Shown here: positions 1-30,922 of the stretch, one piece after another
Position numbering within the stretch: position 1 is the stretch's first letter
How the letters are laid out: the number at the start of each line of letters is the position of its first letter
Virus record (IMG/VR): IMGVR_UViG_3300022074_000228
Location: 1-30,922 of that record
Direction: 5' to 3' (one strand)
Source: a virus
Length of the DNA stretch: 30,922 nt
Made by a program: the position numbers and the translations under genes
The notes under the pieces: model-generated
What the model was told of the DNA's origin: nothing
Databases searched by the model: none
Seen by the model: only the letters and a program-made list of their open reading frames with translations

Positions 1-291
1 GAATATGATGTTTTAGCTTCTCATCCAAAAGAGGTTATGAAACACATATATGAATTCATTGAAGAGGAATGGTATGAACACGACTTTAATAATACCGAAG
101 CTTCTTATGATAATTATGATACAGATGCTAAAATAGAGGGATTGCACAAAGTCAGAAAAGACGTAAAGTTTGAGCAGAGAGAAACAATTCTGCCTTCTGA
201 CTTATTTAATATGTATGCGGAATATGACTTTTGGAAACAAGAGGATAGTCCTTTGAAGAAGTGTAGGTTCTTATATGCAGAAACCAAGTAG
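1..291 (+). CDS. Sulfotransferase-like protein, C-terminal part (5' truncated by window edge)
   Basis: The frame is open from base 1 to a TAG at 289-291, giving 96 residues with no start in view, so this is the 3' end of a longer gene. The pattern of an EFI helix, then EHDFNN, then GLHKVRK and a final ILPSDLFNMY segment resembles the C-terminal tail of sulfotransferase domain proteins that recur in marine T4-like phages. The PAPS-binding P-loop would lie upstream, outside the window, so catalytic competence cannot be judged. The last 17 bases overlap the following glycosyltransferase gene, which suggests translational coupling and a shared role in modifying a surface glycan or a virion protein. 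The identification rests on tail similarity only. An internal ATG at 37 would give a shorter protein but is unlikely to be the real start. Confidence 0.6.
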   Translation, partial: EYDVLASHPKEVMKHIYEFIEEEWYEHDFNNTEASYDNYDTDAKIEGLHKVRKDVKFEQRETILPSDLFNMYAEYDFWKQEDSPLKKCRFLYAETK

Positions 292-1177
292 TCCGATCGG
301 CGGTACAGAATTACTTTATAATAATCTATCAAAAAGAGTTGACTTTTCTGATATTAATCTTATATTATCAATGTGTCATCCAGATTTTTTATCTAATGAC
401 AAACCTAATGTATTGTGGCAGCATTTAAATATTAATGAAGAAAATGCTAAAGGTCTTAGTGATCCTGAATATACAAAAAGACTAGATGCTATAGTGTTTG
501 TTTCGCATTGGCAACACGAACAATTTAGAAAAAACTTTCCTTTGGATAATGTAGATTGTTATGTTATTCAGAACGCTATACCAGAGTTTGAATGGAAAGA
601 AAAACCAAAGGATAAAATAAAATTAATTTACACTTCTACGCCCTGGAGGGGTTTACATATCCTAGCAGAAGTACTATATAAGTTAAATAGAGATGATATC
701 GAGGTTGATGTATATTCAGGCACTTCAATTTATGGACCTAGTTTTGCAAAACAAACAGAAGGACAATTTGAACATATATATAAAGGTATAAGTGAGTTAG
801 GATATAACCATATAGAGTATGCACCAAACGCAGTAGTGCGTGAAGCAGTTCAAGATGCTCATATACTAGCTTATCCATCAGTATTTGAAGAAACAAGTTG
901 CTTAGCAGCAATTGAAGCTTTATCTACAGGATGTAAAGTAGTAACTACTAACTATGGCGCATTATATGAAACATGCGGAACATGGGCAGACTATGTTCCA
1001 ATTAGTAATAATATTGTCGATAGATATGCTAAAGCTCTTGATAATGCTATCGACACATATTGGGATAATTATATCTGGCGTAAAAGTCAGTATAAACATT
1101 ATTTAAATCATTGGTCTTGGGGAACAAGACAATATGAATGGAAACAGCTAATAAACGAGGTAACAACACATGGCTGA
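275..1177 (+). CDS. GT-B glycosyltransferase (group 1 / GT4-like)
   Basis: The 300-residue protein begins with an IGGTELLYNNL segment, typical of the first loop of GT4-type glycosyltransferases. Its C-terminal half carries the nucleotide-sugar binding region: a YTSTPWRGL segment near residue 110 and FEETSCLAAIEALSTG around 205-220, where the Glu residues of the E-x7-E type motif sit. It should transfer a sugar from an activated donor to an unknown acceptor in the infected cell. The start at 275 leaves almost no first beta strand, so the protein is short for the family. An earlier start is not available because the frame closes upstream. It overlaps the sulfotransferase-like gene by 17 bases and the next gene by 8. 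Family assignment is good; substrate is unknown. Confidence 0.75.
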   Translation: MQKPSSPIGGTELLYNNLSKRVDFSDINLILSMCHPDFLSNDKPNVLWQHLNINEENAKGLSDPEYTKRLDAIVFVSHWQHEQFRKNFPLDNVDCYVIQNAIPEFEWKEKPKDKIKLIYTSTPWRGLHILAEVLYKLNRDDIEVDVYSGTSIYGPSFAKQTEGQFEHIYKGISELGYNHIEYAPNAVVREAVQDAHILAYPSVFEETSCLAAIEALSTGCKVVTTNYGALYETCGTWADYVPISNNIVDRYAKALDNAIDTYWDNYIWRKSQYKHYLNHWSWGTRQYEWKQLINEVTTHG

Positions 1178-1406
1178 AGAACAACAAAAGCAAATGATCA
1201 CAATCAACGAAAAAGAATATGTAATTGAGGATCTTACAGATGATCAAAAGGGTATGCTTGCTCAGATCACTAATCTAGATAATAAGGTAGGTAACCTTAA
1301 TATGGAAATGGCACAGCTCCAGGCTGCGCGACAATTCTTTGTAAACAATCTATCAGCTTCTGTTGAAGCTCCAGAAGATGTTGCAGAAGAACTGGACGAA
1401 GAATAA
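1170..1406 (+). CDS. Small acidic coiled-coil protein, conserved in marine T4-like phages
   Basis: This 78-residue protein has a short beta-like N-terminus (ITINEKEYVIEDLTDDQK), then a helix with regular hydrophobic spacing from about residue 28 to 58 that could form a coiled coil, then a tail of Glu and Asp. The layout resembles small phage proteins grouped under DUF6447, but I place it there from memory only. It starts inside the last codons of the glycosyltransferase (8-base overlap), so it belongs to the same transcript. A late promoter follows its stop codon, so it ends that operon. No enzymatic motif is visible. Confidence 0.6.
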   Translation: MAEEQQKQMITINEKEYVIEDLTDDQKGMLAQITNLDNKVGNLNMEMAQLQAARQFFVNNLSASVEAPEDVAEELDEE

Positions 1407-1433
1407 TTCAAACAAATTGGATGTTTAAAACCT

Positions 1434-1441
1434 TATAAATA
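1434..1441 (+). promoter_or_regulatory. T4-type late promoter (TATAAATA)
   Basis: An exact TATAAATA octamer, followed by C, sits in the 58-base gap before the gene at 1465. T4 late promoters consist of this single -10 element, read by host RNA polymerase carrying gp55, and a gp55 gene is present at 21535. The predicted start point is about 6 bases downstream, leaving a short leader with the ribosome site AGAAAGG. Confidence 0.75.
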
Positions 1442-1464
1442 CTGTTAATTAGAAAGGTTTTAAT

Positions 1465-2046
1465 ATGCCCAAGATAAAATTTCCAAGTTCTAGAACATTA
1501 AACCAATCCGTTACTACTAACGGAGTTAGTTATAAGTGGGATGGGCGTAAGTTTAAAAAACTTGCGATCAGTACCCTGGAAGCTTCTAATCTTACCGGAT
1601 TAGAAGCTCAATTAACTTCTAAGCTTGGTGACGAGACCGGAATGCCAGATGCTGTAATAACTGTAAGTACAGCAGGAAGCAATGTATATAAATTTACAGG
1701 AGACGGGTTTCCTTCGGAATCAGGTAACAACCCTGATATGTATTTTGAAAGAGGCAAAACCTATTGTATCCACAACTCATCTTATTCATCTCATCCATTA
1801 GCAATTAGAGTCTCTAATGGAGGTTCAGCATATACATCTGGAGTAACAGGAGCTAGTAGTGCTAAGGTATCATTTACAGTTCCTATGGATGCTCCTGATT
1901 CTCTAGTATATCAATGTACCAATCACTCAGCAATGGTGGGTAACATTTATGTTACAGGTAAGGCTATTAAAGGCTATGCACTTGAAGTTGTAGCCTCTTT
2001 GCCTGGCTCTCCAGATGCTAATACAATCTATTTCGTAACAGGATAA
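1465..2046 (+). CDS. Tail-region structural protein with cupredoxin-like domain
   Basis: This 193-residue protein has three parts. The N-terminus (about 1-60) looks like phage fibre sequence, with a YKWDGRKFKKL strand. A middle domain (about 63-165) follows the cupredoxin pattern: GDGF, a DMYFERGKTYCI strand, SSHPLAIRV, a VSFTVP strand and finally YQCTNHSAMVGNIYV. His110, Cys151, His154 and Met157 would be the four type-1 copper ligands, with Cys-x2-His-x2-Met spacing as in amicyanin. A short C-terminal segment (SLPGSPDANTIYFVTG) again looks like a fibre or adhesin joint. The gene lies first behind a late promoter in a block of probable fibre genes, so a virion role is likely. The domain is seen by eye; metal binding is inferred. 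A related domain recurs at 4687-5046. Confidence 0.65.
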   Translation: MPKIKFPSSRTLNQSVTTNGVSYKWDGRKFKKLAISTLEASNLTGLEAQLTSKLGDETGMPDAVITVSTAGSNVYKFTGDGFPSESGNNPDMYFERGKTYCIHNSSYSSHPLAIRVSNGGSAYTSGVTGASSAKVSFTVPMDAPDSLVYQCTNHSAMVGNIYVTGKAIKGYALEVVASLPGSPDANTIYFVTG

Positions 2047-2050
2047 TAAA

Positions 2051-2275
2051 ATGCCGTATAAATTACTTTCTAAATATTTACCAGAAAATTTTTCTGTATA
2101 TGAACATAAATATTACGATGATTGTCTAGAAGTCTATGTTCCTATGAAACACACAGATAGTGATGGAGAAACTACAATAGTAACAAAAACACTTTCAATT
2201 GAAATAGAAGATAACGAGCGATGGGCAATAACGCAAGCTAAAGTAAACGACGCAATTCTAGAGGAGATATCGTAA
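2051..2275 (+). CDS. Hypothetical small protein in tail-fibre block
   Basis: The 74-residue product (MPYKLLSKYLPENFSVYEHK...) is not a family I recognise. It has a predicted beta-rich middle (LEVYVPMKH, TTIVTKTLSIEIE) and a short C-terminal helix. It has no signal peptide or membrane segment. It sits 4 bases after the cupredoxin-like gene, and its stop codon overlaps the ATG of the 670-residue protein by one base (TAATG). It is therefore co-transcribed with tail genes and may be a fibre accessory protein or chaperone, which is inference from position only. Confidence 0.5.
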   Translation: MPYKLLSKYLPENFSVYEHKYYDDCLEVYVPMKHTDSDGETTIVTKTLSIEIEDNERWAITQAKVNDAILEEIS

Positions 2276-4287
2276 TGGCAGTTTATTGGGTAGACCCTTA
2301 TCTAGAATCATCAGGTGGTGGTATTCATGGAACAACCGGTAATGGCAGCGGTACGTATGCTTCACCGTGGAAGTTATCCCATTTGTTAGCGAATAGTACT
2401 TCTAGCAAATTAAGTACATTAGCGTCAGGAGATCATGTAAGATTTAAAGGTTTGCCTTTTGATGACTTTTTTGGATCATCACAAGCATGGACAAGTACAG
2501 GAAGTAATCCAAGTTCATACTCCCATGCAACATTTAATAAACAGTTTATGTATGCGATAAGAAAAGATACAGGTGAGAAGTATTATAAGGCTCAATACTC
2601 TTCATATAATCAGTTTAGATTTGTACCTCAAGGAAGCACTTGGAATGAGCATTATCCTCTATTAGATACTTCTCATGGCGTTAAAGTTATGCCAACATCT
2701 AAAAGTATTTCCCAGAGTACAATTTATACACAAAATCAAAACAATACGAATATGGATTTTTTAAAACCAAGTGATATGTCAGGAGGGGCCAGCGGTATCG
2801 GGCGGCATGGTATTACTGTAACAGCAGGATGGGTAAGCGAAACATCTCAGACGGGTGGTATGACTATTATTCATAGTAATGCGGACAGAAGTGATTCTCA
2901 AGATCAATGGAGATGGGGTGGTAATACCACTAGTCATATGGGATGTGTTAACTGGGATTGCAGAAATACTTTAATATTAGGTAATTCTCAATATCAATGG
3001 AGTTATATTTATGGTGGTGATGTAAAATTAGAAGCTTTTAAAGGCTCATCGTACATGCCTGGGTATGGTGTCAGCATTTACAGTAATGGTGATGTTGATG
3101 TCGGTCATTTGGGCTCAGGGGGTTATACTAACATTTATCAATATATGAAGGATGATGGTGAGAATGATGAAACTAAAGTAACATATACTTTTGATCTAAA
3201 TAGATGGACTATGGGGTATAGTAGTCAATATCATTATGCTTATTTCCCTAGTACGTCTCAGTTAAGCAGTTATAGCAATTCAACACCAAGAACTTTAAAT
3301 GCCTATATTAAATTAACAGATGGGCAATATGGCTGGAGATTTACTGATAGTACAAGCGGCAGTTCCATACCAGGAACTTTTAATTTAAATTTCAGAGATG
3401 GTTATCATCATTCTAAAAGAGAGACGGGCCATTTACTGCAGAGTTATAATTCAAATTACAAAACAATTAATGTAAATGTAGGAACACCAAGTACACACGC
3501 TCCTCAGTTCAGTTATAATAGTAATGTTGAAGAAAATACTGGTTATGGGGGATTAGGAACTAACCCAAACAGTAATTTTAGCTTTGGTAGTATGAATAGT
3601 CAAACGTCAAGACTGGTATCGGATGCAAGTAATATTTTTTCTGCAGCTTCAACTGATACGACATACAGATCATTTTCATCGACTTTAGATTTAGTCGATT
3701 CCTCATTAGAATTGGCTCAAGGAAATCCACTTAATTTTAATCAAGATCCAGGTGACAGGTTACCATGGAAAGTAACAGTGCTTAGAAATGATAAAGATCG
3801 TAGACCATGTACTTTAGTTAGCCCAGAAAGTAACGCAGGACCTTCATATCTTCAGTTTAATAGTCCATCAAACAGCAATAAGCTAGTCTGGCATTTCTTT
3901 AATAACAATGGTGGTTACACATATTCAGACAATTATGCATTACAAATTCCTGATTATTCTTCTAATGATTTGAGATTAAATTGGAATGTTAGTCACACTT
4001 CAGGTTTAGGAGTTACGTTTAGAATTTCTCTCTGGTATATTCAAGATAAAGCCATTGGCGCTTCAGGAAACACATATGCTTATACTAATAATTATAAACT
4101 AGGTCCATATTCATCACCGACCACTACATCTACTACCGCTGTTTTTGCACAAACTATTTCTTCATCAACGTTAATAGATATTGCTCCAAAATACATGTGG
4201 GCTTTCTGTGAAGTAATTAAGGCAACTGATAATACTACTGTTGGTAATGTAATATTTAATCAATTAGACTTAACACAAATAACTTAA
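2275..4287 (+). CDS. Large tail-fibre-like / receptor-binding structural protein
   Basis: The 670-residue protein is rich in Ser, Thr, Asn, Gly and Tyr, with many short beta-like stretches, as expected for a fibre or spike. The N-terminus (YWVDPYLESSGGG, then GSGTYASPWKLSHLL and GDHVRFKG at about 50-58) resembles the opening of beta-helix fibre proteins that recur in marine T4-like phages. The C-terminal part (about 480-670) looks like a separate beta-sandwich ending in NQLDLTQIT. I see no catalytic motif. It is coupled to the genes on both sides (1-base overlap upstream, one base between genes downstream) and is expected to be expressed late. The fibre role is inferred from composition and location; host-range proteins diverge quickly, so homology may be hard to find. 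Confidence 0.6.
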   Translation: MAVYWVDPYLESSGGGIHGTTGNGSGTYASPWKLSHLLANSTSSKLSTLASGDHVRFKGLPFDDFFGSSQAWTSTGSNPSSYSHATFNKQFMYAIRKDTGEKYYKAQYSSYNQFRFVPQGSTWNEHYPLLDTSHGVKVMPTSKSISQSTIYTQNQNNTNMDFLKPSDMSGGASGIGRHGITVTAGWVSETSQTGGMTIIHSNADRSDSQDQWRWGGNTTSHMGCVNWDCRNTLILGNSQYQWSYIYGGDVKLEAFKGSSYMPGYGVSIYSNGDVDVGHLGSGGYTNIYQYMKDDGENDETKVTYTFDLNRWTMGYSSQYHYAYFPSTSQLSSYSNSTPRTLNAYIKLTDGQYGWRFTDSTSGSSIPGTFNLNFRDGYHHSKRETGHLLQSYNSNYKTINVNVGTPSTHAPQFSYNSNVEENTGYGGLGTNPNSNFSFGSMNSQTSRLVSDASNIFSAASTDTTYRSFSSTLDLVDSSLELAQGNPLNFNQDPGDRLPWKVTVLRNDKDRRPCTLVSPESNAGPSYLQFNSPSNSNKLVWHFFNNNGGYTYSDNYALQIPDYSSNDLRLNWNVSHTSGLGVTFRISLWYIQDKAIGASGNTYAYTNNYKLGPYSSPTTTSTTAVFAQTISSSTLIDIAPKYMWAFCEVIKATDNTTVGNVIFNQLDLTQIT

Positions 4288-4288
4288 A

Positions 4289-4687
4289 ATGGCAGTTCCA
4301 TCATATTCCTTTTTTAGCGGTACAGGAAATCGCCCATGGAGTGATACATTAATTGGCATTGATGTAGGGAATATGTATGTTTCAGATACTATTAAAGCAT
4401 CAATAACGATTAGAAAACAAATTCATGCAAAATATAGAAATGCTAATAAAACTTGGGTAGACTTAGATGCTGTAAAAGATGATAAACCAAATCTAGGATT
4501 TATTCGGCCACTATTTAGTACAACCGCTGAACACGGAGCAGCGCCCGAAGGAGGAGGAGGAGGAGGTGGGGGATCTGCTACTCGTAATTTAAAAATAGGA
4601 AGTACAGCAATAAACAGTATATATTTAGGAAGCTCTCAGTTTACACACGTATATATTGGTAGTACTTTAATCTGGAGTCAATCATAA
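4289..4687 (+). CDS. Adhesin-like tail protein with octaglycine linker
   Basis: The product has 132 residues in two parts joined by eight consecutive glycines (about residues 88-95). The N-terminal part (1-87) contains a predicted beta domain with KASITIRKQIHAKYR and LGFIRPLFS. The C-terminal 35 residues contain a repeat of the type x-IYLGS-x-x-F-T-x-VYIGS-x-LIW, a strand pair seen at the tips of many phage tail proteins. Glycine-rich segments in T4-family adhesins such as gp38 are linked to receptor specificity, but this protein is not a clear gp38 relative. It shares its TAATG junction with the downstream cupredoxin-like gene. A virion tip or adhesin role is inference. Confidence 0.55.
   Translation: MAVPSYSFFSGTGNRPWSDTLIGIDVGNMYVSDTIKASITIRKQIHAKYRNANKTWVDLDAVKDDKPNLGFIRPLFSTTAEHGAAPEGGGGGGGGSATRNLKIGSTAINSIYLGSSQFTHVYIGSTLIWSQS
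4550..4573 (+). repeat. GGN trinucleotide run encoding eight glycines
   Basis: Five GGA codons in a row are followed by GGT, GGG and GGA, giving eight in-frame glycines between the two parts of the adhesin-like protein. The repeat could change length by slippage in steps of one residue without breaking the frame. Confidence 0.85.
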
Positions 4688-5046
4688 TGGCAACTCAAAC
4701 TATTTTTTATGAAGGGTATGATGTAGAAGTAAAGGCAGGGTCAGGTGTTTATGTACTTAAGGGCTGGGATACTAACGGCTCTTTTGGAGACACTAATAAT
4801 AAGACTATTAATATGGCTGCGAACTCTGTTATTAAATTTAAAATACTAAATACAACCGGACATCCATTTTGGATAAAAACATCGAATTCTACAGGAACCA
4901 GTAATGCTGTAACAGGCTCGACTGTATTTGCTAACACTGGTAGAACTACTGATTATATTCTATTTGCTCCTACATCTGCGGGAACTTATTATTATAACTG
5001 CGAATATCATTCATCTATGGCAGGCCAAATAGTAGTAGCATCTTAA
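4687..5046 (+). CDS. Small cupredoxin-like tail-region protein
   Basis: This 119-residue protein is almost entirely one cupredoxin-like domain: a GWDTNGSFG opening, a central strand SVIKFKILNTTGHPFWIKT, and the closing strand YYYNCEYHSSMAGQIVV. His59, Cys105, His108 and Met111 have the order and Cys-x2-His-x2-Met spacing of a type-1 copper site. No signal peptide is present, which fits a virion component assembled in the cytoplasm rather than an exported redox protein. It closes the fibre block, directly before a late promoter. The pattern is shared with the gene at 1465-2046, but the sequences differ enough that a recent duplication is unlikely. Fold and ligands are read by eye; metal occupancy is not known. 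Confidence 0.65.
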   Translation: MATQTIFYEGYDVEVKAGSGVYVLKGWDTNGSFGDTNNKTINMAANSVIKFKILNTTGHPFWIKTSNSTGTSNAVTGSTVFANTGRTTDYILFAPTSAGTYYYNCEYHSSMAGQIVVAS

Positions 5047-5049
5047 GTG

Positions 5050-5057
5050 TATAAATA
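5050..5057 (+). promoter_or_regulatory. T4-type late promoter before neck gene 13
   Basis: An exact TATAAATA lies 28 bases before the ATG of gene 13, in a 38-base gap. The ribosome site GAGG follows at the right distance. Confidence 0.8.
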
Positions 5058-5084
5058 GATCTAACAGAGTTAGAGGAAAAATTA

Positions 5085-5837
5085 ATGGCTAATCCATCGA
5101 CAAGACAAGGTTTGATAGATTATTGTTTACGCCAACTTGGTGATCCAGTAATTGAGATTAACGTAGATCCAGATCAGCAAGAAGATCGGGTTGATGAAGC
5201 ATTACAATATTATCAAGATATTCATTCCGATGCTACATTAAGAAGTTATGTAAAACACGAATTAACATCAGATGATATTACTAATGGCTATATTCCTTTA
5301 TCTACCAGTGTAACATATGTCACAAGACTCTTTCCTCTACACGACAATATCACTTCAAAGAACTTTTTTGATGTAAAATATCAGTTAAGTTTAAATGACT
5401 TTTTTGATCTACAGACATATATTGGCGATATGGCTTATTACGAACAGATGCAACAGTATTTAACACTTATTGATATGAGGTTAACTGGTACGCCTCAGGT
5501 CCGCTTCTCGCGTAAACAAAATAGGCTTTATATTGACGGTGATCTGGACGGTGAAGACCTAAAAGCAGGTGATTATATAATTGCAGAAGTTTACGAAATA
5601 ATCGACGGTAATTCTTTTTCAGCTATTTGGAATGATAGATGGTTAAAAGAATACACGACTGCTTTAATTAAAAGACAATGGGGTCAAAACTTAATTAAGT
5701 TCGAAGGTATGCAGCTTCCAGGTGGTGTTACTATTAATGGCCGTCAGTTATATGAAGATGCAATTCAAGATATAGAAAGACTAAAAGAAGAATTAAGAAT
5801 GGAACATGAGTTTCCTGCAGATTTCTTTGTGGGGTAA
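5085..5837 (+). CDS. 13: Neck protein gp13
   Basis: The 250-residue protein matches the T4 gp13 neck family as found in marine T4-like phages: an N-terminal RQGLIDYCLRQLGDP helix, EDRVDEALQYYQ, a central beta region, and the C-terminal DRWLKEYTTALIKRQWG helix followed by LPGGVTINGR. In T4, gp13 and gp14 form the collar that closes the filled head and receives the tail. T4 gp13 is about 309 residues, so this is a shorter version, common in marine relatives. It starts a run 13-14-15-16-17 with short gaps, under the late promoter just upstream. Start ATG follows AGAGG and fits the family N-terminus. Confidence 0.85.
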   Translation: MANPSTRQGLIDYCLRQLGDPVIEINVDPDQQEDRVDEALQYYQDIHSDATLRSYVKHELTSDDITNGYIPLSTSVTYVTRLFPLHDNITSKNFFDVKYQLSLNDFFDLQTYIGDMAYYEQMQQYLTLIDMRLTGTPQVRFSRKQNRLYIDGDLDGEDLKAGDYIIAEVYEIIDGNSFSAIWNDRWLKEYTTALIKRQWGQNLIKFEGMQLPGGVTINGRQLYEDAIQDIERLKEELRMEHEFPADFFVG

Positions 5838-5840
5838 ACT

Positions 5841-6713
5841 ATGTCAATAAATCCATATTTTAGTCAAGCAGTAAGATCTGAGCAGAGTCTATACGAAGAT
5901 ATCGTAATAGAATCACTAAAGATTTATGGCCAGGATGTTTATTATCTTCCTAGAGATATAGTGAATAAAGATACTATTCTAAATGAGGATGTACCTTCAT
6001 CTTTTAACTCATCTCATAAAATAGAAATGTATATCGAGAATGTTGAAGGCTTCGATGGAGAAGGTGATCTATTTACAAAGTTTGGTGTTGAAATTAGAGA
6101 CCAAGCAACTTTTGTAGTATCACGTAAAAGATGGGAACAAACTGTAAAAAGATATGACGCTGAAATTAATTCTGTTAGACCTCTCGAAGGCGATTTAATA
6201 TATCTTACAATGACTAATAAATTGTTTGAGATTATGCATGTAGAGCATGAGCAACCGTTCTATCAATTGTCAAATCTACCAACTTATAAATTACGTTGTG
6301 AGTTGTTTGAATATAGCGGTGAAGATCTTGATACAAATATCGAACAAATAGACGCTATCGAAGGTTTAGGATTTACTTTAGATCTCACTATGGTAGATTC
6401 AGCATCAACTGGATTTGTAGTAGGTAATACAGTTACACAGACTCTATCATCCGGAGTTATTGTTACTGGCGAGATTACTAATTACGTAGATTCTTCAAAT
6501 ATAATTTCGCTTGCTCATATCGGAGCTAATCAACCTGGATATCATACATTTGCTGCAGGTAATATTACATCACCTGATTCTGCTGGAAATACATTAGTAC
6601 GTACAATAACTGCTATAAATGAAGATCTTCCGGTAAATTCACAAAATTCTATATTTGATGCAGTAGATTTCTTAGACTTCACTGAGTCAAATCCGTTTGG
6701 AGATCCTACTTAA
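5841..6713 (+). CDS. 14: Neck protein gp14
   Basis: The 290-residue protein has the gp14 pattern: NPYFSQAVRSEQSLYEDIVIESLKIYG at the start, YYLPRDIVNKD, then a DLFTKFGVEIRDQATFVVSRKRWEQ segment and HEQPFYQLSNLPTYKLRCELFEYSGE. It partners gp13 at the portal-neck-tail junction. The C-terminal region from about residue 180 (TGFVVGNTVTQTL) is a small beta domain. It begins 3 bases after gene 13 and overlaps gene 15 by one base, so translation is likely coupled. Assignment is secure from order and sequence together. Confidence 0.85.
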   Translation: MSINPYFSQAVRSEQSLYEDIVIESLKIYGQDVYYLPRDIVNKDTILNEDVPSSFNSSHKIEMYIENVEGFDGEGDLFTKFGVEIRDQATFVVSRKRWEQTVKRYDAEINSVRPLEGDLIYLTMTNKLFEIMHVEHEQPFYQLSNLPTYKLRCELFEYSGEDLDTNIEQIDAIEGLGFTLDLTMVDSASTGFVVGNTVTQTLSSGVIVTGEITNYVDSSNIISLAHIGANQPGYHTFAAGNITSPDSAGNTLVRTITAINEDLPVNSQNSIFDAVDFLDFTESNPFGDPT

Positions 6714-7495
6714 TGTTTGGTACATGGTTTTATCACGAAAGAATTAGAAAGTCTGTAGCTACTTTTGGTAGAATATTTAATGATATTTACGTCATTAGAC
6801 AAGACGCATCTGGCAATGCTTTATCACAAATTAAAGTTCCTTTGTCATATGCTCCTAAGCAAAAGTTTTTAGAAAGAATTCAAGAAAATCCAGACCTTGA
6901 TACGGATCAAAAGATTGCCGTTAAGTTACCTCGTATGTCATTTGAAATTATTTCTATAACATATGAGCCTGCTAGGCAATTGCCTAAAAATAATAACTTT
7001 ATGCGTCCTGGTACAACTACAACTGTTGCTAATAAATTTAATGCTGCTGCTCCATACAATATTTCTTTTCAGCTTAGTATATATTCTAAAAGTCAAGACG
7101 ATGCTTTGCAAGTAGTAGAGCAAATTATTCCATATTTTAATCCACAATATAATGTTTCTATTAAGCCCTTTAAAGATTATCCATTAGTAGTTGAAGATGT
7201 TCCTGTAACTTTACAAGGAGTAACTTTCTCTGATGACTTTGAAGGTCCACAAGAACAAAGGCGCACAATCATTTATTCATTAGATTTTGACATGAAAGTC
7301 AATTTTTATGGACCAACTAATAGTGCAAAAATTATTAGAGAAGCTCAAGTTTCTCTCGGTGAAATGGCAGGTGGGACTGCTGATTCGGACGTTTTAATTG
7401 AACGTGTAACTGTAAAACCTAATCCATTAAATGTTTCTATAGATTCAGATTTTGGATTTACAACAACGATAACCTCTTTATATGATAGTGTTTAA
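6713..7495 (+). CDS. 15: Tail terminator / sheath stabiliser gp15
   Basis: The 260-residue protein begins MFGTWFYHERIRKSVATFG, a recognisable gp15 start, and contains KLPRMSFEIISITYEPARQLPK and later YNISFQLSIYSKSQDDALQVVEQIIPYF. In T4, a gp15 hexamer caps the finished tail and is the face that joins the neck. Length is close to T4 gp15 (272). The ATG overlaps the stop of gene 14 (TAATG). It is expected to be co-expressed with the neck genes from the late promoter at 5050. Confidence 0.85.
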   Translation: MFGTWFYHERIRKSVATFGRIFNDIYVIRQDASGNALSQIKVPLSYAPKQKFLERIQENPDLDTDQKIAVKLPRMSFEIISITYEPARQLPKNNNFMRPGTTTTVANKFNAAAPYNISFQLSIYSKSQDDALQVVEQIIPYFNPQYNVSIKPFKDYPLVVEDVPVTLQGVTFSDDFEGPQEQRRTIIYSLDFDMKVNFYGPTNSAKIIREAQVSLGEMAGGTADSDVLIERVTVKPNPLNVSIDSDFGFTTTITSLYDSV

Positions 7496-7498
7496 ACA

Positions 7499-7864
7499 AT
7501 GGATTCTGATACAGCTGATAATGATTTTGAATATGCAAGACGGACTTATCACGATCTCCTAGCAAAGGGATCTGATGCTCTTGAAGAAATGATGGAAGTG
7601 GCAAGAGCTACTGAACATCCAAGGGCTTTCGAAGTATTTTCAAATATGATGAAACACGTTGCCGATATCAATGGTAATCTTTTAGATTTACATAAAAAGA
7701 AAAAAGATTATAACAAGAACGATGAACAAAAAGAATTAGCCGGACCTACTACTAATAATTTATTTGTTGGATCTACAAGTGATTTGCAAAGAATGCTTTT
7801 GCAAAATAAAAATGATGATGGAGATAAAGTAGTTGACATTAGTGATTACAAGAAAGATGAATGA
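7499..7864 (+). CDS. 16: Terminase small subunit gp16
   Basis: The 121-residue protein has the helical core expected of T4 gp16: EYARRTYHDLLAKGSDALEEMMEVAR followed by EHPRAFEVFSNMMKHVADINGNLLDLHKKKK, a helical hairpin, and a charged tail ending in VVDISDYKKDE. The small subunit binds DNA, stimulates the gp17 ATPase and initiates packaging. It is shorter than T4 gp16 (164), as usual in marine relatives. It starts 3 bases after gene 15 and overlaps gene 17 by 8 bases, which fits production of the two subunits together. Confidence 0.85.
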   Translation: MDSDTADNDFEYARRTYHDLLAKGSDALEEMMEVARATEHPRAFEVFSNMMKHVADINGNLLDLHKKKKDYNKNDEQKELAGPTTNNLFVGSTSDLQRMLLQNKNDDGDKVVDISDYKKDE

Positions 7865-9446
7865 TAGTTATAACGGCAATTTAAATGTAAAAAGAGATGG
7901 CATTACTCATAGTTTTTCTAACGATGAATTGAGTGAATACATAAAATGTATGGAAGATCCTGCGCATTTCGCTAAAACATATTGTAAGATTATTTCTTTA
8001 GACAGGGGATTAGTTCCCTTTGAGTTGTACCCATATCAGGAGAAAATGTTTGCTCACTTTTCAGACAATCGCTTTAGTGTTGTACTCGCTTGCCGGCAGT
8101 CCGGGAAGTCTATATCTTCTGTCGCTTACTTATTATGGTTTGCAATCTTTAATCCTGAAAAGACAATTGCTGTACTAGCAAACAAAGGTGCAACTGCCAG
8201 AGAAATGTTGGCAAGAGTTACTTTAATGTTAGAAAATTTACCATTTTTCTTACAACCAGGAACCAGAGCTTTAAATAAGGGATCTATTGAATTTAGTAAT
8301 AATAGTAGGATTATAGCAGCTGCTACATCAGGTTCATCTATTCGTGGTATGTCAGTTAACTTATTGTACCTAGACGAATTTGCATTCGTTGAAAGAGCTG
8401 CAGAATTTTATACATCTACATATCCGGTTATTTCGTCAGGTAAAGATACAAAGGTGATAATTACTTCTACGGCTAATGGTATTGGTAATATGTATCATAA
8501 CGTCTGGGAAGGTGCAGTACAAGGCACTAATCAATATAAACCATTCCGAGTAGATTGGTGGGATGTACCGGGCCGTGATGAGGATTGGAAAAATGCTACT
8601 GTATCTAATACGTCGCAATTGCAGTTTGATCAGGAATTTGGAAACACATTCTTTGGAACAGGTGATACTCTTATTTCTGCTGACTGTTTATTAGAACAAA
8701 GGCAAGAAGATCCTATTAGAGCTTTAGAAGGTGGAAGTGTTTTAATATATAAAGAACCTGAAAAGAATCATCAATATGTTATGACTGTCGATGTTTCGAA
8801 GGGAAGAGGCCAGGACTATTCTACGTTTAACGTGATCGATATTACTAGTAAACCCTTTGAACAGGTCGCCGTTTATCGCAATAATACTATATCTCCATTG
8901 CTCTTCCCAAATGTTATTTATAAGTATGCCATCGTTTATAACGAAGCTTATGTAGTAATTGAGTCAAATGATCAAGGGTCGCTTGTGACAAATGGTCTCT
9001 ATCATGAATTAGAGTATGACCATTTACATATGGAGTCTTTAATTAAGGCTGATCGTATTGGCATAGAAATGAATAGGAAAGTCAAACGTATTGGCTGTTC
9101 TGCTATTAAAGATATTTTAGAAGCTAAAAAACTTATAATAAAAGATACTAACACAATATTAGAAATGTCAACCTTCGTGGCCCGTGGGCAATCCTATGAA
9201 GCCTCAGAGGGCAACCACGATGATTTAATGATGAATCTAGTTCTCTTTGGATTCTTTGCTGTTTCAAGTTCTTTTGAGCAAATAACAGAAATTTCTTTAA
9301 AGGACATGATGTTTAAACAGCGTATGGAAGAAATAGAAGCAGATGTATTACCGTTTGGTTTTATAGATGATGGTTTAGACGATATTAGACAAGAAGAATT
9401 ATCAGAAGAAAAACCCTGGGTTGAAGAAATGGGCTATATGTTCTAA
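7857..9446 (+). CDS. 17: Terminase large subunit gp17 (packaging ATPase-nuclease)
   Basis: I take the ATG at 7857 (MNDSYNGNL) because it overlaps gene 16 by 8 bases; an upstream TTG at 7833 is in frame but implausible. The 529-residue protein has the N-terminal ATPase with Walker A CRQSGKS (about 79-85), Walker B LLYLDE (about 169-174) and a following STANG coupling motif. The C-terminal RNase H-like nuclease shows the acidic residues in MTVDVSKGRGQD, VIESND and NHDDLMMN. It pumps DNA into the prohead at the portal and cuts concatemers into headfuls. Length is somewhat under T4 gp17 (610). Confidence 0.93.
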   Translation: MNDSYNGNLNVKRDGITHSFSNDELSEYIKCMEDPAHFAKTYCKIISLDRGLVPFELYPYQEKMFAHFSDNRFSVVLACRQSGKSISSVAYLLWFAIFNPEKTIAVLANKGATAREMLARVTLMLENLPFFLQPGTRALNKGSIEFSNNSRIIAAATSGSSIRGMSVNLLYLDEFAFVERAAEFYTSTYPVISSGKDTKVIITSTANGIGNMYHNVWEGAVQGTNQYKPFRVDWWDVPGRDEDWKNATVSNTSQLQFDQEFGNTFFGTGDTLISADCLLEQRQEDPIRALEGGSVLIYKEPEKNHQYVMTVDVSKGRGQDYSTFNVIDITSKPFEQVAVYRNNTISPLLFPNVIYKYAIVYNEAYVVIESNDQGSLVTNGLYHELEYDHLHMESLIKADRIGIEMNRKVKRIGCSAIKDILEAKKLIIKDTNTILEMSTFVARGQSYEASEGNHDDLMMNLVLFGFFAVSSSFEQITEISLKDMMFKQRMEEIEADVLPFGFIDDGLDDIRQEELSEEKPWVEEMGYMF

Positions 9447-9458
9447 GTTTTGTAAAGT

Positions 9459-9466
9459 TATAAATA
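9459..9466 (+). promoter_or_regulatory. T4-type late promoter before gene 18
   Basis: An exact TATAAATA followed by C lies in the 84-base gap between genes 17 and 18. The leader of about 60 bases contains the ribosome site AAAGGA before the ATG at 9531. Confidence 0.8.
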
Positions 9467-9530
9467 CTAGTAATTGATTAATCTTATCATGCTTATACAT
9501 ATAATTTAGACACTGGAAAAGGAAACAGTC

Positions 9531-11288
9531 ATGGCTTTATTCACGACTTCAGAGTCTCCGGCAATTGCAGTTAAAGAAGTTGATCTTACGAGTGGTGTTC
9601 CAAACGTACAATCGACAACTGGTGCTTATGTTGGAAACTTTAGTTGGGGTCCGGCAGATACTCCTGTACTCGTATCAGACGAGAGAGGATTAGTATCTAC
9701 CTTTGGAGCTCCAAGATCGAGCGATAGCTCAGCGGTAAATGATGGAGCGGCAATTGATTTTATGTCAGCTGCTTATTATTTGCAATATTCAAATTCCCTT
9801 CAAGTAGTAAGGGCTTCAAATAGCACTATGAAAAGTGCTCATGGACAAACAGCATCATCACCCGGTGCAGTTTTAGTAAAAAATCAAGATGATTTTGAAA
9901 ACCAAAAATCAACACTAGACACATCTAATTACATTTGGGTTTCAAAATATCCAGGCGCTTTAGGTAATTCACTAGAAGTTCAATTTTTACAGGATTCAGC
10001 GAATTTTGCAAATTGGACATATGCAAAAAACTTCCCTGGAAAAATGGGTACATCAACCTTTGCTGCAGCAAGAGGTGCTTCGCATGACGAATTCCATTTG
10101 GCTGTTATTGATAAAGGCGGAGATATCTCTGGAACTGCTAATACGCTTCTAGAAACATTTCCATATTTGTCAAAAGCAAGCAATCATAAAAATGCAGATG
10201 GATCTACAAATTTTGCTCCTGAAGTAATTAACAGAAAATCCCGTTATATTAATATGGCAGGCTTTGGAGCTAGCGCTTTCCCAGCTAATGCTGGTAATGC
10301 TGCTGAAAATGCAGTAGACTTTAGAAATGCTTCTTATCTTACGGTTGATTCTGCTGTTTTTGCCGCCGGCGTAAACTCAGGTGCTCTTGGTGTTACTGAC
10401 ATTGATGGTGCATATGATACTCTTTTCAATGACACTGATGCAACAGAAGTAGATTTTCTTATTGCACCTAGTATGAAATCTAGGGCTGATCAAAAAACTT
10501 TGGTTAATAGCATGATTGCTTTAGCTGAAGGTACTCGTAAAGATTGTGTAGTGGTTGCTTCACCATCTCGGGATGATGTTATTGATAAAACACCATCAAC
10601 TGCAAATGCAGATGTTATAACAGCAATGGACGACATCACATTTTCAAGTTATGCAGTTTTGGATAATAACTTTATCAAAGTATATGATAAGTACAATGAT
10701 AAGTATATTCATATTCCGGCATCTTCTTCTACAGCAGGTATTATGGCTGCTTCAGACGCTAATACTGCTCCATGGTTCTCACCAGCAGGACCACGTAGAG
10801 GTAGATACTTAGGAATTACAGGTCTTTCGTATTCTCCAGATAAAGCACAAAGAGATGCTCTTTATAAAGCAGGCGTTAATCCTATCGCAAACATTCCTGG
10901 TCAAGGTGTATTACTATATGGTGATAAAACGCATATGACTCGTGTATCTGCATTCGATAGAATCAATGTTCGTAGATTGTTTCTTGTACTTGAAAGAGCA
11001 ATTTCAAGAGCAGCGGTTAACACATTGTTTGAATTCAACGACGAGTTTACTCGTGCAGAATTCGTAAATATTGTAGAGCCAGTTCTCAGAAATGTTAAAG
11101 GAAGAAGAGGTATTACGGACTTCAAGGTTGTATGTGATGAAACAAACAACACTGCAGACGTAGTAGATCGCAATGAATTTATTGCTTCTGTCTTTATCAA
11201 ACCAGCACGTTCGATTAATTACATCACACTTAATTTTGTTGGTGTACGTTCTGGAGTTGATTTTGAAGAAGTAGTTGGTACAGTATAA
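9531..11288 (+). CDS. 18: Tail sheath protein gp18
   Basis: The 585-residue protein is the contractile sheath subunit. Family features are the N-terminal SPAIAVKEVDLTSGVPNVQSTTGAYVGNFSWGPA, the central SPAGPRRGRYLGITGLSYSPDK, and the C-terminal INVRRLFLVLERAISRAAVNTLFEFN and ARSINYITLNFVGVRSGVDFEE, which form the conserved sheath core. The variable middle (about 110-290) is the surface-exposed protrusion domain and is shorter than in T4 gp18 (659 residues). Its own late promoter and good ribosome site fit the need for more than a hundred copies per virion. The next late promoter overlaps its stop codon. Confidence 0.93.
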   Translation: MALFTTSESPAIAVKEVDLTSGVPNVQSTTGAYVGNFSWGPADTPVLVSDERGLVSTFGAPRSSDSSAVNDGAAIDFMSAAYYLQYSNSLQVVRASNSTMKSAHGQTASSPGAVLVKNQDDFENQKSTLDTSNYIWVSKYPGALGNSLEVQFLQDSANFANWTYAKNFPGKMGTSTFAAARGASHDEFHLAVIDKGGDISGTANTLLETFPYLSKASNHKNADGSTNFAPEVINRKSRYINMAGFGASAFPANAGNAAENAVDFRNASYLTVDSAVFAAGVNSGALGVTDIDGAYDTLFNDTDATEVDFLIAPSMKSRADQKTLVNSMIALAEGTRKDCVVVASPSRDDVIDKTPSTANADVITAMDDITFSSYAVLDNNFIKVYDKYNDKYIHIPASSSTAGIMAASDANTAPWFSPAGPRRGRYLGITGLSYSPDKAQRDALYKAGVNPIANIPGQGVLLYGDKTHMTRVSAFDRINVRRLFLVLERAISRAAVNTLFEFNDEFTRAEFVNIVEPVLRNVKGRRGITDFKVVCDETNNTADVVDRNEFIASVFIKPARSINYITLNFVGVRSGVDFEEVVGTV

Positions 11289-11291
11289 ATA
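11284..11291 (+). promoter_or_regulatory. T4-type late promoter overlapping the stop of gene 18
   Basis: TATAAATA here includes the TAA stop of gene 18 (GTATAAATAG). It lies 19 bases before the ATG of gene 19 with AAAGGAG between, so a very short leader is expected. Confidence 0.75.
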
Positions 11292-11310
11292 GCGTCAAAG
11301 GAGACAAAAA

Positions 11311-11835
11311 ATGGTTTTAGGAGTTGATGACTTCAAAGCAAAGTTAAGAGGTGGTGGCGCTAGACCGAATCTGTTCAAAGCGACTATTAACTTCCCAGCA
11401 TATGCTGCAGGAGATACAGAGCTAACTTCATTTATGTGTGAAGCTGCTCAATTGCCCGGTTCAACGACCGGCATGATCGAGGTTCCGTTTAGAGGTCGCA
11501 GACTTAAGTTGTCTGGTGACCGCACATTCGAGCCATGGACTATTACAGTTATTAATGATACAAATATGGCTGTAAGAGATTCTATGGAACGTTGGATGAA
11601 TGGAATTAATTCTCATACAACAAACACAGGTAGAGCTGATCCACTAGAATATGAATCAGATCTATTAGTAGACCAACTAGATAAATCTGGTGGTATTATT
11701 AAGCAATATGTGTTTAGAGGCTGTTTCCCAACAGTAGTTTCACCGATTGATTTGAGCTATACAGCTGAAAATGAAATCGAAAGATTCACTGTTGAGTTCC
11801 AGATCCAGTATTGGGAATCTAACACTACCACTTAA
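11311..11835 (+). CDS. 19: Tail tube protein gp19
   Basis: The 174-residue protein matches the T4 gp19 tube subunit (163 residues): FKAKLRGGGARPNLFKATINFP, then CEAAQLPGSTTGMIEVPFRGRRLKLSGDRTFEPW, a WTITVINDTNMAVRDSMERWM segment and the C-terminal YTAENEIERFTVEFQIQYWE. Hexamers stack to form the rigid inner tube through which DNA passes. It has its own late promoter and a strong ribosome site, fitting high expression. A hairpin with a T tract follows the gene at 11854. Confidence 0.93.
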   Translation: MVLGVDDFKAKLRGGGARPNLFKATINFPAYAAGDTELTSFMCEAAQLPGSTTGMIEVPFRGRRLKLSGDRTFEPWTITVINDTNMAVRDSMERWMNGINSHTTNTGRADPLEYESDLLVDQLDKSGGIIKQYVFRGCFPTVVSPIDLSYTAENEIERFTVEFQIQYWESNTTT

Positions 11836-11840
11836 GGTGT

Positions 11841-11848
11841 TATAAATA
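11841..11848 (+). promoter_or_regulatory. T4-type late promoter before portal gene 20
   Basis: An exact TATAAATA begins 5 bases after the stop of gene 19 and 59 bases before the ATG of gene 20. Transcription would start at about 11854-11856, at the very base of the hairpin described next. Confidence 0.75.
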
Positions 11849-11853
11849 ATAGG

Positions 11854-11880
11854 AAGAGGGGGGAAAGACTCCCCTCTTTT
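11854..11880 (+). terminator. Intrinsic terminator after gene 19 (also the 5' end of the gene 20 late transcript)
   Basis: AAGAGGGG at 11854-11861 pairs with CCCCTCTT at 11871-11878 (8 base pairs, 9-base loop), and a T run follows. This is a good intrinsic terminator for transcripts reading out of gene 19. Because the late promoter at 11841 starts just at its foot, the same hairpin would also form the extreme 5' end of the gene 20 message and might protect it. Confidence 0.7.
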
Positions 11881-11899
11881 ATTAGGTTTAGGAATACAA

Positions 11900-13429
11900 A
11901 TGGCGGAAAATAGTTATAATTTATTTGGGTTTGAAATTCGTCGGGCCAAAGATAAAAAGAAGGAAATGCTTCCTTCTATAGTACCACCTGTTGATGAGGA
12001 TGGTGCTGGTTATGTCACAGCTACAGGTGCACATTATGGCACTTATGTTGACATCGAAGGCGAAAAGAAAATAAAAGATGAAGCCCAGTTAATTAGGCAA
12101 TATAGAGCTGTAGCTCATCATCCTGAGGTTGATGGGGCAATAGAAGATATTACTGGTGAAGCTATTTCTTCTGGTGAAAATGAAAAAAATGTTACTTTAG
12201 TTTTAGATAAAGTTGATGGGTTAAGTGATTCAGTAAAAAAACAAATTTTAGATGAGTTTAATAACGTATATGGAATGCTCAATTTCAAAGAAATGGGCCA
12301 TGATATGTTTAAGCGCTGGTACATCGATGGAAGGATGTATCACCATTTAGTTGTTGATGAGGCTAATCCTAAACAAGGTATTCAAGAAGTAAGACCGATT
12401 GATGCATCTAAAATTCGTAAAGTAAAACAAATTAAGAAAAAGAAAGATCCAAAAACTGGTGTAGCATTAGTAGAAAATGTTGACGAGTTTTATATCTATC
12501 AAGAAAAGGCTGGGCAGTCAAATTCAGGAGTTAAAATTACTACTGATGCTATTTCATATGTAACATCAGGTCTGTTAGATGAACATCGCAGAAAAGTAAT
12601 ATCACATTTGCATAAAGCTTTGAAGCCTATTAATCAATTACGTATGATGGAAGACTCGCTAGTTATTTACCGGCTAGCTAGAGCACCAGAACGTAGAATT
12701 TTTTATATTGATGTTGGCAACTTACCTAAAGGTAAATCTGAAGAATATATGAAAAACATTATGACTAAGTATCGTAATAAACTTGTATATGATGCAAATA
12801 CCGGTGCAATTAGAGATGATCGTAAACATATGTCAATGCTCGAAGATTTCTGGCTGCCGCGGCGTGAAGGTGGTAGAGGAACAGAAATCTCTACACTTCC
12901 AGGCGGTGAAAACTTAGGTCAAATTGATGATATCATTTATTTTCAGAAACGTTTATATAAGTCATTAAATGTGCCAGTTGGTAGATTGGAACAAGAAAAT
13001 CAGTTTTCATTGGGCAGATCTACAGAAATTTCACGTGATGAACTTAAGTTTCAAAAGTTTATAGATAGATTACGTTCACGATTTAATTATCTTTTCTATA
13101 ATATTCTTAAAAAGCAATTAATTCTAAAAGGATTAATTACAGTAGAAGATTGGGATAATTGGAAAAACGATATAATCGTTGATTACATGAAAGATAATCA
13201 TTTTACTGAATTGCGTAATGCTGAATTACAAAGAGAAAGACTACAGACTTTAGATCAAATGCAGCAATACGTTGGAGAATTCTTCTCAAAAGAATGGATT
13301 ATGAAAAACGTTCTGCAGATGGATGATGAAGATATGAAAAATATGAAAGATCAAATTGATCAGGAAATGAAAGACGGTGAAATTGGTCCAGATGATGACC
13401 ATATAAACCCAGGACAATCTGAGGAGTAA
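11900..13429 (+). CDS. 20: Portal protein gp20
   Basis: The 509-residue protein is the portal vertex subunit. Diagnostic stretches are AQLIRQYRAVAHHPEVDGAIEDITGEAI (about 60-90), FKRWYIDGRMYHHLVVDE, EVRPIDASKIRKVKQIKK, and the C-terminal LPGGENLGQIDDIIYFQKRLYKSLNVPVGRLEQENQFSLGR. The dodecamer nucleates head assembly with the scaffold and is the docking site for gp17. T4 gp20 is 524 residues, so the length fits. It starts the 20-67-68-21-22-23 head block. The ATG at 11900 follows TTTAGGAA. Confidence 0.95.
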   Translation: MAENSYNLFGFEIRRAKDKKKEMLPSIVPPVDEDGAGYVTATGAHYGTYVDIEGEKKIKDEAQLIRQYRAVAHHPEVDGAIEDITGEAISSGENEKNVTLVLDKVDGLSDSVKKQILDEFNNVYGMLNFKEMGHDMFKRWYIDGRMYHHLVVDEANPKQGIQEVRPIDASKIRKVKQIKKKKDPKTGVALVENVDEFYIYQEKAGQSNSGVKITTDAISYVTSGLLDEHRRKVISHLHKALKPINQLRMMEDSLVIYRLARAPERRIFYIDVGNLPKGKSEEYMKNIMTKYRNKLVYDANTGAIRDDRKHMSMLEDFWLPRREGGRGTEISTLPGGENLGQIDDIIYFQKRLYKSLNVPVGRLEQENQFSLGRSTEISRDELKFQKFIDRLRSRFNYLFYNILKKQLILKGLITVEDWDNWKNDIIVDYMKDNHFTELRNAELQRERLQTLDQMQQYVGEFFSKEWIMKNVLQMDDEDMKNMKDQIDQEMKDGEIGPDDDHINPGQSEE

Positions 13430-13432
13430 ATA

Positions 13433-13726
13433 ATGTCAGAACTTGAAAGCTTTATTGATGCAGTAGCACAGCAAGATTTTAACCAAGCAAACAGTGTATT
13501 TAATGATATGATCGGACAGCGTATGTCTGATGCTTTAGATCAAGAAAAGATTGCTGTAGCAGGTAAAATTTTTAATAACAAAGAACCAGAAGAATTAGAG
13601 GCTTCTGAAGATGAAGATGATGATGTAGAAGATTTTACTGATGAAGAAATCGATGATGCTATCGACGATCTAGAAGATCTTGATATCGAAGACGAAGATG
13701 ATATCGAAGACGAAGACGAAGAATAA
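13433..13726 (+). CDS. 67: Prohead core protein gp67
   Basis: The 97-residue protein has an N-terminal helical part (LESFIDAVAQQDFNQANSVFNDMIGQRMSDALDQEKIAVAGKIF) aligning with the N-terminus of T4 gp67, followed by an almost entirely acidic tail of Asp and Glu from residue 54 to the end. In T4, gp67 is a minor component of the scaffolding core needed for normal head shape, and is degraded by the prohead protease. Position between portal and protease genes is the T4 position. Starts 3 bases after gene 20. The acid-rich end has repeated GAAGAC/GATGAA codons, giving a low-complexity DNA stretch at about 13606-13725. Confidence 0.8.
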   Translation: MSELESFIDAVAQQDFNQANSVFNDMIGQRMSDALDQEKIAVAGKIFNNKEPEELEASEDEDDDVEDFTDEEIDDAIDDLEDLDIEDEDDIEDEDEE

Positions 13727-13753
13727 TTACTTTTAATTAGAAAATTTAATTTA

Positions 13754-13761
13754 TATAAATA
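13754..13761 (+). promoter_or_regulatory. T4-type late promoter before gene 68
   Basis: TATAAATA lies in the 47-base AT-rich gap between the gp67 and gp68-like genes, only 12 bases before the ATG at 13774. The leader would be extremely short and has no clear ribosome site, so it may mainly serve gene 21 onwards. Confidence 0.6.
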
Positions 13762-13773
13762 AATGTAAACAAA

Positions 13774-13986
13774 ATGAAAACATTTAAAAACATAAGAGAA
13801 CTTGCAGGTAGGAAGCCAAGTGGTACACCAGTCTTTGATAAAAAGCTTGGGAAAATTCCTGTAAAGATCACTAAAGAAAAAAATGTTTTTGTTGTTTATA
13901 TCGATGGCGATAGACTCGATGCTTATAAGTCTCAAAAGGAGGCTGAGAAAATGGCAAAAGAGTTTATTAAACAATATAAAGGTTAA
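13774..13986 (+). CDS. 68: Probable prohead core protein gp68-like
   Basis: The 70-residue protein is basic. After an N-terminal MKTFKNIRELAG it has KIPVKITKEKNVFVVYIDGDRLDAYKSQKEAEKMAKEF, a compact beta-beta-helix unit. It sits exactly where T4 has gene 68, between 67 and 21, and ends 3 bases before gene 21. The gp68 label rests mainly on position plus a loose sequence resemblance; T4 gp68 is about twice as long. An alternative is a small internal head protein unrelated to gp68. No clear ribosome site precedes the ATG. Confidence 0.55.
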   Translation: MKTFKNIRELAGRKPSGTPVFDKKLGKIPVKITKEKNVFVVYIDGDRLDAYKSQKEAEKMAKEFIKQYKG

Positions 13987-13989
13987 TAG

Positions 13990-14643
13990 ATGAAGCTAAT
14001 ATCAGAATATACAGAAAATGATGTTCAATGTATCGTTGAAAAAAACGAAGATGGCTCAAAGAGTCATATCATTGAAGGTATCTTTGCAATGGCTGAATCT
14101 AAAAATAGAAACGGTCGTATTTACCCTAAGGCAATCATGGAGAAAGCCGTAGGAAAATATGTTACTGAACAAGTTTCCAAAGGTAGAGCCGTAGGTGAGT
14201 TAAATCACCCAGACGGACCTACTATTAATTTGGACAAAGTTTCTCATCTCATTACTGAACTTAAGTGTGAAGGTAATAATGTGATGGGAAAGGCACGAAT
14301 TTTGGATACTCCAATGGGTCAAATTGTAAAAGGTTTGCTTGAGGGCGGTGTTCAACTAGGTGTCTCAACTCGTGGTATGGGTAGCCTCGAGCAACGTGGC
14401 GGTACTATGTACGTCAAAGATGACTTTATGCTTAATACGGTTGATATCGTACAAGATCCTTCTGCACCAAATGCATTTGTTAATGGAATTATGGAAGGTG
14501 TTGATTGGATCTGGAATAATGGACTCATCGAAGCTCGGGAAATTGAAAAAATAGAGACTGAAATTAAACGTGCTCCGCGTTCTGACCTTTATGAGGTTCA
14601 AGTTCGTGAGTATAAGAATTTCCTCTCGTTATTGAAATCTTAA
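13990..14643 (+). CDS. 21: Prohead core protease gp21
   Basis: The 217-residue serine protease cleaves the scaffold and head proteins during maturation. Family features are EGIFAMAESKNRNGRIYPKAIM (about 29-50), GELNHPDGP with the catalytic His73, and GVSTRGMGSL with the catalytic Ser126, then DIVQDPSAPNAFVNGIMEG. Length is close to T4 gp21 (212). The protease releases short peptides from the head and removes the N-terminus of gp23, and a matching cleavage site is visible in the gp23 here. It starts 3 bases after the gp68-like gene. Confidence 0.92.
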   Translation: MKLISEYTENDVQCIVEKNEDGSKSHIIEGIFAMAESKNRNGRIYPKAIMEKAVGKYVTEQVSKGRAVGELNHPDGPTINLDKVSHLITELKCEGNNVMGKARILDTPMGQIVKGLLEGGVQLGVSTRGMGSLEQRGGTMYVKDDFMLNTVDIVQDPSAPNAFVNGIMEGVDWIWNNGLIEAREIEKIETEIKRAPRSDLYEVQVREYKNFLSLLKS

Positions 14644-14657
14644 ATTAGGAGTCAAAC

Positions 14658-15587
14658 ATGACTGATCAAATCGAAGACCAGGATGTAGAGCTCGACGAGG
14701 AAATCGAAGAAGCTCACGATCCAAAGAACGCAGAAAAGCAGTCTGTTGATGCAACAGCAAAAGCTGGGGATGCTACTAAAAAAGCACCTGCCCGTAAAGG
14801 CGATAAAGCTAATGCACAATCAACAGATCTTAAAAACGCTGCAACAAAAGCCGAGTCAGTAGAATTTAATGGAGACTTTAGTGAAGACTTAAATGCTCTT
14901 GTTGAATCTGAGGCTACTCTTTCAGAAGAGTTTAAAGCCAAAACAGCGATTATTTTTGAAGCTGCTCTAAAATCAAAACTTTCAGAAGAGATCGATCGTT
15001 TGGAAACTGAATATCAAGAACAACTTGATGAGCAGGTTTCAGGCATCAAAACAGATCTAGTCGAGAAAGTTGATAGCTACCTCAACTATGTGGTTGAAAA
15101 TTGGATGGAAGAAAACAAATTGGCAATTCAATCTGGACTTCGTTCAGAAATTGCTGAAGGTTTCATGGATAAGTTGAAAGGCTTGTTTGTTGAATCTTAT
15201 GTTGAAGTTCCAGAATCCAAAGTTGACCTAGTTGATGAACTTGCAACTGCTAATGAAGAACTGGAAGTACAGTACAACGAAGCAGTAGCTAAAACGCTAG
15301 AGATTTCGGAAGAACTAGAAGTCTTTAAGCGCCAAGCGATCATTCGCGAAGCGTCAAAAGATCTAGCTGAAACCCAAGTCGAAAAGCTTGCATCACTCGT
15401 AGAAAGTATTGATTTCGAAGATGAAGAAACTTTTGCTTCAAAAGTTGCTACTATCAAAGAATCATACTTCACCAAAAAAGCTGCTACAATTTCAGAAGAA
15501 GTTGTAGATGACGACGACGATAATACCGTCGAAGTTTCTCCTATGATGGAGCAGTACCTTAACGCAATTCGCAAAACAAATAAGTAA
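14658..15587 (+). CDS. 22: Prohead scaffold protein gp22
   Basis: The 309-residue protein is acidic and almost wholly helical, with long runs likely to form coiled coils (about 75-165 and 190-235), and a C-terminal SPMMEQYLNAIRKTNK that resembles the conserved end of phage scaffold gp22. The N-terminal 60 residues are a low-complexity mixture of Ala, Lys, Asp and Glu. gp22 forms the main part of the prohead core and is then destroyed by gp21. Position between 21 and 23 is as in T4. T4 gp22 is 269 residues. The ribosome site is TTAGGAG before the ATG. Confidence 0.88.
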   Translation: MTDQIEDQDVELDEEIEEAHDPKNAEKQSVDATAKAGDATKKAPARKGDKANAQSTDLKNAATKAESVEFNGDFSEDLNALVESEATLSEEFKAKTAIIFEAALKSKLSEEIDRLETEYQEQLDEQVSGIKTDLVEKVDSYLNYVVENWMEENKLAIQSGLRSEIAEGFMDKLKGLFVESYVEVPESKVDLVDELATANEELEVQYNEAVAKTLEISEELEVFKRQAIIREASKDLAETQVEKLASLVESIDFEDEETFASKVATIKESYFTKKAATISEEVVDDDDDNTVEVSPMMEQYLNAIRKTNK

Positions 15588-15602
15588 GTAGGAGATCCAA
15601 TT

Positions 15603-16937
15603 ATGGAAACTTATGATCGTCTCGTAGAGAAATGGTCTCCAGTCCTGAACGAAGAGTCAGCTGGCACCATTAAAGAAGCACACAAGCGTGCAGTTACTGC
15701 AGCTGTGCTTGAAAACACAGAAAAAGCATTGGCAGAAGAAGGTAGCCGTGCGAATTTCTTGGCAGAAGCACCTGCCGCAAACGCAACAGGTAATGCAGAT
15801 AACTGGAATCCAGTACTTATCTCACTCGTACGTCGTGCGATGCCTAACTTGATGGCATATGACATTGCTGGTGTACAGCCAATGACAGGTCCAACTGGTT
15901 TGATCTTCGCAATGAAGTCAAACTACAAAACAACTCGTGCTGGCGCAACAGCTGGTAACGAAGCTCTGTTTAATGAAGCCGTAACTGGTTTCTCTGGTGA
16001 TTCAGGTGGTACTCAATCACAAGGCGCTTCAGGTCTTTCAGGCTTGACAGATGGCGACGCAGATTCAACAATTGATGACTCACGTACAGGTCCAGACTTT
16101 GGTGGCGGTATGACAACTACTGAAGCTGAAGGTCTAGGTACTTCAGGTGCTACTGCATTTGCTGAAATGGGTTTCTCCATTGAAAAAGCAACTGTAACTG
16201 CCAAGTCACGTGCGTTGAAAGCAGAGTATACTCTAGAGCTTGCACAAGACTTGAAAGCAATCCATGGTTTAGACGCAGAGACAGAATTGGCAAACATCTT
16301 GTCAACTGAAATCTTGGCTGAAATCAACCGTGAAGTTGTACGTACAATCAACTCTCGTGCGAAAACTGGTGCTACTACTGGTAACACAGCAATCAATGGT
16401 ATCTTCAATGTGCAAACAGATGCAGATGGTCGTTGGTCAGTTGAGAAGTTCAAAGGTCTGATTATTCAAATCGAGCGTGAAGCTAACACAATTGCAAAAG
16501 AAACACGTCGGGGTAAAGGTAACTTCATCGTATGTTCATCTGATGTTGCTTCTGCGCTTTCAGCTTCTGGTATGTTGGATTACGCTCCGGCGCTTGCAAC
16601 TAACTTGAACGTTGATGACACAGGTAACACTTTTGCTGGTGTACTGAATGGTCGTACTCGTGTATACATCGACCCATATGCAACTGCTGACTATGTAACT
16701 GTTGGTTACAAAGGCACAAACCCATATGACGCCGGTCTATTCTATTGCCCATACGTACCACTAACTATGGTCCGTGCAGTTGGTGAGAATGACTTCCAGC
16801 CACGCATCGGGTTCAAAACTCGTTACGGCATGGTTGCTAACCCATTCGTTGGTGCTACACCAGATAGCGATATCGGTACAGCGAAAGCTAACCAGTACTA
16901 CAGAATCTTCCGTGTGGATAACATCCTAGGCGCGTAA
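15603..16937 (+). CDS. 23: Major capsid protein gp23
   Basis: The 444-residue protein is the T4-family major capsid protein. The conserved segment SLVRRAMPNLMAYDIAGVQPM is at about 78-98 and the C-terminus has GLFYCPYVPLTMVRAVGENDFQPRIGFKTRYGM. A likely gp21 cleavage site (x-L-A-E, then A) follows Glu55 in NFLAEAPAAN, matching the T4 rule of cutting after Glu in (L/I)-x-E. Length is less than T4 gp23 (521), as usual in marine relatives. The gene uses more C-ending codons and CGT than its neighbours, as expected of the most highly expressed phage gene. No gp24 paralogue follows. The ribosome site is TAGGAG. Confidence 0.96.
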   Translation: METYDRLVEKWSPVLNEESAGTIKEAHKRAVTAAVLENTEKALAEEGSRANFLAEAPAANATGNADNWNPVLISLVRRAMPNLMAYDIAGVQPMTGPTGLIFAMKSNYKTTRAGATAGNEALFNEAVTGFSGDSGGTQSQGASGLSGLTDGDADSTIDDSRTGPDFGGGMTTTEAEGLGTSGATAFAEMGFSIEKATVTAKSRALKAEYTLELAQDLKAIHGLDAETELANILSTEILAEINREVVRTINSRAKTGATTGNTAINGIFNVQTDADGRWSVEKFKGLIIQIEREANTIAKETRRGKGNFIVCSSDVASALSASGMLDYAPALATNLNVDDTGNTFAGVLNGRTRVYIDPYATADYVTVGYKGTNPYDAGLFYCPYVPLTMVRAVGENDFQPRIGFKTRYGMVANPFVGATPDSDIGTAKANQYYRIFRVDNILGA

Positions 16938-16980
16938 GATCGCTAAAAGAGAAGGAATAACCTTCCAAAAAGATTAAACT

Positions 16981-17004
16981 AGGGCGCTTTGGCGCCCTTT
17001 TTTT
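16981..17004 (+). terminator. Intrinsic terminator after gene 23
   Basis: AGGGCGC at 16981-16987 pairs perfectly with GCGCCCT at 16992-16998 around a TTTG loop, followed by a run of seven T. This is a textbook rho-independent terminator and closes the head operon, 43 bases after the gp23 stop codon. Confidence 0.93.
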
Positions 17005-17045
17005 ATAAGCTATTGATTTCATTGAAAACAAAAATGCGCCTGAAC

Positions 17046-17066
17046 CGCAATTAACTGTGTACAAAC
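17046..17066 (-). repeat. Inverted copy of a 21-base element also found before gene 55
   Basis: Read on the minus strand, this stretch is GTTTGTACACAGTTAATTGC followed by G. It matches 20 of 21 bases of the + strand at 21433-21453, with 16 identical bases in a row. Both copies lie in the only two sizeable promoter-bearing gaps of this half of the window. It contains the palindrome TGTACA. Confidence 0.7.
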
Positions 17067-17086
17067 GATTCGTAATATGTTAATAT
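17058..17086 (+). promoter_or_regulatory. Sigma70-like promoter (TGTACA-N17-TAATAT)
   Basis: TGTACA at 17058-17063 and TAATAT at 17081-17086 are 17 bases apart, the same layout as the promoters before genes 55, 47 and 44. An overlapping TATAAT at 17084-17089 gives a 20-base spacer and is less likely. It drives the three small genes from 17112, upstream of which no late promoter is seen. Confidence 0.55.
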
Positions 17087-17111
17087 AATTATATCAAATG
17101 GAGAAAAACAA

Positions 17112-17282
17112 ATGTTGTATATTAATGAAATCAAAGAAATGTTCAACTGCACATTCGACTATGCAGAAAAAGTTGTTGATAACATGGGTGGTCTTGGCTT
17201 TGACTTCTCTCAATCTTCGCAAGAAGAGTTTAATGCAACTGCAACTGAAATCTTTCAACTAATGGAAAGTGGAGTATTATAA
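17112..17282 (+). CDS. Hypothetical small protein (56 aa)
   Basis: ATG at 17112 follows the ribosome site ATGGAGA and opens a 56-codon frame (MLYINEIKEMFNCTFDYAEK...) ending in TAA at 17280-17282. Its stop overlaps the next start by one base (TAATG), strong support for a real gene. The sequence is acidic and mostly helical, with no membrane segment. I do not recognise the family. It is the first gene of a three-gene unit behind a sigma70-like promoter, so expression is probably early or middle rather than late. Confidence 0.7.
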   Translation: MLYINEIKEMFNCTFDYAEKVVDNMGGLGFDFSQSSQEEFNATATEIFQLMESGVL

Positions 17283-17689
17283 TGGAATTTACTTACTCAG
17301 ACGATTGCTTCTCAGATCTTTTCAAGGACGTTAATGGTTTCCGTCCTAGTGGCTCTTTGATGGACGATTGGAATGATCGCACTCCTCGCCAGAAGCAAGA
17401 GCTTTGGAATGCTCTTTGCGATGAGCTTGAGGAAAATACTAAGGCTGAGAAAGCAGCTGAAGTAGTCGCTATCGAGAAGTTCGAAGCTCGTATCCAAGAT
17501 ATTATTGAGCTTGGTGCTGCTAATCGTACTAACGCTCTTTTGTGGATGTCTGGTACAGAGACATTCTATAATGTCCAATGTGTTGAGCATTTTGTTTGGG
17601 AGCAAGGTATTTTGTTTACCGATTATGGTAAGCAGCTAGTTAAAGATCTGGCTGCAATCGTTGATTATAAGGAGTATGACTATGCATAA
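17282..17689 (+). CDS. Hypothetical acidic helical protein (135 aa)
   Basis: The 135-residue protein opens with MEFTYSDDCFSDLFKDVNGFRPSG, continues with a charged helix (RQKQELWNALCDELEENTKAEKAAEVVAIEKFEARIQDII) and a C-terminal NALLWMSGTETFYNVQCVEHFVWEQGILFTDYG part. Similar proteins recur in marine T4-like phages but I know no function. It is coupled to the gene before (TAATG) and overlaps the gene after by 8 bases. No metal or nucleotide-binding motif is obvious. Confidence 0.7.
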   Translation: MEFTYSDDCFSDLFKDVNGFRPSGSLMDDWNDRTPRQKQELWNALCDELEENTKAEKAAEVVAIEKFEARIQDIIELGAANRTNALLWMSGTETFYNVQCVEHFVWEQGILFTDYGKQLVKDLAAIVDYKEYDYA

Positions 17690-17879
17690 CGATTCATGGA
17701 CAATAAAGGCTTATCAGCATAAGAATGGTAGGCGTGAACTTGTTGAATGGGCCACTGGATTTGGCCATAAGCACGCACGTGAGTACTATCAGCGTTTATA
17801 TGATACAGATGAATATTCAGAACTTAGAATGACTAGAGTCAATCCTGAAGTTGTATTGTATAAAGCAGCTGCACAATAA
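17682..17879 (+). CDS. Hypothetical small basic protein (65 aa)
   Basis: I choose the ATG at 17682 because AAGGAG at 17669-17674 lies 7 bases before it; the in-frame TTG at 17661 and ATG at 17676 are respectively upstream of and too close to that site. The 65-residue product (MHNDSWTIKAYQHKNGRRELVEW...) has a beta-strand opening, a HKHAREYYQRLYDTDEYSEL helix and a closing strand, like small single-domain phage proteins of unknown role. It ends 2 bases before the convergent minus-strand gene, with no visible terminator between them. Confidence 0.65.
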   Translation: MHNDSWTIKAYQHKNGRRELVEWATGFGHKHAREYYQRLYDTDEYSELRMTRVNPEVVLYKAAAQ

Positions 17880-17881
17880 AA

Positions 17882-18358
17882 TTACCATGTGTTTTGTGTT
17901 AAGCCAATCCAATAAATAACACCGCCCATAATACCAATAGCTGTTAGGGTTATAAGAATACCAAAGGTCCATGTAATTATTTTTTCTTTTATTTCTTCGG
18001 CCCTATAAACAGCTTCTTTTTGTTCCTTTCTCATCTGAGCTTCTATTCGTAGAATCTCTTTCCAAGCAGATGGACCATAAACAGTAGATATAAAACTTCT
18101 TAGTTCTTCTCTCATATCATCTGCTTTTTTCTTATGTACCCAAACCTCCATGGCATTAGCTTGAACTCCACCACCAAGAGCCTTATACCATGGAGGTTTT
18201 TCTGCCTTTTGATGTGCGTAATCAATATCTGATATTGCCTTTGACCAAGCTCCTAATTGCCCGGTCATGTCTTGTATATCTCGCCCAACAGATATGGCCT
18301 TTTTAATGCCATTAAATGCTGTAGTTGCTAAACCAATAGCTGTTACTGGATCGACCAT
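17882..18358 (-). CDS. Minus-strand protein with C-terminal membrane anchor, function unknown
   Basis: This is the only convincing minus-strand gene. The 158-residue protein has an N-terminal Ala/Gly-rich helix (VTAIGLATTAFNGIKKAI), a long charged helical region (about 75-125, KKKADDMREELRSF, RIEAQMRKEQKEAVYRAEEIKEK), and one hydrophobic segment at about 130-152 (WTFGILITLTAIGIMGGVIYWI) close to the C-terminus. It would be a tail-anchored membrane or membrane-penetrating protein. It has its own minus-strand late promoter and the strong ribosome site AGGGGGA. Timing and topology would suit a lysis-related or virion ejection role, but neither is shown. I recall similar proteins in marine T4-like phages without a function. 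Confidence 0.75.
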   Translation of the reverse strand: MVDPVTAIGLATTAFNGIKKAISVGRDIQDMTGQLGAWSKAISDIDYAHQKAEKPPWYKALGGGVQANAMEVWVHKKKADDMREELRSFISTVYGPSAWKEILRIEAQMRKEQKEAVYRAEEIKEKIITWTFGILITLTAIGIMGGVIYWIGLTQNTW

Positions 18359-18388
18359 GAGGTCCCCCTATTCATTCACCTTCGTGTA

Positions 18389-18396
18389 TATTTATA
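18389..18396 (-). promoter_or_regulatory. Minus-strand T4-type late promoter
   Basis: The + strand reads TATTTATA, so the minus strand carries exact TATAAATA, 30 bases upstream of the start of the minus-strand gene. It faces away from the + strand late promoter at 18419, with 22 bases between the two elements. Confidence 0.75.
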
Positions 18397-18418
18397 AAAA
18401 AGTGTTCTTTTTAACTGA

Positions 18419-18426
18419 TATAAATA
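18419..18426 (+). promoter_or_regulatory. T4-type late promoter before the tail-tube-like gene
   Basis: TATAAATA followed by C lies 23 bases before the ATG at 18450, with the ribosome site AGAGGAAG between. Paired back-to-back with the minus-strand late promoter. Confidence 0.75.
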
Positions 18427-18449
18427 CAGGTATATAAAGAGGAAGAAAA

Positions 18450-18995
18450 ATGGTTACATTAAATCCTAGTGCTAAAGTAAATTCATCTATTACATCGCAC
18501 TCATCAGATTTAAATAATGTGAATATGCTGCAGCCTAATTTATTTAGGTTGGTAGTAGATCGTGAGAATTATCCTAATTTAGAGTTTTTTGCTACCGGAA
18601 TAAACCATCCTTCTGTTGATGCAGCACCGGCTGAACTACAGTATCAAAAAGTTTCTAGGATTAATTTTGTTGCTGATAAATTAAACTATGGTGATTTGAA
18701 CGTAAATTTAGTACTAGATGAGAATATGAACTCATATATCGAAATGCATAATTGGATAACACGAATGGTTCAAGAGGATTACAGAGATCCTTTAGGTAGA
18801 GACTCTAAGTTGCCACCTATTGAATCTGATATTACAGTTCATGTATTAAGCAGCCACAACAATACTCTTAGAAAAATTAAATACATTGACTGTATTCCAA
18901 CAACATTAGGAGCAGTTGACTTTGAAGCACAGAATGCAGAAGGATATATAACATATCCGATCTCATTTAGATTTAACTATTTTGAAATTACTTGA
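18450..18995 (+). CDS. Tail-tube-fold structural protein (gp19-like; baseplate or tail completion role)
   Basis: The 181-residue protein shows the tube-family pattern: NLFRLVVDRENYPNLEFFATGINHPSV, then QYQKVSRINFVADKLNYGDLNVNLVLDENMNSYIEMHNWI, and a C-terminal beta hairpin with FEAQNAEGYITYPISFRFNYFEI. T4 gp19, gp48 and gp54 share this fold, so it may be a tube initiator or cap at the baseplate. In marine T4-like phages the gene before uvsY is often called gene 3 (tail completion), and this protein could be what carries that label. It is behind its own late promoter, consistent with a virion part. The exact counterpart is not settled. Confidence 0.65.
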   Translation: MVTLNPSAKVNSSITSHSSDLNNVNMLQPNLFRLVVDRENYPNLEFFATGINHPSVDAAPAELQYQKVSRINFVADKLNYGDLNVNLVLDENMNSYIEMHNWITRMVQEDYRDPLGRDSKLPPIESDITVHVLSSHNNTLRKIKYIDCIPTTLGAVDFEAQNAEGYITYPISFRFNYFEIT

Positions 18996-19010
18996 TAACA
19001 AGGTTATATT

Positions 19011-19454
19011 ATGGACTTACAAACAATACTTGCCCAATGGCAAGAAGACTGTGTAATTGACAACAGTAGATTAGATGTAGTATCACGAGATACTCCTAAG
19101 CTTCATGCAAAATATCTAGAAAAATTATCATATGCAAAGCTGTCTCTTCGAAGAGCTGAAGCAGCACAAAAGATTTTATTGAAAAATAAATGGCTTTGGT
19201 ATAATGGTAAGATGTCACAAGAGCGTATGGACGAGCTGGGATGGTCATATGATCCGCTGGATGGATTAAAGATCATGAAAGGTGAAATGGATTATTATTA
19301 TGACTCAGATCCTGATATTCAAAAAAGTGAAGAAAAAATAGCCTATTGGAAAACAGTTATAGATACCCTAACAGATATAGTTGATTCCTTAAAATGGCGT
19401 CATCAAACTGTGGGTAATATTATTAGATGGAAAACATTTGAAGCAGGTGGATAG
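19011..19454 (+). CDS. uvsY: Recombination mediator UvsY
   Basis: The 147-residue protein aligns with T4 UvsY (137 residues): an opening LQTILAQWQEDCVIDNSRLD, a helix KLSYAKLSLRRAEAAQKILLKNKWLWYNGK, the KIAYWKTVIDTLTDIVDSLKWR segment and the ending RWKTFEAGG, close to the T4 FEAGK end. UvsY loads the UvsX recombinase onto gp32-coated single strands. UvsX and gp32 genes are not in the window. Its TAG stop overlaps the GTG start of uvsW, so the two are translated together, an arrangement also seen in cyanophages. Confidence 0.88.
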   Translation: MDLQTILAQWQEDCVIDNSRLDVVSRDTPKLHAKYLEKLSYAKLSLRRAEAAQKILLKNKWLWYNGKMSQERMDELGWSYDPLDGLKIMKGEMDYYYDSDPDIQKSEEKIAYWKTVIDTLTDIVDSLKWRHQTVGNIIRWKTFEAGG

Positions 19455-20947
19455 TGGCTGATATTAAAGTTGAATTAATAAATTATAGTATGATGTATAT
19501 TGATTGCGAGCGTGGTGTCGCACAAGAACTATCTGAATACTTTAGTTTCTATGTACCTGGTTATAAATTTATGCCAGCATACCGTAACAAGGTATGGGAT
19601 GGTAAAATCAGATTATTCAATTACATGACTGGAGAGCTCTCTGCTGGGCTATATGTTTATTTAATAAAGTTTGCAGCTGAGCGATCGTATACTGTTGACA
19701 CTCAAGAATCTTCGTATGGTCTACCGGTACCTCCTCCACAACCTCTTCAACATTTGACTGATTTACTAGCTGACGAAGCACTTCCATTTCAACCTCGAGA
19801 CTATCAATACGATGCGCTTGAAACAGCCCTAAAAAGAACTCGAGCAATATTACTATCTCCTACTGGGTCTGGAAAATCATTTATAATATATTTACTAATT
19901 AAATACTGGTTACACTATTTATCAAATGGATTTAAGTATCCTAAGGGTGGAAAAGTTCTTATTATTGTTCCAACAACCTCTTTAGTAGAGCAAATGCATC
20001 AAGACTTTATAGATTATGGACAAAGACCAGAAGGTATGCATAGAATTTATTCTGGTAAAGACAAGAATACAGATAAAGCTATTATAATATCTACATGGCA
20101 GAGCATATATAAATACCCTAAGAAATGGTTTGAACAATTCGGAATGGTTATTGGGGATGAGTGCCATGGCTTTAAATCAAAGTCATTATCATCTATTATG
20201 AATAAAGCTACTGAAGCAAAATATCGGTTCGGTACTACAGGAACACTAGATGGCACTCAAACACACAAATTAGTTCTAGAAGGTTTATTTGGTCCAGTAC
20301 ATAAAGTAACTACTACAAAGAAATTACAAGATAATGAAACATTAGCACCTTTAGACATAAAGGTTTTATTGTTAAATTATGAAGAGGAGATTCGTAAAAA
20401 CTTTGGTAAAAAAACATATCAGCAGGAAATTGACTTCATTATTGGAAATACTGGGCGTAACAGGCTTATTTCTAATTTGGCTATATCTGCTAAAGGAAAT
20501 ACTCTTGTCCTATTTAACCGCGTGGACGCTCATGGCAAGCCTCTCTATGAGTTGATAAATAGTAAGGTAGTTGAGGGAAGAAAAGTATTTTTTGTATCAG
20601 GTGAAGTTGCTACTTCAGATAGAGAAGCCATAAGACAGATTGTGGAGAAACAAAAGGATGCTATCATTGTCGCTAGTCTTGGTACTTTTAGTACTGGCAT
20701 TAACATACGGAACTTGCACAATATTATTTTTGCAAGCCCTTCGAAGTCACAAATCAAAGTCTTACAGTCTATTGGTAGGGGACTTCGGAAATCGGACAAT
20801 GGACAGATTACTACTCTCTATGATGTAGCTGATGATTTACATTGGAAATCACAGAAAAACTATACTTTATTACATTCAGCTCAACGAGTAAAAATTTATG
20901 AAAAAGAAGAATTTAAATATCAAATAATAAAGGTAGATATTAAATGA
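19454..20947 (+). CDS. uvsW: UvsW RNA-DNA and DNA helicase
   Basis: The 497-residue superfamily 2 helicase starts with GTG overlapping the uvsY stop. It has the small N-terminal DNA-binding domain (about 1-105), then Q-motif-like FQPRDYQYDAL, Walker A SPTGSGKS (135-142), DECH box (235-238), GTTGTL motif III, and SIGRGLRK motif VI near residue 445. T4 UvsW (503 residues) unwinds R-loops and branched DNA and shifts replication from origin-dependent to recombination-dependent late in infection. The next gene overlaps its end by 4 bases (ATGA). Confidence 0.93.
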   Translation: MADIKVELINYSMMYIDCERGVAQELSEYFSFYVPGYKFMPAYRNKVWDGKIRLFNYMTGELSAGLYVYLIKFAAERSYTVDTQESSYGLPVPPPQPLQHLTDLLADEALPFQPRDYQYDALETALKRTRAILLSPTGSGKSFIIYLLIKYWLHYLSNGFKYPKGGKVLIIVPTTSLVEQMHQDFIDYGQRPEGMHRIYSGKDKNTDKAIIISTWQSIYKYPKKWFEQFGMVIGDECHGFKSKSLSSIMNKATEAKYRFGTTGTLDGTQTHKLVLEGLFGPVHKVTTTKKLQDNETLAPLDIKVLLLNYEEEIRKNFGKKTYQQEIDFIIGNTGRNRLISNLAISAKGNTLVLFNRVDAHGKPLYELINSKVVEGRKVFFVSGEVATSDREAIRQIVEKQKDAIIVASLGTFSTGINIRNLHNIIFASPSKSQIKVLQSIGRGLRKSDNGQITTLYDVADDLHWKSQKNYTLLHSAQRVKIYEKEEFKYQIIKVDIK

Positions 20948-21378
20948 AACGTGAAAATATAAGACAATTCAAGCTAGTATCTGGTGAAGAAATCCTTTGC
21001 GAGATTATCGAATGGGATAACGATGTAAGTGAAGAAATTATTGTAAGGAATATATATAATATTGTTTCTGTTGATAATAAGAAAACTAGTGTCAGATATT
21101 ATACCTTTGAACCTTTTATGTGTTTACAATCAGAAGACAGCATGTTTCAAACTTTTAATCCATACCACATCGTTGTAACTGCAATCCCCACTAATGAAAT
21201 CCTTGATCAGTTTGAATCTAATGTAAAATTAAATAAAATGGATGTTGAAGAAATTGAAAACGAATTAAAAAAGAAGTCTTCTGAAATTAAAAAATTATTA
21301 AACATTACGGATTCAGAACCAGAAGAAATTGAAAACTCTAAAGTGATCAAATTCAGACCCAAAGATACAATGCATTAA
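20944..21378 (+). CDS. Hypothetical protein, possibly LSm-like
   Basis: The 144-residue protein opens with a beta strand pattern (FKLVSGEEILCEIIEWDND, then EIIVRNIYNIVSV) typical of a small SH3/LSm-like barrel, followed by VRYYTFEPFMCLQSED and FNPYHIVVTAIPTNEILDQFESNVKL, and a charged helical tail ending in VIKFRPKD. Related proteins with the KLxxGEE opening recur in marine T4-like phages; I know of no function. The ATG overlaps the uvsW stop by 4 bases, so it is part of the uvsY-uvsW unit. A late coactivator (gp33) was considered, but no clamp-binding C-terminus is present. Confidence 0.65.
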   Translation: MKRENIRQFKLVSGEEILCEIIEWDNDVSEEIIVRNIYNIVSVDNKKTSVRYYTFEPFMCLQSEDSMFQTFNPYHIVVTAIPTNEILDQFESNVKLNKMDVEEIENELKKKSSEIKKLLNITDSEPEEIENSKVIKFRPKDTMH

Positions 21379-21432
21379 GTGTATCTCTACCCTCCAACAA
21401 AGCTGTTACTTTTATTATACACTGTTTGGCAG

Positions 21433-21453
21433 GTTTGTACACAGTTAAATGCG
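21433..21453 (+). repeat. 21-base element repeated in inverse orientation at 17046-17066
   Basis: GTTTGTACACAGTTAAATGC plus G, in the 156-base gap before gene 55. It matches the reverse complement of 17046-17066 at 20 of 21 positions. Unlike the TGTACA at 21486, no good -10 lies 17 bases downstream, so a role as a protein binding site or replication-related element is as likely as a promoter. The rest of the gap shows only an AT-rich stretch. Confidence 0.65.
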
Positions 21454-21485
21454 CAAAACTTAACAAAAATTGAATAAAAAACATA

Positions 21486-21514
21486 TGTACATTTTCTGTA
21501 AAACAGATTAGAAT
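21486..21514 (+). promoter_or_regulatory. Sigma70-like promoter before gene 55 (TGTACA-N17-TAGAAT)
   Basis: TGTACA at 21486-21491 and TAGAAT at 21509-21514 are separated by exactly 17 bases, 21 bases before the ATG of gene 55. This fits early or middle transcription by host RNA polymerase, needed before the late sigma factor exists. Confidence 0.65.
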
Positions 21515-21534
21515 GTTATAAAGGATATTTTATT

Positions 21535-22134
21535 ATGGCAAAAAAGAAAAGCATTCATTACGTAAACAATAAAGAGTTCTCATTAGCAGTTGTCGATTAT
21601 TGTAAGAACTTACAAGAAGCAAAAGAGAATAATGCTGAAAATTTACCACTAGTTCCAAATTATATTGCTTCTTGCTTTTTAAAAATAGCAGAGGGCTTAT
21701 CTCATAAATCTAATTTTATTCGATATACTTATAGAGAAGAAATGGTAATGGATGCTGTTGAGAATTGTTTGAAGGCTATAGAAAATTATAATATAGAAGC
21801 CGCTACAAGATCAGGAAATCCAAATGCATTTGCGTATTTCACACAGATTAGTTGGTATGCTTTTTTGCGTAGAATTGCAAAAGAAAAAAAGCAACAGGAT
21901 GTAAAACTTAAATACCTGTCCCAAAGTGGTATTGAGCAATATGTTTACAACGATGTTGGTGATACGGCAGCTGCAAATGTCATGAATAATTTCTTAGGTC
22001 AATTGAAAGAAAGAATTGATAAGGTAAAAGAAAAAGATACTATATTCAAATCATATCTAAAAGAAGATAAAGCTCGCAGAAAAAAAATAATAAAAGTTGA
22101 TTCTGATCTATCTAGGTTTATGGAAGACGAATAA
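21535..22134 (+). CDS. 55: Late transcription sigma factor gp55
   Basis: The 199-residue protein is the T4-family late sigma factor (T4 gp55 is 185). Recognisable parts are YRTYREEMVMDAVENCLKAIENYN around 65-90, a region 2-like segment, and NPNAFAYFTQISWYAFLRRIAKEKKQQ at about 100-128, the DNA/polymerase-binding helix. The ending DLSRFMEDE is a hydrophobic-acidic tail resembling the T4 gp55 motif that contacts the sliding clamp. gp55 directs host RNA polymerase to TATAAATA, and many such sites lie before the virion genes here. Preceded by its own sigma70-like promoter and AAAGGA. Confidence 0.9.
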   Translation: MAKKKSIHYVNNKEFSLAVVDYCKNLQEAKENNAENLPLVPNYIASCFLKIAEGLSHKSNFIRYTYREEMVMDAVENCLKAIENYNIEAATRSGNPNAFAYFTQISWYAFLRRIAKEKKQQDVKLKYLSQSGIEQYVYNDVGDTAAANVMNNFLGQLKERIDKVKEKDTIFKSYLKEDKARRKKIIKVDSDLSRFMEDE

Positions 22135-22161
22135 AATATGAGCATATATTCTAAAAAGATG

Positions 22162-22190
22162 TTTACAAATATTATTTTTTGTTGTATAAT
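22162..22190 (+). promoter_or_regulatory. Sigma70-like promoter before gene 47 (TTTACA-N17-TATAAT)
   Basis: TTTACA at 22162-22167 and a perfect TATAAT at 22185-22190 are 17 bases apart. The start point would be near 22197, which rules out any gene 47 start upstream of the ATG at 22218. Confidence 0.75.
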
Positions 22191-22217
22191 AGTGTTGTAA
22201 TATCAGAAAGCAATTTA

Positions 22218-23279
22218 ATGAAAGTATGTATTTTAAATGACACTCATTGTGGCATCCGCAATAGCTCTGACGTATTTCTCGATAATGCAGAGAAATTTTA
22301 TTCTGATGTATTGTTTCCTTATCTTTTGGAACATAATATTAAGCATATTATCCATCTTGGTGATTACTACGATAACCGGAAGTTTGTCAACTTCCGTGCT
22401 CTTAACCGCAACAGGCATCACTTTCTTAAACCGTTAAGAGAAAATGGCATTACTATGGATATTATCTGTGGTAACCATGACACTTACTATAAAAATACAA
22501 ATGATCTAAATAGTCTCAAAGAGCTGTTGGGGCATTATATGAATGAAGTTAATATTATTCATGAACCTACTGTTATGGAATATGGTGGTTTTAAAATGGG
22601 CCTTGTCCCTTGGATTAGTTCTGATAATGAGGAAAAATCACTAAAATTTATTGCAAATGCAAAATGTGATTGGCTAGGTGGCCACTTCGAAATAGCTGGA
22701 TTTGAAATGGCAAAGGGTATTGAAAACCATCATGGAATGAAAAAGAATCTTTTCGATCGATTTGAAAAAGTATTATCCGGCCATTTTCATACTAAATCAG
22801 AACAAGATAATATTATATACCTTGGATCACAAATGGAGTTTTTTTGGAATGACGCACACGATCAGAAATATTTCCATATCATTGATACGAATGACAGGAC
22901 CCTCACTCCAGTGGCTAATCCACATACTTTGTTCCATCGTATCAGATATGATGACAGCATTAATGATTACAGGGATTTTGATACTTCTACTTTAGATAAT
23001 AAATTTGTAAAATTAATGGTGATTAATAAATCTGACCATTTTGCTTTTGATAGATTTATTGATAGGATTCAAGCCAGAAAAATACATGAACTAAAGATAG
23101 CAGAAAACTTTAATGAATTTATTGGTTCTAGTGTTGTTGATGATGGGATATCATTAGAAGACACGTCCACACTTCTTAATACGTACATTGATAATGTTGA
23201 TACAGATTTAGATAAAGATCTTATTAAAAATCGTATGCATGATCTTATGCTTGAGGCTCAAACAATGGAAGTCGCATGA
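22218..23279 (+). CDS. 47: Recombination nuclease subunit gp47 (Mre11/SbcD family)
   Basis: I start at ATG 22218 (MKVCILNDTHCG) because an in-frame upstream start at 22179 lies inside the promoter. The 353-residue protein has the calcineurin-type phosphoesterase motifs: NDTHCG (metal ligands Asp8, His10), LGDYYD, CGNHDTYY, GGHFE and SGHFHTK. gp46/gp47 form the Rad50/Mre11-like complex that resects DNA ends for recombination-dependent replication and helps degrade host DNA. T4 gp47 is 339 residues. A 53-residue gene overlaps its stop codon and separates it from gene 46. Confidence 0.92.
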   Translation: MKVCILNDTHCGIRNSSDVFLDNAEKFYSDVLFPYLLEHNIKHIIHLGDYYDNRKFVNFRALNRNRHHFLKPLRENGITMDIICGNHDTYYKNTNDLNSLKELLGHYMNEVNIIHEPTVMEYGGFKMGLVPWISSDNEEKSLKFIANAKCDWLGGHFEIAGFEMAKGIENHHGMKKNLFDRFEKVLSGHFHTKSEQDNIIYLGSQMEFFWNDAHDQKYFHIIDTNDRTLTPVANPHTLFHRIRYDDSINDYRDFDTSTLDNKFVKLMVINKSDHFAFDRFIDRIQARKIHELKIAENFNEFIGSSVVDDGISLEDTSTLLNTYIDNVDTDLDKDLIKNRMHDLMLEAQTMEVA

Positions 23280-23437
23280 CGATATTAGATCAATGGAAAA
23301 AATTATCGCGCGCAGATAAAATTGGCTATTTACAAAGAGCTCATTATTTGATAGAATGTGGTAATACAGGTTATGATGAAAACGTTGAGGAGCTCGCTAT
23401 AAAACTTTATCGCGATGAAATGAATGATAACATTTAA
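23276..23437 (+). CDS. Small protein between genes 47 and 46 (53 aa)
   Basis: ATG at 23276 overlaps the gp47 stop (ATGA), and the 53-codon frame (MTILDQWKKLSRADKIGYLQ...) ends in TAA at 23435-23437, overlapping the start of gene 46 by 14 bases. The product is helical, with a LSRADKIGYLQRAHYLI segment and an acidic ending YRDEMNDNI. Such a tight fit between two subunits of one complex suggests translational coupling. T4 has small genes (46.1, 46.2) near this position but I see no resemblance to them. Function unknown. Confidence 0.7.
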   Translation: MTILDQWKKLSRADKIGYLQRAHYLIECGNTGYDENVEELAIKLYRDEMNDNI

Positions 23438-25145
23438 AAAATTAAGATGGAAAAACTTTTTATCAACAGGCAATTCGTTTACAGAAATAGATTTTAGTTC
23501 GCATAAAACAACACTTGTTGTTGGGCATAATGGTGCTGGAAAATCTACTTTACTCGATGCTCTGGCTTTTGCATTGTTTGGTAAAGCACATCGAAATATT
23601 AGTAAACCACAGCTTATTAATTCTATTAATAATAAAGCTTGTATTGTAGAAGTTGAATTTGATGCTTCCGGATCCGTATTAAAGGTCGTACGAGGTATTA
23701 AACCAAACATATTTGAAATATGGAAAGATGGGGTGATGATTAATCAATCGTCACATTCCAAAGAGTACCAGAAGATCCTCGAGCAAAACATCTTAAAGCT
23801 TAATCATAAAAGCTTTCATCAGATAGTTGTACTCGGGTCCTCCTCCTTCATTCCCTTCATGCAACTTCCGGCACAACACCGCCGGGATGTAATTGAGGAT
23901 CTTCTGGACATTAATGTATTCTCTAAAATGAATCAGATCTTAAAAGAAAAAAATGGCATTCTTAAGGATAATTTGAAGGTAGTTGAGTATGATACAGAGC
24001 TCAATAATGAAAAAATAGATCTTCAAAAAAATTACATTAAAGAAGTGGAGGCTTTATCAGTTGAGCAAATCAATCAAAAAGAATCAGACGCCGCTGATGC
24101 ACAGAAAGAAATCGATTCCTTTCAATCCGAAAATGTTTTATTATCAACCGAGATCGAAGAAAGGTCTGATGGCTTACAAGAAGATCTCAAAGAAAACCAC
24201 GACAAACGGCAAAGTCTCTTACACTATCAAGCCGAGTTCAATCAAAAAATTAAAACACTGGTCAAAGAAACGAAGTTTTACGAAGAAAATGATACATGCC
24301 CCACATGTACCCAAGATATTAGTACAGAAGTTAGAGACACCAAGTTGGCAACCGCTAAAGAAAAAGCTGCAGAACTTAACAGCGCCGTATGTGATGTCAA
24401 TGAAAAGTCGACTATTGTGGAATCAACTATTGAAAGGCTCACAAATACCGCAGGCGAAATTAGAGATAAAACCTCTGTTATTAATTCTAACAACAAAACG
24501 ATTAGTCGGTTACAAGAGCAAATTAAATCTATCAATAGCTCGATTGAACAAATACGGGGATCCAGTGGAGATTTAAGTAAATCAAATGATGAGCTAAAAG
24601 CTCTTAAAAAATTAAAAGATGATTTATTTGAAAAAAGATTGTACTTAAATGAATCGGTATTGTATAATAATACAATGCTGGAGATGTTAAAAGATACAGG
24701 AATCAAAACAAAAATCATTAAACAATATTTGCCTGTTATTAATAATCTAGTTAATAAGTATTTACAAGTGCTTGACTTCTTCGTTTCGTTTAATCTAGAC
24801 GAAGCATTTGCTGAAACAATACGATCACGGCATAGAGATTCATTTTCTTATGCTTCATTTTCTGAAGGTGAAAAACAACGTATTGACTTGGCATTACTCT
24901 TTACTTGGCGTCAAATAGCCAAAATGAAAAATTCAGTATCAACAAACTTATTGGTATTGGATGAAACCTTTGACTCATCTCTAGACTATGAGGGTGTTGA
25001 TAATCTTATGAAAATTATTCATACTTTAGGAGATGATACAAACGTATTTGTGATTAGTCACAAAGGTGATATTCTTGAAGGGAAATTCGAAAATAAATTA
25101 GAATTTCACAAAGAGAAAAACTTTAGTAAAATAAAAGGAAATTGA
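23424..25145 (+). CDS. 46: Recombination ATPase subunit gp46 (Rad50/SbcC family)
   Basis: The 573-residue SMC-like protein has Walker A GHNGAGKST (about 34-42), a long coiled coil broken by the zinc hook CPTC (Cys292 and Cys295), the ABC signature FSEGEKQRIDLALLF near residue 480, Walker B LLVLDETFDSSLD and the final VISHKGD switch. It drives the gp47 nuclease at DNA ends. Length is close to T4 gp46 (560). The ATG at 23424 lies inside the preceding small gene; no strong ribosome site is visible, so coupling to it is likely. Ends one base before gene 45. Confidence 0.93.
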   Translation: MITFKKLRWKNFLSTGNSFTEIDFSSHKTTLVVGHNGAGKSTLLDALAFALFGKAHRNISKPQLINSINNKACIVEVEFDASGSVLKVVRGIKPNIFEIWKDGVMINQSSHSKEYQKILEQNILKLNHKSFHQIVVLGSSSFIPFMQLPAQHRRDVIEDLLDINVFSKMNQILKEKNGILKDNLKVVEYDTELNNEKIDLQKNYIKEVEALSVEQINQKESDAADAQKEIDSFQSENVLLSTEIEERSDGLQEDLKENHDKRQSLLHYQAEFNQKIKTLVKETKFYEENDTCPTCTQDISTEVRDTKLATAKEKAAELNSAVCDVNEKSTIVESTIERLTNTAGEIRDKTSVINSNNKTISRLQEQIKSINSSIEQIRGSSGDLSKSNDELKALKKLKDDLFEKRLYLNESVLYNNTMLEMLKDTGIKTKIIKQYLPVINNLVNKYLQVLDFFVSFNLDEAFAETIRSRHRDSFSYASFSEGEKQRIDLALLFTWRQIAKMKNSVSTNLLVLDETFDSSLDYEGVDNLMKIIHTLGDDTNVFVISHKGDILEGKFENKLEFHKEKNFSKIKGN

Positions 25146-25146
25146 A

Positions 25147-25821
25147 ATGGAACTATCCAACTTTACTATGCAAATCTTGAAAAACTTTTCTTCTATCAAT
25201 CCAAACCTAGTTATCCGAGGTGGCAATAGTATTATGTCAATGTCGGAAGCTAAGAATGTTTTGGTTCGAGCCACAGTTTCAGAAAACTTTCCACAAGCAT
25301 TTGGAATTTATGATCTATCAGAATTTTTATCGGTACTTAGTCTGTTTGATACGACTAACTTAAAGTTTGATGAAACTCATGTGACAGTGGGTGATGTATC
25401 AGGTCGATCTAAAATTAAATACTTCTTTTCTGATATCGATATGCTCACTTCTCCTACTAAGGCAATTGAAATGCCTAATCCAGAAGTCAAGTTTGTTCTT
25501 GATCAGGATACACTAGGACGTATCAAAAAGGCCGCCGCTGCGCTTGGGCATGATCAACTATCTATTACGCCAGGTGATGGTGTAATTGCTCTCACAGTTG
25601 TTGATATTGATAATGCAACATCTAATACATATTCTATTGATGTTCCTGGTGAAAGTACAGGCGACTTTAACTTTATTCTAAATATTAAAAATTTACAGAT
25701 GATTCCTGGCAATTATGATGTCTCAATATCATCAAGGCTTATTTCACAATTTAATTTAATCCAAGAAGGTGTTGACTTAACATATTGGTTAGCACTCGAA
25801 AAAACTTCGACATACAAATAA
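25147..25821 (+). CDS. 45: Sliding clamp gp45
   Basis: The 224-residue protein is the trimeric DNA polymerase clamp, close to T4 gp45 (228). Matching segments are MELSNFTMQILKNFSSINPNLVIRGGN, the repeated two-domain beta pattern with FGIYDLSEFLSVLSLF, KIKYFFSD, and the C-terminal MIPGNYDVSISSRLISQF and DLTYWLALE. It tethers polymerase and also activates late transcription by contacting gp55 and gp33. It begins one base after gene 46 with AAAGGAAATTG as ribosome site. Confidence 0.9.
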   Translation: MELSNFTMQILKNFSSINPNLVIRGGNSIMSMSEAKNVLVRATVSENFPQAFGIYDLSEFLSVLSLFDTTNLKFDETHVTVGDVSGRSKIKYFFSDIDMLTSPTKAIEMPNPEVKFVLDQDTLGRIKKAAAALGHDQLSITPGDGVIALTVVDIDNATSNTYSIDVPGESTGDFNFILNIKNLQMIPGNYDVSISSRLISQFNLIQEGVDLTYWLALEKTSTYK

Positions 25822-25832
25822 AGGAGAATAAT

Positions 25833-26024
25833 ATGTCAGAAATAGTTTATGAACTTGCAACACGAACATCGAGATCAACAGTAGCTGTTATCGATGCGGT
25901 TGTGCAGCGCGGAGGTTTTCGTGGTGAAGAATTGTCTACCATTGGTCAACTCAGAGATCAATGCATTCAACTAACTGCACTATGTGAAGAAAAAGAGCAG
26001 GAGGAAGCCGCTGAATCGGAATGA
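25833..26024 (+). CDS. Small protein between clamp and clamp-loader genes (63 aa)
   Basis: The start at ATG 25833 follows the strong site AAGGAG (25821-25826) and is preferred to an upstream GTG at 25785 inside gene 45. The 63-residue protein has a DNA-binding-like opening (SEIVYELATRTSRSTVAVIDAVVQRG), a middle ELSTIGQLRDQCIQLTALCEE helix and an acidic tail. The position corresponds to none of the T4 genes between 45 and 44, where 45 leads directly to 44. Possible roles, such as a polymerase-binding or transcription accessory protein, are speculation. Confidence 0.65.
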   Translation: MSEIVYELATRTSRSTVAVIDAVVQRGGFRGEELSTIGQLRDQCIQLTALCEEKEQEEAAESE

Positions 26025-26053
26025 TGTACACCATGTAAAAGTCGTGTTATAAT
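26025..26053 (+). promoter_or_regulatory. Sigma70-like promoter before gene 44 (TGTACA-N17-TATAAT)
   Basis: TGTACA at 26025-26030 starts on the base after the preceding stop codon, and a perfect TATAAT at 26048-26053 follows a 17-base spacer. The leader carries GGAG before the ATG at 26080. This would give genes 44, dexA-like, 62 and regA their own early or middle start. Confidence 0.75.
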
Positions 26054-26079
26054 ATAAAAATAAATTATGGAGTAAGTGA

Positions 26080-27012
26080 ATGAAAGACTTTTTATGGGTA
26101 GAAAAATACAGACCAAGCAAGATCGCTGATTGCGTTCTGCCTGATCGTTTAAAATCTACATTTCAAAACATAGTAGATGCCGGTGAAGTTCCTAATATGC
26201 TCTTTGCCGGATCTGCTGGTCTTGGAAAAACTACGGTGGCCAAAGCTTTATGTGAAGAGCTTGGCCTAGACTACATTATTATCAATGGATCTGAAGAAGG
26301 TAATATTGACACATTACGCGGAAAAATAAAACAGTTCGCATCTACAGTTTCACTATCAGGAGGATACAAAGTATGCATCTTGGACGAGGCTGATTATCTC
26401 AACCCTCAATCCACACAACCTGCACTTAGAGGATTCATTGAAGAGTTCTCAGATAATTGCAGATTTATTCTCACTTGTAACTTTAAAAACCGGATCATCG
26501 AGCCTTTGCACTCGCGTTGTGGTGTATATGAATTTAATACTACAAAAAAAGATATGGTTCAACTTTGCGGTGCATTCATGGATCGTCTCGCTGATATTTT
26601 GTATAAAGAAGGCGTATCATTTGATAGTAAAGGTCTAGCAGACCTAATTATGAAACATGCACCAGATTGGCGTCGTGTATTAAATGAAGCACAACGAACT
26701 GGTATTAGTGGAAATTCTATAAGCCAATCGACAGTTTCAAGTGTTGATAGCTTTGGTTCTCTCACATCCTTTCTAAAAGCTAAAGACTTTAAAAAGATGC
26801 GTAAATGGATTACAGATAATATTGATATTGAACCGGCAGCTATATTTCGTGGCTTATATGACTCTATGTTTGATTATGTAGATGGTCAATCAATTCCTCA
26901 GCTTGTTCTTATTATTGCTGATTATCAATATAAAGATGCATTTGTTGCTGATCATGAAATAAATCTCGTTGCATGTATGACAGAGATTATGGCACAGGTA
27001 AATTTTAAATGA
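26080..27012 (+). CDS. 44: Clamp loader large subunit gp44
   Basis: The 310-residue AAA+ protein has LWVEKYRPSKIADCVLP at the start, Walker A GSAGLGKT (about 44-51), Walker B ILDEAD (about 100-105) and the SRC motif with the arginine finger at about 145-147. Four copies with one gp62 open the gp45 ring and place it on DNA. T4 gp44 is 319 residues. The last 4 bases overlap the exonuclease gene that here separates it from gene 62. Confidence 0.93.
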   Translation: MKDFLWVEKYRPSKIADCVLPDRLKSTFQNIVDAGEVPNMLFAGSAGLGKTTVAKALCEELGLDYIIINGSEEGNIDTLRGKIKQFASTVSLSGGYKVCILDEADYLNPQSTQPALRGFIEEFSDNCRFILTCNFKNRIIEPLHSRCGVYEFNTTKKDMVQLCGAFMDRLADILYKEGVSFDSKGLADLIMKHAPDWRRVLNEAQRTGISGNSISQSTVSSVDSFGSLTSFLKAKDFKKMRKWITDNIDIEPAAIFRGLYDSMFDYVDGQSIPQLVLIIADYQYKDAFVADHEINLVACMTEIMAQVNFK

Positions 27013-27590
27013 ACTTAATATATGATTTCGAAACGCTAGGCCCTGCACAAAATGGTGCAGTTGTATCAATGGCTATCTTAAAATTTGATGAGACCAAATA
27101 TGTATCTGAGGAACCATATGAGTACGAAGATTTATTGGCAGAAACTAGTTTTATTAAGTTTAATGTCGCAGAACAAGTAGAAAAATATAACAGAATAATA
27201 GATAAATCTACACTTGAGTGGTGGCAACGTAAAGAACCTGAGGCTAGAACTCAACTAGAACCTTCTGATGAAGATAGATCTATTACAGAATTATGGCAGT
27301 TCTTTTCGGATTACTCAAAAGGTTTAGATCTTAAAAAGGTATATACTCGTGGCAATGGTTTTGATCCAATTGTCTTAGAAAGTGTTGTACAAACCTTTGG
27401 ATATAGTGTACCATATCCTTGGTGGATTATTCGTGACACTCGTTCTACAATAAATGGTATGTCATGGGGATGGGATCTAGATGATAAGTTTATTCCTGAA
27501 GGGCTCAATGAAAAATTCATACACCATGATCCACGCCATGACATTGTTATGGACGTTATGCGTATGCAAACAATTGCAGTTCACCTATGA
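27009..27590 (+). CDS. dexA: DEDDh 3'-5' exonuclease, DexA-like
   Basis: The 193-residue protein opens with the exonuclease motif I (YDFETLG; Asp6, Glu8), has a motif II Asp in RGNGFDP (Asp119), and motif III HDIVMD (His177, Asp182) near the C-terminus. These are the four metal ligands and catalytic His of the DEDDh class. T4 DexA (227 residues) is the nearest known relative. It may digest host DNA or trim single strands. It overlaps gene 44 and gene 62 by 4 bases each, so it is inserted between the two clamp loader genes, which are adjacent in T4. Symbol is by family resemblance. Confidence 0.72.
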   Translation: MNLIYDFETLGPAQNGAVVSMAILKFDETKYVSEEPYEYEDLLAETSFIKFNVAEQVEKYNRIIDKSTLEWWQRKEPEARTQLEPSDEDRSITELWQFFSDYSKGLDLKKVYTRGNGFDPIVLESVVQTFGYSVPYPWWIIRDTRSTINGMSWGWDLDDKFIPEGLNEKFIHHDPRHDIVMDVMRMQTIAVHL

Positions 27591-27967
27591 ACCACTTTGA
27601 TTATTTAAAAGCAATCAACGATACTAAAGACGATATCATGATAGGAGAAGAGGCTGAAAAGTCTTATAATTCTTTCATGATTAATCGCGGACTTAGTTAT
27701 TTTTATGACACCGCCGTACTCGCAAATGTGATGAATCAGTACCATCATGTCGGCAAAAAACTTCAATTTCACTTTTTTATAAATACTATCAGAAAACGCA
27801 AGCGCTTTTCGAAATGGAATAAACCTGAAACACACAGTGATATTGAAGTGATTAAAGAGTACTATGGATATAATAATACAAGAGCCCGCGAAGTTCTCTC
27901 ACTTTTATCACCAGAAAAAATAAAAATTATAAAAGAAAAGGTGAGTCGTGGTGGAAGAAGAAAATAA
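27587..27967 (+). CDS. 62: Clamp loader small subunit gp62
   Basis: The 126-residue protein is basic and helical. HFHFFINTIRKRKRFSKWNK-like content (here QFHFFINTIRKRKRFSKW) parallels the FNYLMAAVPRGKRYGKW segment of T4 gp62, and position between gene 44 and regA supports the call. It is clearly shorter than T4 gp62 (187), a feature shared with marine relatives. One copy joins four gp44 subunits to form the clamp loader. Coupled to the upstream exonuclease by a 4-base overlap. Confidence 0.75.
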   Translation: MNHFDYLKAINDTKDDIMIGEEAEKSYNSFMINRGLSYFYDTAVLANVMNQYHHVGKKLQFHFFINTIRKRKRFSKWNKPETHSDIEVIKEYYGYNNTRAREVLSLLSPEKIKIIKEKVSRGGRRK

Positions 27968-27992
27968 CATTGTAGAATGGAATCCAACAGAT

Positions 27993-28361
27993 ATGTTGGA
28001 AATACTATTAAATGAACCTGATGATTTTTTAAAGGTTCGCGAGACATTAACTCGTATCGGTGTAGCATCTAGAAAAGATAAAAAGCTTTATCAATCTTGT
28101 CATATTTTGCATAAACAAGGCCGGTACTTTATTGTCCATTTTAAAGAATTATTCTTGTTAGATGGTAAAAAAGCTAATTTAGAAGAAAACGACATTGCTC
28201 GTAGAAATACCATCGCTACGCTATTAAGCGATTGGGGACTTATTGATTTCGTTAAAAAAGAAGAATTACCTATTGCGCCTTTAAGGCAAATAAAAATTAT
28301 TTCTTTTAAAGATAAAGATCAATGGGAACTATGTCCGAAGTATAATATCGGAAATAAATAG
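27993..28361 (+). CDS. regA: RegA translational repressor
   Basis: From ATG 27993 the product is MLEILLNEPDDFLKVRETLTRIG, which lines up from its first residue with T4 RegA (MIEITLKKPEDFLKV). The rest follows closely: LYQSCHILHKQGRYFIVHFKELF, RRNTIATLLSDWGLIDFV and the ending WELCPKYNIGNK. RegA binds the start regions of many early messages and blocks ribosome loading; in T4 these include genes 44, 45, 62 and regA itself. An upstream in-frame GTG at 27948, inside gene 62, would add 15 residues; I prefer 27993 by alignment, though its ribosome site is weak. 122 residues, T4 has 122. Confidence 0.9.
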   Translation: MLEILLNEPDDFLKVRETLTRIGVASRKDKKLYQSCHILHKQGRYFIVHFKELFLLDGKKANLEENDIARRNTIATLLSDWGLIDFVKKEELPIAPLRQIKIISFKDKDQWELCPKYNIGNK

Positions 28362-28362
28362 C

Positions 28363-28458
28363 AGCTATACCTCACGGATATAGCTAATTCATTATATATA
28401 GTATTGCGATGCGGAATAATCCGGTCGCAATATAATCTTGCTTGCTCAAAAGGAGATA
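28363..28458 (+). promoter_or_regulatory. Structured leader with ROSE-type RNA thermometer before hsp20
   Basis: The 100-base gap before hsp20 folds into three stems. Stem I: AGCTATA (28363-28369) with TATAGCT (28379-28385). Stem II: TATTGCGA (28402-28409) with TCGCAATA (28425-28432), enclosing CGGA-ATAA-TCCG. Stem III: ATCTT-G-CT (28435-28442) with AGGAGAT (28451-28457), leaving G28440 bulged, and so hiding the ribosome site. The TTGCT opposite AGGA with a bulged G is the signature of ROSE thermometers, known before small heat shock genes of Alpha- and Gammaproteobacteria. A second TTGCT at 28442-28446 offers an alternative register. No clear promoter lies in the gap; AATAAATA at 28353 is one base off the late consensus. 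Confidence 0.72.
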
Positions 28459-28461
28459 ACA

Positions 28462-28932
28462 ATGACAGGCTTACAAACACTATTCCCGCGGTCATCTTTT
28501 GTTGGTTTTGACCATCTGTTCAACGAATTAGAGTGGACAGCTAAACATGCCCAAGACCATTATCCCCCACATAATATTATTAAAGCTGGAGATCAAGAAT
28601 ACTTGATTGAACTAGCTATTGCTGGGTTTACAAAGGATGAAATATCTGTAGAAGTTAAAGATAGAACCTTGACTGTTACAGGGGAACACGTCTCTAAAGG
28701 TAGAGAGTTTATCCATCGTGGCATTTCGACAAAGAAATTTAAACGAACCTTTAGGCTGTCCGAACATGTAAATGTAAACGGAGCAGATATTCAGGACGGC
28801 ATTCTGGCAATTGAATTGCAGTATGTTATCCCAGAAGATCAGCGTCCTCGTAAAATCAATATTGGTCAAACGAGGAAACAAAATGACACAAGCAATACTA
28901 GCAGCCCACAGCTACTCAACGAGGGCAATTGA
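28462..28932 (+). CDS. hsp20: Small heat shock protein Hsp20 (IbpA-like, class A)
   Basis: I use ATG 28462 (MTGLQTLFPRSSFVGFD) since an upstream in-frame TTG at 28438 would consume the ribosome site. The 156-residue protein has a short N-terminal arm, the alpha-crystallin domain from about residue 35 (YPPHNIIKAGDQEYLIELAIAGF) through the EFIHRGISTKKFKRTFRL beta region to the VIPEDQRPRKINI ending, and a flexible tail. The sequence style is that of class A proteobacterial IbpA/HspA holdases, which bind unfolding proteins. Hsp20 genes are common in T4-like marine phages. The ROSE-type leader suggests heat-controlled translation. It overlaps the following gene by 50 bases. Confidence 0.92.
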   Translation: MTGLQTLFPRSSFVGFDHLFNELEWTAKHAQDHYPPHNIIKAGDQEYLIELAIAGFTKDEISVEVKDRTLTVTGEHVSKGREFIHRGISTKKFKRTFRLSEHVNVNGADIQDGILAIELQYVIPEDQRPRKINIGQTRKQNDTSNTSSPQLLNEGN

Positions 28933-29137
28933 AACTATCATAGAAGCACTAAGATCTCTTATTCAGTATAGAGCGCATCGTAAAGCGATCCGTGAAACTG
29001 AAAAAGAGTTATCCAAATTATCAGATAATGACTTAGCTGATATTGGTCTTTGCAGAGGCGACATATATTCAATCGCACGGTCAGTAGATACAATAGCAAA
29101 TACAAAAGCTAATAATAATCTGAAAGGTTGGGTTTAA
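28883..29137 (+). CDS. DUF1127 domain protein
   Basis: ATG 28883 follows AGGA at the right distance; upstream in-frame starts lie deep inside hsp20. The 84-residue protein is basic and helical. Its C-terminal half, YRAHRKAIRETEKELSKLSDNDLADIGLCRGDIYSIARS, is the DUF1127 motif (arginine-rich helix, then LSDxxLxDIGLxRxDI). In Alphaproteobacteria, short DUF1127 proteins are linked to small-RNA turnover and to phosphate or stress physiology. I infer a similar RNA-binding or regulatory role here. The gene overlaps hsp20 by 50 bases and the next gene by one, so the operon is tightly coupled. Confidence 0.8.
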   Translation: MTQAILAAHSYSTRAIETIIEALRSLIQYRAHRKAIRETEKELSKLSDNDLADIGLCRGDIYSIARSVDTIANTKANNNLKGWV

Positions 29138-29316
29138 TGACAACTATGGTAGCAAACTATGTCTTCTCGCCCTTGTCGGGTTTGTGGTCTTCACTCGATC
29201 GTTATTCGCAGCTGATTGGATACTCGAGAGCGGCAGCGGAGCTCGCAAGAATGGGCCTTCACGAGGAATCCAAACGTTGTATGATGGAAATACGGGAGTT
29301 GCAAAATGACCGGTGA
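29137..29316 (+). CDS. Hypothetical small protein (59 aa) between DUF1127 and subunit c genes
   Basis: ATG 29137 overlaps the preceding stop by one base (TAATG). The 59-residue product has an N-terminal hydrophobic/aromatic part ([20 protein letters not shown]) and a helix [27 protein letters not shown]. The latter resembles a motif I recall from short alphaproteobacterial proteins, but I do not know the family. The region has noticeably more G and C than the replication genes upstream, which would fit recent acquisition together with its neighbours. It overlaps the subunit c gene by 11 bases. Confidence 0.65.
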
Positions 29317-29527
29317 TATCGCAACAATGGGTGCCATGATAGGTGCAGGTCTAGCGACCTTCGGAATGGGCGGAGCAGCTATCGGAGTTGCTATGGTAGT
29401 AGGTAGTGTATTTAAATACATGCCTAAAAAGGCTGATAACTCAACGATGTTTGTTGGCATAGCATTTGCAGAAGCATTAGGAATCTTTGCATTCCTTGTA
29501 GCGCTTCTATTAATGTTTGCCGTATAA
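29306..29527 (+). CDS. atpE: F0 ATP synthase subunit c homologue (c-ring proteolipid)
   Basis: The 73-residue protein is a two-helix hairpin. Helix 1 (about 9-34) has the Gly-rich packing motif [20 protein letters not shown]; helix 2 (about 48-73) reads [20 protein letters not shown] and ends in LMFAV, nearly identical to alphaproteobacterial AtpE, with the proton-carrying Glu at residue 56. Subunit c forms the rotating ring through which protons drive ATP synthesis. The loop is unusual: bacterial subunits normally have Arg-(Gln/Asn)-Pro contacting the F1 stalk, whereas here it is Tyr-Met-Pro with Lys at 37, 41 and 42, and the distance from helix 1 Gly33 to the Glu is about 5 residues shorter than in E. 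coli. It may join the host ring, alter coupling, or act alone; not known. Confidence 0.85.
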
Positions 29528-29676
29528 TGATGACATCAGAGTTGGTCGAAAGACTTGGTTTGGCATGCTTTGTAGTAATGTCTACGCTGATTCTTGTCTG
29601 CATACTAATAGGTTTTTATGCAGTGTATGATGCGTACAGCGAACCAAGAGGATGTATTATAAATACATCTTTATAA
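29527..29676 (+). CDS. Small single-pass membrane protein (49 aa)
   Basis: ATG 29527 overlaps the subunit c stop by one base (TAATG), and the frame ends in TAA at 29674-29676. The 49-residue product has a short polar start ([12 protein letters not shown]), one hydrophobic helix of about 22 residues (CFVVMSTLILVCILIGFYAV) and a polar tail. It belongs to no family I know. Its coupling to subunit c suggests an accessory role in the same membrane process, which is inference. The next late promoter lies within its last codons. Confidence 0.6.
   Translation: MMTSELVERLGLACFVVMSTLILVCILIGFYAVYDAYSEPRGCIINTSL
29658..29665 (+). promoter_or_regulatory. T4-type late promoter inside the end of the 49-aa gene
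   Basis: TATAAATA followed by C lies 83 bases before the ATG at 29748. It would start transcription near 29671, separating the following genes from the heat-shock operon and giving them late expression. Confidence 0.65.
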
Positions 29677-29696
29677 TGAGAAGGCTTTAAAAAGTC

Positions 29697-29718
29697 AGGG
29701 GGCGGGAGATCGCCCTCT
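29697..29718 (+). other. GC-rich hairpin in the leader of the gene at 29748
   Basis: AGGGGGCG at 29697-29704 pairs with CGCCCTCT at 29711-29718 (8 pairs, one G-T) around a 6-base loop. No T run follows, so termination is unlikely without help. It lies downstream of a late promoter, as the hairpin before gene 20 does, and may stabilise the message. The ribosome site CAGGAGA follows at 29737. Confidence 0.55.
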
Positions 29719-29747
29719 TGGTCACACAACACACACAGGAGACTTAA

Positions 29748-29978
29748 ATGTCAAATCCATATCAAATCCGCTATGATGTATTAAACATGGCAAAAGAAAT
29801 TGCAGACAAACATTATGATATGCAAGTAGATCTTGCTAATAAAATGTTAGGAATGTATAAGGAAGATACTGAACAAGCCCTCGAAGCTTGGAAAAAGTAT
29901 GTACCTAAAGCTTTAAATCCAGATGAAATTAAATTACAAGCTGAAAAACTTTATGAGTTTGTATCGGAAAAAAAGTAA
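29748..29978 (+). CDS. Hypothetical helical protein (76 aa)
   Basis: The 76-residue protein (MSNPYQIRYDVLNMAKEIADK...) is soluble and almost fully helical, with two amphipathic helices (VLNMAKEIADKHYDMQVDLANKML and EQALEAWKKYV) and a C-terminal PDEIKLQAEKLYEFVSEK segment. Proteins of this style recur in marine T4-like phages without a function that I know. It has a late promoter, a structured leader and the strong ribosome site AGGAGA, so it is probably well expressed late. Its stop overlaps the next start (TAATG). Confidence 0.7.
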   Translation: MSNPYQIRYDVLNMAKEIADKHYDMQVDLANKMLGMYKEDTEQALEAWKKYVPKALNPDEIKLQAEKLYEFVSEKK

Positions 29979-30058
29979 TGCCTGATTGGGTGATACTTGC
30001 AGGGCTGTCATTAACTTTAACGGTCCTGTTTTTAATTTTTGATAAAGGAGAAAAGTGA
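29978..30058 (+). CDS. Very small membrane peptide (26 aa)
   Basis: ATG 29978 overlaps the previous stop by one base and the frame ends in TGA that itself overlaps the next ATG. The 26 residues are almost one membrane helix (WVILAGLSLTLTVLFLIF) with a charged end DKGEK. Such a size and layout occurs in small phage membrane proteins. The ribosome site of the next gene (AAAGGAG) is embedded in its last codons, so an alternative is that it is a translated leader for that gene. Confidence 0.5.
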   Translation: MPDWVILAGLSLTLTVLFLIFDKGEK

Positions 30059-30483
30059 TGTATAAAGTAACAGCATTTTTTAAAAACCACAAAATCTCTG
30101 AAAAGTTTTATGATATCAACGATGCTATAGAATTTCGTGATAATGCTGATGCGCATTATCCTTTAAGAGTAACTTTTAGAAAGGTCGTATCAATGAGAGA
30201 ATGGGTACATAATTGTTGGAATGTAGTGATGGATCATAATACTAATCCGTTAAGCAGCATTCCTGACTTAAACACTAGACACATGATTATGCAAGTGTTA
30301 GCTTGGATGTGGTGTATTGTATTTGGTATTATTGTAGGAAGCATGTGGGCTGGAGTAGTCAGTATGATGATACATACATTACTGCTCGGAGCGGTTGCTA
30401 TTACAGTTGCTACATTTGAAGTTGCTAAACGCAAGCCATACGGTTTTTATAATGGAAGAGGAGCAGGCGGCGAACATGAATAA
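30058..30483 (+). CDS. Membrane protein with two transmembrane helices (141 aa)
   Basis: ATG 30058 is 7 bases after AAAGGAG; an in-frame GTG at 30055 is too close. The 141-residue protein has a soluble N-terminal part (YKVTAFFKNHKISEKFYDINDAIEFRDN, beta-like), followed by two hydrophobic stretches at about 80-98 (QVLAWMWCIVFGIIVGSMW) and 101-120 (VVSMMIHTLLLGAVAITVAT). The end is Gly-rich and charged. I do not recognise it. The next gene starts inside its last codons. Confidence 0.7.
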   Translation: MYKVTAFFKNHKISEKFYDINDAIEFRDNADAHYPLRVTFRKVVSMREWVHNCWNVVMDHNTNPLSSIPDLNTRHMIMQVLAWMWCIVFGIIVGSMWAGVVSMMIHTLLLGAVAITVATFEVAKRKPYGFYNGRGAGGEHE

Positions 30484-30706
30484 TGAAATGCAAGATCTTA
30501 AGTTTACGAGCGCTGGAGATTATATGAAAATGTTAGATGAACCTAAACATGATTATTGTACTACTAAGGATCTTGGCAAAGCGTTTGCTGTTATTGTCTT
30601 TATGATCGCTGTAGTACCAGTACTGTTACTGATGGCTATGGTAGGACTTGAAGATTATGGTCGCTATTGCAATTTAAATATTCTTCCATGTTTCGGTCTT
30701 AATTAA
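30476..30706 (+). CDS. Small membrane protein (76 aa)
   Basis: I use ATG 30476 (MNNEMQDLKF); ATG 30452 in the same frame would add eight residues. The 76-residue product has a polar N-terminal half (about 1-40), one hydrophobic helix (AFAVIVFMIAVVPVLLLMAMVG) and a short tail with two Cys. It overlaps the previous gene by 8 bases and the next by 1. Family unknown. It continues a row of four small membrane proteins after the subunit c gene. Confidence 0.6.
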   Translation: MNNEMQDLKFTSAGDYMKMLDEPKHDYCTTKDLGKAFAVIVFMIAVVPVLLLMAMVGLEDYGRYCNLNILPCFGLN

Positions 30707-30882
30707 TGTTTATAGTAAGAAAAAAAGATGGAGAGATTATTGCCATTGCTAGTAGAGAAGAAGATGCTATTGGTATGGCCGATGCAGCTAAAGTTGATAA
30801 AACTGACTATATTGTGCAAGAATCAACAGATAGTGTTGAACTCCGTGAAATCTATCGATCATATTATAAAACGAGGTCTTAA
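30706..30882 (+). CDS. Hypothetical small protein (58 aa)
   Basis: ATG 30706 overlaps the preceding stop (TAATG), and the frame ends in TAA at 30880-30882. The 58-residue protein reads MFIVRKKDGEIIAIASREED..., a beta hairpin followed by a helix (EEDAIGMADAAK) and a second strand-helix pair (DYIVQESTDSVELREIYRSYYK). This is a compact soluble fold with no recognised family. Both junctions are one-base overlaps, typical of this operon. Confidence 0.65.
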   Translation: MFIVRKKDGEIIAIASREEDAIGMADAAKVDKTDYIVQESTDSVELREIYRSYYKTRS

Positions 30883-30922
30883 TGACTGATGAAGAAGTAA
30901 GAGCTGCCGCGCAGAAAGAAGC
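30882..30922 (+). CDS. Start of a further gene, cut by the window edge
   Basis: ATG 30882 overlaps the preceding stop and 13 codons are visible (MTDEEVRAAAQKE), an acidic helical start. Nothing can be said about function; the gene continues beyond the window. Confidence 0.5.
   Translation, partial: MTDEEVRAAAQKE

Follow-up and report, generated by a model that had tools for sequence, protein, structure and literature searches.

A cupredoxin-like domain with a putative type-1 copper ligand set in a tail-region protein of a T4-like phage

Gene content of the tail region

The 30.9-kb virus record analysed here (IMG/VR record IMGVR_UViG_3300022074_000228; the window is the whole stretch of 30,922 nucleotides) is that of a marine T4-like myovirus. 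The features discussed are collected in Table 1. Downstream of ORF1 lie genes of the head-tail adaptor, head closure (neck), sheath stabiliser, terminase, sheath, tube, portal and major capsid proteins, and the major capsid protein is nearest to those of Phage C48C1 (67%), Methylophilales phage Melnitz (61%) and Pelagibacter phage HTVC008M (61%).

Table 1. Positions of ORF1, its parts and the neighbouring genes in the window
Feature	Position	Strand	Evidence
ORF1, tail-region protein with cupredoxin domain, 193 aa	1465..2046	+	ORF call, purifying selection
ORF1 N-terminal part, residues 1-62; beta segments 15-34 and helix 46-55 predicted at low confidence	1465..1650	+	AlphaFold2 (block pLDDT about 35-51)
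Cupredoxin-like domain, ORF1 residues 63-164	1651..1956	+	phrog_677, AlphaFold2, Foldseek against PDB, PDB profile search
His110 codon, predicted first copper ligand, HP motif	1792..1794	+	Residue check, conservation
Cys151 codon, predicted thiolate ligand, Y-x-C	1915..1917	+	Residue check, conservation
His154 codon, predicted second histidine ligand	1924..1926	+	Residue check, conservation
Met157 codon, predicted axial ligand	1933..1935	+	Residue check, conservation; Met-to-Gln in one relative (L184)
ORF1 C-terminal tail, residues 165-193	1957..2043	+	pLDDT mostly <50
ORF between the two cupredoxin genes, 670 aa	2275..4287	+	Position
ORF with TAATG overlap with ORF2, 132 aa	4289..4687	+	ORF call, relative L100
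ORF2, second stand-alone cupredoxin domain, 119 aa, with H59, C105, H108 and M111	4687..5046	+	Pfam (sub-threshold), AlphaFold2, Foldseek, PDB profiles

A preliminary description of this DNA had assigned His110, Cys151, His154 and Met157 of ORF1 to a type-1 copper ligand set in a tail-fibre-like protein, and both the open reading frame and the four residues proved exact on checking. The best family match of ORF1 is to positions 306-409 of the 412-position phrog_677 profile, the C-terminal domain of the gp9 connector (E 2.3e-32), and related copies are found in proximal tail fibres, which makes the label tail-fibre-like a reasonable one; PHROGs names the family connector or tail fibre. ORF1 was considered as a candidate for gp9 itself and rejected, because it lacks the T4_gp9_10_N domain (PF07880) and has 193 aa. 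Outside the cupredoxin-like domain, ORF1 has only weak matches, of residues 4-33 to phrog_17970 and of residues 181-192 to Phage_tail_C (PF24243, E 0.006, below the cut-off), and its N-terminal part is presumed to serve for attachment or as a coil. ORF1 is under purifying selection (dN of 0.08-0.09 versus dS >1 for the domain, in comparison with relatives at 79-87% protein identity).

The second cupredoxin gene, ORF2, was missed by the preliminary description. The 132-aa product of the overlapping gene is probably its partner, because sequences similar to the two are fused in a single open reading frame of a relative (L100:4578-5351), which joins a segment like the 132-aa protein to an ORF2-like domain. 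Searches of Pfam, PHROGs and NCBIfam and of 50,697 phage records give no match for the 670-aa protein encoded between the two cupredoxin genes, and from its position it is probably a fibre or other structural protein.

Predicted fold and relation to copper proteins

AlphaFold2 predicts a confident all-beta domain for residues 61-165 of ORF1 (block mean pLDDT about 80-93) and for ORF2, which is the better predicted of the two (mean pLDDT 88.9, pTM 0.84). In Foldseek comparisons of both models with the PDB, copper proteins of the cupredoxin fold rank top, with moderate TM-scores (target-normalised, about 0.5-0.63 for plastocyanin and for the Nitrosopumilus purple cupredoxin 5fc9), and in a viral library the fold recurs in gp9 connectors of cyanophages, in proximal tail fibres and in further tail proteins. 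As far as the predicted fold goes, the model gives no sign that the four residues lie far apart.

A PDB search with the single sequence of ORF1 yielded nothing useful, and a profile built from relatives was needed. Such profiles find blue-copper and multicopper proteins of the cupredoxin fold, namely copper nitrite reductase, auracyanin, plastocyanin, amicyanin, pseudoazurin and rusticyanin (E 1e-5 to 1e-3), although some of the alignments put the first ligand His two residues off. None of the curated copper-protein models of Pfam and NCBIfam is reached by ORF1 alone, which matches neither Copper-bind nor Cupredoxin_1 nor the amicyanin equivalog model TIGR02657. ORF2 remains below the Pfam gathering thresholds (18.7 bits versus a cut-off of 21.2 for Copper-bind, 20.5 versus 27 for Cupredoxin_1) and below the equivalog cut-offs for amicyanin (19.4 bits versus 110.2) and plastocyanin petE (TIGR02656, 16.0 bits versus 87.85).

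Membership of the cupredoxin superfamily was judged by a Greek-key beta-sandwich, which the models predict, and by the type-1 ligands His, Cys, His and Met occurring in this order with a C-terminal Cys-x(n)-His-x(n)-Met loop, which is present. The PDB alignment bears out the amicyanin-type Cys-x2-His-x2-Met spacing that had been proposed for ORF1, the loop ligands of amicyanin being C92, H95 and M98 in the numbering of that alignment. The value of 41 given for the interval from the first His to the Cys holds as a difference in residue number but not as a count of the residues in between, which is 40. The first His of amicyanin is His53, and the corresponding difference in residue number is 39. 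ORF1 thus resembles amicyanin, plastocyanin, rusticyanin and auracyanin in predicted fold and in its H...C-x2-H-x2-M pattern, with the loop length of amicyanin, but it differs from these blue-copper proteins in having no evident signal peptide, in having Pro and not Asn next to the first ligand His, and in being only about 20% identical to them. Small cupredoxins usually have Asn at this position, and multicopper oxidases are known in which Pro follows the type-1 His. Whereas blue-copper cupredoxins serve electron-transfer chains, the present domain sits in tail proteins. Taken together, the predicted fold, the profile matches and the ligand conservation described below support the assignment of the ORF1 domain to the cupredoxin type, with a complete putative type-1 copper ligand set in a structural protein of the tail region.

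Distribution of the domain

The closest known system is the C-terminal domain of the gp9 connector of marine cyanophages (phrog_677, 'baseplate wedge tail fiber protein connector'; Kyanoviridae), which shares with ORF1 the ligand set and the location in a tail-structure gene. Cyanophage gp9 has an N-terminal T4_gp9_10_N domain that ORF1 lacks, and public annotation of gp9 names no cupredoxin. In phage ACG-2014a, for example, T4_gp9_10_N is found at the N-terminus of gp9, and the cupredoxin domain covers roughly 305-413 of the open reading frame. The gp9 form of the domain is matched by 343 phage records, of which 334 are named as cyanobacterial phages, many of them close isolates.

Other phages carry the domain elsewhere. 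The putative proximal tail fibre of P-SSM2 has two copies, and in the podoviruses P-GSP1 and P-SCSP2 the domain lies close to the N-terminal end of a hypothetical protein. In S-SCSM1, gp9 (264 aa) is without the domain, and the sole copy belongs to the proximal long tail fibre, which is annotated as a virion protein; mass spectrometry detected 45 virion proteins in PMC9602691. A strict rule by which the domain occurs either in gp9 or else in the proximal fibre fits S-SCSM1 but was rejected, as RB11-B carries both. The near relatives of the window phage, C48C1 and Melnitz, have one intact copy each, and no copy was found in HTVC008M.

Cellular relatives of the domain are found in marine Flavobacteria (often in lipoproteins), OCS116/PS1 alphaproteobacteria, Neomarinimicrobiota and others. 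They have the same ligands and are mostly 44-64% identical to the query used, but many differ in having lipoprotein-like N-termini and some in having CHRD domains, which are present in the two flavobacterial lipoproteins tested. Alphaproteobacterial (OCS116/PS1/Rhodobiaceae) and similar sequences (L175, L178, L182, L183, L189, L193, L194, L198) contain two tandem copies of the domain behind a common N-terminus.

Conservation of the ligand set

His, Cys, His and Met are all kept in 241 of the 245 distinct complete domain copies, which form 93 clusters at 70% identity. Pattern scans were made with closer sequence sets, an alignment of 15 diverse sequences being too diverse for this purpose. Of the other four, one has Gln for Met, two have none of the ligands in place and one looks like an artefact. 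A copy reading DCHM at the ligand positions (L158 9269-9667) most likely results from an error of assembly or reading frame, and it was left out of the ligand variants. Some of the 245 copies were found by means of peptide patterns containing the ligands, which biases the count towards ligand retention; therefore, the phage records obtained by tblastn with the whole domain were examined separately. Among these, the set is intact in all copies listed (including that of S-TIM5) but one, the fibre copy of S-B05, in which H is replaced by F, C by A and the second H by V, while Met is kept and the fold remains recognisable (E 7e-25 to 2e-26). RB11-B has a ligand-poor fibre copy of the S-B05 type plus an intact copy in gp9.

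None of the four ligands varies in the alignment on which the structure prediction of ORF1 was based. The most conserved of the 105 columns are the four ligands (each 97-98% weighted), the proline of the HP motif, the tyrosine of Y-x-C and one further tyrosine. In an acidobacterial relative (L184:4842-5321), Gln replaces the axial Met; stellacyanin likewise has Gln in place of this ligand. The Cys is the single one in 225 of 247 domain copies, so an intradomain disulfide does not lie behind its conservation, and a disulfide role of Cys151 was rejected.

Possible roles of the putative copper site

ORF1 is probably, though far from certainly, an accessory protein of the virion tail, connector-like or short-fibre-like, with an intact type-1 copper site that is metallated after lysis and stabilises a joint. 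Phage proteins of this kind would fold in the cytosol, since no signal peptide is evident, and the ORF1 protein would be synthesised and assembled in copper-free form inside the host cytoplasm. Cytosolic free copper is kept extremely low, so copper would be acquired after lysis, whether in sea water or at the envelope of a host. The bound copper may then tie the ligand loops together and stabilise the domain where it sits at a joint of the tail fibre or baseplate, a role that appears the most economical because many relatives place the domain at a connector or near the N-terminus of a fibre.

An alternative that we regard as unlikely is that the copper site functions in host attachment, either by docking on a surface or periplasmic partner (a copper transporter, a porin or a redox protein) or by offering copper as bait. 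The strict retention of the ligands and the presence of the domain on tail proteins are consistent with attachment, as is its location at the end of the protein in 147 of the 284 viral open reading frames counted. In gp9 and several proximal fibres, however, the domain is at a joint or near the N-terminus of the fibre and away from the distal tip, which tells mildly against direct receptor binding, and the domain is shared by phages with different hosts and by bacterial lipoproteins. A precedent for attachment through metals is the proposal that iron-binding HxH motifs of tail fibres exploit metal uptake (Ferrojan/Trojan horse; Alteromonas phage R22Y; PMC11705849), which shares with the present case the idea of metal on a tail but differs in metal, ligands and fold, and is not homologous evidence. 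The link to iron suggested in the preliminary description as one option for receptor binding was not upheld, because H-C-H-M is a copper set and there are no iron-type ligands.

It is rather improbable that the domain is a plain beta-sandwich module, structural or adhesive, with inherited cupredoxin residues and no metal. The copies of S-B05 and RB11-B, along with two in which the whole ligand set is gone (L147:4191-4553, reading GDDC, and L148:7322-8164, reading LAVA), keep the fold, so the fold does not need metal. Such copies are rare, however, and their losses are joint, whereas elsewhere H, C, H and M outrank nearly all core residues in conservation; moreover, if it were not a ligand, a solitary Cys that never varies would be difficult to account for in an extracellular protein. 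Because the ligands vanish jointly while the fold stays, a metal site is favoured over a pure folding constraint, and the near all-or-none pattern of the ligands together with the lone Cys points to a working metal site.

Quite doubtful, too, is a more active function of the metal, in which the connector or fibre domain of marine tailed phages would be copper-free in the cytosol and copper-loaded only outside, and loading would switch the tail from its assembly form to an infection-ready one or tune attachment, with abundant ocean phages constituting a pool of copper ligands.

Very improbable is an electron-transfer protein carried by the phage as an auxiliary metabolic gene and acting in the infected cell. 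Cyanophages do carry petE (PMC3037559), and its plastocyanin is also a blue-copper fold in a phage genome, but it is a stand-alone electron carrier derived from the host, whereas the present domain is tail-structural, being fused to or beside tail proteins, in connectors and fibres, and has no evident signal peptide. A petE-type gene was rejected on this gene context and on the NCBIfam scores, which miss the plastocyanin and amicyanin cut-offs by far.

The motif is short and the protein is rich in Ser, Gly and Thr, but an accidental pattern in a low-complexity fibre protein has next to no probability, as H-x(35-50)-C-x2-H-x2-M appears in one of 20,000 shuffled copies of ORF1, is expected in 0.014 open reading frames of the window versus the two found (both in the tail region), is conserved over the 93 clusters and is accompanied by fold and profile matches; a chance origin of the ligand pattern is excluded.

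The preferred reading of ORF1 as a tail accessory protein with a joint-stabilising copper site describes a known fold in an unexpected place, so far unrecognised on tail connectors and fibres, rather than a novel type of system. The literature searched yielded no account of cupredoxins in phage tails, most subscription papers and preprints being outside that search. The spread of the domain over many cultured marine cyanobacterial viruses suggests a capacity for copper binding on the tails of many ocean phages. If the site does bind copper, a blue-copper domain would be a standard tail part in many cultured marine cyanophages and their uncultured relatives, a set of mutable residues would be available for studying whether the attachment and stability of phages in the ocean depend on metal, and virus particles would have a route into copper chemistry.

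Other features of the sequences

Copies of the domain that keep the fold with most or all ligands lost (L147, L148, L308, L324, L331) constitute natural metal-free controls. A sister subfamily ending in YxC..H..MGN is found in marine phages, including Methylophilales phage Melnitz (L169:6658-6966, L326, L325), and its member L169 has C-x2-H-x3-M spacing. The window also encodes two differing tail-tube paralogues (gp19-like, phrog_45) at 11311-11835 and 18450-18995, and a DUF1127 protein (PF06568, E 1e-8) at 28811-29137, directly after an Hsp20 gene (28438-28932).
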